From Pantoea eucrina (lineage in GTDB: Bacteria; Pseudomonadota; Gammaproteobacteria; Enterobacterales; Enterobacteriaceae), in NCBI RefSeq assembly GCF_001691555.1, contig NZ_MAYN01000001.1, positions 248,001 to 312,000 on the forward strand: DNA of 64,000 nucleotides. Direction: 5' to 3'. Below the pieces are notes generated by a model. That model had not been told where the DNA came from. It was given only the letters and a program-made list of their open reading frames with translations, and searched no databases. The position numbers were made by a program, and so were the translations under genes. This document shows, piece after piece, positions 1 to 64,000 of the stretch (position 1 is its first letter; every line of letters starts with the position of its first letter).

Positions 1-161
1 TGTTCAAGTTCAGCGACGATATTTGACACCGTCTGCGCGGTCAGCGCCGTGAGCCGCGCCAGTTCAGCACGTGTCAGCTCACCGTGCAGGCGAATGGCCT
101 CAATGATTACGCGTCGGTTATGCGCCCGTGCGTGTTCGAGGTTAGTCCCTGATGTTCTCAT
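1..161 (-). CDS. ROK-family transcriptional regulator, N-terminal part
   Basis: Only the first 53 codons lie in the window; the gene runs off the left edge. The translation from the ATG at 161 gives a winged-helix segment (residues about 12-50, with RRVIIEAIRLHGELTRAELA followed by LTALTAQTVSNIVAELE), the usual DNA-binding N-terminus of NagC/XylR-type ROK repressors. It is divergent from the ABC sugar operon starting at 419, and a perfect palindrome lies between them, so it probably represses that operon in response to the imported sugar. The sugar-binding domain is outside the window, so the family call rests on the HTH and the context. Confidence 0.75.
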   Translation of the reverse strand, partial: MRTSGTNLEHARAHNRRVIIEAIRLHGELTRAELARLTALTAQTVSNIVAELE

Positions 162-360
162 CGTGCTGTTTTCCTTTTGGCGCCTGGCCGCTCTGCCACC
201 GCCACAATATCTATGATCGCTGGCACATTTTACAACCTGTTTACCTGACAGCGGCGGGAAAACGTGCAAAGTAGAAGCAGGACCCGCAGCAGATCGTTTC
301 TGGCACATCGCTTGCTTACCTTTCTGTGGCATGGCAACTGACGCACTCATTTTGCGCGCG

Positions 361-389
361 TAATTAAATCAATCAAATTGATTTAATTA
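361..389. promoter_or_regulatory. Perfect inverted repeat, likely operator of the sugar ABC operon
   Basis: Two 13-base arms (TAATTAAATCAAT and its exact complement) are separated by CAA. The centre is about 45 bases before the ATG of the binding-protein gene, in the intergenic region shared with the ROK regulator. Position and symmetry suit a repressor site covering the promoter. That the ROK protein binds it is inferred. Confidence 0.7.
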
Positions 390-418
390 ATCTCTTATAG
401 CTTTCAGGCGGACATATC

Positions 419-1654
419 ATGAAAAAATCGGTTCACGGTTGTTTGGCACTGTTTCTGCTCGCCAGCGCTGCCAGCGCCACGGCGGCGACCTCACTCAATG
501 CGCTGTTTATGACTCAGGCGGCCTATAGCGAGAGCGATATTCGCGCCATGACGCAGGCGTTTGAAAAAGCGCATCCGGATGTAAAGGTCAACCTTGAGTT
601 TGTGCCGTATGAAGCGTTGCACGACAAGATTGTCGCGGCGCGTGGCGCAGGCGGAAACGGCTACGACGTGGTGCTGTTTGATGCGATCTGGCCGGCGGAA
701 TTCACAAAATTTAACCTGCTGCAGGATGTCAGCAGCCGTATCAGCGCCGAAGACAAGGCGCAGATTTTCCCCGGCGCACTGAAAACCGTGGTGTTCAACG
801 GTAAAACGCTCGGTATGCCGTGGATTCTGGATACCAAATACCTTTACTACAACAAAGCGATGCTGGAGAAAGCGGGTATTCGCGACCTGCCGCAAACCTG
901 GCAGCAGGTAATGGATGACGCGCGCATTATTAAAGAGAAAAAGATCGTGAATTATCCGCTGGTGTGGAGCTGGTCTCAGGCGGAAGCGCTGGTATGCGAC
1001 TACACCACCCTGGTCTCCGGCTTTGGCGGGCAGTTCTATCAGAACGGTAAGCTTAGCTTCTCCAGCCCCGCTTCACTGCAGGCGGTAAAACTGATGAAAA
1101 GCTCGCTTGATGACGGACTGACTAACCCCGCTTCACGTGAGTATCTGGAAGAAGATGTGCGCAAAGCGTTCTCTAACGGCGACGCTGCGTTCGCGCTGAA
1201 CTGGACTTATATGTACAACATGGCCAACGATGCAAAACAGAGCAACGTTGCGGGTCAGGTCGGCATTATGCCTGCGCCCGGCGATGCACCGGGCAAAGCG
1301 GGCGCGGTTAATGGCTCAATGGGCCTCGGTATCGCCAGCGGCAGCACCCATGCCGATCAGGCGTGGCAGTACATCCGTTACATGACTTCCCAGCCGGTGC
1401 AGAACAATTATGCGCGCCTGAGCCTGCCTATCTGGAAAAGCTCCTATCAGGATGCGGCGGTGATGAAAGATCAGGAGAGCCTGATTAAAGCCGCGAACAC
1501 CTCACTGAGCGTCATGCTGTCACGTCCGGAAACCGCGGACTATTCGCGGCTGTCCAGCACGCTGCAGCAGCAGCTGCAGCAGGTGCTGACCGGCGGCGCG
1601 ACCCCGGAAGCGGCCATGCAGGCGGTTGATAAAAGTGCTGCGCGGCTGCGCTAA
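419..1654 (+). CDS. ABC sugar transporter, periplasmic substrate-binding protein
   Basis: A 411-residue extracellular solute-binding protein of the carbohydrate type (family 1, MalE/UgpB-like). A Sec signal peptide is visible at residues 1-23: a Lys pair, a hydrophobic stretch, then Ala-rich small residues. The body has typical elements such as MTQAFEKAHPDVKVNLEFV near the N-terminus and GYDVVLFDAIWPAEF. It is the first gene of a tight operon with two permeases, a PfkB kinase and an ATPase, so it should capture the sugar in the periplasm for the permease pair. The sugar cannot be told from sequence; family members bind oligosaccharides, polyols or glycerol-phosphate compounds. Confidence 0.88.
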   Translation: MKKSVHGCLALFLLASAASATAATSLNALFMTQAAYSESDIRAMTQAFEKAHPDVKVNLEFVPYEALHDKIVAARGAGGNGYDVVLFDAIWPAEFTKFNLLQDVSSRISAEDKAQIFPGALKTVVFNGKTLGMPWILDTKYLYYNKAMLEKAGIRDLPQTWQQVMDDARIIKEKKIVNYPLVWSWSQAEALVCDYTTLVSGFGGQFYQNGKLSFSSPASLQAVKLMKSSLDDGLTNPASREYLEEDVRKAFSNGDAAFALNWTYMYNMANDAKQSNVAGQVGIMPAPGDAPGKAGAVNGSMGLGIASGSTHADQAWQYIRYMTSQPVQNNYARLSLPIWKSSYQDAAVMKDQESLIKAANTSLSVMLSRPETADYSRLSSTLQQQLQQVLTGGATPEAAMQAVDKSAARLR

Positions 1655-1663
1655 GGAGCAGGC

Positions 1664-2572
1664 ATGCTGAGTTTGCGTCAACGCGAGCGACGGCAGGCAT
1701 GGGTGCTGCTGGCACCCATGCTGGTGGTCATGCTGCTGCTTACCGCCTGGCCACTAATGCGTACGATCTGGCTGAGTTTTACCGACGCAGCCCTGATCGG
1801 CAGCGGCGATGCGCCCGGCTGGACAGGACTGGAGAACTACCTGTACGCCTTAAGCGATCCCGATTTTCGGCTTTCACTGTGGCGCACGCTCTATTTTACG
1901 CTGGTGTCGGTTGCTTTCGAAGGCGTCATTGGCGTGCTGGTGGCGCTGCTGCTTAATCAGCGGTTTGCCGGCCGCAACGTGCTGCGTGTGCTGGTGATCC
2001 TGCCGTGGGCGCTGCCGACTATCGTGAATGCGATGATGTGGCGGCTGAATTTTAATCCGGACTACGGCAGCGTGAACGCGCTGCTGACGCAGCTGGGGAT
2101 CCTGGATGGCTATCGCAGCTGGCTGGGTTCGCCCGACTCAGCGCTTAACGCTGTGATGTTTGCTGATGTATGGAAAAACTATCCGCTGGTCACGCTACTG
2201 GTGCTGGCAGCGCTGCAGTCGATTCCGGACGATCTCTTTGAGGCAGCGCGTCTGGATGGCGCCTCTGCCTGGCGACGGTTTCGCGCCATCACTTTTCCGG
2301 CCATTGTCGGGGCGCTCAGCGTGGCGCTGGTGCTGCGCACGATTGATGCATTCAAAATATTCGACATCATCTATGTCATGACCCGTGGCGGGCCGGTAGA
2401 TAGCACCAAAACGCTCAGTTTCTACGTCTATCAGGAGTCCTTCAGCTATCTGCGCGCCGGCAGCGGAGCGGCTTACGCCATCCTGATGACGCTTTTATGT
2501 GCGGTGCTGATCGCGCTCTATATGCTGCTGCTATGGCGGCAGCGGCGCCGGGGGTCTGCGCATGAAGCATAA
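1664..2572 (+). CDS. ABC sugar transporter permease, MalF/UgpA type
   Basis: A 302-residue inner-membrane permease with six predicted membrane helices, the first at about residues 13-35. The coupling (EAA) loop is seen at about 191-210 (DDLFEAARLDGASAWRRF), which contacts the ATPase. It begins 9 bases after the binding-protein stop, with AAGGAGCAGGC as ribosome site, and overlaps the next permease by 11 bases. Together with the 2562-3401 product it should form the heterodimeric channel for sugar uptake. Confidence 0.9.
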   Translation: MLSLRQRERRQAWVLLAPMLVVMLLLTAWPLMRTIWLSFTDAALIGSGDAPGWTGLENYLYALSDPDFRLSLWRTLYFTLVSVAFEGVIGVLVALLLNQRFAGRNVLRVLVILPWALPTIVNAMMWRLNFNPDYGSVNALLTQLGILDGYRSWLGSPDSALNAVMFADVWKNYPLVTLLVLAALQSIPDDLFEAARLDGASAWRRFRAITFPAIVGALSVALVLRTIDAFKIFDIIYVMTRGGPVDSTKTLSFYVYQESFSYLRAGSGAAYAILMTLLCAVLIALYMLLLWRQRRRGSAHEA

Positions 2573-3401
2573 GGTGATGTCTGTTGCTAAATACGTGGCG
2601 GCGGCTGCCGTGGCGCTGTCGGTTCTGGCACCGATGGGCTGGCTGTTTCTGATGAGCGTCAGCGCCACCAGCGACCTGACGCGCGTGCCGCTGGAGTGGA
2701 TACCACGCCAGTGGGATTTCAGCCGCTATAACCGGCTCCTGTCGCTGGCACCAGGTGAACCGGGCACGCTGTTTCTGCATGCGCTGGGTAATAGCCTGCT
2801 GGTTGCTACGGGCGGAACGCTGGTCTGTCTGCTGCTGGCGATCCCTGCCGCTTTTAGCTTTTCCCGCTACCCCGGACGCGACGGCTGGCTGTTTGCGGCG
2901 CTGGCGATCTACATGGTGCCGCCGGTCGCTTTTGTACTGCCGCTCTACTTTCTGCTGCAGCAGCTGGATCTGCTGAACACCCGCCCGGGTCTGATGATTG
3001 TTTACTGCTCGCTGATCCTGCCGTTTCTGACCTGGATGCTCAAAAACCAGTTCGACACCCTGCCGCGTGATATTGAACAGGCTGCCCGGCTCGACGGTCT
3101 GCGGGTGTGGCAGGTGCTGCTGCGGATCACACTGCCGCTGGCAAAACCGGTTCTGGGCGCAGCGGCGCTGTTTGGCTGGCTGCTGGCGTGGGATGAGTTT
3201 TTCTACGCCCTGCTCTTCACCAGCAATATTACGGCGCAAACGCTGCCGGTGACCATTGCCGGCTTTACTGCCGGACGCGCAACCGATGATGGCCTGATTG
3301 CCGCGGTTGGCATTCTGGCTTCGGTTCCCCCTCTGTTAATTGCTGTCTGGCTGCAGAAAACGCTGGTAAGCGGGCTGGCCAGCGGCGGGAGTAAAGGATG
3401 A
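2562..3401 (+). CDS. ABC sugar transporter permease, MalG/UgpE type
   Basis: A 279-residue permease, second partner of the 1664-2572 protein. It shows membrane helices from about residue 11 and an EAA loop (DIEQAARLDGLRVWQVLLRI) before the last helices, the MalG-type pattern. Its start lies inside the end of the previous gene and its stop overlaps the kinase start (ATGA), so the genes are probably translationally coupled. Confidence 0.9.
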   Translation: MKHKVMSVAKYVAAAAVALSVLAPMGWLFLMSVSATSDLTRVPLEWIPRQWDFSRYNRLLSLAPGEPGTLFLHALGNSLLVATGGTLVCLLLAIPAAFSFSRYPGRDGWLFAALAIYMVPPVAFVLPLYFLLQQLDLLNTRPGLMIVYCSLILPFLTWMLKNQFDTLPRDIEQAARLDGLRVWQVLLRITLPLAKPVLGAAALFGWLLAWDEFFYALLFTSNITAQTLPVTIAGFTAGRATDDGLIAAVGILASVPPLLIAVWLQKTLVSGLASGGSKG

Positions 3402-4345
3402 CAACTGACTGCAACGCGACGCTCTACGTCGTCGGGAACGTTAACGCCGATTTAATTATGGGCACACTGGATAGCTGGCCGCAGCGCGGGACCGAAGTCC
3501 TGCTTCCTCAGAGTGAACTGCGTCCGGGCGGATCAGCGGGCAACTGTGCGCTGGCGCTGGAGGCGATGCAGGTCCGCCATCGCGCTGTCGCCAATCAGGG
3601 TGATGATGGCCTCAGCGCCTGGCTGGCGGGCTATTTTCCTCACAGCGCGGCGCACTGGACACGCTACGCCTGCGAAACCTCCATTACCGTTGGCATTACG
3701 CACAGCGATCACGAGCGCTCATTTCTGAGCAATTTTGGTCACGTGGCGCAACTCAGCGCGGATGACGTACTGGATCAAATTCCGCTGCGTGCCGTACCGG
3801 GAGATATTGTTCTGCTGTGCGGCACCTTTCTTTGCCTGGCACTCAGTTCGCACTATGCCGCACTGCTGGAAGAACTGCAGCGGCGCGGCTTTATAACCGC
3901 CGTTGATACCGGCTGGCCTCCGCAGGGCTGGAGTACAGAAGTACGGCAGCAGGTTGCCCGGTGGCTGCCTTCCTGCGACTGGCTGCTGCTGAATGAAGCC
4001 GAAACGCAGGGTCTTGGCGCGGCGGTGACACTGCCGGAGAGCGCCCGGCAGCTGGCGGGTGCGCTGAGCGGACGTGGCGGTTGCGTGGTGAAACGCGGTG
4101 CCGCAGGTGCCGCCTGCTGGCAGGGAGCACACTGGCTGGAACAGCCTGCCGCTGCCGTCACCGTCATGGATACCATAGGCGCCGGTGACAGTTTCAACGC
4201 CGGCTTTCTCACCGCGTTGTTGCATCATCAGCCGCTAAGCCGCGCGCTGCAATGGGGTATTGCCGTGGCATCACAGGCGATCAGCACCCAGCCACGCCGC
4301 TATCCCGGCTGGCAGCAGCTGCCATTTTCTGCAGAGGAGAAGTAA
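3398..4345 (+). CDS. PfkB-family carbohydrate kinase
   Basis: A 315-residue ribokinase-fold kinase. It has the N-terminal glycine-rich PfkB segment (PGGSAGNCALALEAM, about residues 44-58) and the C-terminal signature with the catalytic Asp (DTIGAGDSFNAGFLTAL, about 252-268). Such kinases phosphorylate sugars or nucleosides from ATP. Sitting inside the ABC uptake operon, between permease and ATPase genes, it probably traps the imported sugar or a product of its hydrolysis. The acceptor is unknown; no glycosidase or isomerase accompanies it in the window. Confidence 0.88.
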   Translation: MTTDCNATLYVVGNVNADLIMGTLDSWPQRGTEVLLPQSELRPGGSAGNCALALEAMQVRHRAVANQGDDGLSAWLAGYFPHSAAHWTRYACETSITVGITHSDHERSFLSNFGHVAQLSADDVLDQIPLRAVPGDIVLLCGTFLCLALSSHYAALLEELQRRGFITAVDTGWPPQGWSTEVRQQVARWLPSCDWLLLNEAETQGLGAAVTLPESARQLAGALSGRGGCVVKRGAAGAACWQGAHWLEQPAAAVTVMDTIGAGDSFNAGFLTALLHHQPLSRALQWGIAVASQAISTQPRRYPGWQQLPFSAEEK

Positions 4346-4348
4346 TTT

Positions 4349-5437
4349 ATGGCCAGTATTGAGCTCGTCAGCGTCGCCAGACGTTACGGCAAACAAACGG
4401 TACTGCACCCGCTGAATCTGAGCATACCCGATGGCAGCTTTACCGTGCTGGTTGGCCCGTCCGGCTGCGGTAAATCCACGCTGCTGAGGCTGCTGGCCGG
4501 ACTGGATAGTTTGTCAGAGGGATCCATTCTGATGAACAACACGCCGATTGGCGATCGCGATCCGGCCGATCGCGACATGGCAATGGTGTTTCAGAGCTAC
4601 GCGCTCTATCCGCACCTTACCGTGGCTGAAAACCTCGCTTTTCATATGCAGGTTAAAAAGGTGAAACGCGAGGAGCAGCAGAATAAAATTGCACGTGTTG
4701 CCGCCATTCTGGGTATCGATAAACTGCTGCAGCGCTACCCACGAGCCCTTTCCGGCGGGCAGCGTCAGCGCGTGGCGATGGGCCGGGCAATGGTGCGAAA
4801 TCCGCAGGTTTTCCTGTTTGATGAACCGCTTTCTAATCTTGATGCTCAGCTGCGCATGGAGCTGCGGGCTGAAATCAAAGCGCTGCACCAGCGGTTTAAA
4901 ACCACCATGATTTACGTCACACACGATCAGGTTGAGGCGATGACGCTGGCTGACCAGATTGTGGTGATGCGTGAAGGTCAGATTATCCAGCAGGGTGCCC
5001 CGCTCAGCATTTACGATCGTCCGGCGGATCTGTTTGTGGCCCGCTTTATCGGATCGCCACCGATGAATCTGTTGCCGGCACGTCTGGTGACGCGGGAGGA
5101 CGTGCCGGGCATCGAATGTGAAGATCTCTGGCAGCCGCTTCCTCCGCGCTGGCACCATGCGGCACCGGAAGGGGCAGCGCTGACGATTGGCATCCGCCCT
5201 CACGATCTGATCCCTGCAACGCAGGGCAGTCTGGCGCAGGTTGCGGTTACGGAGATCACCGGAGAATCCACGCTGCTGCATCTGACATGGCATGGACACA
5301 CGCTGCACATGCAGGTATCAGGACGTCACGCAGCCGGCAGCGGCGATCCGCTGACTATTGCGCTGCGCATGGAAAAAATCCATCTGTTCGATGCGCAGAG
5401 CGGCCAGCGTCTGCAGGAAGCGCCGCCCTCACCGTGA
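4349..5437 (+). CDS. ABC sugar transporter ATP-binding protein, MalK/UgpC/MsmK type
   Basis: A 362-residue ATPase with Walker A (GPSGCGKST, about residues 37-45), Q-loop (MVFQSYALYPHLTVAENL), signature LSGGQRQRVAMGRA at about 134-147, Walker B (VFLFDEPLSNLD) and H-loop (YVTHDQVEAMTLAD). Beyond residue 240 is the extra regulatory (TOBE/OB) domain of this subgroup. It starts 3 bases after the kinase stop and ends the operon. Its stop is 3 bases from the stop of the convergent exporter gene, with no obvious terminator between them. Confidence 0.93.
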   Translation: MASIELVSVARRYGKQTVLHPLNLSIPDGSFTVLVGPSGCGKSTLLRLLAGLDSLSEGSILMNNTPIGDRDPADRDMAMVFQSYALYPHLTVAENLAFHMQVKKVKREEQQNKIARVAAILGIDKLLQRYPRALSGGQRQRVAMGRAMVRNPQVFLFDEPLSNLDAQLRMELRAEIKALHQRFKTTMIYVTHDQVEAMTLADQIVVMREGQIIQQGAPLSIYDRPADLFVARFIGSPPMNLLPARLVTREDVPGIECEDLWQPLPPRWHHAAPEGAALTIGIRPHDLIPATQGSLAQVAVTEITGESTLLHLTWHGHTLHMQVSGRHAAGSGDPLTIALRMEKIHLFDAQSGQRLQEAPPSP

Positions 5438-5440
5438 ACG

Positions 5441-6850
5441 TTATCCCTCTGCGGGTGTTGTTGCCGCGTTGTCGTGCTGCATTAAGGCGATCGCCACCAG
5501 CAGCAGCATGGAGAGCAGCTCAGCCCCCAGCGTACCGCTGATGGCACTCAGCCAGGATCCGGCCTGGCTGAAATGGCTGAACACGCCGCCCAGCAGCATC
5601 GGTCCCAGCCCCATCGCCGACTGCTGCACGGTCGACAACATGGCGCTGCCGGCACCCGCCTGATGATGCGGAATATCGCGCATGCCAATACGGTAGAAGG
5701 TACTGACGATAAAAGACTGACCAAACCCGATGAGCGCCGTGGCAGGCGCCAGCGCAAGAATACCCGCCTGCGGCCACCGGAGCTGCAAGGTTGCCATCAG
5801 TGCCAGCAGGCCGGTGATCTGAATGGCACAGCCAGCCAGCAGCATGGTGCGCGTGCCAAAACGCGTGACCAGTGCGGTCGAACGCATAGCACCGATAAAA
5901 TAGGCTACCCCCAGCGGTATGAAAGCGTTACCGGAGTCAAAGGCGCTGAAGCCAAGCCCGGACTGCAGCGTCAGAGCCATGACAAACATAAACCCGCTCC
6001 AGCAGGAGAAAAAAATAACGGCAAGCGTAAGGCTGAAACGCACGGCGGGCAAACGCAGCAGCGACGGGGGCAACAGCGGTAAACGACCTGCCGCTTCAGC
6101 ACGCAGAGAGACCCGTCGCAGCTGCAGCAAAAACAGCGGGGCCAGCAGCAGTAACATCACGCATGGCCAGCGCCAGTTCAGCACCGGTCCCAGCGCCAGG
6201 CTCAGCATTAGCGCGCCGGTAGCCGCCCCCAGCAGCAGCGCACCGCTGATATCAACCGGTATGCGGCTGGCGTTACGGGTTTCCGGAATAAACCGGCGTG
6301 CCGCGATCAGTACGCCCAGGCAGATCGGCAGGTTGATCAGAAACACGCTGCGCCAGCCATATCCACCGGGGTCAGCTTTGATGAGAAAGCCGCCCAATAC
6401 CTGACCAATCACAAACGCCAGCCCGCCCATCCCGCCATAGAGACCGATTGCCCGCGCATGCTCCCTGCCCTGTAACGTGACATGCAGCGTTGCCAGGATC
6501 TGCGGAACGATAAATGCCGCGCCCACCCCCTGCAGCGCGCGGGCAAACATCAGCATCCCGGTCCCGCCCGCCATACCGCACAACAGGGAAGCGAGGCCAA
6601 AGATCCCGACGCCGCTGATAAAAACCCTGCGCCGGCCATAGTTGTCCCCGAGCCGCCCTCCCATCGCGAGACAAACAGCAAAAGCGATGCCATAGACAGC
6701 AACAATCAGCGCCAGCTCTGTTGGCGTCGCCTGCAGGCTATGCGCCATCGCATCCAGCGCGACGTTAACGATAGAAAAGTCGATCATGGGCAGTAACAGC
6801 CCGGCCAGCAGTACCATCAGCCCTGCCTGACGGAGTTGCGGAGTGTGCAT
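5441..6850 (-). CDS. MFS drug/metabolite exporter, DHA2 (14-helix) family
   Basis: A 469-residue major facilitator of the DHA2 drug:H+ antiporter branch. It shows the D1-type motif early (LLPMIDFSIVNVALDAM, about residues 18-34), the loop motif GGRLGDNYGRRRVFI, and helix 5 motif C-like GxxGPxxGG (GGLAFVIGQVLGGFL). The start at 6850 is preferred over longer readings because AAGGTG lies six bases before it. It is divergent from the MmyB-type regulator at 6968, which likely controls it. Substrate unknown. Confidence 0.88.
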   Translation of the reverse strand: MHTPQLRQAGLMVLLAGLLLPMIDFSIVNVALDAMAHSLQATPTELALIVAVYGIAFAVCLAMGGRLGDNYGRRRVFISGVGIFGLASLLCGMAGGTGMLMFARALQGVGAAFIVPQILATLHVTLQGREHARAIGLYGGMGGLAFVIGQVLGGFLIKADPGGYGWRSVFLINLPICLGVLIAARRFIPETRNASRIPVDISGALLLGAATGALMLSLALGPVLNWRWPCVMLLLLAPLFLLQLRRVSLRAEAAGRLPLLPPSLLRLPAVRFSLTLAVIFFSCWSGFMFVMALTLQSGLGFSAFDSGNAFIPLGVAYFIGAMRSTALVTRFGTRTMLLAGCAIQITGLLALMATLQLRWPQAGILALAPATALIGFGQSFIVSTFYRIGMRDIPHHQAGAGSAMLSTVQQSAMGLGPMLLGGVFSHFSQAGSWLSAISGTLGAELLSMLLLVAIALMQHDNAATTPAEG

Positions 6851-6967
6851 CAGTTTCACCTTGTTTTCGTGTTCATTGCGGCATAGCATCTGCTGAAAAA
6901 TAACCGGGTACCAGTTTTTGATTATCATGGTATTAAAACCACCCGTCTTGCCGGAGAGAGCCCGCTG

Positions 6968-7861
6968 ATGTTCATACAACCTGCTGTAAACCTTTCTGAA
7001 AAAGATGTTCATACTAATCGCAAACTGCTGGGCGCCTTTCTGCGTTCCCGACGGGAAAACCTGGATCCTGTCAGGCTGGGGCTGCCGCGTATGCGTCAGC
7101 GGCGCACGCCCGGACTGCGCCGGGAAGAAGTCGCCCAGCTGGCTGATGTGGGTGTCACGTGGTACACCTGGCTGGAACAGGGCCGTGATATCAAAGCGTC
7201 GCTGAAAACGCTGACGGCGATTGCATCAGCACTTCAGTGCAACGACGTTGAAACGCAGCATCTTTTCTCACTTGCCGGGCATAAACTGCCTGCGCCTCAG
7301 GTTGCCGCCTGCTGCAAACTTGCTGAGCATAATCAGCAGATGCTGGATGCAATTCAGCTGCCGGCCATTATTGAGACGCCACGTTTTGACATCATTGGCT
7401 ATAACGACTCATGGTGTGCGCTGATGGGCATCGATCTGGCGAACGTTGACGCTGAGGATCGCAACTGCATCTGGCTGGCGTTTAACCACCCTGGCTGGCG
7501 CGGCATGATACGCGACTGGGATGAGGTCATGCCGCAAATGGTAGCGATGTTTCGCGGTCAGATGGGAGAGCACATTGGCGATCCGCACTGGGAGAGTTTT
7601 CTTACCCGTTTGATTAACAGTTCTGATGAATTTGCACAGACCTGGCAGCGTTATGAACTGGGAAAAGTTGAGAATCGGGTCAAGCGCTTCTGGCGGGCAG
7701 AAACAGGAGAATTTACGCTGCGTCAGAATAACTGGTGGTCCGCGTCACGCAATGGCGACCGCTTGCTGGTTTACGTACCGGCCGACGAAACAAGCGCAGA
7801 AGCACTGCAAAAACTCATAGCCGGATATCCGGCGCTGCGCTCCACAAACGCGTTAATCTGA
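6968..7861 (+). CDS. XRE-type HTH regulator with MmyB-like ligand domain
   Basis: A 297-residue regulator. Residues about 20-90 form a Cro/C1-type HTH with the TPGLRREEVAQLADVGVTWYTWLEQGRD segment split here by family convention: TPGLRREEVAQLA, then VTWYTWLEQGRD. This is the hallmark of MmyB-type regulators, and the rest is the MmyB-like ligand-binding region (fatty-acid-like ligands are known in the family). GGAGAG lies before the ATG. It is divergent from the DHA2 exporter with a 117-base shared promoter region, a standard regulator-target pair. Confidence 0.88.
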   Translation: MFIQPAVNLSEKDVHTNRKLLGAFLRSRRENLDPVRLGLPRMRQRRTPGLRREEVAQLADVGVTWYTWLEQGRDIKASLKTLTAIASALQCNDVETQHLFSLAGHKLPAPQVAACCKLAEHNQQMLDAIQLPAIIETPRFDIIGYNDSWCALMGIDLANVDAEDRNCIWLAFNHPGWRGMIRDWDEVMPQMVAMFRGQMGEHIGDPHWESFLTRLINSSDEFAQTWQRYELGKVENRVKRFWRAETGEFTLRQNNWWSASRNGDRLLVYVPADETSAEALQKLIAGYPALRSTNALI

Positions 7862-7897
7862 CTATGCTTACTCCATGATAAATAATCAGGAGAAAGC

Positions 7898-8071
7898 ATG
7901 AAATTTCTTTATTTCGTTGCGCTTATTGCAGCGGCGGGTTATTTGCTGGCATTTCTGCCTAAATTGCGTACCCGGCGTGAACCCGTTGCTTACTGGGGCT
8001 GCTGGGCATGGCTGGGCCTGAATGCGGTTTACTGGTCAGTCTATGCTGTACGCCACTATTTCCTGCACTAA
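7898..8071 (+). CDS. Small membrane protein, unknown
   Basis: A 57-residue ORF preceded by CAGGAGAAAGC, a strong ribosome site. It has a hydrophobic segment at about residues 2-22, a short basic stretch (KLRTRREP), then an aromatic second hydrophobic segment (YWGCWAWLGLNAVYWSVYAV). It probably spans the membrane twice with the basic loop inside. It lies between the MmyB-type regulator and the 115-residue protein on the same strand. No family recognised. Confidence 0.6.
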   Translation: MKFLYFVALIAAAGYLLAFLPKLRTRREPVAYWGCWAWLGLNAVYWSVYAVRHYFLH

Positions 8072-8096
8072 AAATATTATTATTCAGGAGTAATTT

Positions 8097-8444
8097 ATGT
8101 CTGAAATTGATCGCGACCAGATGCCATATCTGCTCTATTTTGCCCGCCAGCGTTTGTTACTGGAAAATATTGATGCCAAAGTGGTTGATATTGGCAGCGC
8201 AGAAATTGTAGGTAACCATTTTCGCTGGAAACTGGATGGCAAGGACGCTCAGGGCGAAACCGCAAAAGAGGTGGATGAGCTGCTGGAAGAGGTTGAACGG
8301 CACCTGAGCTTTCTGTTTGTGGATGGTCAGTTCACCAGTCTGCCAGACGTCAGTGAAGATTACGGTGACAGGCTGGATAACATGCCGTTTGTTGAAGTTT
8401 CGCTTTCTGAACTGAGCGACCGTGATGAAGGCAGCGTCCGCTGA
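8097..8444 (+). CDS. Hypothetical 115-residue acidic protein
   Basis: A soluble, acidic protein with CAGGAG before the ATG. It has no signal peptide or membrane segment, and Glu/Asp-rich helices in the middle (GETAKEVDELLEEVERHL). I do not recognise a family. It follows the small membrane protein by 25 bases and may be co-transcribed; a hairpin follows it. Confidence 0.65.
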   Translation: MSEIDRDQMPYLLYFARQRLLLENIDAKVVDIGSAEIVGNHFRWKLDGKDAQGETAKEVDELLEEVERHLSFLFVDGQFTSLPDVSEDYGDRLDNMPFVEVSLSELSDRDEGSVR

Positions 8445-8455
8445 AGTCCTGCCCT

Positions 8456-8479
8456 GCAGGCTGCCACGCGGCAGCCTGC
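8456..8479. terminator. Hairpin between convergent genes
   Basis: GCAGGCTGC, a 6-base loop, then GCAGCCTGC: a perfect 9-base stem between the stops of the 115-residue protein and the convergent dehydrogenase. No U-tract follows on either strand, so intrinsic termination is likely but not strong. Confidence 0.5.
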
Positions 8480-8485
8480 GTGACA

Positions 8486-9679
8486 TTATGCGGTGGCAGT
8501 AGTGGATTTCATTCCTGGCACCAGAATAATTTTGCGGCAATCCTCTTTGCGTTTATCAAAAATCTCATAGCCCTCGGCAGCGGCTTCCAGCGGCATATGA
8601 TGCGTAACGATCTCTTCCGGCGTTAATAATCCCTGTTCAATCAGCGACAGCAGTCGTGGCAAATAAGCATGCACGTGCGTTTGGCCCATTTTGAACGTCA
8701 GTCCTTTATCAAACGCATCGCCAAACAGGAAACCATGGATAAATCCGGCATAGACGCCCGGTACGCTGACCACCCCACCACGACGCACAGCTGCGATACA
8801 CTGCCGTAGCGCTTTGCCGCTGCTGCCTTCAAGCTTCAGATTACTGAGCACGGTTTCGGTCAGGCTACCTTTGGCTTCAAAACCTACCGCATCGATCACT
8901 GCATCCACGCCGCGGTTCCCTTTGGTATGGTCAATGATCCAGGCTGCGGGATCGTCAATCTCATCAAAATTTATCGGCGTGACGCCGTAGCGCTGACGGG
9001 CAAACTCCAGACGATACGCGTTGTGATCAATCATGAAAATATCTTCGGCACCCATCAGTCTCGCACAGGCGGCACTGAGCAGACCGACCGGACCGGCACC
9101 GAAAATAGCCACGCTGGAGCCTTTATCCAGTCCGGCGTTCTGCACTGCCTGCCAGGCGGTCGGAAGAATATCAGACAGGAAAAGCACTTTGTCATCCGGC
9201 AGCGCCAGCGGCACTTTAAACGGGCCGGTATTGGCTTTCGGCACGCGGACATATTCTGCCTGTCCGCCAGGTATTCCGCCGTAAAGATGACTGAACCCAA
9301 ACAGGGCGGCAGGCGGCGTGATATTTTTTTTGTTGAGTATCGCACCGCGACCGGGGTTAGTGGTTTCACAGGCAGCATACTGGTGTAAATGGCAGAAGAA
9401 GCAGTCACCGCAGGCCACGACAAACGGCACGACCACACGATCGCCTACGGCCACATTGGTTACGGCGCTGCCAGCTTCCACCACTTCCCCCATAAATTCA
9501 TGACCAAATATATCGCCATGTTCGGTTTTTGGGATCTTGCCGCGATAGAGATGTAAATCAGATCCGCAAATAGCCGTTGCGGTGACGCGCAGAATAATAT
9601 CATCCGGCGCCTGCAATATTGGATCGGGAACCGTTTCAACGCGTACTTTATGCGGGCCATGATAGGTTAACGCTTTCAT
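8486..9679 (-). CDS. Zinc-dependent alcohol/formaldehyde-type dehydrogenase
   Basis: A 397-residue medium-chain dehydrogenase. Catalytic zinc ligands are visible (ICGSDLHLY at about 38-46, GHEFMGEV at about 59-66). The structural-zinc lobe has Cys residues in [15 protein letters not shown], and the Rossmann motif [11 protein letters not shown] precedes the cofactor Asp in MIDHNAYRL. The length and a long insert resemble glutathione-independent formaldehyde dehydrogenase-like proteins, which use bound or free NAD. The substrate is not settled by sequence. It is monocistronic, convergent with the upstream small genes. Confidence 0.87.
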
Positions 9680-9864
9680 TCTTAACTCCTCAGTAATAAG
9701 CGCAGCGAGTGCCTGACATTATTTAAGGCGAATCGGTTGAGCATGGCATTGATCGCTGATTAGGCAAGCGTATCGGCACTTCTTGCCGCGCCATGCAACC
9801 GGCTTCAGCCGCGCTGGAACGTGATACACAGTAATGGATAAATAACCCGATCGGTTAAAAAAAA

Positions 9865-9884
9865 TACTGGATATAACCACAGTA
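9865..9884 (+). promoter_or_regulatory. LexA-like (SOS) box with promoter
   Basis: TACTG, ten bases, CAGTA: a palindromic CTG-N10-CAG box matching 16 of 20 positions of the enterobacterial LexA consensus. A good -10 element, TATACT, lies at 9890-9895, so a bound LexA would cover the -35 region. It sits 58 bases before the antirepressor start at 9943. Confidence 0.72.
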
Positions 9885-9942
9885 AGTTGTATACTTATCC
9901 AGCAGTCCTGAAGACTGAATGACGTTTTAAGAGGTGATATGA

Positions 9943-10650
9943 ATGATGATCTCAACGGAAATTCTTGCTGCTCAAACCGCGTCCCTGCTGATGAGCAGCC
10001 GTGACCTTGCCAGGCTGACTGGCATCACGCACGGCGAAGTGAAGCGCCTGATTAAAAGCCTGGAAACCGCACAGCGTCTTTCCCAGCCTGTTACGGTCGG
10101 TCTTTACGAGCATGAAGGTGAGAGCCGTCAGGAGTTTCTGCTCAATAAACGTGACTCGTTGCTCGCCGTGGCACGGCTTTCGCCCGGCTTTACCGCTGAC
10201 CTGCTCGATCGCTGGCAGGAAAAGGAAAAGGTCGCTCAGCTGCCTGACTTCACGAATCCGGCTGAAGCCGCCCGAGCCTGGGCAGAGCAATTTGAACAGC
10301 GGCGGCGGGCAGAGCAGCAGCTGGCGCTCTCTGCGCCCAAAGCGGAATTTTTTGACCGGTTTACTGAAGTCGATGAGGCACTGGGCTTTCGGCAGCTCTG
10401 TAAAATGCTGAAGGTCAAAGAGACGGACTTCCGGCAGTTTCTGCTTGAGCGCAATATTATGTACCGGGAGAAAAATACGCTGGCACCACAAAAACATCAT
10501 GTGCAGGCGGGCTACTTTGCTTTCCGCACCGGCACCGGAGAAAACCAGCACGCTTTCTCACAAGCCCGCTTTACCGCTAAAGGCGTGAAATGGGTTGCCA
10601 GCCTCTGGGCAGGCCACCTGGCTTCTCATCCTGCGGGCGTCGCAGCCTGA
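9943..10650 (+). CDS. Phage-type antirepressor with Rha and KilAC domains
   Basis: A 235-residue protein. Residues about 15-95 resemble the phage Rha regulatory domain (MSSRDLARLTGITHGEVKRL, then a short basic-acidic beta region and FLLNKRDSLLAVARLSPG). Residues about 130-230 resemble the KilAC/antirepressor C-terminal domain (FTEVDEALGFRQLCKMLKV, FLLERNIMYREKN, FTAKGVKWVASLW). Antirepressors of this kind titrate phage repressors. AAGAGGTG lies six bases before the ATG. It stands alone with no other phage genes recognised nearby, and the LexA-like box upstream suggests DNA-damage induction. Confidence 0.85.
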   Translation: MMISTEILAAQTASLLMSSRDLARLTGITHGEVKRLIKSLETAQRLSQPVTVGLYEHEGESRQEFLLNKRDSLLAVARLSPGFTADLLDRWQEKEKVAQLPDFTNPAEAARAWAEQFEQRRRAEQQLALSAPKAEFFDRFTEVDEALGFRQLCKMLKVKETDFRQFLLERNIMYREKNTLAPQKHHVQAGYFAFRTGTGENQHAFSQARFTAKGVKWVASLWAGHLASHPAGVAA

Positions 10651-10654
10651 TACA

Positions 10655-10684
10655 GCAGGGCCGATAAAGAGATATCGGCTCTGC
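10655..10684. terminator. Hairpin after antirepressor gene
   Basis: GCCGATA pairs with TATCGGC, and the stem extends through one G-U pair to five further base pairs. It lies between two convergent genes and probably terminates both. The run of T that follows is weak. Confidence 0.55.
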
Positions 10685-10691
10685 CTGCTTC

Positions 10692-10907
10692 TCAATGCTG
10701 ATGCCGCTGGCGCTGCAGCTGATGACGAAATTGCCTGACTTCCTGCGGTGACCAGCACCGGCGGGAAAGCGGCAGCTCTTCATCGATTGCCGGGGGGAGC
10801 GGCACTTTCTCCAGCGTGCCGCGGTTACAGATTGCGCGAATCAGCACATCGGGGGGAACCTCCAGATAACGCGCCATATCCGATAAACGCATCAGTGATT
10901 TGCTCAT
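10692..10907 (-). CDS. Small putative DNA-binding protein
   Basis: A 71-residue basic protein with GGAGG eight bases before the ATG. Residues 4-40 (RLSDMARYLEVPPDVLIRAI) look like the helix-turn-helix of AlpA/excisionase-type small regulators, and the C-terminus is rich in Arg, Gln and His. The exact family is not recognised. It is divergent from crtE across 329 bases, which invites but does not prove a regulatory link to the carotenoid operon. Confidence 0.6.
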   Translation of the reverse strand: MSKSLMRLSDMARYLEVPPDVLIRAICNRGTLEKVPLPPAIDEELPLSRRCWSPQEVRQFRHQLQRQRHQH

Positions 10908-11191
10908 TGCTGCCTCCGGTTATTTCCTGATTCCCTCTATCTTCCGGCAACGCTGCATTCTGAAATTTGATCAGGATCGTTAAGTTCGTTTTTTTAGTTC
11001 AAAAAATAACCACGCTCACACATCAGCACGGGCTTACGCGCTGCGGTTTCTGAAACGGCTGGCAGCAATCTGTCCCGATTCACAGAGTCTGCTGCCATAC
11101 CCGCCAGCCGGAACGGTAAATTAATATAAATAATTGGTTTCTGAGACTTAACGAGTCGTCACTGCTGGCATTCTTTCCCTGCGCAGTCTAC

Positions 11192-11223
11192 GGTTAATAA
11201 AAAAAGCGCCACGTTTATTAACC
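11192..11223 (+). promoter_or_regulatory. Perfect inverted repeat directly upstream of crtE
   Basis: GGTTAATAAA at 11192-11201 and its exact complement at 11214-11223 are separated by 12 bases, and the repeat ends 13 bases before the crtE ATG. It could be an operator or a leader stem-loop next to the weak crtE ribosome site. The rest of the 10908-11236 gap is AT-rich and shows no gene that I can support. Confidence 0.6.
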
Positions 11224-11236
11224 ATGGATAGCCGCT

Positions 11237-12142
11237 ATGACCGCCCATGCCGAAATTGCAGCAAATCAGGAAAACGATCTTCGCCAGCTTTGCCATGCTC
11301 TGCAGGAGAATCTTGAACTGCTGTTACCAGCGGGTCAGCCCTCCGATCGCGTGCGGGCTGCGATGCGTGCCGGTACGCTGGCCAGCGGTAAACGCATCCG
11401 CCCCTTGCTGCTGTTGCTGGCTGCGCGTGACATGGGCTATGACCTGACAAAGCGCGGTATCCTTGATCTCGCCTGTGCGGTTGAGATGGTTCATGCGGCC
11501 TCACTGATACTGGATGATATCCCCTGTATGGACGATGCGCTGATGCGGCGTGGTCGTCCAACGGTGCATCGCGAATTTGGCGAAAATGTGGCTATCCTAG
11601 CGGCAGTCGCCCTGCTTAGTCGCGCTTATGAAGTGATTGCGCTCGCGCCGGATTTGCCGGCCCAGCATAAAACAGATGCCATTGCTGAACTCTCTGCGGC
11701 CGTAGGCCTGCAGGGGCTGGTTCAGGGACAGTTTCAGGATCTGCATGATGGTGGCCAGAGCCGCAGTCCGGAAGCGATTGCCATGACCAACGAGCTTAAA
11801 ACCAGCGTGCTGTTTCGCGCCGCGCTGCAGATGGCAGCTATTGTGACCGATGCTGCACCCGTCATGCGTCAGAAACTCGGCGACTTTGCACAGGATCTGG
11901 GTCAGGCTTTTCAGCTGCTGGATGACCTTGCCGATGGCTGTAAACATACCGGAAAGGATATTCATAAAGATCAGGGTAAATCGACGCTGGTCCAGATGCT
12001 GGGTGCTGACAGCGCAGAGCGCCGTTTGCGTGAGCATCTGCGCAGCGCTGATGAACACCTTGCCTGCGCCTGCCATCGCGGCGTTGCAACCCGTCAATAT
12101 ATGCATGCCCTGTTTAACCAGCAGCTGGCAATGTTCAACTAA
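11237..12142 (+). CDS. crtE: Geranylgeranyl diphosphate synthase
   Basis: A 301-residue trans-prenyltransferase that makes the C20 precursor of carotenoids from FPP/IPP. GKRIRP is at residues 51-56. The first Asp-rich motif DDIPCMDD is at 93-100 and the second, DDLAD, at 229-233; both bind Mg2+-diphosphate. The CMDD spacing of the first motif is typical of bacterial CrtE. It is the first gene of crtEXYIB; the ribosome site is weak (GGATAGCCGCT before ATG). No idi gene lies between it and crtX (gap 12 bases), as in P. ananatis and unlike P. agglomerans. Confidence 0.96.
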   Translation: MTAHAEIAANQENDLRQLCHALQENLELLLPAGQPSDRVRAAMRAGTLASGKRIRPLLLLLAARDMGYDLTKRGILDLACAVEMVHAASLILDDIPCMDDALMRRGRPTVHREFGENVAILAAVALLSRAYEVIALAPDLPAQHKTDAIAELSAAVGLQGLVQGQFQDLHDGGQSRSPEAIAMTNELKTSVLFRAALQMAAIVTDAAPVMRQKLGDFAQDLGQAFQLLDDLADGCKHTGKDIHKDQGKSTLVQMLGADSAERRLREHLRSADEHLACACHRGVATRQYMHALFNQQLAMFN

Positions 12143-12154
12143 CGCGGATCATCT

Positions 12155-13432
12155 ATGGGGCATTTTGCCGTTATTGCGCCGCCACTCTATAGCCATTTCC
12201 ACGCGCTGCAGTCACTGGCACAGACCCTTATCAGCCGCGGGCATCGCATTACCTTTATACAGCAGGCCGACGCACGTACGTTGCTGACGGATGAGCGCAT
12301 CGCCTTCTATCCGGTGGGTGAGCGAACCCATCCGGCTGGATCTCTGGCTTCGGCTCTGCAGCGGCTGGCTGCACCGGGCGGTTTTTCTCTGTTCCGCGTA
12401 ATCAATGATATGGCCGGCACCACCGATATGCTGTGTCGCGAATTACCGGCTATTTTGAGAAAGCTGCAGGTGGATGGTGTCATTGCCGATCAAATGGAGG
12501 CGGCCGGCGGGCTGGTGGCTGAGGCGTCAGGCCTGCCGTTTATTTCCGTTGCCTGCGCGCTGCCGGTGAACCGCGAAGCGGGTATCCCGCTGGCAGTGAT
12601 GTCATTTCGCTATGGTCAGGATGAGAAAGCACTAAAGCGTTTTGCTGCCAGCAGCCGCATGTATGACCGGATCATGCGCCGTCATCGCCAGGTTATCGCC
12701 TACCATGCGCGCGCGTTCGGTTTGTCACCGCGTTCAGGCCTGCAGGATTGTCTCTCATCGCTGGCGCAGATCAGCCAGCTGGTACCCGCCTTTGATTTTC
12801 CGCGCCAGCAGCTGCCCGCCTGCTATCACGCCGTTGGACCGCTGCGTCAGCAGAGTATCACTACTCATCTGCCGCCACCGTGGCCGGCGCTGCGCCAGCC
12901 GGTGGTCTACGCATCGCTGGGAACGCTTCAGGGACGCCGCTTCCGGCTGTTTCTGCGGCTGGCGCGCGCCTGCTGTAATCTCGGGTTATCGCTGGTCGTT
13001 GCTCATTGTGGCGGGCTGACAGCGCCTCAGGTACGTAAGCTGGAGCTGGCCGGCGCCGCATGGGTAACGGATTTTCTCGATCAGCACGCTGCGCTGCAGC
13101 ATGCCCAGGTTTTTGTTACCCACGCCGGGCTGAATAGCGCGCTGGAAGCGCTGGCTCAGGGCATTCCGATGCTGGCGCTGCCCATTGCGTTTGACCAGCC
13201 CGGAGTAGCATCGCGCATCGAATGGCATGGCGTAGGGCGTAGGGCCTCACGGTTCAGCCGCACTCATCAGCTGGAGACCCACTTGCAACTGCTGTTGTCC
13301 GATTCTCATTACCGCCTGCGCATGTCAGCGATACAGGCGCAGATGCAGCGTGCCGGCGGTTGTCAGCGCGCGGCCGATATTGCTGAACAGGCGCTGTGCC
13401 AGCAACAAATTGTGCTGGCGGAGGCGACCTGA
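12155..13432 (+). CDS. crtX: Zeaxanthin glucosyltransferase
   Basis: A 425-residue UDP-glucose-dependent transferase of the GT1 (UGT) fold. It attaches glucose to both ends of zeaxanthin, giving the water-friendlier diglucoside. The N-terminus shows the acceptor-domain pattern (HFAVIAPPLYSHFHALQSLA). The C-terminal nucleotide-sugar region has VTDFLDQHAALQHAQVFVTH and GLNSALEALAQGIPMLALP followed by DQPGVASRIE, the UGT signature area. Second gene of the crt operon. Confidence 0.95.
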   Translation: MGHFAVIAPPLYSHFHALQSLAQTLISRGHRITFIQQADARTLLTDERIAFYPVGERTHPAGSLASALQRLAAPGGFSLFRVINDMAGTTDMLCRELPAILRKLQVDGVIADQMEAAGGLVAEASGLPFISVACALPVNREAGIPLAVMSFRYGQDEKALKRFAASSRMYDRIMRRHRQVIAYHARAFGLSPRSGLQDCLSSLAQISQLVPAFDFPRQQLPACYHAVGPLRQQSITTHLPPPWPALRQPVVYASLGTLQGRRFRLFLRLARACCNLGLSLVVAHCGGLTAPQVRKLELAGAAWVTDFLDQHAALQHAQVFVTHAGLNSALEALAQGIPMLALPIAFDQPGVASRIEWHGVGRRASRFSRTHQLETHLQLLLSDSHYRLRMSAIQAQMQRAGGCQRAADIAEQALCQQQIVLAEAT

Positions 13433-14604
13433 TGTCAGAGAAGTGTGCAGACCTTATTCTGGTAGGGGCCGGGCTGGCAAACGGGTTGATCGCCCTGCGG
13501 CTGATGCAGCTGCAGCCGGCACCTGACATTCTGCTACTGGAGAGCGCCACTCAGCCGGCGGGCAATCACACCTGGTCGTTTCACCGTGACGATGTCAGCG
13601 ACGCGCAGTTTGCCTGGCTTGCGCCGCTGCTGTCCGCACGCTGGCCTGGTTATCAGGTCCGCTTTCCGGCGTTGCGGCGTAATCTGCACGGAGAGTATTG
13701 CTCCATCGCTTCACAGGATTTTGCCCGCCATCTGCGCGATACGCTGGGAGATCGGTTGCGTACCGCCTCGCCCGTGCGCGACGTTGCGCCACAGCGCGTA
13801 ACGCTGGAAAACGGCGACGTACTGCATGCCCGCGCCGTGATTGACGGACGCGGCCTGCAGCCTACGCCGCATCTGCGTCTTGGTTATCAGTCATTTGTTG
13901 GTCAGGAGTGGCATCTGGCACGTCCGCACGGTCTGCAACAGCCGGTTCTGATGGATGCCACGGTGGATCAGCACAGCGGCTATCGCTTTGTCTATACGCT
14001 GCCGCTCAGCGCTGAACGTCTGCTGATTGAAGATACCCACTATATCAATCACGCCACGCTTGATAGCGTACAGGCGCGACAAAACATCCTGCACTACGCA
14101 GAGCAGCAGGGCTGGCAGCTGAGTCGTTTATTGCGTGAAGAACAGGGTTCCCTGCCCATTACGCTTGATGGCGATATCGGACGTTTCTGGCAGCAGCAGC
14201 AGGGTCAGCCCTGCAGCGGGCTGCGCGCCGGATTGTTCCATGCGACCACGGGTTATTCACTGCCCTCTGCCGTTGCGCTGGCGGATGAGATTGCTGCTGC
14301 CCTGCCCTGTGAGGCAGAACAGCTCAGCCAGCGTATTGAACAGTTTGCCCGGCGTCAGTGGCGCGAGCAGCATTTTTTTCGCCTGCTTAATCGTATGCTG
14401 TTTCTGGCCGGACGACCGGAAAAACGCTGGCAGGTTATGCAACGTTTTTACCGGCTTGATGCCGGTCTTATCAGCCGTTTTTACGCCGGAGAACTCTTTC
14501 TCAGGGATAAAGCACGTATTTTATGCGGCAAACCACCGGTGCCGGTGGGAGAAGCGCTGCGTGCACTGTTGATGACTCCTTCGCTAACAGGGAAGAAAGA
14601 ATGA
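13432..14604 (+). CDS. crtY: Lycopene beta-cyclase
   Basis: A 390-residue flavoprotein that closes both ends of lycopene to beta-carotene. The dinucleotide-binding motif VGAGLANGLIALRL is near residues 11-24. ESATQPAGNHTWSFH, typical of CrtY, follows, and DTHYINH is further on. The ATG at 13432 overlaps the crtX stop (TGATG). A longer in-frame reading from 13396 exists, but its first 12 residues lie inside crtX and lack family similarity. Confidence 0.95.
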   Translation: MSEKCADLILVGAGLANGLIALRLMQLQPAPDILLLESATQPAGNHTWSFHRDDVSDAQFAWLAPLLSARWPGYQVRFPALRRNLHGEYCSIASQDFARHLRDTLGDRLRTASPVRDVAPQRVTLENGDVLHARAVIDGRGLQPTPHLRLGYQSFVGQEWHLARPHGLQQPVLMDATVDQHSGYRFVYTLPLSAERLLIEDTHYINHATLDSVQARQNILHYAEQQGWQLSRLLREEQGSLPITLDGDIGRFWQQQQGQPCSGLRAGLFHATTGYSLPSAVALADEIAAALPCEAEQLSQRIEQFARRQWREQHFFRLLNRMLFLAGRPEKRWQVMQRFYRLDAGLISRFYAGELFLRDKARILCGKPPVPVGEALRALLMTPSLTGKKE

Positions 14605-16082
14605 AACGTACTTATGTGATTGGCGCAGGCTTTGGCGGCCTGGCTCTGGCTATTCGTCTGCAGGCGGCCGGTATTCCGACTACGCTGCTGGAGCAGCGCG
14701 ATAAACCCGGCGGGCGTGCTTACGTCTGGCAGGATGAGGGCTTTACCTTTGATGCCGGCCCGACAGTCATCACCGATCCCAGCGCGATTGAAGCGCTTTT
14801 TACACTGGCCGGAAAAAAACTCAGCGACTACGTTGAGCTGATGCCGGTGACGCCTTTTTATCGTCTCTGCTGGGAAGATGGCAAGGTGCTTGATTATGAC
14901 AATAACCAGACTCTGCTCGAACAGCAGATTGCCGCGTTTAATCCGCAGGATGTCGAAGGCTATCGCCGGTTCCTTGCCTATTCACAGGCGGTGTTTAAAG
15001 AGGGTTATCTCAAGCTGGGTACGGTGCCGTTCCTGAATTTCCGCGATATGCTGCGCGCCGGTCCGCAGCTGGGTCGTCTGCAGGCGTGGCGCAGCGTGTA
15101 CGATATGGTAGCGAAATTTATTCAGGACGATCATCTGCGTCAGGCGTTTTCGTTTCATTCTTTACTGGTAGGTGGTAATCCGTTTGCAACATCCTCTATC
15201 TACACTCTGATTCATGCGCTGGAACGTGAATGGGGCGTCTGGTTTCCGCGTGGCGGGACCGGCGCGCTGGTCGACGGTATGGCGCGGCTGTTTCGCGACC
15301 TCGGGGGTGAACTGCTGCTCAACGCCGAAGTCAGCCAGCTGGAAACGCAGGGTAACCGCATCAGCGGCGTGCAGTTAAAGGATGGCCGTCGCTTTGACGC
15401 CACCGCAGTGGCCTCCAATGCTGACGTTGTGCATACCTATGACCGGCTGCTGCAGCACCATGCAACTGCCCGTAAGCGCGCCGCCACGCTGAAACGCAAG
15501 CGCATGAGTAACTCGCTGTTTGTGCTCTATTTTGGTCTCAATCAGCCGCACGCTCAGCTGGCGCACCACACGGTCTGCTTCGGCCCGCGTTATCGCGAAC
15601 TGATTAATGAGATATTCAACAGCAGTCAGCTGGCGGACGATTTTTCGCTCTACCTGCATGCACCCTGCACCACCGATCCGTCGCTGGCACCGGCAGGCTG
15701 CGGCAGCTTTTATGTGCTGGCGCCGGTTCCGCACCTCGGCACTGCCGCAATTGACTGGCAGCAGGAAGGGCCGCGCTTCCGCGACCGTATTTTTGCTTAT
15801 CTTGAGGAGCACTACATGCCAGGCCTGCGCGATCAGATAGTGACACAGCGTATGTTCACGCCGGAAGATTTCCGCGACACGCTGCATGCACACCAGGGTT
15901 CAGCGTTTTCGCTGGAGCCGATCCTTACCCAGAGCGCCTGGTTCCGGCCGCATAACCGTGATGCCGACATCAGTAACCTCTATCTGGTCGGTGCGGGTAC
16001 GCATCCCGGCGCTGGCGTGCCCGGTGTGATCGGTTCAGCAAAAGCCACCGCGCAGCTGATGGTGGAGGATCTTGCCGGATGA
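14601..16082 (+). CDS. crtI: Phytoene desaturase (lycopene-forming)
   Basis: A 493-residue bacterial CrtI, which carries out four desaturations from phytoene to lycopene. The FAD motif GAGFGGLALAIRLQAAG begins at residue 8. KPGGRAYVW follows, and the C-terminal bacterial-type desaturase signature (NLYLVGAGTHPGAGVPGV) is intact. The ATG at 14601 overlaps the crtY stop (ATGA), preceded by AGGGAAGAAAGA. Length matches P. ananatis CrtI (492). Confidence 0.97.
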   Translation: MKRTYVIGAGFGGLALAIRLQAAGIPTTLLEQRDKPGGRAYVWQDEGFTFDAGPTVITDPSAIEALFTLAGKKLSDYVELMPVTPFYRLCWEDGKVLDYDNNQTLLEQQIAAFNPQDVEGYRRFLAYSQAVFKEGYLKLGTVPFLNFRDMLRAGPQLGRLQAWRSVYDMVAKFIQDDHLRQAFSFHSLLVGGNPFATSSIYTLIHALEREWGVWFPRGGTGALVDGMARLFRDLGGELLLNAEVSQLETQGNRISGVQLKDGRRFDATAVASNADVVHTYDRLLQHHATARKRAATLKRKRMSNSLFVLYFGLNQPHAQLAHHTVCFGPRYRELINEIFNSSQLADDFSLYLHAPCTTDPSLAPAGCGSFYVLAPVPHLGTAAIDWQQEGPRFRDRIFAYLEEHYMPGLRDQIVTQRMFTPEDFRDTLHAHQGSAFSLEPILTQSAWFRPHNRDADISNLYLVGAGTHPGAGVPGVIGSAKATAQLMVEDLAG

Positions 16083-17008
16083 ATCAGCCTCCCCTGATTG
16101 AGCAGGTCACGCAGACAATGGCCGCAGGCTCGAAAAGTTTTGCCACGGCAGCAAAGCTTTTCGATCCGGCTACGCGACGCAGCACGCTGATGCTCTACGC
16201 CTGGTGCCGTCACTGTGATGACGTGATTGACGGACAAACATTGGGCGAAGGTGGCACGCAACATCAGGTGGCAGATGCACAACTGCGCATGCAGCATCTG
16301 CAGATTGAAACCCGCCGCGCATACAGCGGTGCGCATATGGATGAACTCGCTTTTCGTGCGTTTCAGGAAGTGGCGCTGACGCATGAGCTTCCGCCCCAGC
16401 TGGCATTTGATCATCTGGAAGGGTTCGCGATGGACGCGCGCGAAGAGCACTACATCACGTTTGAAGACACGCTGCGTTACTGCTATCACGTGGCGGGCGT
16501 CGTGGGTCTGATGATGGCGCGCGTGATGGGCGTACGCGATGAAAACGTACTCGATCACGCCTGCGATCTCGGGCTGGCGTTTCAGCTGACCAATATTGCT
16601 CGTGATATTGTTGAAGATGCCCAAAACGGGCGCTGTTATCTGCCGGAAAGCTGGCTTACGGAAGCCGGGTTACGTGCCGATCAGCTGGCCGACCCACACT
16701 ATCGTGCGGCGATAGCGCCGCTGGCTGCACGCCTGGTAGCAGCAGCGGAGCCTTACTACCATTCAGCCCGCAGCGGGCTGCCCGATCTGCCGCTGCGCTC
16801 GGCATGGGCTATCGCTACGGCTCACGGGGTGTATCGCGAAATCGGGGTAAAAGTGCAGGATGCAGGTATGCGCGCCTGGGATGCCCGGCAGCGCACCAGC
16901 AAAGGAGAAAAGCTGGCGCTGCTGCTTAAAGGCGCGGGGATTGCGCTTACTTCTCGCGTGGCGCGTCCGCAGCCGCGTCCTGCTGGTCTGTGGCAGCGGC
17001 CGCGTTAG
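16079..17008 (+). CDS. crtB: Phytoene synthase
   Basis: A 309-residue squalene/phytoene synthase that condenses two GGPP. The two Asp-rich sites are present: HCDDVID (D47, D48, D51) and ARDIVEDAQNGRCYLP (D176, E179, D180). The start overlaps the crtI stop (ATGA). Its last 62 bases overlap the 3' end of crtZ on the other strand. Confidence 0.97.
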   Translation: MNQPPLIEQVTQTMAAGSKSFATAAKLFDPATRRSTLMLYAWCRHCDDVIDGQTLGEGGTQHQVADAQLRMQHLQIETRRAYSGAHMDELAFRAFQEVALTHELPPQLAFDHLEGFAMDAREEHYITFEDTLRYCYHVAGVVGLMMARVMGVRDENVLDHACDLGLAFQLTNIARDIVEDAQNGRCYLPESWLTEAGLRADQLADPHYRAAIAPLAARLVAAAEPYYHSARSGLPDLPLRSAWAIATAHGVYREIGVKVQDAGMRAWDARQRTSKGEKLALLLKGAGIALTSRVARPQPRPAGLWQRPR

Positions 17009-17480
17009 GTTTGCGGCCGTGACGTTCGCGCAGCGTGGCCTGCAGCTTATGCAGCGGCGGCGCATAGAGAAAGCCAAATGAGACACATCCCTCACGCCCG
17101 CGCACCGCATGGTGCATCCGGTGCGCCATATACAACCGCTTCAGATAACCTTTACGCGGAATATAGCGAAACGGCCAGCGCTGATGCACCAGCCCGTCAT
17201 GCACCATAAAATAGAGCGCGCCGTAGGTGGTCATACCGGCACCGATCCACTGCAGGGGCCACATGCCCTGCACGCCATAGTAGATTAGCCCGACCGAGAG
17301 CACGGCAAACACGACGGCGTAAAGGTCATTGAGTTCAAACCGGCTGGTATGCGGTTCATGATGAGAGAGATGCCAGCCCCATCCCCAGCCGTGCATAATA
17401 TATTTGTGCGAGAGCGCCGCCACTGCTTCCATCAGTGCAACGGTTGCCAGCAGAATAAGCGTGTTCCATAACCAGAGCAT
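16947..17480 (-). CDS. crtZ: Beta-carotene 3-hydroxylase
   Basis: A 177-residue di-iron membrane hydroxylase that turns beta-carotene into zeaxanthin. The histidine boxes are visible: HKYIMH and HLSHHEPH near residues 25-44, and HDGLVH and HRMHH further on. Hydrophobic helices lie at about 3-22 and 52-72. It is transcribed against the crt operon, the known Pantoea arrangement, with a 62-base overlap with crtB that encodes its Gln/Ala/Asp-rich tail. Confidence 0.96.
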   Translation of the reverse strand: MLWLWNTLILLATVALMEAVAALSHKYIMHGWGWGWHLSHHEPHTSRFELNDLYAVVFAVLSVGLIYYGVQGMWPLQWIGAGMTTYGALYFMVHDGLVHQRWPFRYIPRKGYLKRLYMAHRMHHAVRGREGCVSFGFLYAPPLHKLQATLRERHGRKPNAAAATDQQDAAADAPREK

Positions 17481-17593
17481 GGTGCGTCCATTTTAAAAGG
17501 TCAAAGAGTAAAGGTGGACTGCGATACAGGATGCCGCAAGTCAGCATAGGTGAAATAAGCACGGGGGTCACGCTTATCCCGGCCACAGACGAC

Positions 17594-18994
17594 TCAGTTA
17601 GCATGGCGGGACTGCGGTTCACTCAGCGGGGTCTTCGCCAGCGTACGCGCCAGCAGTGATGAATAAAGCGGCTTGCCGCCAAAAAACTGTGCTGCCAGCG
17701 TGGCACCCAGACAGGTGATGATCATCGGCAGGATCAGCTGATAGTTATTTGTCATCTCCAGCACCAGCACAATCCCTGTCAGGGGCGCGCGTACCGACGC
17801 GGCAAACAGCGCGCCCATACCTGCCACTGCAAAAGTTGCCGCTTCCAGATGCCACGCCGGAAACCAGGCTATACAGATCTGGCCGAAACAGGTGCCCAGC
17901 AGCGTCCCCAGCGTCAGCATGGGCGCAAAAATTCCGCCCGGTGCTCCGGAGGCAAAACAGCAAAGGGTCACCAGCGTGCGCAGAATAAAAAGTCCGAACA
18001 GCATAAGTGCGCTATATTCGCCGCCAGAGAACGCCGGGATCAGTGTTATTCCTCCACCCGCCGCCTGCGGCAGCACCATACTCAGTACACCGCAAAGTCC
18101 GGCCAGCACGCTGCCCCATGCTACCCATACCATTGTGCGCCCCCGATGCAGACGCTGAAATCGATCCTGCGCTGCGAAAATCAGGCGGTTAAACGCGACG
18201 CCGACAGCGCCAAACAGAACCCCCAGCAGCAGATAGAGCCACAGCGTGTCAGTGGGCGCATCTCTGAGCTGGCCGATATCAATAATCGCGCCATTGTCCT
18301 CGCAGAGCCGGTAGACAATGCTCGCCATAATGACGCCAACAAATACCGCTTTGATTGAAACCAGACTGTAGCGAAACTGCGGACGCATCTCTTCAATAAT
18401 AAACAGAATTCCCGCCAGCGGTGCGTTGAAGGCCGCTGAAAGACCGGCTGCTGCGCCGGTTGCCAGCAGCGTATGCCGCGATTCAGCACTGCGCAGGCGA
18501 AAAAGATCGCTGCACATACCGCCAATATTTCCGCCCAGCTGCACCGTGGGCCCTTCACGGCCCAGCACCATTCCTGAACCCAGCGCACCCATGCCGCCAA
18601 AAAATTTTACCGGCAGTACCCGCCACCAGCGCACCGGACGCAGCTCTTCCAGCGCCCCTTCAATTTCCGGAATGCCCGATCCGCCCGCCTCAGGCGCAAA
18701 GCGGCGTACCAGAAAATAGCCCACGCCACCCATAATAGCGGAGGCGGCAAAAGCGTAGATCAGCCCGGTCAGTAAACCGGTATGCTGCGCAGAGAGCGTG
18801 CTGATACGCAGCTGCAGCATCAGATTGACCGCCCGGTTAAATGCCACCCCTGCGAATCCGGTCAGCGTGCCAACCAGAGCCGCCAGCAGCAGCAGTCTCA
18901 CCGGCGTGGTGTCCCGGCGCAGCAGCGCTTGCAGTCGCATAAACCGGCCAGGACGACGCGTATTCTCTTCAGCGTCAGAAGGTGTAACAGACAT
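17594..18994 (-). CDS. ClC-type chloride channel/antiporter
   Basis: A 466-residue ClC protein. The three selectivity motifs are seen: [22 protein letters not shown] with the gating Glu, and [11 protein letters not shown]. Presence of the gating Glu agrees with Cl-/H+ exchange rather than a plain channel. The start at 18994 is chosen because AAGGGG lies seven bases upstream; a longer frame from 19060 lacks support. It is similar in size to ClcA/ClcB and lacks CBS domains. Role is probably acid or ion stress. Confidence 0.92.
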
Positions 18995-19260
18995 CAGTTT
19001 CCCCTTGTCAGAAATCCATGTGCATCGTCTCTGCGCGCTGCACCGATTCAGCATAGCCAAAAGCGGACAGCCCGTAACCTGGTCATTCGCAACAGAATTT
19101 TACGCTGGGGTTAAATGACCTCCGGCCTGAGACAGTGCTGCTATCATGCACAACAGAATGTGTCACAGAATTGCGGCTGGCGGATTGACGCGGCGCCTGC
19201 AAATCACCATCATCCTGGCCATCGCCATTGTGGCCGGGTTTATTACTATCGGAGCGGGAT

Positions 19261-20184
19261 GTGTCAGAACTCAGTAACGCATTGCTTGAAGAGATTATCA
19301 GCGAGGTTCGGCCGCTGACGCGTCAGGGAAAGGTAGCGGATTATATTCCGGCACTGGCAGATGTGGAGCCTGACCAGCTGGGGATCGCCATCTGTACGCC
19401 TGGCGGTGAGTGCTATCAGGCGGGTGATGCCACTACGCGCTTTTCAGTGCAATCCATCTCTAAAGTGCTGTCGCTGACGGTGGCGCTGACGCTGTATGAA
19501 GACGCTGAAATCTGGCAGCGCGTGGGCAAAGAACCGTCCGGGCAGGCGTTCAACTCGCTGGTACAGCTGGAGCTGGAACAGGGCAAACCGCGTAACCCCT
19601 TTATTAACGCCGGTGCGCTGGTGATGTGCGACTTACTGGAGAGCCGCCTGACGGCCCCGCGCCAGCGCATGCTGGAATTTGTCCGGCGCCTGGCGCAGCA
19701 GGACGATATTCTGTATGACCGTGCCGTCGCCCGCTCTGAGTATGAGCACTCCGCCCGTAACGCCGCCATTGCCTGGCTGATGAAGTCGTTTGGCAATTTC
19801 AATAACGATGTCAGCAAGGTGATGGAGACCTATTTTCACTACTGTTCGCTGGCCATGAGCTGTAACGAACTGGCGCGGACGTTTCTCTATCTGGCCAATC
19901 AGGGACGCACGCAGGATAATCACCGGGCGGTGATCTCGCCGCGCCAGGCGCGCCAGGTCAATGCGCTGATGATGACCAGCGGCATGTATGATGGCGCCGG
20001 CGAATTTGCCTGGCGGGTGGGAATGCCGGCCAAATCAGGCGTGGGCGGCGGTATTGTTGCGGTGATCCCGGGTGAGATGAGCATTGCCGTCTGGTCCCCG
20101 GCACTGGATCGCTCAGGCAATTCACTGGCAGGCACCGCGCTGCTGGAAAAGCTGAGCGACCGTCTGGGGCGTTCAGTCTTCTGA
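19261..20184 (+). CDS. glsA: Glutaminase
   Basis: A 307-residue beta-lactamase-fold glutaminase (glutamine to glutamate plus ammonia). The catalytic Ser-x-x-Lys is at residues 65-68 in [10 protein letters not shown], and the conserved [12 protein letters not shown] and [10 protein letters not shown] follow. Start is set at the GTG (19261) with GGAG six bases upstream; this gives the same N-terminus and length as E. coli YneH (about 308 residues). Ends 3 bases from the stop of the convergent dehydrogenase. Confidence 0.93.
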
Positions 20185-20187
20185 TGC

Positions 20188-21129
20188 TTAACTCACCTGA
20201 TTACGCGGTTTGCCCTGCGCAAACGCCTCCAGATTGCTTTCAAGGCCGCGCAGCAGGTTTGCAACGCCCTGTCGGGTTGCCCAGGCGATATGCGGCGTCA
20301 GCAGCAAGCCTGGCAGGCCGGGTTGCAGCAGCGGATGCGTAGCGGGTGGCGGCTCGCTGCTCAGCACATCCAGCGCCGCGCCGCCGAGGGTTCCCTGACG
20401 CAGCGCGGCCGCCAGATCGTCCTCCTCAATCAGTCCGCCCCGTGCGGTGTTGATCAGTAACGCGCCCGGTTTCATCGCGGCCAGCGTCTGCCGGTTGATC
20501 AACCGCTGCGTCTGCGGCGTGAGCGGACAATGCAGCGTGAGCACGTCACTGCGCGCCAGCACCTCATCAAAAGCGGTATAGCCTGCACGGACGGCTGTCG
20601 CACCGGGCCGTTCGGCATAGAGCACCGTCATGCCCAGCGCCTGCGCCATCTCACCGGCAGCGCTGCCAATATCGCCTTTACCCACCACACCCAGTACGGC
20701 GCCCTGAATATCCAGTAATGGCTCGCGATGTATACAGAAATGTGGTGAAGCGGGCCACGCTTCGCGGCTGCTCATGGCGTAGTCCACCAGATGCCGCCGC
20801 AGCGCGAACAGCGCAGCGATCACGCCCTCCGCCACGCTGCGGGTGGAGTAACCTGGTACGTTGCTGACGACAATGCCCTGTGTCCGGCAGGCGTCAAGAT
20901 CGATACAGTCATAACCGGTAGCCGTAACGCAGATGTAGCGCAGCGCGGGCAGCTGCCGCAGCGTTTCGGCGCGCAGCGGAACTTTGTTCGTCATCGCAAT
21001 TGTGGCCCCCTGCAGGGCTGACACAATATCCGCAGGCGCGGTTTGCCCGCGCCAGATCCAGTCACTGCACCAGGCAGGCTGTGCCGGGCGTTCGGGCAGC
21101 GTATCACCATCCAGCATCACTATTTTCAT
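20188..21129 (-). CDS. D-isomer-specific 2-hydroxyacid dehydrogenase
   Basis: A 313-residue NAD-dependent dehydrogenase of the glycerate/formate type. It shows the Rossmann motif GVVGKGDIGSAAGEMAQALG, LINTARGGLIEEDDLAAAL with the catalytic Arg region, and the catalytic His in LTPHIAWAT. The start at 21129 has GGAGCGCAA before it; a 12-codon longer frame lacks a site. Hydroxypyruvate or a related keto acid is a likely substrate, but not proven. Confidence 0.9.
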   Translation of the reverse strand: MKIVMLDGDTLPERPAQPAWCSDWIWRGQTAPADIVSALQGATIAMTNKVPLRAETLRQLPALRYICVTATGYDCIDLDACRTQGIVVSNVPGYSTRSVAEGVIAALFALRRHLVDYAMSSREAWPASPHFCIHREPLLDIQGAVLGVVGKGDIGSAAGEMAQALGMTVLYAERPGATAVRAGYTAFDEVLARSDVLTLHCPLTPQTQRLINRQTLAAMKPGALLINTARGGLIEEDDLAAALRQGTLGGAALDVLSSEPPPATHPLLQPGLPGLLLTPHIAWATRQGVANLLRGLESNLEAFAQGKPRNQVS

Positions 21130-21315
21130 TTGCGCTCCGCTTTGTTGTTTCTGCACTGTTCTCATCAGGTTGCGTTAAGGTTAACAAAAACAGCGCCCGG
21201 GGTGAGCTTTTTCAAAAAATGCGAATTTTTTCTCTGCAGGGTGGCGTTTGTTTAACGCGGCAGCGGCAATCGCGTTACAATTCCGCCTCTTCTCTGACGT
21301 GACCTGCTATCTGTT

Positions 21316-21714
21316 ATGACGGTTTTACCTGCACTTCATCAGCGCCTTACTGCCTGCCTCGCCATTCTGGCGGTGCTGCTGCTGTTTGTTGCGCCGGTGG
21401 TGTCGAAAAGCCTGATTGAGCAGCAGCGCGTCTCGCAGCCTGCCCCGGCCATGATGGAGATGGATCATCATCAGATGATGGAGCACGCCATGCCGGGCAT
21501 GATGCATCATGACGCGGACGACGGCGAGCTTGCCTGCGGCTACTGCGATCTGCTGGTGCATGTGCCGCTGATGATCTGGGTATTTATTCCCTTTATCTGG
21601 CTGATGTTGCTTCACTCCCGTGCGCCGCCGCTCCCGTGGCTTGCCGCGCCAGTAGTGCGCACGCTGGCGGCCATTCCCCGTCCGCGCGGACCGCCTTGCC
21701 TGCTTCTTAACTGA
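21316..21714 (+). CDS. DUF2946-like membrane protein
   Basis: A 132-residue protein with an N-terminal hydrophobic segment (about 13-30), a His/Met-rich loop (MMEMDHHQMMEHAMPGMMHHD) that includes CGYC just after, and a second membrane segment. This pattern is that of DUF2946 proteins, often found beside metal-uptake or PepSY membrane genes. The His/Met loop suggests metal, perhaps copper, contact. It precedes the PepSY gene by 74 bases on the same strand. Confidence 0.75.
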   Translation: MTVLPALHQRLTACLAILAVLLLFVAPVVSKSLIEQQRVSQPAPAMMEMDHHQMMEHAMPGMMHHDADDGELACGYCDLLVHVPLMIWVFIPFIWLMLLHSRAPPLPWLAAPVVRTLAAIPRPRGPPCLLLN

Positions 21715-21788
21715 ATCTGCTTTAACGTGGTGCGGACGCAGCCTGCTGCCCGTCGCCCCGGTTATTTATCTTCAGAAGGAAGACGCTT

Positions 21789-23519
21789 TTGTCTGCTATT
21801 AATTCTGCAGCACCGCGCGGCGCGGTGCTTAATCTGCTTCGCCGTCTGCATTTTTATATCGGCCTGTTCGTTGCGCCGTTTATCTTTATTGCGGCGCTGA
21901 GCGGCACGCTTTATGTGCTGACGCCCCAGCTGGAACAGCTGGTCTATCACGATGCGCTGACGGTAAAGCCCGAAGGTGAACCACAGCCGCTGTCGGCTCA
22001 GATTGGCGCAGCACGCGCCAGGGCTGGCGCGCAGGCGCCTGTTTATGCGGTGCGACCGGCACCGGGTGCAGAGGATACCACCCGCGTGCAGTTCAGCGAT
22101 CCGACGCTGGGCGCCTCCACCTCGCGCGCGCTGTTTATCGATCCCTATACCCTGCAGATAAAGGGAGATATGCCGGTTTATGGCACCAGCGGCATACTGC
22201 CACTGCGCACCACGCTCGATCTGCTGCACAGCAGCCTGCTGCTGGGCGATGCAGGACGCAACTACAGCGAACTGGCGGCAAGCTGGCTCTGGGTAGCCGC
22301 GCTGGGCGGCGTGGTGCTGTGGCTGGCGACCCGGCCAAAGCGCCGGCTCAAACCGGCACGCAGCGGTTTCGCTTTCAGCCGCCACTGGCACGCCACTCTG
22401 GGATTGGTGTTGCTGCTCGGCCTGCTGTTCTTCTCTGCGACCGGCCTCACCTGGTCACAGTGGGCAGGTGCGAACATAGATAAAATGCGCAGCGAGCTGA
22501 ACTGGCTGACGCCCCAGGTCAGGACGGTCCTCGATCCGGATGCGCCAGCGGCACCCGCCGATCCCCACGCCGATCATCACAGTATGTCAGTGACCGATAT
22601 GGCCGCGATGCGCAAGCCTGGTATGACGGCGATGAAACCGGTGCCTGCCAATATGCCCGATGCTGACTGGGACCAGGTGCTGAAGGCCGCGCGTGAGAAC
22701 GGAATTGATGCAGCGAAAGTGGAGCTGCGCCAGCCGAAAAACAGCGGCAGCGCCTGGACCGTCACGGAAATTGATCGCCACTGGCCAACGCAGGTGGATG
22801 CGGTATCGGTAGATCCGCACAGTTTTGCGATTGTGGACCGCGCAGAGTTTGCCCGCTTTCCGCTGGTGGCAAAACTGACCCGCTGGGGTGTGGATGCCCA
22901 TATGGGCGTACTGTTCGGCCTGCCTAATCAGCTGCTGCTGGCTCTCTTTGGGCTCGGCCTCTGCACCATGATAGTGCTGGGCTACCGTATGTGGTGGCTG
23001 CGCCGCCCCGCTTCTGCTGCCGCCAGTCCGCTTGAAACGCTGACGGCAAGCTGGCTGGCGCTGCCGCTGACGGCGCGTCTGCTGTGCCTGCTGCTGGCGC
23101 TGGCGCTGGGGTATGCGCTGCCGGTAATGGGTGTCAGTCTGCTGCTGTTTTTAGCCATCGACTATCTGCGCTGGCGCAGGCAGCAGCGCACGCCAATGAC
23201 TGAAGCGGAGATCCTCGCAGCCCAGCAGTCGCCGCTGGGTATTATCCGCGCCCGCTTTACGGTCAAACGCAAAGAGATGCGCTATTTTCTGCGCGGCCTG
23301 TTCATCCTGGCGCTGATTGTCGGTACGGTAATGAGTAATGCGATTATCGGTGGCGTGATCGACCAGTATGGTATTCCGTTCAGCCACTGGTCGCTGACCA
23401 TGTATCTGACCCAGGGCTTTATGATTACGCTCTACACGCTGGTATTTACCGGGCTGATGTCAATTCCGCTCTGGTACTTTTTCCTCGGCGAGCAGGACGA
23501 TTCAGCAAACAAAGGGTAA
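21789..23519 (+). CDS. PepSY-associated membrane protein, possible reductase
   Basis: A 576-residue PiuB/PepSY_TM-type inner-membrane protein. It has a helix at about 18-39, a large periplasmic domain with PepSY-like repeats, helices near 165-185 and 200-220, a His/Met patch (DPHADHHSMSVTDMAAM), and several C-terminal helices. Members sit beside siderophore receptors and are thought to reduce iron or other metals. The TTG start is preceded by AAGGAAG. It probably forms a unit with the DUF2946 gene. Confidence 0.8.
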   Translation: MSAINSAAPRGAVLNLLRRLHFYIGLFVAPFIFIAALSGTLYVLTPQLEQLVYHDALTVKPEGEPQPLSAQIGAARARAGAQAPVYAVRPAPGAEDTTRVQFSDPTLGASTSRALFIDPYTLQIKGDMPVYGTSGILPLRTTLDLLHSSLLLGDAGRNYSELAASWLWVAALGGVVLWLATRPKRRLKPARSGFAFSRHWHATLGLVLLLGLLFFSATGLTWSQWAGANIDKMRSELNWLTPQVRTVLDPDAPAAPADPHADHHSMSVTDMAAMRKPGMTAMKPVPANMPDADWDQVLKAARENGIDAAKVELRQPKNSGSAWTVTEIDRHWPTQVDAVSVDPHSFAIVDRAEFARFPLVAKLTRWGVDAHMGVLFGLPNQLLLALFGLGLCTMIVLGYRMWWLRRPASAAASPLETLTASWLALPLTARLLCLLLALALGYALPVMGVSLLLFLAIDYLRWRRQQRTPMTEAEILAAQQSPLGIIRARFTVKRKEMRYFLRGLFILALIVGTVMSNAIIGGVIDQYGIPFSHWSLTMYLTQGFMITLYTLVFTGLMSIPLWYFFLGEQDDSANKG

Positions 23520-23521
23520 AA

Positions 23522-23548
23522 AAAAGAGGTGGCTGAGCCACCTCTTTT
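23522..23548. terminator. Bidirectional rho-independent terminator
   Basis: A perfect 13-base stem (AAAAGAGGTGGCT and its complement) around one central base, flanked by A and T runs, lies between the convergent PepSY and dehydrogenase genes. It works in both orientations by sequence. Confidence 0.9.
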
Positions 23549-23558
23549 CACCTCTGCA

Positions 23559-24575
23559 TCAGAAGTCAGCTTTCAGCACAACGCGGTAATTTGCTTTACC
23601 GGCACGCACATGTTCCAGCGCATCATTGATTTTTGACATCGGGAACTCTTCTACGTGCGGCGCGATATCGGCACGCGCGGCAAGACGCATCAGCGTACGC
23701 AGCTGGCCCGGTGAGCCGGTAGAGGAGCCGGTTACGGCGCGATCGCCCATGATCAGGGTAAATGCCGGTACCGGGAACGGTTTCATCACCGCACCCACGG
23801 TATGGAACTTACCGTGCGGGGCCAGCGCCTGAAAATAGGGCTGCCAGTCGAGATCGACCGCAACCGTACTGATAATTAAATCAAACTGGCCAGCCAGCGC
23901 CTTCAGCGCTTTTGGATCGCGGCTGTTGACCACGCGGTCAGCGCCCATCGCCTTAACAGATTCAGTTTTGCTGGCGTTGGAACTGAACGCGGTCACCTCT
24001 GCACCCATAGCACGCAGCAGTTTGATGGCCATATGACCCAGACCGCCAATACCGATCACGCCAACGCGGCTGTTAACGTTGATATTGTGCATCAGCAGCG
24101 GCTTGAATACGGTAATACCACCGCAGAGCAGCGGGCCGGCTGACGTGATATCGATTGATTCCGGTAGCGGGATCACCCACTGCCAGTCTGCACGCAGATG
24201 GCTGGCAAAGCCGCCCTTATTCATAATGGTAGGGACAGAGCCTTTTTCGCAGTTTACCTGCTCGCCGTTGATACAGGCGTCGCAGTGCTGACAGCTTTTC
24301 GCCGTCCAGCCGATGCCCACGCGCTGACCCACTTTCAGCCCTTTGTTTTGCGCTGCATCGCCCAGCTCGCTGATGCGGCCAATCACCTCATGTCCGGCAA
24401 TAACCGGGAACGAGGAGATGCCCCACTCGTTATCAATCATGGAGAGATCGGAGTGGCAGACGCCACAGTAGTCAACTTCAACCATCACCTCTTCCGCGTT
24501 CAGCGGACCTGCTTCATATTCGTGCGGCACCAGCGCTTCGCCCGCTTTCATGGCGGCATAGCTTTTGATTTTCAT
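23559..24575 (-). CDS. NADP-type zinc alcohol dehydrogenase (CAD/YahK-like)
   Basis: A 338-residue cinnamyl-alcohol-dehydrogenase-type enzyme. It shows the catalytic zinc ligands CGVCHSD and GHEVIGRI, the structural zinc Cys cluster in [15 protein letters not shown], and the Rossmann [17 protein letters not shown]. These enzymes reduce a broad set of aldehydes, usually with NADPH. Monocistronic; shares the terminator at 23522 with the PepSY gene. Confidence 0.92.
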
Positions 24576-24761
24576 TACAGTCCTCTGTTTTTTGGTTGCG
24601 ACCCGGGAAGTTTAGCAGAGGCGCCGTGATGATTGAGGCGAGCAACCAGGCAGCCAGGCAGATCGAAAACGCTGCGGGGCGCAAAAAGCATTAAGGGTTA
24701 AAGCGAACCGGGTGTGCAGCAGGAGTTTTACGCCTCTGTCCGCTTTCCACCCGGCTCAGGC

Positions 24762-25148
24762 TTAAAATTCCGGCTCTTCACCCGGCAGAGGTTCAGAGAG
24801 CGACTGCCCCTCCGCCCCGGCATAAAAAATGATCAGCTCAGTCGCCTGCTCAGCGGTATAGCCGCGATGCGCACTGTTAACTGTCTCATTCAGCGCTTCA
24901 CCCGCATTAACATGCTGGCGCTGGCCGCTCTCTTTATCTTCAATAATCAGCTGGCCGGAGAGCACGTAAGCCGTGTTAGGCATGGGATGCGTATGCCACG
25001 GCAGTTCACTGTGGGCCGGCAGCGACATGCGCATCACTGTAATCTGTGGCTTGCCCGACGGATAACCGTCGTAAGCCTGACCGTTCCAGGCTGCGCCGCT
25101 CTGTGACACCAGTTCGTGGCTGATTTCGCTGTTTTTTGGGGTCGTCAT
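24762..25148 (-). CDS. Single-domain cupin protein
   Basis: A 128-residue cupin. The two conserved motifs are present: LPWHTHPMPNTAYVLSG (metal-binding His pair) and GEALNETVNSAHRGYT. The start at 25148 is set by AGGAGAAAAG directly upstream. It lies downstream of a LysR gene on the same strand, 76 bases away. The enzymatic role, if any, is unknown. Confidence 0.8.
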   Translation of the reverse strand: MTTPKNSEISHELVSQSGAAWNGQAYDGYPSGKPQITVMRMSLPAHSELPWHTHPMPNTAYVLSGQLIIEDKESGQRQHVNAGEALNETVNSAHRGYTAEQATELIIFYAGAEGQSLSEPLPGEEPEF

Positions 25149-25224
25149 CTTTTCTCCTCTTATTCTGTACTGTACCGGAGTGTAGAACATTGCTGCGCTT
25201 ACAGACGTGTGCGCTGCACTTTGC

Positions 25225-26112
25225 TCAGTGTTCAAGCTGTTCCCGGCATGCGCTGAAGAGTTCGATAAGATGATCGGCCACCGCGCGTACGCGGCCTGAC
25301 GTTGCCAGATCGGCGTGCATCACCAGCCACAGGGGCTGATCGGCACTGCTGTCACGCTGCAGGCAGTGTAAACCGCTGGCTCTGGCCATAAAATGCGGTA
25401 ACACGCCCACGCCCAGCCCGGCCGCAACGGCTGCGACCTGTGCGGCAAGCGTATTGGCCTCCAGCCGGCAGGGCCTGCCGCGCAGTATCCGCTTCAGCCA
25501 GCGAGCGGCCGGCAGATGCTGATGCGATTCAGACCAGCCGATGCAGGGTGCGTCATTGAGCGTAAAAGGCGCTGAAGCCTGCAGTAAAGCCGGTGCCGTA
25601 TACAAACCGAACCCCAGGGTGCCCAGCCGCCTGATAGTCAGGTTGCCCGCCTCAGGGCGAACCAGACGGATCGCCAGATCGGCCTCTCTGCGGTGCAGAT
25701 TGACCGACTGTACTCCGCTCAGTACCTCCAGCCGGAGCGCCGGGTGCGTCTGCAGCAGAGACGGAAGTGAAGGCAGTATAAAATGGGTCGCCAGATTGTC
25801 CGACGTTGCCAGCCGTACCAGCCCGGCAACCGAACCCTGCAGCTGCGCTTTTTCCGTCACTGCCCGTCCTGGGTCTTCCAGCGCCTCCGCCCGTTCCAGC
25901 AGCGCTTCGCCATCATCCGTCAGCCGGTATCCGCTCTGATGCCGGCTAAACAGCGGCAGCCCCAGCGACTGCTCCAGCCGATCCAGCTTTCTGGAGACGG
26001 TAGCGATGCCTGTGTCCAGCGTGCTGGCAGCGCCGCTCAGCGTTCCGGCGCGGGCAATTGCCAGAAAGATCCTGATGTCATCCCAGTAAAATTCACTTTT
26101 CATAGTTTCCAT
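25225..26112 (-). CDS. LysR-family transcriptional regulator
   Basis: A 295-residue LTTR: winged HTH at residues about 7-65 (FLAIARAGTLSGAASTLDTG and VSRKLDRLEQSLGLPLFSR), then the two-lobe effector domain. It is divergent from the frameshifted MFS gene at 26235, which is probably its regulated neighbour, and upstream of the cupin gene. A second in-frame ATG three codons on is equally possible. Confidence 0.88.
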   Translation of the reverse strand: METMKSEFYWDDIRIFLAIARAGTLSGAASTLDTGIATVSRKLDRLEQSLGLPLFSRHQSGYRLTDDGEALLERAEALEDPGRAVTEKAQLQGSVAGLVRLATSDNLATHFILPSLPSLLQTHPALRLEVLSGVQSVNLHRREADLAIRLVRPEAGNLTIRRLGTLGFGLYTAPALLQASAPFTLNDAPCIGWSESHQHLPAARWLKRILRGRPCRLEANTLAAQVAAVAAGLGVGVLPHFMARASGLHCLQRDSSADQPLWLVMHADLATSGRVRAVADHLIELFSACREQLEH

Positions 26113-26234
26113 TTATGGAAAATAGCATTCCATTCTGCGCACTGTTTTCCCGATTTCGATCAGATGATACTGCGCATCCCCGGGAAGTTAAACAGGTTAA
26201 GAATTCCGGAATCTGAACACAAGGAGACTGCACC

Positions 26235-27409
26235 ATGAATGATACCGCTATCGCTCCGCACGCTGTGCCGGCACGTAACTGGGTTGCTATTGCCGCGCTC
26301 GGCCTCAGTGCCTTTACCATTGTTACCAGCGAGCTGGCTCCGGTAGGCATGCTGAATGCCCTGGCAACAGATTTGCATCAGCCTGCTGCCAGTACCGGAC
26401 TGATTGTTACCGCCTATGGCTGGGTCGCTGCGCTGGCTGCACTCTGCGCCGGTATGATGCCGGCACGTACTCCGCGTAAGGCGTTACTGGTGGGTTTAAT
26501 GGTGATTCTGGCCGGTTCCTGTCTGATGGCGATGCACGCTTACACTCTGTCCCCCTGATGACCGCCCGTATTACCGGTGCGCTGGCCCATGGCGTGTTCT
26601 GGGCGCTGATTGGCACCGTCGCCGCACAGCTGGTTCCGGCCAGCAGACTGGGACTGGCGACGTCAGTCATTTTTGGCGGCGTATCAGCCGCCAGCGTACT
26701 CGGCGTGCCGCTTGCCAGCTTTATGGCTGCTGCTGCCGGCTGGCGCAGTGCGTTTAATGCCATTGCGCTGCTCGCACTGGCCGCCGCCGTGGTTCTCTGG
26801 CGCACGCTTCCGGTTCTGACGCCGCCTGTTCCATTGAAACTGAATGCCTATCTGGCGATTTTTCGTCATCGGACGCTGCTGACGCTGTTTGGCGCCACGG
26901 CCGCTGTCATTACCGCACACTTTGCCGCGTTTACCTATATCGACCCGCTGCTGACGTTAAAACAGGGCATTGCCCCTGCTGCGGTTTCCGCCCTGCTGCT
27001 GGTTGCCGGCATCGCTGGCGTAGCAGGCAATATCATTGCCGGAAAACTGATTGACCGCTATCTCAGGGGCCTTATTCTTTCAGCGCTGCTGCTGAGCGCG
27101 ACGGCGCTGGGCGCGCTGAGTATTGCCGCTTTGCCACACGGCCTGACCGCGCTGCTGCTGGCACTCTGGAGCGCCGGGATCGCCGTGATATTCGTCGGGC
27201 TGCAGACCTGGCTGCTGCGCAGTGCCGGTCCTGCTGCACAGCCTGCTTCCGCGCTCTATGTTGCGATATTCAACGCGGCAATCGGCAGCGGTGCGCTGGC
27301 CGGTGGTCATCTGGCAGACGTTATCGGCCTGCAGGAAATGGTGTTACTGGCAGCCACCATGATGATTATCAGCAGCCTGTTTATACTGCGGCTGCGAAGT
27401 CCGCGTTAA
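26235..27409 (+). pseudogene. MFS sugar-efflux-like transporter, frameshifted
   Basis: Two overlapping frames encode one SotB/YdhP-type facilitator. The first (26235-26558) runs from MNDTAIAPHAV to the TLSP stop; the second starts with MTARITGALAHGVFWAL and continues to 27409. The switch lies at a run of five C at 26551-26555. Adding one C restores a continuous SPLMTARIT reading and a normal length of about 391 residues, so a single-base loss is the likely cause. It may be a real mutation, a slippery-run variant, or a read error. AAGGAG precedes the start. The divergent LysR regulator is intact. Confidence 0.85.
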
Positions 27410-27431
27410 CCCCCTGCCCGGCATGCGCAGG

Positions 27432-28343
27432 TCACCGCTTTTCTTCACTGGAGACCGCCGCCGCAATGTAATCAATAAACGCCCTGACTTTGGCGCTCAG
27501 GGCTGAACGTTCGCTGACGCAGGCATAGAGGGTCATCGGCAGCGACCGGATCGTCTGCTTATCATCAGCAAACAGCGGTATCAGCTGGCCGCTGGCGATC
27601 AGCGGCCGGGCAATAAAGCTTGCCAGTCGTGCAATTCCGCCGCCGCTGACGGCAATCCGGGCAATAATATCAATATCATCACTGATAAACCGCGGGTTAA
27701 GCCGGGCGGTGATGATCTCTCCGCCGGCGCTAAAGCTCCAGGGAAGAAAGCGGCCGTCCGTGGGATAGCGGAATACCAGACAGGCGTGCTGGCTCAGCTC
27801 CTCTACCCGTTGCGGAATGCCTGCGCGGGAGAGGTAAGCGGGTGCCGCACAGAAAATAAACGGCAGGGAGGCAATTTTGCGTGCCACCAGCTGATCGTTC
27901 AGCTGCGCCTCAATGCGCAGGCTGACGTCAATGTTTTCCAGCCGGTGATCGACATTGCGATCGGTGCTGATCAGTTCGATATCGATACCAGGGAACCTTT
28001 CATTGAAAGCTGGCATAAGAGGGGCAACCACGTAGCGGCCAAACGCAGCGGTGGTGGCGATGCGCAGCGGACCCTGCGGTTCGGTTTCCACTACAGCAGC
28101 CTGCGCAGCAAGGTCGATATCATACGGAATATGACGAACTTTTGCGTAATAGCGCTTGCCGCTTTCCGTCAGGACCATACTGCGGGTTGTCCGCGAAAGC
28201 AGGCGCACACCAAGCTGCGTTTCGAGCCGGGCCAGGCTCTGACTGACGGCTGCAGCACTCATTCCTCTGTTGCGGGCAGCGGCGGCAATGGTGCCGTTTT
28301 CCACTACGCGAACAAAATTGTCGATTAACCCCAGCATATCCAT
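27432..28343 (-). CDS. LysR-family transcriptional regulator
   Basis: A 303-residue LTTR of the DmlR/AaeR-like branch, with HTH at residues about 5-60 (FVRVVENGTIAAAARNRGMS, then QSLARLETQLGVRLLSRTTR). The ATG at 28343 is preferred to a TTG twelve codons earlier because family N-termini begin here. It is divergent from the DUF2798 gene (123 bases), a likely target. Confidence 0.86.
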   Translation of the reverse strand: MDMLGLIDNFVRVVENGTIAAAARNRGMSAAAVSQSLARLETQLGVRLLSRTTRSMVLTESGKRYYAKVRHIPYDIDLAAQAAVVETEPQGPLRIATTAAFGRYVVAPLMPAFNERFPGIDIELISTDRNVDHRLENIDVSLRIEAQLNDQLVARKIASLPFIFCAAPAYLSRAGIPQRVEELSQHACLVFRYPTDGRFLPWSFSAGGEIITARLNPRFISDDIDIIARIAVSGGGIARLASFIARPLIASGQLIPLFADDKQTIRSLPMTLYACVSERSALSAKVRAFIDYIAAAVSSEEKR

Positions 28344-28466
28344 TAACGGGCCGCTCTTTTCGTAACTTTTGCTTAGCAATGATTAAAGCACAGCTGCTCT
28401 GTTTTTGTCCGGCACGGGCCCGTAAGGTAGCCGCTGTTTCTTAACTTATCGCTCAGGAGAGATTTT

Positions 28467-28730
28467 ATGATTAAAGCTATTGCGTCGGCTGGCTTGCGCT
28501 TACGACTGCCCCATCGCGTGACTCCCTATATATTTTCTCTGTATATGGCGACGATTATGGCATTCCTCATGAGCCTCGTTATTACGCTGGCAGAGTCAGG
28601 TGCAGGCCCGCACTATATGACAAATGTGATGAATGCTTACCGGGTGGCAATGCCTGCTGCATTCATTTGTATTCTGCTTGTGCGTCCGGTGGTTATCCGG
28701 CTGGTGGCGTTAACCGTTCACGGCCATTAA
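28467..28730 (+). CDS. DUF2798 membrane protein
   Basis: An 87-residue protein with two membrane helices (about 21-43 and 60-80) and the SLYMATIMAFLMSLVITLAE pattern of DUF2798. CAGGAGAG lies before the ATG. It is divergent from the LysR gene, a pairing seen for this family. Function unknown. Confidence 0.8.
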   Translation: MIKAIASAGLRLRLPHRVTPYIFSLYMATIMAFLMSLVITLAESGAGPHYMTNVMNAYRVAMPAAFICILLVRPVVIRLVALTVHGH

Positions 28731-28745
28731 GATCCTGCACAGCCG

Positions 28746-28769
28746 GCCGCGTGCTTATCGCGGCTTTTT
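28746..28769 (+). terminator. Rho-independent terminator
   Basis: GCCGCG, a 7-base loop, CGCGGC and then five T. It ends the DUF2798 transcript and overlaps the 3' end of the convergent GGDEF gene. Confidence 0.85.
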
Positions 28770-29714
28770 CCGGCGCTTTTCGGCATACATGACGCTGTCG
28801 CTCTCGCTGATCATTTCCTCGAGCGAGGCATATCTGCCTGCCTCACTGCCGATCATGCCAAAGGAGTAATTGATGTTATAAGGTTTAGCCGCCTGCTGAT
28901 TCCACACCGCTAACGTGTCGCGCAGCCGGCACAGGTAAGCTTTGGCATCGCTTTGATGAGCCAGCAATACAGCGAACTCATCCCCGCCAAGACGACCAGC
29001 AATGTCATCCGGACCGAGCTGCTGATAGAGCAGTGCCGCGAAGGTTTTCAGGACCTTATCGCCTTCCGCATGCCCCCATATATCGTTGATAGGTTTGAAT
29101 TTGTCGAGGTCAAAATAGAGGATGGCAAAATCGTGATTCTGCTGCTGTAATAGCTGAAACCGCTTTTCGCCCATTGCATAAAATCCCCGACGGTTAGGAA
29201 TATCCGTCAGGCTGTCCACCATTGCAATGTGCGTGACCTGGAATTCATCTTCGACAATCGCCGCCACATCTTTCATCGCAGCAATGTCATCACCGGTAAA
29301 GCTGCGCGGCTCACTGTTAACCAGACACAACGTACCGGCAACGGCGCCGTCGGGCAGCCGCACCGGGTAGCCGGCATAAAAACGGATAAAGGGCGTGCCG
29401 GTAACCAGCGGGTTGTCACAAAACCGCGCATCTTCGCGCGCGTCTGTGATAATCAGCGGTTCATCCAGCATAATGGCATGCGCACATAATGAGATATCGC
29501 GCTTCATCTCACGGCCGTTGATCCCCTGACAGGCCAGCGTCCATTGACGATCGCGATCGATAAGATTGATCAGCGCGATCGGTACCTGAAACAGCCGGCG
29601 AGAAATGCGGGTCAGCCGTTCAAAGCGCTCATCGTCCTGCGTATCCAGCAGGCCAAGCTTGTGGAGCGACTTCAGCCGCGCGGCTTCATTTTCCGGCATT
29701 CCCGGCAGTTTCAT
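28755..29714 (-). CDS. GAF-GGDEF diguanylate cyclase
   Basis: A 319-residue protein with a GAF sensor at about 25-160 and a GGDEF domain at about 163-319. The active-site GGDEF is intact at 243-247, so it probably makes cyclic di-GMP. The position of the inhibitory RxxD site carries Gly instead of Arg, so product inhibition through the I-site is unlikely. No membrane segment or signal peptide: a cytoplasmic sensor. Monocistronic. Confidence 0.93.
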   Translation of the reverse strand: MKLPGMPENEAARLKSLHKLGLLDTQDDERFERLTRISRRLFQVPIALINLIDRDRQWTLACQGINGREMKRDISLCAHAIMLDEPLIITDAREDARFCDNPLVTGTPFIRFYAGYPVRLPDGAVAGTLCLVNSEPRSFTGDDIAAMKDVAAIVEDEFQVTHIAMVDSLTDIPNRRGFYAMGEKRFQLLQQQNHDFAILYFDLDKFKPINDIWGHAEGDKVLKTFAALLYQQLGPDDIAGRLGGDEFAVLLAHQSDAKAYLCRLRDTLAVWNQQAAKPYNINYSFGMIGSEAGRYASLEEMISESDSVMYAEKRRKKPR

Positions 29715-29926
29715 ATCAACCTCTTATCGTTTCGCGTTATCGTCCAGTACCCCCTGGTCTGCCGTGGATCCGACATTAACCGGTACGGCGTCTGCACTCA
29801 CCGTACCCGGGCACCCTCAGGGTTAAGCTTACAGCGGCTACCGCAACGGCATAGCCTGCTTACGCTTATCTGCAATCAGACACCCTATTCTGACAGAAGA
29901 GGGAAAGAGATGCCCGGCGATCAATT

Positions 29927-30688
29927 TTAGTTTTGTATTCTGCCGAGACGCATGGCGATCGGCCAGACTATTTTTCTGCGCCTGTCAGGGCTACCCCATA
30001 GTGAAGTCAGCTCATTTTCAAACTGCGTAATAAGGTGCGCCTCACCTTTTTGTCTGGCCTGCCGTACAGCAGACCAGGTGGATATGTATCCCAGCAACGC
30101 CTGCAATTTCCACTCTGCTTCGATACTGAAAGGTGCAGCATTCAGCTCTTCAAACGGAAAAGGCAGATCGCGGTAACCTGCATCAACCAGCTGCCGCTCA
30201 GGAGGCCAGAAGCGGCCAATCTCTTCATAGTAGAATTGCCTGAACCGCTCTCCGGCCTGGCCTTCTATGTTCAGCACGCCGTAACTTATCAGAGCAATGA
30301 CTGCCTGCGGCCTGGCCACACGGCGAACTTCACGATAAAAATCGTCTAACCGGAACCAGTGGGCGGCCTGCGCAACCGTAATCAGACTATAACCGCTGAA
30401 GTCTGCCGGCAGGCTTTCAGCGGCAGAGTGAAGGTAAGTAATGCCGGGTGTGTGAGAAGCGTTGCACAACTGATCTTCGCTGGGATCAACGCCGGTCACC
30501 GAGCTGAAATATGCAGAAAGAAGCTGAGTTAGCTGCCCGGTACCGCAACCTACGTCCAGTGCTTTCTGGTTATCCGGCGCCAGTTCTGCAAGATAGCCTG
30601 CTAACTCAGGGGGATATTCCGGGCGATATTGTGCATAATTCCGCCCACCTTCTGAAAACCAGTTTGTACCGGCAGTGTCATCGCGCAT
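29927..30688 (-). CDS. SAM-dependent methyltransferase (class I)
   Basis: A 253-residue methyltransferase with motif I ALDVGCGTGQLTQLLSA and motif II-type VTGVDPSEDQL. The start at 30688 has AGGAAAAAGGCG upstream and lies 11 bases inside the end of the MarR gene, so the two are co-translated. The substrate is unknown. The partner regulator and its operator suggest induction by a small aromatic or toxic compound. Confidence 0.88.
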   Translation of the reverse strand: MRDDTAGTNWFSEGGRNYAQYRPEYPPELAGYLAELAPDNQKALDVGCGTGQLTQLLSAYFSSVTGVDPSEDQLCNASHTPGITYLHSAAESLPADFSGYSLITVAQAAHWFRLDDFYREVRRVARPQAVIALISYGVLNIEGQAGERFRQFYYEEIGRFWPPERQLVDAGYRDLPFPFEELNAAPFSIEAEWKLQALLGYISTWSAVRQARQKGEAHLITQFENELTSLWGSPDRRRKIVWPIAMRLGRIQN

Positions 30689-31169
30689 CGCCTTTTTCCT
30701 CACATTGTTGTAACTCAGCCGTCGCTTCGCGTATCCGTGCTTCAGCGCTACGGTCGCTAAGCGCACTTATCGTTTTTTTAAGCGTCTCCATGAGCGGTGT
30801 TCCTGTTTCCGCTTCAAGTTTTGAGACTGCTAAAAAAATAGCCTGCCAGTGACATTCAAGCCTGCTCAGTACGGTATGCCCGTGTGCCGTCAGCTGCAGC
30901 GCATTTTTTCTGCCGTCAGTCAGGGGCTTCCGTTCAATAATGCCATCCTGCTCCATCAGGGCCACTGTCTGGCTGACTGCGCCCTGGGTCAGAAACGTGA
31001 TGGACTTTATATCGCTGACCGTCGTTGCCCCTGCAGCAATAGCCCGTATAACGGGTGTGTAGCGGGAGCGATAGTTAACGGGCAGCGCCGGATACGTTTT
31101 TTCAGAGCCGTTATCAATAAGCTCAGAGAGATGCCTCAGCATTTCGCCCAGACCATGGATATAAACCAC
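30678..31169 (-). CDS. MarR-family transcriptional regulator
   Basis: A 163-residue winged-helix regulator; the core is IKSITFLTQGAVSQTVALME followed by DGIIERKPLTDGRKN with the basic wing. The GTG at 31169 is preferred because the strong site AGGAGG lies five bases before it; a GTG two codons earlier overlaps that site. First gene of a two-gene unit with the methyltransferase, next to the palindrome at 31182-31205. Confidence 0.87.
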   Translation of the reverse strand: MVYIHGLGEMLRHLSELIDNGSEKTYPALPVNYRSRYTPVIRAIAAGATTVSDIKSITFLTQGAVSQTVALMEQDGIIERKPLTDGRKNALQLTAHGHTVLSRLECHWQAIFLAVSKLEAETGTPLMETLKKTISALSDRSAEARIREATAELQQCEEKGDAR

Positions 31170-31181
31170 ATTCACCTCCTG

Positions 31182-31205
31182 AAATGCATTAGCACTAATG
31201 CATTT
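31182..31205. promoter_or_regulatory. Perfect palindrome, likely MarR operator
   Basis: AAATGCATTAG and its exact complement are separated by CA, and the repeat ends 12 bases before the regulator's start codon. Placement and 24-base size suit autorepression of the MarR/methyltransferase unit. Confidence 0.85.
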
Positions 31206-31358
31206 TTATCGCATCTGCCGGCCCCGCTCAATCCGGCACAAAGCATGGAGATAGCGGAATCGTGAATACTTGCTGACTTGTGGTGCAGTGTTGAAAGCGT
31301 TTACGCTTGCTCCTGCAGTACAGCAAACAATGTAGCGTTTAAGGTAACGTCGTTTCGC

Positions 31359-32045
31359 TTAAACGGGTTTTAAGGGATAGCACTCTGTCCAGTTGTAGTT
31401 GGTTTTTACCAGCGTCAGTTCCCCGGCCACATTCCCGAACGTGGCGGCCTGATGCCTAAAGAAAAACGCACGCACATAATCCGGTAAGAAAGCCGCTCCA
31501 TAGCGCAGAAGCGTGCTGTGCCAGAAGGGAGCCGGCAGCGCTCTGCCCGCATGCCGCATCAGTAGTTCATTTTTCCACTGAGAGCCCAGCACGTTTGCAC
31601 AGAACTGCTCGCGCAGCGCCAGCGCAGGAGGTGCCGGGATGCCCGCCAGCAAAAGCTGATCGGGTAACGCAACCAGCCGGAGATGGGTAATCACTATTTT
31701 TTCCGCTGCAAATTCGCGCCAGATAGCCATCAATTGATCCACTTTCGCGGGTAATGGCTCATCTGCGTGATAGAGCGGCAGAGTCAGAGGTAAAAACGTA
31801 AAATGCAAACCACAGGCGGGCAGCGTGTCGGCAAGCCTGTCACCTTTGGTCAGTTGAGATAGTTGTTCAATAAGCCGCGAAATACCTGAGGTCGCGGAGG
31901 GCCGTATGCCAGTTGCAAAAGCGAGTCTGGTCGGATCGTAGTAGTTTTCCTCTCTGATTTTTCCGATGCCTGCATTTTCCGCCCACTGTGCAGCAGTGTT
32001 ATCGTTTACCGCGTGATACCTGTTTTGCAGACTTAATCCGTTCAT
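31359..32045 (-). CDS. 2H-phosphoesterase-like protein
   Basis: A 228-residue protein with two His-x-Thr motifs, HFT at 81-83 and HST at 176-178. These are spaced as in the LigT/2H phosphoesterase superfamily, which cleaves or ligates 2',3'-cyclic or similar phosphodiesters. DUF1868-type members look alike. AAGGG precedes the ATG. It stands alone between the MarR and DeoR genes. The substrate is unknown. Confidence 0.72.
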   Translation of the reverse strand: MNGLSLQNRYHAVNDNTAAQWAENAGIGKIREENYYDPTRLAFATGIRPSATSGISRLIEQLSQLTKGDRLADTLPACGLHFTFLPLTLPLYHADEPLPAKVDQLMAIWREFAAEKIVITHLRLVALPDQLLLAGIPAPPALALREQFCANVLGSQWKNELLMRHAGRALPAPFWHSTLLRYGAAFLPDYVRAFFFRHQAATFGNVAGELTLVKTNYNWTECYPLKPV

Positions 32046-32198
32046 GGCAACCCTTCAGGCACTGGTGTAAACATCGGCTTCAAATCATCTCTTTATCAAA
32101 GATGCAAACTCCTATCCCGGACCTGATGAATGACTTACCTCGGGGACGAATAAATACCCTTTGTCTCTTTACTGACACGAAGCGTAACCCGATTAAAA

Positions 32199-32969
32199 TT
32201 ACACAGATAAAATCGTTATGTGTTCAGACAGCAGGTTTATAGAGGTCTCTTCAGCACGTTTTCCCTCAATAACCAGAATGTCTATCTCCTCACAGCGGGC
32301 AACTGAAAATCTTGCCACGCCAGGAATCTTTTCTGATGTCAGTCCAACAATAACCTGATCGCTCTGTGCTATGGCTGCTTTTTTAAATTCACAATCGTCG
32401 AAGTCAAAGCCAGTCAGCCCGGCCTCTGCGCTCATTGCACATCCGCCTATAAACGCCTGGTTGAACATGATATTTTTCAATTGCGTTATTGCCGTATTTC
32501 CTACACAACCGCCACTCTCTTGCTGAATACGACCGCCCAGCATAATTACCTCTGCATTGGGGTGCTTCAAAAGCGCTGCTGCGACATCAGGTGCATTAGT
32601 TACTACTGTTATGGCTAATTCAGCAGATAAAAACTTAGTTATGGCCAGATTAGTACTGCCTGCATCGATAAAAATACAGCTTTCATTCTTAATCAGGCTT
32701 GCACATTTCTGCGCGATGATGTCCTTTTCTGACAGGTGTTGCTCTTTTCGTAAAGACAGGTTTCCTGCATCGGGAAGCAGCAGCACTGCACCACCATAGA
32801 CTTTTCTGCAGATGCCTTCTCTGCTTAATTCATGAAGGTCTCTCCGGATGGTATGTTCTGACACACCGGTTTCCCGGGCAAGTTCAGTACAGACCACTCT
32901 TCCTTCATGGCGCAACTTTTGTCGGATAAAGTCTTGTCGCTGATCGGGTAAAGCTGCATAATCGAGCAC
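32199..32969 (-). CDS. DeoR-family transcriptional regulator
   Basis: A 256-residue repressor: the DeoR HTH is at residues about 8-60 (VVCTELARETGVSEHTIRRD), followed by the sugar-phosphate-binding fold (FIDAGSTNLAITKFLSAE, VTNAPDVAAALLKHP, GGRIQQESGGCVG). It is divergent from the MFS/VOC unit starting at 33100, so it probably controls that unit in response to a phosphorylated sugar. Confidence 0.9.
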   Translation of the reverse strand: MLDYAALPDQRQDFIRQKLRHEGRVVCTELARETGVSEHTIRRDLHELSREGICRKVYGGAVLLLPDAGNLSLRKEQHLSEKDIIAQKCASLIKNESCIFIDAGSTNLAITKFLSAELAITVVTNAPDVAAALLKHPNAEVIMLGGRIQQESGGCVGNTAITQLKNIMFNQAFIGGCAMSAEAGLTGFDFDDCEFKKAAIAQSDQVIVGLTSEKIPGVARFSVARCEEIDILVIEGKRAEETSINLLSEHITILSV

Positions 32970-33099
32970 TTAAAACCTCTTAAATTTAAAAAAGAGCTAC
33001 AACGAGCATAATCATGCAGGAGCAATACGTTGTCAATTTATCTCCTGTCGGTATTACGCTGCACACATACCACAATCAGCTGTTATCACGAGGAGCGTA

Positions 33100-34263
33100 A
33101 TGAACTTAAAGTCATACCGGATCTCTTCCAGCCGGGCAACCCGGTTAGCTTTTTTCATTGCCGGTTTTGTTACGGCGACCTGGGCTGTTCTTGTGCCATA
33201 TGCACGTACCAATACGGGTGTAAATGAAGCGACACTTGGTTCGCTGCTGCTATGCCTTGGTTTAGGCGCTTTAATTGCAATGCCGGTAACAGGCTCACTG
33301 ACCAGCCGCTTCGGCTGTCGCCGCGTTATTATGTCGGCTATTACATTAGTCGTTGTCAGCACACCTTTACTGGCTGTGATTAGTGACCCTTTACTTCTGG
33401 CATTAGCCCTGCTGGTTTTTGGGACAGGCATTGGAGTGACAGACTGTGCCATGAATATTCAGGCGATTCTTGTTGAAAAAGAAGCGTCTGCTCCGCTGAT
33501 GTCCGGTTTTCATGGCATGTATAGTTTTGGCGGTATTGCTGGTGCAGGTCTGATGACCCTGCTTTTGGCTGCAGGTCTTGATGTTGTTACATCCATCCTT
33601 TTCATTACGCTCACTGTTATCGCTTTAGCTTTACTGAGTTATCCGGGGTTACTGACTTATGCCAATCCTAAAGAGGGGCCGGCCTTTGCCTTACCCCGCG
33701 GTATTGTTCTGATGTTGGGAATTATCTGTTTATCGGTGTTCCTGACCGAAGGTACTGTTCTTGACTGGAGTGCAATTTATCTGACGCAGGTAAGAAATAT
33801 GCCTGAATCGTTAGGAGGACTTGGATATACCTGCTTTGCTGTTGCCATGACAGCAGCCAGGCTGACGGGAGATCGGGTTGTAAAATATTTCGGTCAATTA
33901 ATAGTCGTCGTGGGTGGCGCACTGGCTGCGGCTATTGGCCTGGCATTAATGACTTTCATACCATCCTGGCATCTGTCGCTGTTTGGCTACATTTTGATCG
34001 GGTGCGGGTGCGCAAATATTGTACCGGTGATGTTTTCGGCTGTGGGTCAGCAGAACGTGATGCCTCAATCCGTAGCTGTTCCGGCAATGACAACTATGGG
34101 TTATCTGGGCGTATTAAGTGGCCCCGCTATTATCGGGTTTGTCGCTCATTTTAGTTCTCTTGCACTGGCTTTCTCGTTAATTACAGCCTTAATGCTCTTT
34201 GTCGGCGCAATATCATTCACACTTAATCTTAGCGGGAAATACTCTCCAGGAGCGAACAAATGA
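33100..34263 (+). CDS. MFS transporter, FucP/YbjJ-like
   Basis: A 387-residue facilitator with 12 predicted helices. Visible features are an Arg-rich loop motif (GSLTSRFGCRRVIM) and GFHGMYSFGGIAGAG, typical of the YbjJ/fucose-permease-like branch. GAGGAGCGTA precedes the ATG. It overlaps the VOC gene (ATGA) and is divergent from the DeoR regulator. The transported solute is unknown. The DNA here is more AT-rich than that of the crt region. Confidence 0.86.
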   Translation: MNLKSYRISSSRATRLAFFIAGFVTATWAVLVPYARTNTGVNEATLGSLLLCLGLGALIAMPVTGSLTSRFGCRRVIMSAITLVVVSTPLLAVISDPLLLALALLVFGTGIGVTDCAMNIQAILVEKEASAPLMSGFHGMYSFGGIAGAGLMTLLLAAGLDVVTSILFITLTVIALALLSYPGLLTYANPKEGPAFALPRGIVLMLGIICLSVFLTEGTVLDWSAIYLTQVRNMPESLGGLGYTCFAVAMTAARLTGDRVVKYFGQLIVVVGGALAAAIGLALMTFIPSWHLSLFGYILIGCGCANIVPVMFSAVGQQNVMPQSVAVPAMTTMGYLGVLSGPAIIGFVAHFSSLALAFSLITALMLFVGAISFTLNLSGKYSPGANK

Positions 34264-34643
34264 AAATTTCACATGTAGCTTTATGGACAGCCCATATTGA
34301 AGCGCAAAAAATTTTCTGGCGCGATTATTTTGCCGGAACGCCTAATGAATTATATATCAGTAAAAACAGGCCTGGTTTTGTATCTTATTTTATCAGCTTA
34401 TACGAAGGGCCTGCTATTGAGTTAATGAGTCTGGATGGCCTGGCAAAAGGGCGGCACGGCGCAGAGCTTACCGGATGGGCTCATATTGCTATCAATGTTG
34501 GCTCCCGTCATCGGGTTGATGAAATGGTGATCAAAGCATCAGGTGATGGAATTTTAGTCAGTCCGGCTCGCCTCACAGGCGATGGTTATTACGAGGCTGT
34601 CATTAAGGACCCTGACGGCAACCTTATCGAGATCACGGGTTGA
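34260..34643 (+). CDS. VOC/glyoxalase-like protein
   Basis: A 127-residue vicinal-oxygen-chelate fold protein. Metal-ligand positions are suggested by HVALW near the start, EGPAIELMS in the middle, GWAHIAINVGS, and DPDGNLIEI at the end. ATGA overlap with the MFS gene makes it a co-translated partner. Members act as glyoxalases, dioxygenases or epimerases; the actual reaction is not evident. Confidence 0.83.
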   Translation: MKISHVALWTAHIEAQKIFWRDYFAGTPNELYISKNRPGFVSYFISLYEGPAIELMSLDGLAKGRHGAELTGWAHIAINVGSRHRVDEMVIKASGDGILVSPARLTGDGYYEAVIKDPDGNLIEITG

Positions 34644-34778
34644 ATCAATTAGCCGGCTTTTTGTGTGTGATAAACGCTCTCTTTACCCCTGCAGTGTTGT
34701 AACAGCAATTAGCAAAAAAGAGCATTCAGTTTTCGCCTGTGAAACAGGGTAGTCCTGCAAACAGAGACATTGGTTTTT

Positions 34779-35414
34779 TTAAAGAAATGTCCTGAAATCC
34801 TCAGCGCTGATATACGGCAGCATTGACGCTTTCAGTTGCGGGGATGCTGCAAGATACCTGGAAATCAGCCTGAAACCTGCGGTATAGCCCAGCCACTTTG
34901 GCAACCCGCTGGTTCCGTAAAACCAGGCATTATGATCGTAATCAGTGCGATGCCAGCTATCGTGCAGTTGCAGAGCATAAGAACGGACAATATCTGATTC
35001 GAGGCGTTCCCAGGGTTCAGGTTGGCCGCCCAAAAGTTCGAGAGAAAAATGCCCGGCAAGTCCCTCAGAAACGACAGCCTCCCCTAACGTTGAGCCGTAT
35101 CCGGGCCCTGCCCATCTTGCAGCATGGTGCAGTTCATGAGCAAACATTCGCTCAAGCGACTGCGCGTCATTTTGACAGAATGCCGGACTCTCAGGATCGA
35201 CCGTTAAATAGACAACGCCCGGTTCAGGACAAAAACCCGTGTGCCCTTTTTCAGGGATAACAAACTTTCCGGCTTTAACCACCACATCCAGCGGAGGAAC
35301 CGGCATCAGCTCCCGGGCTTTTTCATAAGTATCGATCAGAGTGGCCTGAAGCCATTCACGGTGAGCGGTAAGTTTTTGCTGAGCATTCAGAATATGGAGA
35401 GTTATGTCAGGCAT
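34779..35414 (-). CDS. DUF2268-type predicted zinc protease
   Basis: A 211-residue protein with a gluzincin-type HELHH at residues 93-97 in FAHELHHAARWAG and a downstream Glu in GEAVVSEGLAGHFSLE. This is the arrangement of DUF2268 putative zinc proteases. The start is uncertain; the ATG at 35414 matches the family, though its ribosome site is weak and an upstream in-frame start at 35459 is possible. No signal peptide. Monocistronic. Confidence 0.75.
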   Translation of the reverse strand: MPDITLHILNAQQKLTAHREWLQATLIDTYEKARELMPVPPLDVVVKAGKFVIPEKGHTGFCPEPGVVYLTVDPESPAFCQNDAQSLERMFAHELHHAARWAGPGYGSTLGEAVVSEGLAGHFSLELLGGQPEPWERLESDIVRSYALQLHDSWHRTDYDHNAWFYGTSGLPKWLGYTAGFRLISRYLAASPQLKASMLPYISAEDFRTFL

Positions 35415-35546
35415 ATCAGCATTATCCAAAAGCAATCGTTGATCTCCGCATAGTAGCAAACCTATCGCGAGTGTGATGGTGCACGGTTACAGATCACTCT
35501 GCTTATGATGTAAAGCTGCCTCTTACACGTTGACGGTTGATCAGAG

Positions 35547-35762
35547 AGTGGCAGAGGGTTTCGTGTAAAACTGGTTATCGCCGGGATGAAAACAGAGTTT
35601 TGTGTAGGCTCGACCTGTCGTGCAGCATCAGAACGGGGACTCAGAACAGTGCTGATTGCGGATGCGCACACCCCAATGGATAACAGCGGCTTGTCAGCCA
35701 AAGACATTATCGGCCATCACAATGTTACGCTGGCTGGCCCGTTTGTAACGCTATCCGCAGCC
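35547..35762 (+). pseudogene. Remnant of an isochorismatase-like cysteine hydrolase
   Basis: The translation reads GRGFRVKLVIAGMKTEFCV and then THE C-terminal half of the hydrolase (ADAHTPMDN, HHNVTLAGPFVTL). It matches the intact paralogue at 58633-59178 from about its residue 103 on. The N-terminal half, with the catalytic Asp and Lys, is missing (a stop lies at 35538). The last eight residues are replaced by a read-through into a GC hairpin (35759-35777) like the one that follows the intact gene. The nucleophile Cys remains but no functional enzyme can result. Confidence 0.85.
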
Positions 35763-35941
35763 GCCCGCAGGGCGGCTGAACGCAGGACTCTTCACTTATA
35801 CAGCAGCCTGATTTACCGGCTAACGTCCGCTATGAGCGAGTAACGGATCTTAAAACGGCTGTTAAGAATTTAAGGCAGGCAAGCAGTGTGCAAGCCAGCC
35901 CACTGTTCGCCGTCAAAATCTGATAAAGGCTTAATACACCT

Positions 35942-36766
35942 CTAACCTAAGTAAAACTTCATATTTTCAATTATCTGTTTTGCCAGAACAGCATGGTCCA
36001 TTTCCCAGCGTGCCGGGCTGAAGAGTTCTGCTGACCACACGCCGTCAAAACCGGTGGCTTTGACCGCATTACTCCATGCATGAATATCAATATCCCCTTC
36101 GCCCGGCATATAAGCGCGCAACACTGTTTCATTCCACTCTTCACCCGGGTACGGCTTACGACCATCACAAAAGTGAACGCCGTAGATAAGGGCAGGATCA
36201 AGCTGTTTAATATCTTCCGGCGTAGTATGCCCGGTCGCAAAGAGATGCCAGAAATCGATGACTAAACCGATGTTAGGGGCGTTTATACGCTGAATCACCT
36301 CCAGCGCCTGACTGAGCGTGTTAAATCGGGTATGTGCGATAACCTCAATTTGATAGCGCACACCATATTGCTGACCAATACTGGCAATCTCAGAAATATT
36401 GTCGGTAATAATGTCGAGAATCTGCCCCTCGGGCAGATGATCAATGCCATGCTGCGCCAGTATCTGAATCGTCGGGCAGGCCAAATCAGCCGCAATCTGC
36501 GTCAGTCGCCTGGCTTCAGCCAGCATTTTCTGCTTTTCTGCCCCCTGATGGCGTTCAATATTTATCAGTGCATTAAGGCACAGAGTCTGCAATCCATGCC
36601 CCTGCACCAACTTGTTAAGTTCAGCAGTAGTGCCGCCGTGATCAAGATAACGCAGCAATTTGTCATGTAAAAATTCCAGACCATCATAGCCCGCTTCTGC
36701 AGCTATACGCGCTTCAGTAACGACATTGCAGTAATGTGTTGAAATGCCGTGCAGGGCCTTAAGCAT
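35942..36766 (-). CDS. Sugar phosphate isomerase/epimerase (TIM barrel)
   Basis: A 274-residue xylose-isomerase-like barrel (AP endonuclease 2 superfamily). It has GYDGLEFLHDK near the start, EVIAHTRFNT and LVIDFWHLFATG with metal-binding acid and His positions, and a closing region GFDGVWSAELFS. It lies downstream of an AraC-type regulator on the same strand and near the 38.5-42.4 kb operon, with which it shares a sugar or inositol theme. The substrate is unknown. Confidence 0.84.
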   Translation of the reverse strand: MLKALHGISTHYCNVVTEARIAAEAGYDGLEFLHDKLLRYLDHGGTTAELNKLVQGHGLQTLCLNALINIERHQGAEKQKMLAEARRLTQIAADLACPTIQILAQHGIDHLPEGQILDIITDNISEIASIGQQYGVRYQIEVIAHTRFNTLSQALEVIQRINAPNIGLVIDFWHLFATGHTTPEDIKQLDPALIYGVHFCDGRKPYPGEEWNETVLRAYMPGEGDIDIHAWSNAVKATGFDGVWSAELFSPARWEMDHAVLAKQIIENMKFYLG

Positions 36767-36941
36767 AAGGATCCTCCGGATCAGAATGTTATATAGTGAT
36801 AAAGGTCAGGAAACATAAAAATCACATACTGTTACGCAATACACCGAGCGCATGGCTCTTTGCGTGAAAAAAAATAAAACCGGATGGCAATTCACAATGG
36901 AGTAGTGGCACGGCAATGATGCCGCACAGCATCCATGTGAC

Positions 36942-37811
36942 TTAACTTTTTATCTGCCCGGTTATCCAGAATTTCTTATAACGAGCCGGCGGGATGCCGA
37001 CAAGATTATGAAAGATTCGATGGAAATTGTTTACATTATCGTAGCCCACCGCACTTGCTACATCTATCACACCCAAATCGGTACTTAATAATAGGTTCTG
37101 GGCCTCACCAATACGGCGACGGGTCTGGTATTGTTTTGGAGAGTAACCTGAATAGGCTTTAAACACATGCGCCAGATAAAACTGATTCATATTCATTGCC
37201 GCAGTAATTGAATTCAGGGAGATATCTTCTTTATAATGGTTATCGATATAATCCTTCACACGCTGCCCTAATAATACGCTGGCTGTTTCTTGTTGCGGCT
37301 TACTTTCTATCCAGATATTTCTGCATATTAATAATAAAACGTTGAGTAAGCTATCGCCAATTTCTGTGCTGTACAGCCGTTTACTACTGACGTGCGACCA
37401 CATTTGTTCAAACAGCTGGCAAATTTCATAGTAATAATTTCCGCTCGGCATGACCGCGGTTTGTGCACGTGGCGTAAGGACGTTGAGTGGCAAACCATCG
37501 ACTTTTAGCTGTTCAACGCCACAGCTAAATATCAGTAAGTCATCTGTTGCTTCCGGACATTCATCATGAAGCACGCTGGCATTGAACAGCAATATATCGC
37601 CGGGTTTAACAACATAGTTACGGCCGTCAATATTATAAATACCTTTTCCTGCGCGGATAAACATTAACTCAAAGCGTTCATCATGCTTATGCATTACGCG
37701 AGGGATCGCTTCCTCTTTGCCTTCGGCCTTGCAAATGAAGCTCAAACGCGGTCGCAAGCCACTATCGAAGCCGCGTACGGAAGAATGCTCGTTAAGGCTG
37801 AAAGTGATCAT
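36942..37811 (-). CDS. AraC-family regulator with cupin sensor
   Basis: A 289-residue regulator. The N-terminal cupin sensor is at about 35-110 (HKHDERFELMFIRAGKG and GDILLFNASVLHDECPE). Two HTH motifs occupy the C-terminal 100 residues (ISLNSITAAMNMNQFYLAHVF and VIDVASAVGYDNVNNFHRIF). It is divergent from the sugar porter at 38478 across 666 bases and probably activates that operon on binding its sugar. Confidence 0.9.
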   Translation of the reverse strand: MITFSLNEHSSVRGFDSGLRPRLSFICKAEGKEEAIPRVMHKHDERFELMFIRAGKGIYNIDGRNYVVKPGDILLFNASVLHDECPEATDDLLIFSCGVEQLKVDGLPLNVLTPRAQTAVMPSGNYYYEICQLFEQMWSHVSSKRLYSTEIGDSLLNVLLLICRNIWIESKPQQETASVLLGQRVKDYIDNHYKEDISLNSITAAMNMNQFYLAHVFKAYSGYSPKQYQTRRRIGEAQNLLLSTDLGVIDVASAVGYDNVNNFHRIFHNLVGIPPARYKKFWITGQIKS

Positions 37812-37978
37812 AGTGTCTCCCTGTCGTGATGCCGCTATTCTGACATGACTTTAGGCAGTGGCAATCATCAACTTTGCTTTTTCTTCATGTCCAACCCACT
37901 GATATGTAAAGCCTCAGGAAAATTTCTTTATCTTTAACTCTCTGTAATTGTCATAAACACCCGGGGTACGAAAACAAA

Positions 37979-37994
37979 TATGATCATCATCACA
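37979..37994. promoter_or_regulatory. CRP-like site
   Basis: TATGA, six bases, TCACA: one mismatch from TGTGA-N6-TCACA. It lies in the AraC/porter intergenic region. Binding by CRP is inferred. Confidence 0.45.
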
Positions 37995-38197
37995 TTCTTT
38001 TGAAAGAGGCCCGATGTGCTCATTCTGAGAAAGGAAGACAATAACTAATCCCATCTGACATACATATTCTCTTTAAACGACCAATTATCATCAAAATGAC
38101 TATTTTTTTATTTAGCAGCATGTAATAGCGGTGCCCGTTTAAGACGAATTTTTAAATCCTCTTCATTCTTGCTATGTCAACGCACTTATTGAGCGAC

Positions 38198-38211
38198 GTG
38201 ATGATTATCAC
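38198..38211. promoter_or_regulatory. Second CRP-like site
   Basis: GTGA, six bases, TCAC, a symmetric CRP core lacking the outer T and A of the consensus. It lies 267 bases before the porter start. The 37812-38477 gap is otherwise AT-rich and shows no gene; a minus-strand ORF overlapping the porter start is not supported. Confidence 0.4.
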
Positions 38212-38477
38212 TACTTTCCATGAATTTGATCGAATATTCTTGATCGCCAGCACGCTGACAAATAGTGCATTACGGAGTGTCTGGCTTTTGGTTTTCACTT
38301 TGATATAACGTTTCTGTAACGATTAAGGAGTACAGCAGCGCTTTCACCCTGATATTAAGAAACCACACTGGCCTGGTCCCTGAGTTAAATGCTCTATTTC
38401 TGATTTTAAAAAACATAGCTTTATTCTGACTATAAACGGCTTGCATCGGTATTACCTTACAACCAGATGGAAAAACT

Positions 38478-39887
38478 ATGTATAACAAAACTACCCTGCA
38501 GAATCCTAAGCGCATGCGTTTGATTACTCTTGTATCAACAATTGGTGGCTTATGCTTTGGTTATGACACCGGCGTTATTTCCGGCGCTCTGATATTCATG
38601 AAATATGATATGAATCTGACACCGGCTCAGGAAGGTTTTATTACTTCATTCCTGCTGTTTGGTGCCGCGTTAGGCTCTTTATTTGGCGGATATTTATCAG
38701 ACAAGCAGGGGCGTCGTAAAAATTTGCTCTGGGTGGCAGCAATCTTCATGTTTGGCGCATTAGGTACGGCATTTGCCTGGGATGTGCCATCAATGATTGT
38801 GGCGCGCTTTATCCTGGGTTTAGCTGTGGGCTGTGCTTCTGTAACCGTACCCATTTATATTTCTGAACTGGCCCGCGCGGATCAGCGCGAGCGGTTAGTC
38901 ACCGTCAACGAATTAATGATTGTTACCGGTCAGTTCCTTGCTTACTCCGTTAATGCGACGCTTGTGAATGCCTATCCCGAGTTGCAGCACAACTGGCGCA
39001 TTATGTTAGCCATTCCAGCATTGCCTGGCGCGCTACTGTGGATTGGTATGCTTATGATGCCGGAATCACCGCGTTTCTTTATTCGCCGCGGTGAAACCGA
39101 AAAGGCCATAAAAGTATTGAAATCGCTTCGCCTGCCGGAAGAAGTTGACCGTGAAGTGAAAGATATCCAGCAAATCGTCAAAGCCGACCAGATGAAATTA
39201 AACCTGTTTGAAGAATTGAAAAAACGTTGGGTGATTCAACTGGTGTTAACGGGATTAATGATCGTGCTGGCAACGCGTGTTACCGGGGTCAACACCATCA
39301 TGTACTACGCGCCAACAGTATTGAAAGCTACTGGTCTGGGCGATGCGGCGGCTGTAACTGGTGCAGTAGCCAATGGCATTATTTCAGTACTGGCTACCCT
39401 GCTTGGCATGGCATTAATTGGCAAACACTCACGCCGAAAAATGTTTTTTACCGGACAGGCCGGCGTCACTCTGAGCCTGCTACTGATTGGTTTAGCGTTT
39501 AAATTTTTGTTCCATACTGAAGTTGTTAACGGTACAGAAATTCTGCACGCGAATTTTGCCAGCGCACCTTATGTGATACTTGGCTTAATGCTGGTTTTCC
39601 TGGTGTTTATGCAAGGCTGGATAGCGCCGGTATTTTGGCTGATGCTGGCAGAAATCTATCCTCTCAGAATGCGCGGTATCGGTATGGGCTTTGCGGTATT
39701 CGGTTTGTGGATATTCGATTTTATGATCCAGTCTATTTTTCCTTTCTTACTGAGCCATTACGGAGGCGGCTTGACCTTTGGCTTCTTCGGGGCAACCAAC
39801 ATCATTATGCTTATCTTGCTGGTGAAATATCTGCCGGAAACACGCGGTCTGACACTAGAGCAGATTGAAAAGAAATTTCGTTTTTAA
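38478..39887 (+). CDS. MFS sugar/inositol:proton symporter
   Basis: A 469-residue sugar-porter-family transporter, probably 12 helices. Family motifs are clear: GGLCFGYDTGVISGALIF, GGYLSDKQGRRK, PESPRFFIRRG and LPETRGLTLEQIE. GALP/XylE and IolT-type proteins are the closest types, and the Gfo/Idh gene next to it suggests myo-inositol or a similar polyol. First gene of an operon with the dehydrogenase, EIIA and isomerase genes. Confidence 0.9.
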   Translation: MYNKTTLQNPKRMRLITLVSTIGGLCFGYDTGVISGALIFMKYDMNLTPAQEGFITSFLLFGAALGSLFGGYLSDKQGRRKNLLWVAAIFMFGALGTAFAWDVPSMIVARFILGLAVGCASVTVPIYISELARADQRERLVTVNELMIVTGQFLAYSVNATLVNAYPELQHNWRIMLAIPALPGALLWIGMLMMPESPRFFIRRGETEKAIKVLKSLRLPEEVDREVKDIQQIVKADQMKLNLFEELKKRWVIQLVLTGLMIVLATRVTGVNTIMYYAPTVLKATGLGDAAAVTGAVANGIISVLATLLGMALIGKHSRRKMFFTGQAGVTLSLLLIGLAFKFLFHTEVVNGTEILHANFASAPYVILGLMLVFLVFMQGWIAPVFWLMLAEIYPLRMRGIGMGFAVFGLWIFDFMIQSIFPFLLSHYGGGLTFGFFGATNIIMLILLVKYLPETRGLTLEQIEKKFRF

Positions 39888-39912
39888 AGCTGTAGTTACT
39901 GAGGATAAATAA

Positions 39913-40923
39913 ATGACTGTCAAAATTGGCTTGATTGGTCTGGGTATGATTGGCCAGGACCACTTAAAACGTTTTAAAAATGTTATTACTGGTGCGCAGG
40001 TTACTGCTGTTTGCGATATAAACCACACGGCAGCTGATGTAGCTGCCAGAGAATTTAACGCTACAGCGTTTTATGATGCTGAAGAGATGATTAATTCAGA
40101 GCTGGTCGATGCAGTATTTATTTGCTCAATAGGCCCGGTTCATAAAACGCAAATACTTGCGGCATTTAATGCTGGCAAACCGGTATTTTGCGAAAAGCCA
40201 TTAACCCCAACTGCTGACGAATCAGCAGCAATCATTGATGCTGAAGTCAGGGCTGGTAAGCGTCTGCTTCAACTTGGCTTTATGCGTCGTTTCGATCCAG
40301 GCTATCAGGCGCTGAAAAAGACAATTGATGACGGTAAAGCCGGCAATATCCTGCTTATCCATTGCGCACACAGAAACCCCTCTGTGCCTGAAAGCTATAC
40401 GCTGGAAATGGCGGTGAATGATTCAGCCACTCACGAAATCGATATTATCCGCTATTTGCTTAATGAGGATATTACTTCGGTGCGGGTGGATAAACCCCGT
40501 AAGAAAACCCACCGCGCGCTGCCGCATTTACAGGATCCTTTAATCATAATTTTTGAGACTGAATCAGGTGTGCGCATTGATGATGAGCTGTTTGTGAACT
40601 GCCATTACGGCTATGACATCCGCTGTGAGGTGATTGGCGAAAACGCGATTGTCGCGCTTACTGAACAGCAGCTGATCAGCACGCGTTCGCTGAACGGCAA
40701 CGCACAGCATATCGCACAATCCTGCATGGAGCGTTTCGCTACGGCATACGATCGGGAAGTGCAGCATTTTGTCGATAACGTGCGTAAAGGGCGCGACATG
40801 AGCGGCCCCTCCTCATGGGATGGTTACGTAGTAGCGCTGGTTTGTGATGCCGGTTTAGCATCGCTGAAAGATGGCCTGAAACACGATGTCATTATTCCGC
40901 CGCAGCCAGCACTTTACCGTTAA
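39913..40923 (+). CDS. Gfo/Idh/MocA dehydrogenase, inositol-dehydrogenase-like
   Basis: A 336-residue NAD(P)-dependent oxidoreductase with the nucleotide-binding GLIGLGMIGQDHLKRF, the catalytic EKP motif (CEKPLTPT), and RRFDPGYQALK and DSATHEIDIIRYL typical of IolG-like enzymes. It probably oxidises inositol or a related polyol. GAGGATAAATA lies before the ATG, 25 bases after the porter stop. Confidence 0.89.
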   Translation: MTVKIGLIGLGMIGQDHLKRFKNVITGAQVTAVCDINHTAADVAAREFNATAFYDAEEMINSELVDAVFICSIGPVHKTQILAAFNAGKPVFCEKPLTPTADESAAIIDAEVRAGKRLLQLGFMRRFDPGYQALKKTIDDGKAGNILLIHCAHRNPSVPESYTLEMAVNDSATHEIDIIRYLLNEDITSVRVDKPRKKTHRALPHLQDPLIIIFETESGVRIDDELFVNCHYGYDIRCEVIGENAIVALTEQQLISTRSLNGNAQHIAQSCMERFATAYDREVQHFVDNVRKGRDMSGPSSWDGYVVALVCDAGLASLKDGLKHDVIIPPQPALYR

Positions 40924-40959
40924 TTAATGCACTTTTGCGCCATCGGTGAGGAATGATTC

Positions 40960-41469
40960 ATGCTGAGTTTAACTGAAGACGCGCTGCATTTGCAGTGCCG
41001 CGCAACGAATAAAAATGAGGCTATACATATTGCCGCCAGTGCTCTGGAAAAAGCAGGTTATGTTAAGCCCGGCTTTGAACAAGGAATGCTGTCGCGAGAA
41101 AAAAGTGTCTCAACCTATATTGGAGCAGGTATTGCGCTTCCCCATTGCGCAAAGGAAAACCTTGATTTAGTGATCCAATCAAAAAGTGTCTCAACCTATA
41201 TTGGAGCAGGTATTGCGCTTCCCCATTGCGCAAAGGAAAACCTTGATTTAGTGATCCAATCTGGCTTTCAGGTATTTCAATTTCCTGATGGCGTAAGCTG
41301 GGGAAAAGGAAAAGTTGTTTTTATTGTTGTCGCCGTGGCTGCAACTAAAAATGAACATATCCAGATTCTGGCAGATATTGCAGATTTATTAGGTGATGAA
41401 GTAAAAACCACCTTATTAGCAAATGCCAGAACTAAATCCGGTTTTATTGATCAGTTTGAAAGAGCATAA
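40960..41469 (+). CDS. Orphan PTS EIIA (mannitol/fructose type) with duplicated active-site segment
   Basis: A 169-residue EIIA-like protein. Residues 48-74 are repeated exactly at 75-101, so the ALPHC loop with the phosphorylated His occurs twice (H62 and H89). Without one copy the protein would be 142 residues, the usual size of an EIIA-Mtl domain; the C-terminal part (FPDGVSWGKGKVVFIVVAVAA, NEHIQILADIADLL split) is normal. No EIIB or EIIC gene is nearby, so it may be regulatory. The insertion would disturb the fold, and whether it is functional is open. Confidence 0.85.
   Translation: MLSLTEDALHLQCRATNKNEAIHIAASALEKAGYVKPGFEQGMLSREKSVSTYIGAGIALPHCAKENLDLVIQSKSVSTYIGAGIALPHCAKENLDLVIQSGFQVFQFPDGVSWGKGKVVFIVVAVAATKNEHIQILADIADLLGDEVKTTLLANARTKSGFIDQFERA
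41100..41261 (+). repeat. Perfect 81-base tandem duplication inside the EIIA gene
   Basis: Bases 41100-41180 and 41181-41261 are identical, with no intervening base. The length is a multiple of three, so the frame is kept (27 residues). Absence of any difference indicates a very recent event, or an assembly artefact. Confidence 0.95.
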
Positions 41470-41496
41470 CTCACGTGAAACATTGGGGATAAAAGA

Positions 41497-42438
41497 ATGG
41501 AATTAGCATTATGTACTGACGTTCTGGCGGATTTACCTTTCCCGGCCATGCTGGATAAAGTGAAAAGTTATGGCATTCATGGTGTTGAAATGACCGCAGG
41601 TGGCTGGTCATCCTGTCCACATGTCAACACCACAGAATTATTAAGTTCACCTGAAAAGCTTGAGCAATTTAAGCAGGAACTGGCTGAGCGGGAGATGCGT
41701 ATTGTGGCGCTGAACTGTTCTGGCAACCCGTTAGCGCCAGGTGAACTGGGTGAAACCCATAGCAAAAGTAGCTACAGGGCGGTTGAGTTAGCAGGCAAAC
41801 TGGGTGTTAAAAAGATTGTGATGATGAGCGGTTTACCTGGAGGCGGGCCAGACGATCGCGTACCGAACTGGATTACTTCAACTGTGTCATGGCCGGATTA
41901 CATGCCGGGGGTAATCGACTATCAATGGAACGATGTCGCGATTCCATGGTGGAAAAAATTTGTGCAGCACGCTAAGCACCATGGCGTAGAGCAAATTGCT
42001 ATCGAAGAATTTCCGAGTCAGCTGGTTTATAACCCGTCTACCCTGCTGCGCCTGCGTCACGCGGTAGATAATATGATTGGCATTAACCTGGACCCCTCCC
42101 ATCTGATAGCTATGGGGGCCGATCCTATTGCGGCAGCCCGTAAGCTGGAAGGCGCAGTATTTCATGTTCATGGTAAAGATGCGCGCATTGAACGAGGCCT
42201 TGCCGATATTGATGGACTGATGGAGTATCAGCCGGTCACCCATACTAAAACCCGTACATGGAACTATGTCGCCGTAGGTTGCGGGCAGGATCTCAAATGG
42301 TGGAAAGAGTTCTTTTCAGTATTGCGTATGACTGGCTATGACGGTGATGTTTCACTCGAGATGGAAGATCTTACGATGAGTGTTGAAGCCGGTCTGCAAA
42401 CGTCAATTGATGCATTACTCGCTACACTGAGTCGCTAG
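41497..42438 (+). CDS. Sugar phosphate isomerase/epimerase (TIM barrel)
   Basis: A 313-residue xylose-isomerase-like barrel. Features are GIHGVEMTAGG, VALNCSGNPLAPGELGETH, IEEFPSQLVYNPSTLLRLR, NLDPSHLIAMGADP and VFHVHGKD, with metal-binding Glu, Asp and His residues in the usual order. It is the last gene of the porter operon and differs clearly from the barrel at 35942. It would act after the dehydrogenase on the keto sugar. Confidence 0.86.
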   Translation: MELALCTDVLADLPFPAMLDKVKSYGIHGVEMTAGGWSSCPHVNTTELLSSPEKLEQFKQELAEREMRIVALNCSGNPLAPGELGETHSKSSYRAVELAGKLGVKKIVMMSGLPGGGPDDRVPNWITSTVSWPDYMPGVIDYQWNDVAIPWWKKFVQHAKHHGVEQIAIEEFPSQLVYNPSTLLRLRHAVDNMIGINLDPSHLIAMGADPIAAARKLEGAVFHVHGKDARIERGLADIDGLMEYQPVTHTKTRTWNYVAVGCGQDLKWWKEFFSVLRMTGYDGDVSLEMEDLTMSVEAGLQTSIDALLATLSR

Positions 42439-42445
42439 AAGCGTA

Positions 42446-42469
42446 GTGCCTGTCATAAAAGGCAGGCAC
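42446..42469 (+). terminator. Hairpin at operon end
   Basis: GTGCCTG, ten bases, CAGGCAC, just after the isomerase stop. No T-run follows, so this is a weak terminator call. Confidence 0.4.
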
Positions 42470-42564
42470 ATGCCCGTAGCCATACAGTCTCGAACTGTAT
42501 ATAAACAGAACTCATATCTGTTTTGTCCGCTCTCAGTGCCTGGCCATCAGGCGAGAACACACAA

Positions 42565-42586
42565 TCCGCTATAAGTGAATAGCGGA
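42565..42586. repeat. Dispersed TCCGCT...AGCGGA hairpin (copy 2)
   Basis: TCCGCT, ten bases, AGCGGA, a short stem-loop. Related elements are at 35826-35847 (imperfect), 42984-43004 (imperfect), 58294-58315 and 59222-59245. Two variants are seen, one with ATGAGCGA/ATAAGTGA in the loop and one with GGCACA. All copies are intergenic or beside remnants in the accessory part of the window. Confidence 0.7.
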
Positions 42587-42622
42587 CTTTCTTGATGTTC
42601 GTAACTTTTTGGCATGTATGGA

Positions 42623-42644
42623 GTAGTATATAGGGAGATACTAC
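42623..42644 (+). promoter_or_regulatory. Inverted repeat before the 88-residue gene
   Basis: GTAGTAT and ATACTAC are separated by 8 bases, ending 12 bases before the ATG at 42657. It may be an operator or leader hairpin. Confidence 0.45.
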
Positions 42645-42656
42645 GGGAGTATTTTA

Positions 42657-42923
42657 ATGAAGGTAGAACTAAAGAGCGCTACCGGAGAAAGCCAGCCTTT
42701 GGAAGTGGCATCTCTGGTTATCACGCTGAGTAATGGTGAAACAATAGAAATCAGTGAAGAAAAACAAGGCCGACCTGCACACCTGGCTGAAGGCATAACT
42801 ATATGGGGGGGCCGTATCCCCCAGGAAAACGCCAGCCTTGAAGAACTGAAGGCGTCAACCCGAATGCTGGGAATTTACCCCCTGGCTGCTAATACTCTGC
42901 ATCTTTTTCCCTTAAAAAAATAA
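42657..42923 (+). CDS. Hypothetical 88-residue protein
   Basis: A soluble small protein with GGGAG eight bases before the ATG. It is rich in beta-type segments (SLVITLSNGETIEISEE) and ends with LHLFPLKK. No family recognised. It stands alone between the isomerase gene and the AraC-type gene. Confidence 0.62.
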   Translation: MKVELKSATGESQPLEVASLVITLSNGETIEISEEKQGRPAHLAEGITIWGGRIPQENASLEELKASTRMLGIYPLAANTLHLFPLKK

Positions 42924-42983
42924 TCTGGTGATGTTATAAGAACCTGCGCTGGATGTTTACAAAGGATGATTAGTATTGAAAGG

Positions 42984-43004
42984 TCCGCTTCTGGCACAAA
43001 GCGT
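42984..43004. repeat. Dispersed hairpin, imperfect copy
   Basis: TCCGCTTCTGGCACAAAGCG shares loop and arms with the perfect element at 59222-59245 but lacks the closing GGA. See the entry at 42565. Confidence 0.55.
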
Positions 43005-43207
43005 AAAGGAAAATGCCCGCCGCATGTGCCCCCTGATTAAAGCGCAACGACGTAATTAATAAGAGTGTGGAAGAAGCCTTACGCTGCAGAGTGGGCAGGA
43101 AAAATCATTTCACTTTAGGCACCTTCTGGGCGAAATGCGGCTGGTGATAAAATATTTTTGAAATGTACGGCTTAGTCATAACGAAAGGGGTTAATCTGTA
43201 GCCGTGT

Positions 43208-43540
43208 TTAAAACAGCGCCTGCACTTTACGGTAAGCAGCGGGTGGCATTCCGTAATGACGGCTGAATGCACGGGTAAATGATTGTTGCGATTCATATCC
43301 GTATTTTATCGCAATGTCTGAGATAGAGTTACTATTCGTAATAATATCTAATCTGGCTGATTCCATCTGAGCTTTCCTGATGTATAAACCCAGGGTTATA
43401 CCGGTGTGCTTTTTAAAAATACGCTGAAGATACCAGAGTGAAAACCCTGATTTACTGGCAACTTCCTGCAGAAGTAACCTCTGCGTTATATTGCTCTTAA
43501 TCCATACCATAAGTTCATCAAAAAAGAGCGAATCTGCCAT
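43208..43540 (-). CDS. Small AraC-type regulator (MarA/SoxS/Rob size)
   Basis: A 110-residue protein that is only the double-HTH DNA-binding domain: the first helix pair is in LLLQEVASKSGFSLWYLQRIFKK, the second in ISDIAIKYGYESQQSFTRAFSRHY. It lacks a sensor domain, like MarA and SoxS, so its level rather than a ligand would set activity. It lies near the efflux locus at 44.5-51 kb, which such proteins often activate; that link is inferred. Confidence 0.87.
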   Translation of the reverse strand: MADSLFFDELMVWIKSNITQRLLLQEVASKSGFSLWYLQRIFKKHTGITLGLYIRKAQMESARLDIITNSNSISDIAIKYGYESQQSFTRAFSRHYGMPPAAYRKVQALF

Positions 43541-43591
43541 GATTTAACCTGTTAATTAATTGAATTAAGGTCTGCATCTGCGAAGCACGCA

Positions 43592-43624
43592 TGAAACAGC
43601 CGGAGTTATACTCCGGCTGTTTCA
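43592..43624 (-). terminator. Strong hairpin after the OmpV-like gene
   Basis: A perfect 14-base stem (TGAAACAGCCGGAG with its complement), loop TTATA, abutting the stop of the OmpV-like gene on the minus strand. The A/T ends resemble a terminator for that gene. Confidence 0.8.
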
Positions 43625-44383
43625 TTAGAATGAATATGAAAAACCGCCCCAAAACGTCACAAGTGAATCCTCAGCGATCATTGGACTGTGTTTCACTTCG
43701 TCAGGCAGAAACGTGTAGCGTGCGCCTCCATACACATCCCAGTTAGCTGTCAGATTATAATTCAGACTGAGTTCAGCAAAAGGCGTCCAGCTGTCGCCTG
43801 GCGAGTACTCTTTTAGCCCACTCCGGGCTGATTCACCGGAACTGATACCAAAGTAGTAACGATTAAACTTACGGTCGTTCCAGTTAACGCCCAGTGCAGG
43901 CTCAATGCTGAATGCGCCTGACTGTAACGGATAACTCCAGGTGCTGCTCCAGTGCAGACCGTTACTGGTACCCAGCGCGTCTGTCGATAAAGCCGTTTCT
44001 AATTTACCCAGATCGTCAGACTGGTGCGAATAACTTAGTCCTGTCATGAGTGTGCTGCGGCGATCTTTCAGCTGACGCATCTGCCATGAATGACTGTCGC
44101 CAGCCCTGAAAGAGAGGGGCAAATAATAAGCCAGCACTGCGATTCTGTCGGACGGTGTGTGTAATAGATCATATCCCGTGCTCAGGCCGTGAAACCAGAA
44201 CCGATCTGCTTCGTAATCTACGTTTGGAAAGAGCAGGTTATTTTTATTTTCATTTACCTGTTGGTAAAGCTTTGATGACCAGCTTGCCGTTAATCCCAGG
44301 GATAAATCATTAGCCTGAGCTGCCTGCAGGAAAGAGCCTGTCAGGAGCACTATTGCCACCCCTGATTTAATTGCGTTCTTCAT
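43625..44383 (-). CDS. MipA/OmpV-family outer membrane protein
   Basis: A 252-residue protein with a signal peptide (residues 1-24, ending AAQA) and alternating beta-strand pattern ending in FWGGFSYSF with a terminal Phe, typical of outer-membrane barrels. WFHGLSTGYDLL and YGGARYTFLPDE match the MipA/OmpV family. The role is not known; some members are scaffolds for murein enzymes. Confidence 0.86.
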   Translation of the reverse strand: MKNAIKSGVAIVLLTGSFLQAAQANDLSLGLTASWSSKLYQQVNENKNNLLFPNVDYEADRFWFHGLSTGYDLLHTPSDRIAVLAYYLPLSFRAGDSHSWQMRQLKDRRSTLMTGLSYSHQSDDLGKLETALSTDALGTSNGLHWSSTWSYPLQSGAFSIEPALGVNWNDRKFNRYYFGISSGESARSGLKEYSPGDSWTPFAELSLNYNLTANWDVYGGARYTFLPDEVKHSPMIAEDSLVTFWGGFSYSF

Positions 44384-44462
44384 ATGCTACCTTGCCAAAA
44401 GAAAAAATTTCTGTTTTATTCTGAGCATGTTATATAAAATATATTTATCAGAACCACTCCGG

Positions 44463-45059
44463 TTACTGATATATGTCCAGCTGACTTTTAAGAAATGCTG
44501 CTGTGTGCGTCTGATATTCTTTTTCGCCAAAGTTCTCCATTCTGAGGTTATAAATACCATCCAGTCCACATGAGTAAGCGATACAGTCCCAGGCAACGGT
44601 TTCTGTCGGTCTTTTAACTGTAAACTCACCCTTTTTAATACCGGTTTCCAGCAGATAGACCAGCGCAGTATGCCACTGATTCAAAGCCGTACGGAAAGCG
44701 CTTCTCATCACGTCATCCTGGTAAGAAATCACTTCAGCCTCTTTCCAGAGTTTGCTGTAATGACGCGCCTCTTCCAGATTTTCAGTAAACAGGCACCAAC
44801 TAATCATTTTTAGCGCACTGGCATCCTCCTGCACGCCTGACTTATTCATTAACGCCAGAGACTGGGTCACCGTTAGCAAAAAAGCCTCAGATTTTAGTTC
44901 TGACGCTGACGAAAAATGGCGATGAATCTGTCCTACAGCAATCTGTGCTTCCTGCGCAATTCTGCGCACTGTCATCGCTGTTAGCCCCTCAGAAAAAGCA
45001 ATACTCACGGCTGTTTCCAGGATCATCTGATGTCTTTCATCGTGACTGAGATACGACAT
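44463..45059 (-). CDS. TetR-family repressor, SmvR-like
   Basis: A 198-residue TetR regulator with HTH at residues about 10-55 (AMTVRRIAQEAQIAVGQIHRHF). The ATG at 45059 has AAGGAA eight bases upstream and sits 29 bases from one operator, exactly as the exporter start at 45164 sits 29 bases from the other. The divergent SmvA-type gene is its probable target, as known for the smvR-smvA pair in enterobacteria. A start at 45080 is possible. Confidence 0.86.
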   Translation of the reverse strand: MSYLSHDERHQMILETAVSIAFSEGLTAMTVRRIAQEAQIAVGQIHRHFSSASELKSEAFLLTVTQSLALMNKSGVQEDASALKMISWCLFTENLEEARHYSKLWKEAEVISYQDDVMRSAFRTALNQWHTALVYLLETGIKKGEFTVKRPTETVAWDCIAYSCGLDGIYNLRMENFGEKEYQTHTAAFLKSQLDIYQ

Positions 45060-45088
45060 ATCTGCTTTCCTTATTTTCATTCAGATGT

Positions 45089-45134
45089 GGACAAGTGTTC
45101 ATCTTCACTATAAGTTTATCCTGAACACTTGTCC
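45089..45134. promoter_or_regulatory. Paired TetR operator half-sites
   Basis: GGACAAGTGTTCA at 45089-45101 and its exact complement at 45122-45134, 20 bases apart, each itself partly palindromic. They lie symmetrically between the two divergent starts and so can control both genes. Confidence 0.85.
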
Positions 45135-45163
45135 ATCTTTTTACTGTTCGGGTAAACAACAGT

Positions 45164-46660
45164 ATGCGAACTAAATGGAATATACTGGTTGTCGTTATAT
45201 TCATGTATTTACCGGTATCAATTGATGCAACTATTTTATATGTGGCTGCACCGCTTCTGAGCGTCCAGCTTCAGGCAACCCATAACCAGCTATTGTGGAT
45301 ACTGGATATTTATCCGCTCGTCATGGCCGCGTTACTGCTCCCTATGGGCGCACTGGGAGACAGGATTGGTTATAGAAATCTGGCTTTTTATGGTAGCTCG
45401 CTGTTTGGTTTAGGATCTCTGGCAGCAGCGTTTGCCACCTCACCTTCGTTACTCATCGCTGCGCGCGCGCTGCTGGCCATGGGTGCGTCAATGATATTAC
45501 CGGCGACGCTGGCTGCCCTCCGGCATAATTTTCCTGAAGAAAAAGACAGAAATCTTGCTCTGGGCATCTGGACCGCTATCGGTACGGGCGGTGCGCTGGC
45601 GGGGCCGCTGGTTGGAGGCGCTCTGCTGACCCACTTCTACTGGGGCTCAGTTTTTCTTATTAACGTACCTGTCGTAGTCATCGTCCTCATTCTGATCAGG
45701 CGAAGAGTTAGGGATGATAAGTCCTGTAGTCAGCCACCGGTTAATCTTAGCCAGGCTCTGTTGCTGATGAGCGCCATTCTGATGTTCATTTATTCTGCCA
45801 AGAGTCTGATAAAGCCAGAAGACCAGGGTGTATTACCGCTTTATCTCTTACTCGTCAGCCTTGTGTTACTTGCCGGATTTATCGCCCTTCAGGTTTTTTC
45901 AGCTGAGCCTTTACTGGACAGAGGGCTGATTACGCAGCGCAATATCATTGCCGGCATCATTCTTGCCATGACTTCCATGATCACCCTGGTCGGCTTCGAG
46001 CTGGTTATTTCTCCGGAGCTGCAGTTCGTGCACCGTTTCACGCCACTTGAGGCCGGAATGTACATGCTGCCGCTGATGCTGGCAGCCAGCGTAGCCGGGC
46101 CGCTTGCTGCGCCTTTGATTACCCGCTTCGGTATCAGACCCGTCGCAATTACCGGGTTAGCCGGGTCCGCGATGAGTCTTTATGCACTTTCTGGCATCGA
46201 TTTTGTCAGCCAGCCTCACAAGGTTTGGGCATAAATGGTGTTACTCGGCGTGGGCGATACCTTAGCTCTGATGGCTTCCTCCTCAGCGATCATGACCGCT
46301 GCGCCAGCCAGCAAGGCGGCATCGGCCGGCTCGATTGAGGGTATGTCTTATGAACTGGGCACCGGTCTCGGCATTACTTTGTTTGGCTCGATGCTGGCTG
46401 CTATGTACTCCACAAATGTTCACCTGCCGGAAGGACTGCCGGACGCCGTTTCTTCTTCCGCAGCGTCATCCTTTAGTGAGGCCGTTGAAGCCTCACGTCT
46501 GCTGGATAACTCAAGCCGGGAGCAGCTGCTTTCAGCCGCTTCGTCTGCGTTTATGCATTCTCACTCCATCACGCTGGAAGCGGCCTCAATCATGCTGGGG
46601 CTGCTGATGCTGCTGACCTTCGTGATTTTTAAACCGGAAAGTGCTCTTCGTCACGATTGA
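45164..46660 (+). pseudogene. DHA2 MFS exporter (SmvA-like) interrupted by an in-frame stop
   Basis: Reading continues in the same frame across a TAA at 46232-46234. The first part (356 residues, from MRTKWNILVVVIF) holds helices 1-11, the second (141 residues, from the ATG that follows the stop at once) the rest. The sum, about 498 residues, equals the usual SmvA length, and GPLVGGALL and SIEGMSYELGTGLG mark the DHA2 family. One base change from a sense codon explains it. Restart at the adjoining ATG could give a split protein, but no ribosome site for that is seen. Confidence 0.83.
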
Positions 46661-46705
46661 ACGCTCACCGGCAAATTATTCGTTCACCCCTATTGGATAT
46701 TTATT

Positions 46706-47824
46706 ATGAAATTCAGGATGCTGGTATTAACCACTGCTCTCTGCCTCGGCGGCATTACCGGCTGCGACTCATCGGAGCAGGCCGATATGAATGCGTCTCC
46801 GGCTAAGCCAAACGTTGTTACACAAACGCTTAAGACGCAGGAAATTTATATATCACAGACCTTTCCGGCTCGAGTCTTAGCCGTCAGGACGGCACAAATT
46901 CGCCCTCAGGTGGGGGGAATTATACAAAAGCGACTGTTTACGCAGGGCTCTGAAATTCAGCAGGGACAACCTCTGTTCCAAATCGACCCCGCGCCTTTTG
47001 AAGCGGATGTCGAAATGGCTCGCGCTGCGGTTGCTAAAGCGAAAGCCACTTACCAGCAGATGAGTCAGCGTGCGTACCGTTTCTCCCGGTTGCAGCAAAG
47101 CGCAGCCATTAGCCAGCAGGATTTTGATGATGCGAAAGCCAGCAGCGCACAGGCTGCCGCCGATTTAGCAGAGGCAACAGCCTCACTTAATCGTAAGACA
47201 CTGGATCTCAACTATGCCACCGTCCGTGCGCCCATCAGCGGCCGTATTGATCAGGAGCTGGTGACGGAGGGCGCTCTGGTCAGCCCGGGTGATTCGCAGG
47301 CTATGGCTACCATTCAGCAGCTGGCAAACGTCTATGTTGACGCACGGGTTCCGGCTCAGGCGCTTCGCGCTTTGATGAGTCAAGGTCAGCAGGAGGCTGC
47401 GCCTGTTGTCACCCTGCTTGATGATGCCGGTCAACCTTATGAACTGGCGGCAAAGCTTCTGTTCTCTGGTATCAGCGTTAGCGATGAAACCGGGGATGTT
47501 GTCCTGCGAGCTGAAGCTGAAAATCCACAGCGCACGTTACTGCCCGGCATGTTCGTCAAACTCCGTATTACCCGGCTGATTAATAAAGCAGGCATGGCCG
47601 TGCCCGAGCAGGCGCTTAACCGTAATAAAGACCAAACCACCGTGTGGATCATTGACAGTGCCAATAAAGCGCAGCGCATGGAAATCCAGACCGGTGAGCA
47701 GACTGCTGAAGGCGTGACGGTTACGCACGGCCTTAAGGCCGGTGAAAAAATTGTCGTTGAAGGGCAGGACAAGCTTCAGGAAGGGGCTGAAGTCTCTGTC
47801 CAGCCGGAAAATACAGCCAGTTAG
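46706..47824 (+). CDS. RND efflux periplasmic adaptor lipoprotein (AcrA-like)
   Basis: A 372-residue membrane-fusion protein. The lipoprotein signal ends in GITGC (lipid Cys at 20). The order is the hairpin and lipoyl domain (PQVGGIIQKRLFTQGSEIQQGQ), the coiled-coil (about 110-170), LDLNYATVRAPISGRI, and the beta-barrel with PGMFVKLRI. It starts 45 bases after the exporter stop and forms a unit with the 47858 pump. No outer-membrane channel gene follows, so it would use TolC or another. Confidence 0.93.
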   Translation: MKFRMLVLTTALCLGGITGCDSSEQADMNASPAKPNVVTQTLKTQEIYISQTFPARVLAVRTAQIRPQVGGIIQKRLFTQGSEIQQGQPLFQIDPAPFEADVEMARAAVAKAKATYQQMSQRAYRFSRLQQSAAISQQDFDDAKASSAQAAADLAEATASLNRKTLDLNYATVRAPISGRIDQELVTEGALVSPGDSQAMATIQQLANVYVDARVPAQALRALMSQGQQEAAPVVTLLDDAGQPYELAAKLLFSGISVSDETGDVVLRAEAENPQRTLLPGMFVKLRITRLINKAGMAVPEQALNRNKDQTTVWIIDSANKAQRMEIQTGEQTAEGVTVTHGLKAGEKIVVEGQDKLQEGAEVSVQPENTAS

Positions 47825-47857
47825 TTCAGCACTGTTCATTAAACACGGGAATATCTG

Positions 47858-50800
47858 ATGTCTCAGTTTTTTATCCGCAGACCCATCTTTGCGTGGGTTA
47901 TAGCGCTTTTTATTATCCTTCTGGGTCTCATTGCGATCCCGCAGCTTCCGGTCGCACAATATCCTTCTGTGGCTCCGCCCAGCGTATCCATTACGGTTAC
48001 CTATCCGGGCGCCACGCCAGAGACCATGAACGATTCGGTCATTTCACTGATCGAACGTGAGCTCTCGGGCGTTGACGACCTGCTTTACTACGAGTCAACC
48101 AGCGATACATCCGGTGTGGCGACGATTACCGTGACGTTTAAACCCGGCACGGATATCCGGCTGGCACAGGTCGATGTCCAGAACCAGATTAAAGTGGTTG
48201 AGCCGCGTCTGCCGCAGGCCGTACGCCAGAATGGCCTGAACGTTGAGGCCGCTTCGTCCGGCTTTCTGATGATGGTCGGCCTGAACTCGCCGAACGGTAA
48301 GTTTACCGAGGCTGACCTGAGCGATTACTTTGCGCGAAAGGTAACGGATGAACTCCGTCGTATTGACGGCGTAGGTAAACTTCAGGCGTTTGGTTCAGAA
48401 AAAGCCATGCGTATATGGGTCGATCCGGCCAGGATGATTTCCTACCGGCTGTCAGTCAGCGATATTACCACCGCCATCACCGAGCAGAATGCGCAGGTCT
48501 CGCCGGGCAAGCTGGGTGATTCACCGGCATTACCCCAGCAGCTCACGGCCTACCCGCTGGACGTTGATGGACAGCTTGGCACACCAGAGGCATTTCGACA
48601 GATTGTGCTACGGGCAAATGCGGATGGTTCGCGGGTAACGCTGGGTGACGTAGCCAAAGTCGAACTGGGTCTTCAGTCCTACGGCTTTGCCATTCGTGAA
48701 AACGGGCATAGTTCTACTGCCGCCGCCATCCAGCTTTCGCCAGGCGCAAATGCGGTGCGCACCTCGGAAGCTGTAAAGGCGCGTATGCAGGAGCTGGCAA
48801 AATCGTTCCCGGAAGGGATGACTTACTCCATTCCCTTTGACACCTCGCCGTTTGTTAAAATTTCTATCGAAAAGGTGGTACACACGTTCATAGAGGCAAT
48901 GGTACTGGTGTTCCTGGTCATGTACCTCTTCCTGCAGAACGTTCGGTATACCTTTATTCCGGCTATCGTTGCGCCGGTGGCACTACTCGGCACCTTCACC
49001 ATCATGATGCTGGCCGGGTTCTCTATCAACGTGCTGACCATGTATGGCATGGTGCTGGCTATCGGCATCATCGTGGATGACGCCATTGTTGTGGTGGAAA
49101 ACGTTGAACGCCTGATGGCAGAAGAGGGGCTATCTCCCAGAGACGCAACGGTAAAAGCCATGAAGGAAATCACCGGCGCAGTGGTGGGGATTACGCTGGT
49201 GCTTACGGCTGTTTTCCTTCCAATGGGACTGGCTTCAGGTTCGGTTGGCGTTATCTATCGTCAGTTTACTCTGTCGATGGCCGTGTCGATCCTGTTCTCT
49301 GCGTTTCTGGCTTTAACGTTGACCCCAGCGTTATGCGCCACTCTGCTCAAACCGGTTACGGCAGATTCACATAAAAAGAACCCTTTCTTCAGCTGGTTCA
49401 ACCGCACGTTTGATCGGATGACCGGGCGTTATGAAAATGGTGTGACGCGCGTAGTGCGCAAAACCGGGCGAATGTCGCTGATCTATGTGGTGCTGTGTGG
49501 CGTGCTCTGGCTGGGCTTTAAATATTTACCTTCGTCGTTTCTGCCTGATGAGGATCAGGGATACTTTATTACGTCAATTCAGCTACCTGCAGATGCCACG
49601 ATGGCGCGCACGGAGCAGGTGGTTAAGAAGTATGAAAGCATGGTACTGGGACGCCCCGGCATTGAACGCAACGTATCCATTCTGGGTTTCAGCTTCTCCG
49701 GTTCCGGCACCAACTCTGCCATGGCCTTTACCACGCTGAAAGAGTGGGATAAACGCAATGGTGCCACGGCGCAGGATGAGGTGAATAACGTCCAGAATGC
49801 CCTGGGCACGATCCCGGAAGCCACCATCACCAGCCTGATGCCGCCGGCCATTTCGGAGTTGAGTACGTCTTCCGGCTTTACGCTGCGCCTGGAAGATCGC
49901 TCAGGGCACGGCTATCCGGAACTGGTTAACGCGCTGAATACGCTTCTGGAAAAAGCCGGACAGAGCAAAGTGCTGTATGGCGTTTATATGGATGGCCTCC
50001 CGGATGGTATGGGCGTCAGCCTGAAGATTGACCGTCCGAAAGCCGAGGCGATGGGCGTATCATTCAGCGAAATCAATCAGACTTTATCAGGCGCACTGGG
50101 TTCAAGTTACGTCAACGACTTCCCCAATAATGGTCGTATACAGCAGGTCATTGTGCAGGCTGAGGCGTCGTCACGTATGCAGCTGAATGACATCCTTAAG
50201 CTGAACGTGCGCAATAAAAATGGCGGTATGGTGCAGCTTTCGGAGTTTGTTCGTCCCCTCTGGCAACAGTCGCCGGTTCAGCTTATCCGTTATCAGGGCT
50301 ATCCGGCATTCCGCGTTACCGGCTGGCCAAACTGGGGTTATTCAAGCGGGGATGCGATGGCTGAAATGGAAAAAATCGCCTCCACGCTGCCTGCCGGATT
50401 TGCTATTGAATGGACCGGTCAGTCACTGCAGGAACAGCAGTCAGCTTCAGAAGCGCCGATGCTGATGATCCTTTCCATGCTGGTTATTTTCCTGGTACTT
50501 GCCGCGCTTTATGAAAGCTGGTCAATACCGGTCTCGGTCATGCTGGTTGTTCCACTGGGGCTGTTAGGTGCCCTGATTGCTGTCTACATGCGCGGAATGG
50601 CGAATGACGCCTTCTTTAAGGTGGGCATGATAACCATCATCGGGCTTTCGGCTAAAAACGCCATTCTGATCGTTGAGTTTGCGCGCCAGCTTCAACATGA
50701 GGGTGAAGGTCTGATTAGCGCAACGGTGAAGGCAGCCAGGATGCGTCTGAGGCCGATCATGATGACGTCACTGGCGTTTACACTGGGCGTAGTACCACTG

Positions 50801-50962
50801 ATGCTGGCAAGCGGGGCAAGCGCAACCACACAGCAGGCGATTGGCACGGGTGTGTTTGGCGGTATGGTAACGGGTACGCTGCTGGCCATTTTCTTCGTCC
50901 CGGTGTTTTTCGTTGCGGTATTGAGTCTGCACGAAAGATTGCTCAAAAAGCATCGGGCCTGA
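47858..50962 (+). CDS. RND multidrug efflux pump, inner membrane (AcrB-like)
   Basis: A 1034-residue HAE1-family pump. The N-terminus FFIRRPIFAWVIALFIILLG is typical. The proton-relay Asp pair is in IIVDDAIVVVENVERL and the Lys partner in SAKNAILIVEFARQL. The two large periplasmic loops are present. Length and motif order are complete. Operon with the adaptor, presumably under the TetR repressor at 44463. Confidence 0.95.
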   Translation: MSQFFIRRPIFAWVIALFIILLGLIAIPQLPVAQYPSVAPPSVSITVTYPGATPETMNDSVISLIERELSGVDDLLYYESTSDTSGVATITVTFKPGTDIRLAQVDVQNQIKVVEPRLPQAVRQNGLNVEAASSGFLMMVGLNSPNGKFTEADLSDYFARKVTDELRRIDGVGKLQAFGSEKAMRIWVDPARMISYRLSVSDITTAITEQNAQVSPGKLGDSPALPQQLTAYPLDVDGQLGTPEAFRQIVLRANADGSRVTLGDVAKVELGLQSYGFAIRENGHSSTAAAIQLSPGANAVRTSEAVKARMQELAKSFPEGMTYSIPFDTSPFVKISIEKVVHTFIEAMVLVFLVMYLFLQNVRYTFIPAIVAPVALLGTFTIMMLAGFSINVLTMYGMVLAIGIIVDDAIVVVENVERLMAEEGLSPRDATVKAMKEITGAVVGITLVLTAVFLPMGLASGSVGVIYRQFTLSMAVSILFSAFLALTLTPALCATLLKPVTADSHKKNPFFSWFNRTFDRMTGRYENGVTRVVRKTGRMSLIYVVLCGVLWLGFKYLPSSFLPDEDQGYFITSIQLPADATMARTEQVVKKYESMVLGRPGIERNVSILGFSFSGSGTNSAMAFTTLKEWDKRNGATAQDEVNNVQNALGTIPEATITSLMPPAISELSTSSGFTLRLEDRSGHGYPELVNALNTLLEKAGQSKVLYGVYMDGLPDGMGVSLKIDRPKAEAMGVSFSEINQTLSGALGSSYVNDFPNNGRIQQVIVQAEASSRMQLNDILKLNVRNKNGGMVQLSEFVRPLWQQSPVQLIRYQGYPAFRVTGWPNWGYSSGDAMAEMEKIASTLPAGFAIEWTGQSLQEQQSASEAPMLMILSMLVIFLVLAALYESWSIPVSVMLVVPLGLLGALIAVYMRGMANDAFFKVGMITIIGLSAKNAILIVEFARQLQHEGEGLISATVKAARMRLRPIMMTSLAFTLGVVPLMLASGASATTQQAIGTGVFGGMVTGTLLAIFFVPVFFVAVLSLHERLLKKHRA

Positions 50963-50983
50963 CAGAGCGGTTTTTCGTAATGG

Positions 50984-51007
50984 CGCTGCTGACAGGCATC
51001 AGCAGCG
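50984..51007 (+). terminator. Hairpin after the RND pump gene
   Basis: CGCTGCTGA, six-base loop, TCAGCAGCG, a perfect 9-base stem 22 bases after the stop. A T-rich stretch follows after about nine bases. Confidence 0.6.
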
Positions 51008-51125
51008 TTAGCACGACTATTTTTCAGCATGGATAAGTTAGCCTGGTTACGTGACATGCGCCTCATTTCTGCCAGGCTTATACCCTACGTCAGCATTAAG
51101 GACAGATATAACAACTGGAGGGAAA

Positions 51126-51665
51126 ATGACTATCCGCGGTATTGAGCATATTGGAATTACTGTTGCAGATATTGAACAGGCAAAACAATTTTTCATTGAT
51201 GCACTCGGCGCTTCCGTTCTTTATCAGTTAGTGCCTCCAGAAGAAGCAGAGAAAAATATAGACGGCAAAACTATGCAGCCATTAAATGGTTTTCCGGGTG
51301 AGTTTAATCTGACCGGTCTGGCCATGTTGCGTCTCGCTAATGGATGTAACGTGGAGCTGTTTCAGACGCAACCGGTGGCAAAGGATCATCAGGCTAATCC
51401 ATCCCAGCCCGGCATCAACCATTTTTCTCTCTACGTTGACGACATTCACCAGACCGGTGAAAAATTACGTGCGCATGGCGCAAAAATGTTTGATGGCCCC
51501 TCAGACTGTTTTGCTCAGGAGCAGGGTAAAGGCAATCAGACATGGTTTTGCATGACGCCATTTGGGCTTCTCATTGAGCTTATTTCTCTTCCGGATGCCC
51601 TGAGTTATGATCCTTCCGCGACCGCTACGCGATGGATCCCCGCCTCGACATCATCATCTGAATAA
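51126..51665 (+). CDS. VOC/glyoxalase-like protein
   Basis: A 179-residue VOC-fold protein with GIEHIGITVADIEQA at the start, GFPGEFNLTGLAMLRL, NVELFQTQP, GINHFSLYVDDI and FGLLIELISLP carrying the metal-ligand positions. TGGAGGGAAA lies before the ATG at 51126; longer frames are unlikely. Convergent with the TetR gene at 51759. Confidence 0.85.
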   Translation: MTIRGIEHIGITVADIEQAKQFFIDALGASVLYQLVPPEEAEKNIDGKTMQPLNGFPGEFNLTGLAMLRLANGCNVELFQTQPVAKDHQANPSQPGINHFSLYVDDIHQTGEKLRAHGAKMFDGPSDCFAQEQGKGNQTWFCMTPFGLLIELISLPDALSYDPSATATRWIPASTSSSE

Positions 51666-51680
51666 AGAAAGCCTATTGCA

Positions 51681-51718
51681 CAGAGCATTGTTCAGCAGAG
51701 GCTGTTGTTAATGCTCTG
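51681..51718. terminator. Hairpin between convergent genes
   Basis: CAGAGCATT and AATGCTCTG are separated by 20 bases, between the VOC and TetR genes. The loop is long, so it is a moderate call. Confidence 0.45.
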
Positions 51719-51758
51719 TAGCACGCTTTTATAGTGATCGGTGTCGCTTAGGCAGGTT

Positions 51759-52361
51759 TCAGGAATGGGTATTAAAACAGAGCAGACCGCTGACCAGCAG
51801 AGTAAATGCCTGGATAGCTTTTGGTAATGCCTGTTGCGGATTGCCGCTTGCGGCCACCCATTGTGCGGCATTCAGTGCTGCGCCATTTAACAGCCAGGCG
51901 GCGGCATCCACATCTACCGGTTTGATTAATCCACGTTCGATCAGATCTGACATGCTCTCACGAGTGGCGTTGAGGCAGTTATTCTGACTCGGCCATTTTG
52001 CAGGATCGCCAAGAAAAGCGGGACCATCAAGCAGAACAATGCGCCGGACTTCTTCATCCAGCGCCATTCTGATATAGGCTACCCCTTCAGCGAGGAGCGT
52101 TTGCTGATCGTTTTCGGCGTCTGCCGCTTCGCGTTTAGCGCGTTGCGCCATTTCAGAATCTATCTGCGCAACTACCGCAGCCAGTAACCCTTTTTTATCC
52201 CCAAAATTATGATAAAGCGCTCCGCGCGTCAGACCGACACTGGCAGTCAGATCGTCCATTGATGCAGCGGCAAACCCTTTTTCAGCAAACGCTTTGCGTG
52301 CAGCTGAAATCAACTTCTTCCGGTTTTCTTCCATCGTTTCTGTGCGGCGTTTAGTAACCAT
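51759..52361 (-). CDS. TetR-family transcriptional regulator
   Basis: A 200-residue regulator with HTH at residues about 20-60 (FAAASMDDLTASVGLTRGALYHNFGDKKGLL). AGGAAGAG lies before the ATG. It is divergent from the RidA gene with two near-identical palindromes between them, its probable operators. Confidence 0.9.
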   Translation of the reverse strand: MVTKRRTETMEENRKKLISAARKAFAEKGFAAASMDDLTASVGLTRGALYHNFGDKKGLLAAVVAQIDSEMAQRAKREAADAENDQQTLLAEGVAYIRMALDEEVRRIVLLDGPAFLGDPAKWPSQNNCLNATRESMSDLIERGLIKPVDVDAAAWLLNGAALNAAQWVAASGNPQQALPKAIQAFTLLVSGLLCFNTHS

Positions 52362-52398
52362 ATGCTCTTCCTGCAGCTAACGCTGCGTATGCCATTTG

Positions 52399-52444
52399 AC
52401 ATACACGGCGTATGTGTGATTAATTTTACATACGCCGCGTATAT
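52399..52444. promoter_or_regulatory. Two similar palindromic operator candidates
   Basis: ACATACACGGCGTATGT at 52399-52415 and ACATACGCCGCGTATAT at 52428-52444 share an ATAC...GTAT design and have starts 29 bases apart. They lie between the divergent TetR and RidA genes. Confidence 0.78.
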
Positions 52445-52501
52445 TAATCCTTTTGTTTATGCCGCGCATCCCCTGACGCTAATCCCTGCAAAGGAGTCAC
52501 T

Positions 52502-52903
52502 ATGACCCAGCCAACACCTGTTTTTCCTGCTCATCGTCACGCTCTTTATGAGCAGCATGGCTATTCTGCAGCAATCCGTTCTGGCGATTTATTATTTGTT
52601 TCCGGACAGGTGGGCAGCCGCGATGACGGCACCCCGGAGCCGGACTTTGCAACCCAGGTACAGCGCGCTTTTGAGAATCTCAAAGCCACGCTTGCTGCGG
52701 CAGGATGTACGTTTAAAGATTTGATTGATGTGACTACCTTTCATACCGACCCGGAGAACCAGTTTTCAACCATCATGCAGGTGAAACAAACTATTTTCCC
52801 GGCGCCTCCCTACCCTAACTGGACCGCCGTGGGCGTTAACTGGCTGGCGGGATTTGATTTTGAGATAAAGGTTATTGCCCGCATTCCTGAATCTCAGGCA
52901 TAA
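52502..52903 (+). CDS. RidA-family protein
   Basis: A 133-residue YjgF/YER057c/UK114 fold protein (deaminates reactive enamines, or a related role). Features are AAIRSGDLLFVSGQVGS, ATLAAAGCTFKDLIDVTTFH and PYPNWTAVGVNWLAG. AAGGAG precedes the ATG. The Arg usually at the RidA site is not evident in WTAVGVNWLAG, so it may belong to a Rid subfamily without imine hydrolase activity. The TetR gene at 52944 follows after 40 bases. Confidence 0.87.
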   Translation: MTQPTPVFPAHRHALYEQHGYSAAIRSGDLLFVSGQVGSRDDGTPEPDFATQVQRAFENLKATLAAAGCTFKDLIDVTTFHTDPENQFSTIMQVKQTIFPAPPYPNWTAVGVNWLAGFDFEIKVIARIPESQA

Positions 52904-52914
52904 AAACGTTGACG

Positions 52915-52936
52915 AGGTAGAACGATCGTTCTACCT
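52915..52936 (+). promoter_or_regulatory. Perfect 22-base palindrome, TetR operator, with promoter
   Basis: AGGTAGAACGA and its exact complement are joined without a spacer. TTGACG at 52909-52914 and TACCTT at 52932-52937, 17 bases apart, look like -35 and -10 boxes, so the operator fills the spacer. Transcription would begin near 52944, the ATG itself. Confidence 0.85.
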
Positions 52937-52943
52937 TAGAGCC

Positions 52944-53510
52944 ATGAACAAAACAACAGGCAATACCCGGGCAAAAATCCTCACGAGTGCTGAGCAGCTT
53001 ATTTATCAGAACGGTATTCATGCTATGGGCATGGACCTTCTGGTGAAGACCTCAGGCGTCGCCAGAAAAAGTATTTATCGCCACTTCACCAGTAAAGAAG
53101 AGGTGGCATCAGCCGCGCTGAGCGCACGCGATGAGCAATGGATGGCGTGGTTCAGAACCGCTTCTGATCAAGGCAAAACGCCGCAGGATCGCATTCTGAA
53201 TATGTTTACCGTGCTGAAAAGCTGGTTTGAGTCAGACGGTTTCCGCGGCTGCGCGTTTATTAACACCGCCGGTGAGACAGGCAATCCTGACGACGCAGTG
53301 CGCCAGATAGCGAAAATCCACAAACAGAAATTACTGGATTACGTACTTGAGCTCAGCAAACAGATGAATGTTGTGCATCCCGACGCGCTGGCGAGGCAGT
53401 TGCTGATTCTGATAGAGGGCGCCATTACCGCATCCTATGTCATGGGAAGCGGGAGCGCTGCCGACGACGCACGCGACGTGGCAAAAATTTTACTGGATCA
53501 GGTTTCTTAA
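52944..53510 (+). CDS. TetR-family transcriptional regulator
   Basis: A 188-residue regulator with HTH at about 22-62 ([21 protein letters not shown]). The ATG at 52944 is chosen because the 22-base palindrome and promoter end just before it. A 23-codon longer frame overlaps the RidA gene and would place the operator inside the coding region. No ribosome site is seen before the ATG. The NTF2-like gene downstream is probably co-transcribed. Confidence 0.85.
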
Positions 53511-53568
53511 AACTCTTTTCTCAGCACCCTGTTTTTACTCATCAACCGGAATTTACAGGAGTTTTACT

Positions 53569-54045
53569 ATGTCTGATGCACACCTGCGCCCGCCGCTTCC
53601 CCCTTTTACCCGCGAAACGGCAACGGAAAAAGTGCGCCTGGCCGAAGATGGCTGGAACACCCGCGATGCCGCCAAAGTCGCACTGGCTTACTCAACGGAC
53701 ACGCAATGGCGCAACCGCACCGAATTTGCCCATAATCGTGAAGAAGCCGAAGCGTTTCTGGCCCGTAAATGGAAAAAAGAGCTTGAGTACCGTCTTATTA
53801 AGGAACTCTGGGCGTTTGATGGCAACCGCATTGCCGTTCGCTACGCGTATGAATGGCGCGATGATTCCGGTAACTGGTTCCGCTCTTACGGCAATGAAAA
53901 CTGGGAGTTTGAGGGCGATGGCCTGATGAAGCGTCGTTTTGCCTGTATCAACGATATGCCTATCAAAGAGAGCGAACGCAAATTTTTCTGGCCGCTGGGA
54001 CGGCGTCCGGACGATCATCCGGGGCTGACTGCGCTGGGGTTGTAA
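53569..54045 (+). CDS. DUF1348/NTF2-like protein
   Basis: A 158-residue SnoaL/NTF2-fold protein of the DUF1348 group ([51 protein letters not shown]). CAGGAG lies before the ATG. It follows the TetR gene by 58 bases. Function unknown. Confidence 0.83.
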
Positions 54046-54049
54046 TGGC

Positions 54050-54078
54050 GGCAGGGCAGCTCGCGTGGCTGCCCTGCC
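54050..54078. terminator. Strong hairpin between convergent genes
   Basis: GGCAGGGCAGC, seven-base loop, GCTGCCCTGCC, a perfect GC-rich 11-base stem between the NTF2-like gene and dsdA. No U-tract follows. Confidence 0.6.
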
Positions 54079-54159
54079 CGTCAATCGTCGTGTCATTCGA
54101 CCCGACTGACGACGTCACCGTCCCCTGCCAGGAGAGGATCCTGCTGCTGCATGCGTTTA

Positions 54160-55479
54160 TCAGCGCCTGGCTTTAGCGAGGTAGTGCTGCATTTCAGCGG
54201 CGGGGACCATGCCGCCGCCGGTTGCCCAGACAAGATGCGTGGCCTGCTGCAGCTGCTGCGGGGTGATCCCCCGCTGCGCCAGATAATCCGGGCTTGCCGC
54301 GACGCGCCGGGGTCCGGACATGCCCGCCAGCGCGGAGGGTTCAAGCTGAATGCCTTCCGTTTCATCCAGCATGACAAGCAGGTCATACAGAGTCCGATCG
54401 CTGATCGTATAGCAGCCGTCGATCAGCTGCTCCATCGCCCGCCCTACGAAGCCGGAAGCGCGCCCTACCGCCAGCCCATCCGCAGCGGTTTGATTATCAA
54501 TGCCGATATCCTGTACCGCAATGCGATCGTGCAGACCGGTACTCATTCCCAGCAGCATACAGGGTGAATGCGTAGGTTCCGCAAAGAAGCAGTGGACGTT
54601 ATCGCCAAAAGCCAGCTTCAGGCCAAAAGCGACGCCTCCCGGTCCGCCCCCCACGCCGCAGGGCAGATACACGAAAAGCGGATGGGATGCATCGACAGTA
54701 ATGCCTTTTTCTTCCAGCTGTGCTGGCAGGCGCAGCCCGGCCACGGCATAGCCCAGAAACAGCGTGCGTGAATTTTCATCATCAATGAAAAAGCAGGCGG
54801 GATCGCACTCAGCCGCTTTGCGGCCCTGCTCTACGGCAACGCCGTAATCCTGCTCATATTCAATCACGTCTGCCCCGTGCCCGCGCAGCATCTCTTTCTT
54901 CCACTGACGCGCATCCGCCGACATATGTACGGTAACGTGAAACCCGAGCCGGGCGCTCATTATGCCGATCGAAAGGCCCAGGTTGCCCGTTGAACCTGCG
55001 GCTATTTTATGCTGGCTGAAAAACTGACGATGCGCCGGCGAAAGCAGCAGGCTGTAGTCATCGTCTGGCGTGATGAGGCCCGCCTCCAGCGCCAGCTTCT
55101 CCGCATGGGCAAGAACTTCATAAATGCCGCCGCGCGCTTTGATTGACCCTGAAATGGGCAGATGGCTATCTTTTTTCAGCCAGAGTCTGCCCGGCAGCGG
55201 CGCACTCTGTTCCAGCCGCGCCTGCATCGCGGGTACAGGCACCATATCTGACTCAATAATCCCGCCGCTCCCGGCCGTTTCCGGAAAGGCAGCGGCGAGC
55301 AGCGGAGCGAAGCGACGCAGACGAGCTTCGGCATCTTCAGCATCTTTGCGCGTCAGTCCCGTATGCAGAAGTCCCCTGTCTGCCGTCGTTACCTTGTCGT
55401 TAAACCAGAGGGTTTCACGTAGCGCGATCAGATCGCTTACCACCGGCAGAGACCGGAATTTTTCAGTTAAATCAGTCAT
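54160..55479 (-). CDS. dsdA: D-serine ammonia-lyase
   Basis: A 439-residue PLP enzyme turning D-serine into pyruvate and ammonia. It matches E. coli DsdA throughout: the PLP-Lys is K114 in [14 protein letters not shown], the Gly-rich loop is in [15 protein letters not shown], and [14 protein letters not shown] follows. The ATG at 55479 has GAGAGTG upstream. It is divergent from dsdC, as in E. coli, but no dsdX permease gene is present. Confidence 0.97.
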
Positions 55480-55689
55480 GGTCACTCTCAATCAGCATTG
55501 CGCATAAAAAGGAAATAGAGTGCTATTTAAATGCACCCGTTTGCAGGGTGACAAACGATAGTTCTTCAACTTAACATGAGCTCAGCTAACCCAAAATATA
55601 ATCGCGCATTACGTGATTTATCTGTCATGCGCACACCGGTTTAACAAATTAGTCACTCTATCAACCTGTTAACTGACAAGGGTAAAAAA

Positions 55690-56613
55690 TTGTCCTCTGC
55701 AATGCGTGAAATAAAGGGTGGCCAGCTGGGACGTCTTTTCACCTTTGAAGCGGCTGCCCGCCACGGCTCGTTTGCCGAAGCAGCGGCTGCACTGTCGCTG
55801 ACGCCCAGTGCAGTCAGCCACCGTATCAGCCAGCTGGAAAAAGAACTCGGCATCGCCCTGTTCATCCGTTTACACCGCAGGGTACTGCTGACCGAAGAAG
55901 GTGAGCGCATTTTCAATGCAATGAGTACGTCACTCGACTATCTCAACCGGGAAATTCAGGGCATCAGGAATCAGGGTTTCAGCGGAAGGCTTACGGTATA
56001 CAGTCGCCCGTCGTTTGCGCACGCCTGGCTTGCACCGGCGGTGGCGTCCTTTCTGGAACATCATCCTGCTATCGATCTTGTGATTAATACCGGAAACGAA
56101 CCGGTTGATCTGCATAAGATGGGAGCTGACCTGGCCATCTGTTTTGATGCTGACGTGCCGGACAGGTTTCATCTCGATCCGCTGATGGATGAACATATTA
56201 TTCCGGTATGCAGCCCGCGCTACGCTGAACAATTCAGGCTGGCAGACTGCCCGGAGAATCTGCGGGCCTGTCGCCTGCTGCACGATCGTCAGGCGTGGGG
56301 GGTGGATTCCGGAGCAAATGAATGGCTGTTGTGGGCAACGCACTTTAACGTGGATATCACGGCAGCACGCCGTGCCGAATTTGATCAGGCAGAGCTTGCG
56401 GTTGCGGCAGCGATAAACCATGCCGGCATCGCGATGGGACGTAAGACGCTGCTGAAACAGCGTATCGCCTCTGGCGAACTGATAACCCCTTTCCCCCGGC
56501 TGGCGCTGCTGTGCAGAGAACGGTATTACATCGCTACCCGCGCCGACAGACGCTGGCCAAAGACCGAAACCTTTATCCGCTGGCTGCAGGAAACCGTGGC
56601 GAAAGAGAGATAA
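55690..56613 (+). CDS. dsdC: LysR-type D-serine deaminase activator
   Basis: A 307-residue LTTR close to E. coli DsdC (AARHGSFAEAAAALSLTPSA at the HTH, TVYSRPSFAHAWLAP, LLHDRQAWGVDSG). The TTG at 55690 is chosen because AAGGGT lies about seven bases upstream, while the ATG four codons later has a poor site. It should activate dsdA with D-serine. Its stop is adjacent to the umuD remnant. Confidence 0.93.
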   Translation: MSSAMREIKGGQLGRLFTFEAAARHGSFAEAAAALSLTPSAVSHRISQLEKELGIALFIRLHRRVLLTEEGERIFNAMSTSLDYLNREIQGIRNQGFSGRLTVYSRPSFAHAWLAPAVASFLEHHPAIDLVINTGNEPVDLHKMGADLAICFDADVPDRFHLDPLMDEHIIPVCSPRYAEQFRLADCPENLRACRLLHDRQAWGVDSGANEWLLWATHFNVDITAARRAEFDQAELAVAAAINHAGIAMGRKTLLKQRIASGELITPFPRLALLCRERYYIATRADRRWPKTETFIRWLQETVAKER

Positions 56614-56615
56614 CT

Positions 56616-56939
56616 GCGCTCATAGCATTGTCACGCTGGTCAACCTACCTGATGCGCAGTGATACAGCCTGCCCGGAGGCGGGTATTATCAAAGGCTCAG
56701 TTCTGGCTGTTGATCGGGCACTGACGCCGCGGCACGGTCAGATTATTGTGGCGGAATATGAGGGTGAACTGGTGCTGCGCAGATTGCTGCTGCAACCCGT
56801 TCCGGCGCTGCAGTCGCTGGAGATGTCCGGGGCTGTCGTTCTGCTCGATGAGAACCAGTTGCTGCCGGTGTGGGGCGTGGTGGCTTATGCGCTCAATGAT
56901 ATCGCGGGCCAGGGTTTCACCGGACCTGCAGGAAAATAG
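56616..56939 (+). pseudogene. 5'-truncated umuD-like remnant
   Basis: Residues from ALIALSRWSTYLMRS to the TAG align with the C-terminal part of UmuD/ImpA peptidases (ATYFVKASGDSM... HGDIVIA... VFGVV pattern): HGQIIVAEYEGELVLRRLLL and LLPVWGVVAYAL. The catalytic Ser (GDSM) is replaced by a different SDTAC segment and the catalytic Lys position reads Arg. The N-terminal part and start are lacking; the fragment begins right after dsdC. Confidence 0.75.
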
Positions 56940-56941
56940 CG

Positions 56942-57025
56942 ATGTTTGCGCTTGCTGATGCCAACAATTTTTACGCCACCTGTGAAACCATTTTCAGGCC
57001 AGGTACGATAATCCGCACTAAGTAA
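56942..57025 (+). pseudogene. Truncated umuC start fragment (copy 1)
   Basis: ATG at 56942 reads MFALADANNFYATCETIFRP, the UmuC N-terminus, then leaves homology after the FRP and stops at 57025. Two bases separate it from the umuD stop, the normal umuDC spacing. Everything after about 20 codons is gone. Confidence 0.85.
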
Positions 57026-57282
57026 GCTGCTTAAGCGCTGTGGCCTCTCGTGGTGCTCTCAGACCTGCTGCCATACTGCCATACTGCCATTCTCTATTAC
57101 AGATCATGACGAGCATGTCCTGCGCTGACTGCTGCTGATCCCGTCTCCAGCGCTGCAGTAGCAGTCTGGCAACGGCGAGCTTGTACTCTGATGGCAGATT
57201 TCGACCTTTCTTTCTGTGGCACAGTGACCTGTGCCTTACCGATTTGACCGGGCTGGATTGCAACCATACGCTGCAGGAATAA
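57026..57282. other. Intergenic remnant, no gene supported
   Basis: A 257-base gap after the first umuC fragment. A minus-strand reading of 81 residues is open but has no recognisable family and I do not support it. Short tandem CATACTGC units occur near 57072. Confidence 0.4.
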
Positions 57283-57303
57283 AAGCCCGCATGCGGCGGG
57301 CTT
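57283..57303 (-). terminator. Terminator of the higBA operon
   Basis: AAGCCCGC, five bases, GCGGGCTT; on the minus strand a run of T follows. It lies just after the antitoxin stop. Confidence 0.8.
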
Positions 57304-57306
57304 CGG

Positions 57307-57702
57307 TTACTGCGTTTGTATCCGTTTGGGCTCCGCTGCGCCTACCAGCGATGCCAGCGGTATATTAAACATTTCATGCAGGTTACGGATCATCGGAAGC
57401 GTCAGCGCACGCTTATTGTTCAGTACTTCATAAACCCGGTTTGGGCGTCCAATCGCAGGCACCAGGTCTTTCGCCGTCAGCCCCATCTGCTCCATGCGGA
57501 ACTTAATCGCCTCTACTGGATCGGGTGCTTCTATCGGATAGTGTTCCTGCTCGTACTTTTCAATAAGCAGGATCATTACTTCCAGAAAATCTCCGGCTGC
57601 GCTTCCTGGCTCCGGCTCATTGTCAAACAGCGGAGATACAGCGGCCAGAGCTGCCTCGTAATCTGCTTCGTTATGAATCGGTTTGATTTTGTAAGTCATC
57701 AC
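57307..57702 (-). CDS. higA: HigA-type antitoxin
   Basis: A 131-residue XRE-type antitoxin. The HTH is in the C-terminal half (MGLTAKDLVPAIGRPNRVYEVLNNKRALTLPMIRNL, residues about 75-115 in parts). The N-terminal half has an acidic region typical of HigA. It overlaps the toxin gene by 4 bases and lies after it, the toxin-first order of HigBA. It would bind the toxin and repress the operon. Confidence 0.88.
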   Translation of the reverse strand: MMTYKIKPIHNEADYEAALAAVSPLFDNEPEPGSAAGDFLEVMILLIEKYEQEHYPIEAPDPVEAIKFRMEQMGLTAKDLVPAIGRPNRVYEVLNNKRALTLPMIRNLHEMFNIPLASLVGAAEPKRIQTQ

Positions 57703-57998
57703 ATATCCACCGTATCTGCGTCTATTTTATCGTATTCAGCGTGCGTTCCAACAAACTTGATGTAGACCGCCTGAAACCTGTAAGCCACTGCAACAATCAG
57801 TCGATAATCATTGCCTTTGATATTAAATACCACCCGATTGGTACTCAGAAAATCCGCGGACCTGTATTTGTCCTTGATGTCCTGTGGCGTTTTCCACTGT
57901 GCCTGTTTGACTTCATCTACCCATGCTTTCAGGGGTTGCTCCGCCTGATTATGCGTCTCCCGGAATTGTTTGAGAGAGGCGATTGATATAATCCGCAC
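57699..57998 (-). CDS. higB: HigB-type mRNA-interferase toxin
   Basis: A 99-residue RelE-fold toxin close to the HigB family that cleaves mRNA in the ribosome: RFQAVYIKFVGTHAEYDKID and FNIKGNDYRLIVAVAY match. The GTG at 57998 is preferred to a TTG seven codons earlier because AGGGA lies seven bases before it. Two operator palindromes lie just upstream. Confidence 0.88.
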   Translation of the reverse strand: MRIISIASLKQFRETHNQAEQPLKAWVDEVKQAQWKTPQDIKDKYRSADFLSTNRVVFNIKGNDYRLIVAVAYRFQAVYIKFVGTHAEYDKIDADTVDM

Positions 57999-58012
57999 TG
58001 GCTTTCCCTGCA

Positions 58013-58051
58013 GTCCCAAATTGGGACCAACATAACAATCCCAAAATGGGA
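58013..58051. promoter_or_regulatory. Two HigA operator palindromes
   Basis: GTCCCAAATTGGGAC at 58013-58027 (perfect) and TCCCAAAATGGGA at 58039-58051 are two TCCCA/TGGGA inverted repeats with centres 25 bases apart, at the toxin promoter. Autorepression by the HigBA complex is expected. Confidence 0.82.
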
Positions 58052-58086
58052 CGTCAACGGTTAAGACATATTTCTATTTTTAAATG

Positions 58087-58106
58087 TACTGTATGCATAA
58101 ACAGTG
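58087..58106 (+). promoter_or_regulatory. LexA-like (SOS) box
   Basis: TACTG, ten bases, CAGTG: a CTG-N10-CAG box with 16 of 20 matches to the LexA consensus, upstream of the second umuC fragment. It is probably the control element of a lost umuDC operon. Confidence 0.72.
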
Positions 58107-58131
58107 ATTGCTAAGAGATTTTTTCTCTATT

Positions 58132-58235
58132 CGTGCTGGCAGACGCTAACAACTTTACACATCCTGCGAAACCGTATTCCGGCCCGATTTGCGTGGGAAA
58201 CCTATCGCTGTGGTCTCAAACAATAATCTGAGTGG
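58132..58235 (+). pseudogene. umuC start fragment (copy 2)
   Basis: Reads FVLADANNF, then after a frameshift YTSCETVFRPDLRGKPIAVV and SNNN, the UmuC N-terminus. One or two bases are lost within the Phe-Tyr codons. Homology ends soon after the SNNN motif. There is no umuD between it and the SOS box. Confidence 0.85.
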
Positions 58236-58263
58236 TGAGAAGTGTTAGTTAGTTTCGTACTTT

Positions 58264-58289
58264 TCAATTCTTCAGGTTTGAAGAATTGA
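58264..58289. repeat. Inverted repeat
   Basis: TCAATTCTTCA and its complement with a 4-base loop, 11-base stem, no T-run. It lies between the umuC fragment and the dispersed hairpin at 58294. Confidence 0.55.
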
Positions 58290-58293
58290 CTGG

Positions 58294-58315
58294 TCCGCTA
58301 TGAGCGAAAAGCGGA
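58294..58315. repeat. Dispersed TCCGCT...AGCGGA hairpin (copy 4)
   Basis: TCCGCT, ten bases, AGCGGA, of the ATGAGCGA loop variant; see the entry at 42565. Confidence 0.65.
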
Positions 58316-58468
58316 AGCTAAATTATTGTTGGAAAATACCAACAGTGAACGGCATCAATCAGGAAACATATCCATTGAAATTTTTAACTCCCGGTGCTAA
58401 AAGATGAAGAGCCGTTTTTAAGATTTGTAGTATTTACTGATTCTCAACTCAAAAGAGAACACCGGAAA

Positions 58469-58552
58469 ATGATCAAGTCTGTTCAGTCAGCTACAACCGT
58501 TACCACCACCGAAACCTTCGGCGGCGTGTACGCATCTGTGACTGGCTCCTGA
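58469..58552 (+). CDS. Thr-rich small ORF, possible leader peptide
   Basis: A 27-residue ORF rich in Thr: TTVTTTET in the middle, a C-terminal GGVYASVTGS. The start has only GGA just before it, so translation is uncertain. A GC-rich hairpin (about 58570-58589, with one mismatch) follows, then the hydrolase at 58633. The Thr run recalls the threonine operon leader peptide, but no amino-acid operon follows. It could equally be chance. Confidence 0.35.
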   Translation: MIKSVQSATTVTTTETFGGVYASVTGS

Positions 58553-58632
58553 TAAAACAGATTCTGACTCCCCGCCAAACCGGACGGGGAAGAAAATCTC
58601 TCCGTTCATGACTTACTGAATGGAGATGCATC

Positions 58633-59178
58633 ATGATTTCATCCGAAAATGCACTTTTAGTTATCGATATGCAGCAGGGGCTTTTTCATGGCCCGGCCTC
58701 ACCGCATTTCGCAGACACGATTTTGTCAAACATCTGCCTGCTTTTAGAAAAAGCCAGGCAGGCACATGTGCCTGTCTTTTTTGCCCGCCACACCGGGCCT
58801 GACAATTCCCCCTTCTCTGAGCAAAGTCCCTTAACACAACTGATACCCGAAATGAGCGTGAATGATGAGCACGATGTGGTTTTTATCAAAAAGTATCCCA
58901 GCTGTTTCCGGGATACGAGCCTGCAGCTTCAGCTCGGCAGGCGGGGAATAAAGCAACTCGTCGTCGTCGGGATGAAAACAGAATTCTGTGTGGACACAAC
59001 CTGCCGTGCAGCGCCGGAGCTGGGATTCAGGACTGTGCTTATTTCAGATGCGCACACGACAATGGATAACAGCTATCTGTCAGCTAATGAAATCATCAGC
59101 CATCACAATGCCACTCTGGCAGGCCCGTTTGTGACGCTCGCGACAGCAGCGGACTGGAGCTTTTACTCTGAGAAATGA
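58633..59178 (+). CDS. Isochorismatase-like cysteine hydrolase
   Basis: A 181-residue hydrolase with the full catalytic triad of the family: Asp at 12 (VIDMQQG), Lys at 86/87 (FIKKYPS) and Cys at 119 (KTEFCVDTTC). Family members hydrolyse isochorismate, nicotinamide, or N-carbamoyl or amide substrates. ATGGAGATGCATC precedes it. It is the intact version of the remnant at 35547. The actual substrate is unknown. Confidence 0.88.
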   Translation: MISSENALLVIDMQQGLFHGPASPHFADTILSNICLLLEKARQAHVPVFFARHTGPDNSPFSEQSPLTQLIPEMSVNDEHDVVFIKKYPSCFRDTSLQLQLGRRGIKQLVVVGMKTEFCVDTTCRAAPELGFRTVLISDAHTTMDNSYLSANEIISHHNATLAGPFVTLATAADWSFYSEK

Positions 59179-59190
59179 GATAAGACGGAG

Positions 59191-59209
59191 AGCCGCCCGG
59201 CGGGCGGCT
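59191..59209. terminator. GC-rich hairpin after the hydrolase
   Basis: AGCCGCCCG, one base, CGGGCGGCT; a similar hairpin follows the remnant at 35759-35777. Weak T-run. Confidence 0.5.
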
Positions 59210-59221
59210 GAAGTGAACAAA

Positions 59222-59245
59222 GTCCGCTTTTGGCACAGAGCGGAC
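59222..59245. repeat. Dispersed hairpin, perfect GTCCGCT...AGCGGAC copy
   Basis: GTCCGCT, ten bases with GGCACA, AGCGGAC. Seven-base arms. This is the best copy of the dispersed element; 42984-43004 is a close but broken relative. Confidence 0.75.
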
Positions 59246-59429
59246 ATTAGAATCAGTATCCTGATGGCGCCTCCGGCTCTCTGCCGTTGCCTGATCGTTG
59301 AGCCTCACTCCGCTAACCTGCAAAGTCGTTATCAACGTTGAATATTCCCTGACGTGGAGTCACCCGGCTGGAAAGGAAAAAATTGTGATTTCTTCTCCTT
59401 TCCCGCTCAAGAAATAACCGCCCTCGCTT

Positions 59430-60317
59430 TTAGCGAAATATCAGAGACTGATGAGCGGCGGCGCCTGTGCGTGCGCCGTCGCCGACGGCAATGGCCACGT
59501 TGCCTGCGGCAACCGCCGCATCCCCGCAGGCAAATACGCCGGAAACGTTCGTTTCGCGCATAACATCCACCTTAATAAACTCTCCGGTCGGCCCTGCTTC
59601 CATCTCACATCCGAGCTGAACGGCTAAAGGAGAACTCAGGCGTGTCCGGGGCTGAATAAACAGCCCGGCAAGCCTGATGATTCGCCCGCTGGCGAGGGTG
59701 ATATCAGCCTGATCTTCCCCGATGGATAAAACCGGCTCGGCTTCTACCGTTACGCCACGTCGGGCTAACTGGGCGAGCTGCGCGGTATCCGGTGTGTAGG
59801 CCTCATTGAGGAACAGTGTGGTTGGCCCCCAATCCGGCAGTATCAGCGCCTGATGGATAGCCAGCGGCGATGACGCCAGTACGCCGATCATTCCGCCGTT
59901 CAGTTCATAGCCGTGGCAATAGGGACAGTGAAAAATCTTCTTTCCCCACAGCGCGGTCAGTCCAGGGAACGCCGGCAGCTCGTCCTTCACCCCCGTCGCC
60001 AGGATCAGGCGGCGCGCCGCAAACGACAGCCCGGATCCGACAGCGATGGCATAGCCCTCTGGCTCCGCTTTTGCATGGATGGCGGTGTCCGTCACCCATT
60101 CGACCGTGGGATAGGCCATCAGCTGCTCGCGCGCCTTGCTGGCTATCGTGCCGGGATGCTCTCCGTCCTGCCCCAGAAAGCCGTGAGAACTCTCAGCAAA
60201 GCGATTGCGGCGTTGCCCTGCATCGATGATCAAAACCTGCCGGCGCGCCCGTGCGAGCTGCAGGCCTGCGGAAACTCCGGCGTAGCTGCCGCCGACGATA
60301 ATCGTATCATAAACCAT
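59430..60317 (-). CDS. FAD-dependent thioredoxin-reductase-like oxidoreductase
   Basis: A 295-residue TrxR-type flavoprotein. It has the FAD-binding GGSYAGVSAGLQLARA, a CPYC redox pair in FHCPYCHGYEL (instead of the CATC of classical TrxR), and the closing GVFACGDAAVAAGNVAIAVGDG. The start at 60317 has CAGGAG upstream. It is divergent from an Rrf2 regulator, and the two probably form a redox- or thiol-stress unit. Confidence 0.88.
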   Translation of the reverse strand: MVYDTIIVGGSYAGVSAGLQLARARRQVLIIDAGQRRNRFAESSHGFLGQDGEHPGTIASKAREQLMAYPTVEWVTDTAIHAKAEPEGYAIAVGSGLSFAARRLILATGVKDELPAFPGLTALWGKKIFHCPYCHGYELNGGMIGVLASSPLAIHQALILPDWGPTTLFLNEAYTPDTAQLAQLARRGVTVEAEPVLSIGEDQADITLASGRIIRLAGLFIQPRTRLSSPLAVQLGCEMEAGPTGEFIKVDVMRETNVSGVFACGDAAVAAGNVAIAVGDGARTGAAAHQSLIFR

Positions 60318-60362
60318 CTTGCTCTCCTGAAATCGGTAACGGCCAGGTATTTTTCGAAACAA

Positions 60363-60407
60363 CATAAGTTACTTGATAATGGGGTGTCAATACTCTCGTA
60401 ACTTATG
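60363..60407. promoter_or_regulatory. Inverted repeat, likely Rrf2 operator
   Basis: CATAAGTTAC at 60363-60372 and its complement GTAACTTATG at 60398-60407, with a third related CAAGTTATG nearby. The repeat lies in the shared promoter of the two divergent genes. Confidence 0.75.
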
Positions 60408-60453
60408 CTGTTTCAAGTTATGCTCGTCGCCAGTTCTTCAGGAAGCGATCGAC

Positions 60454-60882
60454 ATGAGAAATGACACCCGTCTCTCCCGTATGCTGCATGTATTGATCCA
60501 CATGTCCCGGCATGACCGGCCCGCCACGTCGGATACCATCGCGGAGATGCTCAATACCAACCCAGTTGTAGTGCGGCGCACCATGGCACTGCTGAAAGAA
60601 AAGGGCTATGTGCGTTCGGAAAAAGGCCATCGGGGTGGCTGGACGTTAGCGAAACCGCTGGCGGGTATCACCTTGCTGGATATTCATAAGGCGCTGGGCT
60701 CCTCTTCACTGTTCGCGATCGGCTTGTCGACCGATCATCCGGAGTGCCTGGTCGAGCAGGCGGTGAACGCCGCATTAACCGAAGCGTTCGACGCGGCGCA
60801 GGCGTTGCTGTTGAAACGACTCGAAAGCGTGACCCTGGCAGAGTTAGCCAGCGATTTTGAACGCCGCTATCTGATGTGTTGA
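60454..60882 (+). CDS. Rrf2-family transcriptional regulator
   Basis: A 142-residue winged-helix regulator (SDTIAEMLNTNPVVVRRTMALLKEKGYV, with wing SEKGHRGGWTLAKP). Cysteines are at PECLVE and at the C-terminus, but not in the three-Cys iron-sulfur pattern of IscR. AGGAAG lies before the ATG at 60454. Probably controls the TrxR-like gene. Confidence 0.87.
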   Translation: MRNDTRLSRMLHVLIHMSRHDRPATSDTIAEMLNTNPVVVRRTMALLKEKGYVRSEKGHRGGWTLAKPLAGITLLDIHKALGSSSLFAIGLSTDHPECLVEQAVNAALTEAFDAAQALLLKRLESVTLAELASDFERRYLMC

Positions 60883-61130
60883 GTGTGTCTGTGGGAGCGG
60901 GCTGAGGGCCTGTCGATGTCTGCTCCTGACCCGAACCGCTCAGAATTCCTGTTTCCCCGTGCGCTTGCCGTTTTAACTGAACCTCATGAATCAGGACCGA
61001 TGTCCCTGGACAGCATCTGGCTGTAAGGACAGGCTGGATCGCCAACGGCGAAAAAACGCCCGCCGGGCAGGGCCACATGGCTCCCTGCGACTGAAAATAA
61101 CGGACTGAAATGCCGTTACGCAGGCTGTGG

Positions 61131-61946
61131 CTATCTGGCCTGAGGACTTTTATCCACCAACGCATCCGGCAGCGTGCTGCGCTGCCGGAACCACGCCGCG
61201 AAAAAACCGATAATAATGCAGAATTCGGCGATATCGCCGCCGTAATACATCCACTGCGCGGCCGCTTGTATCTCCGCAAGGCTGGCTGCGGTGCCGTGCG
61301 GGTAGCCGTAGCCGTACATCAGTTTACCGAGAATGGCATGAGCGGCTGTGGCCAGGAAGATGACCAAAAGTCGTACCGATCTCGGCGGGCGATGGGGCGC
61401 AGGATCAGGCCCGGCGACCGACCAGGTAAACAGGTAGCCAGAGAGGACAAAATGCAGATGAAGAAGAACAAACAGCAGGGGATTCGCCATACTCAGGGCG
61501 TAAAAGGGGGTGAGATAAAGCAGATACATACCGCCAATATCTAAAAAGGCAGCGGTAACCGGATGGATTAACAATCGCACCGGCCGGATACGCAGAATAG
61601 TCATGATGCCGCGCGCCCGTTGCGCGGAAACGCTGCGCAGCAAAAGCGAGCCTGGTGCGCCGAATACCAGGCCAAGCGGTCCAAACATCCCCAGACAGAG
61701 ATGCTGCAGCATGTGACCCCGTAAATCGTGATGCGCCCAGTCAGCCAGGTGCGGTAACACGGAGGCCGCGAGCACAAGGGTACCGGCCGTAAAGCTGGCC
61801 AGGCGCCAGAGGCTCCATCGGGTGGTACGGCGCAGCCGCACCGCGGCCAGCAGATAAAAGCAGAGCAGGATGAAAGGCAGGATGCCCAGCAGCAGCCACA
61901 ATGCGGCTGAAGGGTGTCCTCCTGAATGATGTATCATCGAATCCAC
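61131..61946 (-). CDS. CtaG-type membrane protein (cytochrome oxidase assembly-like)
   Basis: A 271-residue multi-helix membrane protein of the caa3_CtaG family, with conserved His residues (LPHLADWAHHDLRGHMLQHL and LLHLHFVLSGYLFTWSVAGPDPAPHRP), possible metal ligands. GTG start with AAGGT upstream, 3 bases after the DUF2243 stop: an operon pair. Confidence 0.83.
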   Translation of the reverse strand: MDSMIHHSGGHPSAALWLLLGILPFILLCFYLLAAVRLRRTTRWSLWRLASFTAGTLVLAASVLPHLADWAHHDLRGHMLQHLCLGMFGPLGLVFGAPGSLLLRSVSAQRARGIMTILRIRPVRLLIHPVTAAFLDIGGMYLLYLTPFYALSMANPLLFVLLHLHFVLSGYLFTWSVAGPDPAPHRPPRSVRLLVIFLATAAHAILGKLMYGYGYPHGTAASLAEIQAAAQWMYYGGDIAEFCIIIGFFAAWFRQRSTLPDALVDKSPQAR

Positions 61947-61949
61947 TGG

Positions 61950-62426
61950 CTACCTTCCCGTCTCAAGATGCGCGGCCGCCCGCGCGTGGCGATAGAGGAA
62001 AATGCCTGCCGCAATGAACAGCAGACCAAAAGCGTTCCAGACAAGGTCGTACAGCCACAGGTTATCGACATAGCGGATCTGATGCAGCCTGAGCAGCTTA
62101 TGGTCGACAATGCCGTCAAACAGCTGAAAAGCGCCCAGACCCAGAATGAAGCCCGCCCATGCCGCAGTGAGATCAAGTCGTTTTCGGCTGCGTAGATCGA
62201 TAAACATAAAAAAGCCGAGCACAAAAAAGATCAGCTCGCCCGAATGCAGCAGACCGTCCGAAAACAGGCTGAACGCTAGCGTGCCCCAGTCAAAAAAGTG
62301 ATGCCAGGCAAGGATTTGATGAAAAATGATTTCATCAACAGCCGCCATTAGTCCGATACCGAGAGGGACTGCAGCCTTTAATGAACGCTTCAGGTCTGGT
62401 TTGAGACATGGTTTTGCATGTGTCAC
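61950..62426 (-). CDS. DUF2243 membrane protein
   Basis: A 158-residue protein with four predicted helices (GIGLMAAVDEIIFHQILAWHH, ELIFFVLGFFMFID, LGAFQLFDGIVDHKLLRLHQI). The conserved His pairs are typical of DUF2243. The GTG at 62426 has AGGAG six bases before it, which is better than the ATG 21 codons upstream. Genes of this family often accompany CtaG-like genes, as here. Confidence 0.83.
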   Translation of the reverse strand: MTHAKPCLKPDLKRSLKAAVPLGIGLMAAVDEIIFHQILAWHHFFDWGTLAFSLFSDGLLHSGELIFFVLGFFMFIDLRSRKRLDLTAAWAGFILGLGAFQLFDGIVDHKLLRLHQIRYVDNLWLYDLVWNAFGLLFIAAGIFLYRHARAAAHLETGR

Positions 62427-62642
62427 CGCTTTCTCCTGAAATAACAATATAAAAGCCAGTTGAAAGCTTAGCTGAAATAACATTTTCAAATTCAGGCATT
62501 CAGGCGGGTCAATACCAGCATGACGGCTTAACCGAAGCGTCCCGAGCCTAAAATTTTTTGTACTGTTATCAAAGGCTTACTGGCACGCTGAGCAATTCCA
62601 TAGCGCAATGGCCACATTTCTTTAAACGAAGGAAAATGAGCG

Positions 62643-62828
62643 CTACTCTTCCGCCTTTGCGGAAATGATTTCTAGTCGCGAAGGCAACTCCCGTTCGATT
62701 TTTTTACGATGGAAAGGAGAAAGCTTGCGCCATTCACGCGCTTCCTGCAGCGTACGACCACAGCCCTCACACCAGCCTTTTGTTTTACTGAAGATACAGA
62801 TATCAGTACAGGGGGACTTTACGGACAT
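62643..62828 (-). CDS. DUF1289 protein
   Basis: A 61-residue protein with the DUF1289 cysteine pattern: SPCTDICIFSKTKGWCEGCGRT (first part), then WRKLSPFHRKKIEREL. The four Cys probably bind metal. AAGGAGTAGTT precedes the ATG. Monocistronic. Confidence 0.85.
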   Translation of the reverse strand: MSVKSPCTDICIFSKTKGWCEGCGRTLQEAREWRKLSPFHRKKIERELPSRLEIISAKAEE

Positions 62829-62951
62829 AACTACTCCTTAGACAGGGATCAGATGAGAACAGGCTGAAATTGCAGACCAGTCGCCGCCTGGTCTCTCAGG
62901 ATATCGACGGCGCTATCAGCCCGTTAATAACGGTTTTTCAGCCTTCTTGCC

Positions 62952-63713
62952 TCAGGCGTACTGAATGTTCATCATTCCCTGTTCGGTTCGGTTGATGGAG
63001 GCATCGACCTGCCAGGTCGACCGAATGAGCGCCGGCGTAAGCACGGCAGCCGGAGCACCCGTGGCCACGATCTGTCCCTCATGCAATACCACCAAATGCT
63101 GACAATATTTTGCCGCGAGATTGAGATCGTGCAGTGCCACAAACACGGTAACGGGCAATGCGGAGATAAGTCGCATTAGTTCCAGCTGAAACTGTATATC
63201 CAGATGATTGATCGGTTCGTCCAGCAGCAGGATATCCGGCTGTTGTGTGAGGGCACGGGCTATCTGACAACGCTGACGTTCTCCGCCTGACAGGCGATGC
63301 CAGGATCGGTGCGCCAGGGCATTAAGCTTCATCAGCGAAAGCGATTGCTGCACAGCCTCCTCATCAGCCTGACGCCATGGCGCGAATGCGCTGCGATGCG
63401 GTGTACGGCCGAGACGCACAATATCAATAACGCTCATCTCCGCCTCAGACTCCGCATGCTGCGGCACAAAAGCAATCTTGCGGGAAAGCTGACGTCGGCT
63501 CAGATTACTTGTCAGCGTACCGCCAATTTTTACGCCCGCGTAAGCGCAGGCCTGTACGCCAGCCATAGCGCGAATCAGCGTGGACTTACCGGAGCCGTTC
63601 GGGCCAAGCAGCCCCACTGTTTGCGATCGTTTCGCACTAAAACTGATATCAGATAAAATGCTACGAGCCTGAAGTGTCACGCTCAGTTTCTCAACCACGA
63701 CATGCATCATCAT
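62952..63713 (-). CDS. Iron-siderophore ABC transporter ATP-binding protein (FecE/FepC-type)
   Basis: A 253-residue ATPase: Walker A LLGPNGSGKSTLIRA, signature LSGGERQRCQIARALTQQ, Walker B ILLLDEPINHLD, H-loop VALHDLNLAAKY. It overlaps the permease gene by 4 bases (ATGA). It provides energy for uptake of ferric siderophores or heme-like cofactors; the exact cargo is not visible. Confidence 0.92.
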   Translation of the reverse strand: MMMHVVVEKLSVTLQARSILSDISFSAKRSQTVGLLGPNGSGKSTLIRAMAGVQACAYAGVKIGGTLTSNLSRRQLSRKIAFVPQHAESEAEMSVIDIVRLGRTPHRSAFAPWRQADEEAVQQSLSLMKLNALAHRSWHRLSGGERQRCQIARALTQQPDILLLDEPINHLDIQFQLELMRLISALPVTVFVALHDLNLAAKYCQHLVVLHEGQIVATGAPAAVLTPALIRSTWQVDASINRTEQGMMNIQYA

Positions 63714-64000
63714 TTCTCCCGGTTTCGGTACAGAATCAGGGCAAAAACAGGGGCGCCGACCAGAGCCGTAACCACGCCAATGGGTAAGACCTGATGGCTA
63801 ATCAGGGTGCGTGATACCAGGTCTGCAAGGATCATGAAATGACATCCGGCAAGAAAGGCGACTGGTATCGTGATAAGGTGCCGGTGCCCGGCCATCATGC
63901 GCGTTATATGCGGGATGACCAGCCCGACAAAGCCTACAGCGCCAATAGCGCTGACGATAACTGCGGTAATCAAAGCGGTAGTCAGCAGCAAAATAATGCG
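63710..64000 (-). CDS. FecCD-family iron-siderophore permease, C-terminal part
   Basis: The last 96 or so codons of a FecCD/BtuC-type permease; the gene begins beyond the right edge. The segment has GFVGLVIPHITRMMAGHRHL and DLVSRTLISHQVLPIGVVTALVGAPVFALIL, typical of the family's ATPase-contacting loop and last helices. Upstream of and overlapping the ATPase gene. Confidence 0.92.
   Translation of the reverse strand, partial: RIILLLTTALITAVIVSAIGAVGFVGLVIPHITRMMAGHRHLITIPVAFLAGCHFMILADLVSRTLISHQVLPIGVVTALVGAPVFALILYRNREK

Follow-up and report, generated by a model that had tools for sequence, protein, structure and literature searches.

The protein considered here resembles the mannitol EIIA of Escherichia coli (PDB 1a3a, family PF00359) in its alignment and in the positions of R46, H62 and H106. 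In contrast to the EIIA of the mannitol and fructose PTS, it is encoded by a stand-alone gene in a cluster without EIIB and EIIC, and the copy in the window (the whole analysed stretch of 64,000 nucleotides) has 27 additional residues that duplicate the acceptor loop. Two systems treated in excerpts of PMC10710835 place a secondary sugar transporter under such a component: EIIA-Glc inhibits LacY, and LacS has a fused EIIA-Glc-like domain. The logic proposed for the present locus is the same, with the phosphorylation state of a PTS component controlling the transporter; here, however, the EIIA is a separate gene beside the porter, and its control of the porter is putative, suggested by gene pairing. 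According to excerpts of PMC5770620, EIIA-Glc represents another EIIA family, dissimilar to the Fru/Mtl type. The same excerpts describe KPN00353 of Klebsiella pneumoniae, a Fru/Mtl-type EIIA that is reported to bind glycerol kinase, which is not a PTS protein, and to inhibit it when overexpressed, with H65 being important; its knock-out left 1,3-propanediol output unchanged. Unlike the EIIA in the window, KPN00353 has an EIIB and an EIIC encoded alongside it, and its target is an enzyme, not a porter (PMC5770620). Among titles and abstract beginnings of the openly licensed literature, no report on the pairing of a Fru/Mtl EIIA with a sugar porter was recognised, which is weak evidence of absence. 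EIIA-Glc is the only EIIA treated in the excerpts of PMC3325963, and the PTS and EIIA do not occur in those of PMC9430895.

The change at the present locus is best read, with a probability of roughly 0.6, as a recent, in-frame duplication of 81 bases, private among the genomes examined, in a porter-linked stand-alone EIIA of a Pantoea close to P. eucrina, most likely giving a weakened or inactive protein and no new function.

The repeat and the cluster around it

The features of the locus are collected in Table 1. The array at 41100-41261 is perfect, both by Tandem Repeats Finder (period 81, 2.0 copies, 100% match, 0 indels) and by direct comparison of the two copies (81/81 bases identical), and this number of exactly repeated bases is beyond chance. 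The first-pass annotation had reported an exact repeat with a unit of 27 residues, giving two loops with H62 and H89 in a protein of 169 residues, and its coordinates and residue numbers were confirmed. The 27 codons keep the frame, with residues 48-74 recurring as 75-101. Removal of one copy had been said to leave an EIIA of normal length, and the nearest relatives indeed have 142 residues, which is 169 minus 27. Within the 64-kb window this is the only exact tandem array whose period falls in the range 15-999; two imperfect arrays, with periods of 17 and 27, are also present (Tandem Repeats Finder). In the direct comparison, the match between the copies is not prolonged by even 1 base at either end and no microhomology is present at the breakpoints; inverted repeats are likewise absent within 41000-41400. 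Slippage without microhomology is unusual.

Table 1. Features of the window and of loci in relatives
Feature	Location	Strand	Remarks
Second TIM-barrel isomerase-like gene	35942..36766	-	Beyond the AraC regulator
AraC-type regulator	36942..37811	-	Divergent from the cluster
Sugar porter, major facilitator superfamily	38478..39887	+	469 aa, full length; most constant genomic partner of EIIA
Gfo/Idh/MocA oxidoreductase, inositol-dehydrogenase-like	39913..40923	+	Under the IolG cut-off
Stand-alone PTS EIIA gene (PF00359)	40960..41469	+	Open reading frame with ATG start, 169 aa including the duplication; Pfam
Repeat copy 1	41100..41180	+	Bears H62; Tandem Repeats Finder and direct comparison
Repeat copy 2	41181..41261	+	Bears H89; Tandem Repeats Finder and direct comparison
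Xylose-isomerase-like TIM barrel, distantly IolE-like	41497..42438	+	Far under the IolE cut-off
Porter directly before or overlapping EIIA	L069, 4557-6435		No inositol-type enzyme between
Porter directly before or overlapping EIIA	L073, 4559-6423		No inositol-type enzyme between
Porter directly before or overlapping EIIA	L148, 5003-6866		No inositol-type enzyme between
Porter directly before or overlapping EIIA	L150, 2816-4728		No inositol-type enzyme between
Porter remnant	L047, 5360-6928		IS1 annotated directly upstream
Porter remnant	L048, 6113-6925

An exact repeat of odd length, with no microhomology at its ends and located in a draft genome of 8 contigs, may also arise during assembly: if two contigs or graph paths share an 81-base overlap and are joined unmerged, a false exact tandem copy is left. 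Assemblers use odd word sizes, as in a length of 81. Such a joining error would, however, be expected to recur at one length. The window and 20 stretches of 20 kb, together 464,000 of the 3,939,877 bases (12% of the assembly), contain no second exact tandem copy of 81 bases, which makes a recurring assembly error unlikely. Exact tandem arrays with a period of 30-999 are limited, in these bases, to the EIIA array and a 61-base one, which is surrounded by diverged copies in L051 (about 156-650), on the contig of the window; no long open frame spans that region. Two arrays with periods of 18 and 22 were also seen, as were several incomplete direct repeats. Exact tandem arrays with a period of at least 30 are absent from 173,862 bases of the relatives' loci. 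Overall, an artefact is considered improbable.

The strand and the short gaps of the cluster genes suggest a single operon, in which the genes other than EIIA are full length. Membership of the second isomerase-like gene is doubtful, because it accompanies the cluster in only some relatives. A link to inositol-type substrates, raised by the first-pass annotation, is plausible but weak: the IolG-like enzyme scores 406.5 bits against a curated cut-off of 540 and the IolE-like enzyme 22.9 against 290, and by these scores the cluster does not qualify as an iol operon. CRP-like sites were also considered; the window has 2 one-mismatch matches against 1.43 expected from shuffles, so that their number is no signal above chance, although one of them, at 37979-37994, is located in the interval that separates the AraC gene from the porter. 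The genome has a size of 3.94 Mb, and the window lies on its contig C1, of 424 kb. Contig C1 is probably a large plasmid, because the EIIA locus of P. eucrina strain XL123 is located on a 343-kb plasmid.

The one-copy EIIA and its pairing with a sugar porter

Against PF00359, with a cut-off of 27 bits, the EIIA in the window scores 117.1 bits in two stretches (Pfam) and its one-copy relative L006 scores 100.8 bits. Residues 7-129 of L006 align to 1a3a, the mannitol EIIA of E. coli, with an E value of 6.6e-24, and R46, H62 and H106 correspond to residues 49, 65 and 111. Residue 65 of 1a3a is the histidine phosphorylated by HPr, and all three matching residues are regarded as functional. H62 pairs with residue 65 with no gap before it, in agreement with the earlier statement that the acceptor histidine lies inside the duplicated segment. 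With a score above the cut-off and the acceptor histidine, the partner histidine and the arginine all present, the protein can be placed in PF00359. The equivalents of R46, H62 and H106 are invariant in all 31 stand-alone EIIA relatives, and excerpts of PMC5770620 name His65 and His110 as key conserved residues in phosphorylation of a Klebsiella EIIA. When the EIIA gene is counted with one copy and compared with P. eucrina, dN is 0.012, dS is 0.60 and dN/dS is 0.02, values that indicate strong constraint on the gene. The dN/dS ratio of the porter gene and of both enzyme genes is 0.03-0.07.

Three HPr-family matches over the cut-off occur in the genome, one of them in a frame of 386 codons that also holds an EIIA. 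PTS_IIB gives 3 matches, none on contig C1, and PTS_EIIC gives 9, of which one is located on C1, beyond the window and at a distance of about 100 kb from the EIIA. None of the six cluster genes encodes an EIIB or EIIC, and the cluster is thus not a Fru/Mtl PTS permease. The normal EIIA would very probably be phosphorylated by HPr on one histidine and, lacking a neighbouring EIIB or EIIC, would report the state of the PTS to the sugar porter of the cluster.

The first-pass annotation regarded an EIIA with a porter and without EIIB and EIIC as an oddity. This did not hold, as the arrangement is conserved: a sugar porter on the same strand, adjoining the EIIA or one gene off, was found in 26 of 27 genomic loci, with or without inositol-type genes. 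These loci comprise 18 from 16 other genomes of the genus, 6 from 6 further genomes of the family sample and 3 of a distant type; they were picked by score and stand-alone frame among the matches listed and are not a random sample, and in some of them the stretch includes no more than the final portion of the porter. Because the loci were found by similarity to the EIIA and not to the porter, the pairing is no product of the search itself. EIIA matches occur in 17 of 61 genomes of the genus (E <= 1e-20) and in 7 of 295 genomes of the family sample (E <= 1e-24), the window's own genome being counted in both. The single exception, G011, has neither a porter nor an IolG-like gene within the 10 kb read.

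Three arrangements of the genes can be distinguished. In most loci the order is porter, IolG-like gene, EIIA and IolE-like gene. In the second arrangement (L148, L149 and L150) the porter is followed by the EIIA with no inositol-type enzyme between them, and in the third the porter and EIIA genes overlap; the overlap measures 11 bases in K. pneumoniae and 4 in Erwinia sp. E602. Compared to the window, the porter of the overlapping type is 37% identical and its EIIAs are 31-33% identical. The genome G036 has three EIIA genes, each with its own porter alongside, although one frame is short (112 codons). Of 119 plasmid records with a match, 7 were chosen for an annotated stand-alone EIIA, and in all 7 a porter adjoins the EIIA or lies one gene off, the porter being truncated in two. 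In an order-wide search with the EIIA of Klebsiella aerogenes, nearly all of the matches listed lie in long fused frames; a few shorter frames, of for example 248 and 298 codons, occur among the matches listed there and in the search that gave the loci of the distant type.

Therefore, the constant partner of the EIIA is the porter and not the inositol-type enzymes. Since this partner is constant and the three key residues are invariant, the simplest and best reading is that the normal EIIA is probably a PTS-dependent regulator of the porter. The regulatory role suggested earlier for the EIIA is made more likely by this conserved pairing.

On a plasmid of Pseudomonas sp. T1-3-2 (L017, 1953-7376) a cluster close in sequence to those of Pantoea was observed, in which all five genes found match in split pieces or shifted frames. 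This suggests either an assembly with many errors or a cluster that decayed after transfer.

Age of the duplication and loss at the locus in relatives

Comparison with relatives had been proposed as a check, and it left the double motif without parallel. A doubled acceptor loop is present in none of the 31 stand-alone EIIA frames, all of which have one copy (27 from genomes, some being the same as named loci, and 4 from plasmid records). They include the EIIA of Pantoea eucrina LMG 5346, the nearest named relative by the EIIA gene, which is 97% identical outside the insert, with the cluster DNA being 87.7-89.7% identical. Eleven of the 12 named EIIA loci have intact genes of 142 codons, and the frame of L017 is broken. 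E. coli genomes gave no DNA match at megablast sensitivity. Thus, the duplication is private to the window's genome among the relatives examined, in collections that represent most species by a single genome and may lack near copies of the window's own. A second PH motif, picked up by pattern matching in the EIIA of G212 and of a K. pneumoniae plasmid, is the C-terminal end of the protein (residues 144-147) and not a doubled loop.

The repeat unit differs from P. eucrina at 8 of 81 bases, and the whole EIIA gene at 44 of 429, whereas the two copies differ from each other at none of 81. The duplication is therefore recent, as the first-pass annotation had proposed from the lack of divergence; under a simple clock and with no gene conversion, its age, as a fraction of the time elapsed since divergence from P. 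eucrina, stays below about 0.36 (95% bound).

Losses have also occurred at this locus in relatives. In two plasmids of the P. eucrina type (L047 and L048) only residues 199-469 of the porter are present in the stretches read, where neither residues 1-198 nor the AraC regulator could be found; in L047, IS1 is annotated directly upstream of the remnant. The two plasmids have 2 differences in 9,958 bases, and for this reason their losses probably represent one event. In P. wallisii (G060; L008, 3523-4928) the frame of the porter is broken at residue 104, possibly by a sequencing error. These cases indicate that loss at the EIIA-porter locus is tolerated in relatives, among them the sister species. 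Plasmid L048 (CP060162.1) is filed under Acinetobacter venetianus; it differs from the plasmid of P. eucrina XL123 at 2 of 9,958 bases in this region and shares its replicon cluster, and the label is probably wrong.

Effect of the duplication on the protein

The duplication would place 27 extra residues, with a second active-site loop, inside a single EIIA domain, as the repeat unit aligns to residues 51-77 of 1a3a. Copy 1 comes just after R46, and copy 2 is followed by the second conserved histidine (H133 here, H106 in the one-copy form), so that the native sequence context is kept on a single side of each copy. In principle, the fold could be filled by either copy while the other is looped out, and the likeliest outcome would be an EIIA that is weakened or inactive. 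Because the gene is constrained and the unit lies inside the domain, the extra residues are more likely to be harmful than useful; because of this constraint and the tolerated loss of the locus in relatives, recent loss or weakening is favoured over a new function. Against loss stands the preserved frame, which chance gives in 1 of 3 cases but which is expected too if the protein works; the full length of the other cluster genes and the Pfam score of the 169-residue protein, far over the cut-off, also speak against it.

The same observations, an intact frame without a stop in an intact cluster and a two-stretch match to the family profile, are what a near-neutral allele would show, in which one copy fills the fold, the other forms an extruded loop and the EIIA works with one phospho-histidine. 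The extra segment, however, repeats a part of the domain itself and not a linker, and a profile score is silent on folding, so that this explanation is regarded as rather unlikely. AlphaFold2 gave low confidence both for the duplicated protein of 169 residues (mean pLDDT 41.6, alignment of 11 sequences) and for the one-copy control of 142 residues (44.7, 10 sequences), and both models were set aside.

The first-pass annotation had also raised the possibility of two phospho-sites or, alternatively, of a misfolded protein. Both loops are complete and identical, as would be needed for a twin-acceptor EIIA, and exact tandem repeats of about 81 bases are unstable, such that slippage loss of one copy could restore the EIIA and make the duplication a reversible switch. 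The absence of the duplication from all relatives examined gives no sign of maintenance, and the single native flank of each copy argues against gain of function as well, which is thus very improbable; for two working phospho-sites in the 169-residue EIIA no support was found.

Taken alone, the duplication is probably a private mutation, of value mainly as a natural experiment in which one EIIA bears two identical acceptor loops. Of more general use is the result that stand-alone Fru/Mtl EIIA genes adjoin sugar porters in three gene arrangements and across several genera. It may tentatively be proposed, although the full proposal is doubtful, that the Fru/Mtl EIIA and the porter form a dedicated and widespread module through which the PTS controls proton-driven sugar uptake, apart from EIIA-Glc, and that the window contains a natural doubled-loop allele changing or disabling this control, possibly reversibly through loss of one copy. 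The pairing of porter and EIIA offers a testable case for a second PTS route to secondary sugar transport, independent of EIIA-Glc.
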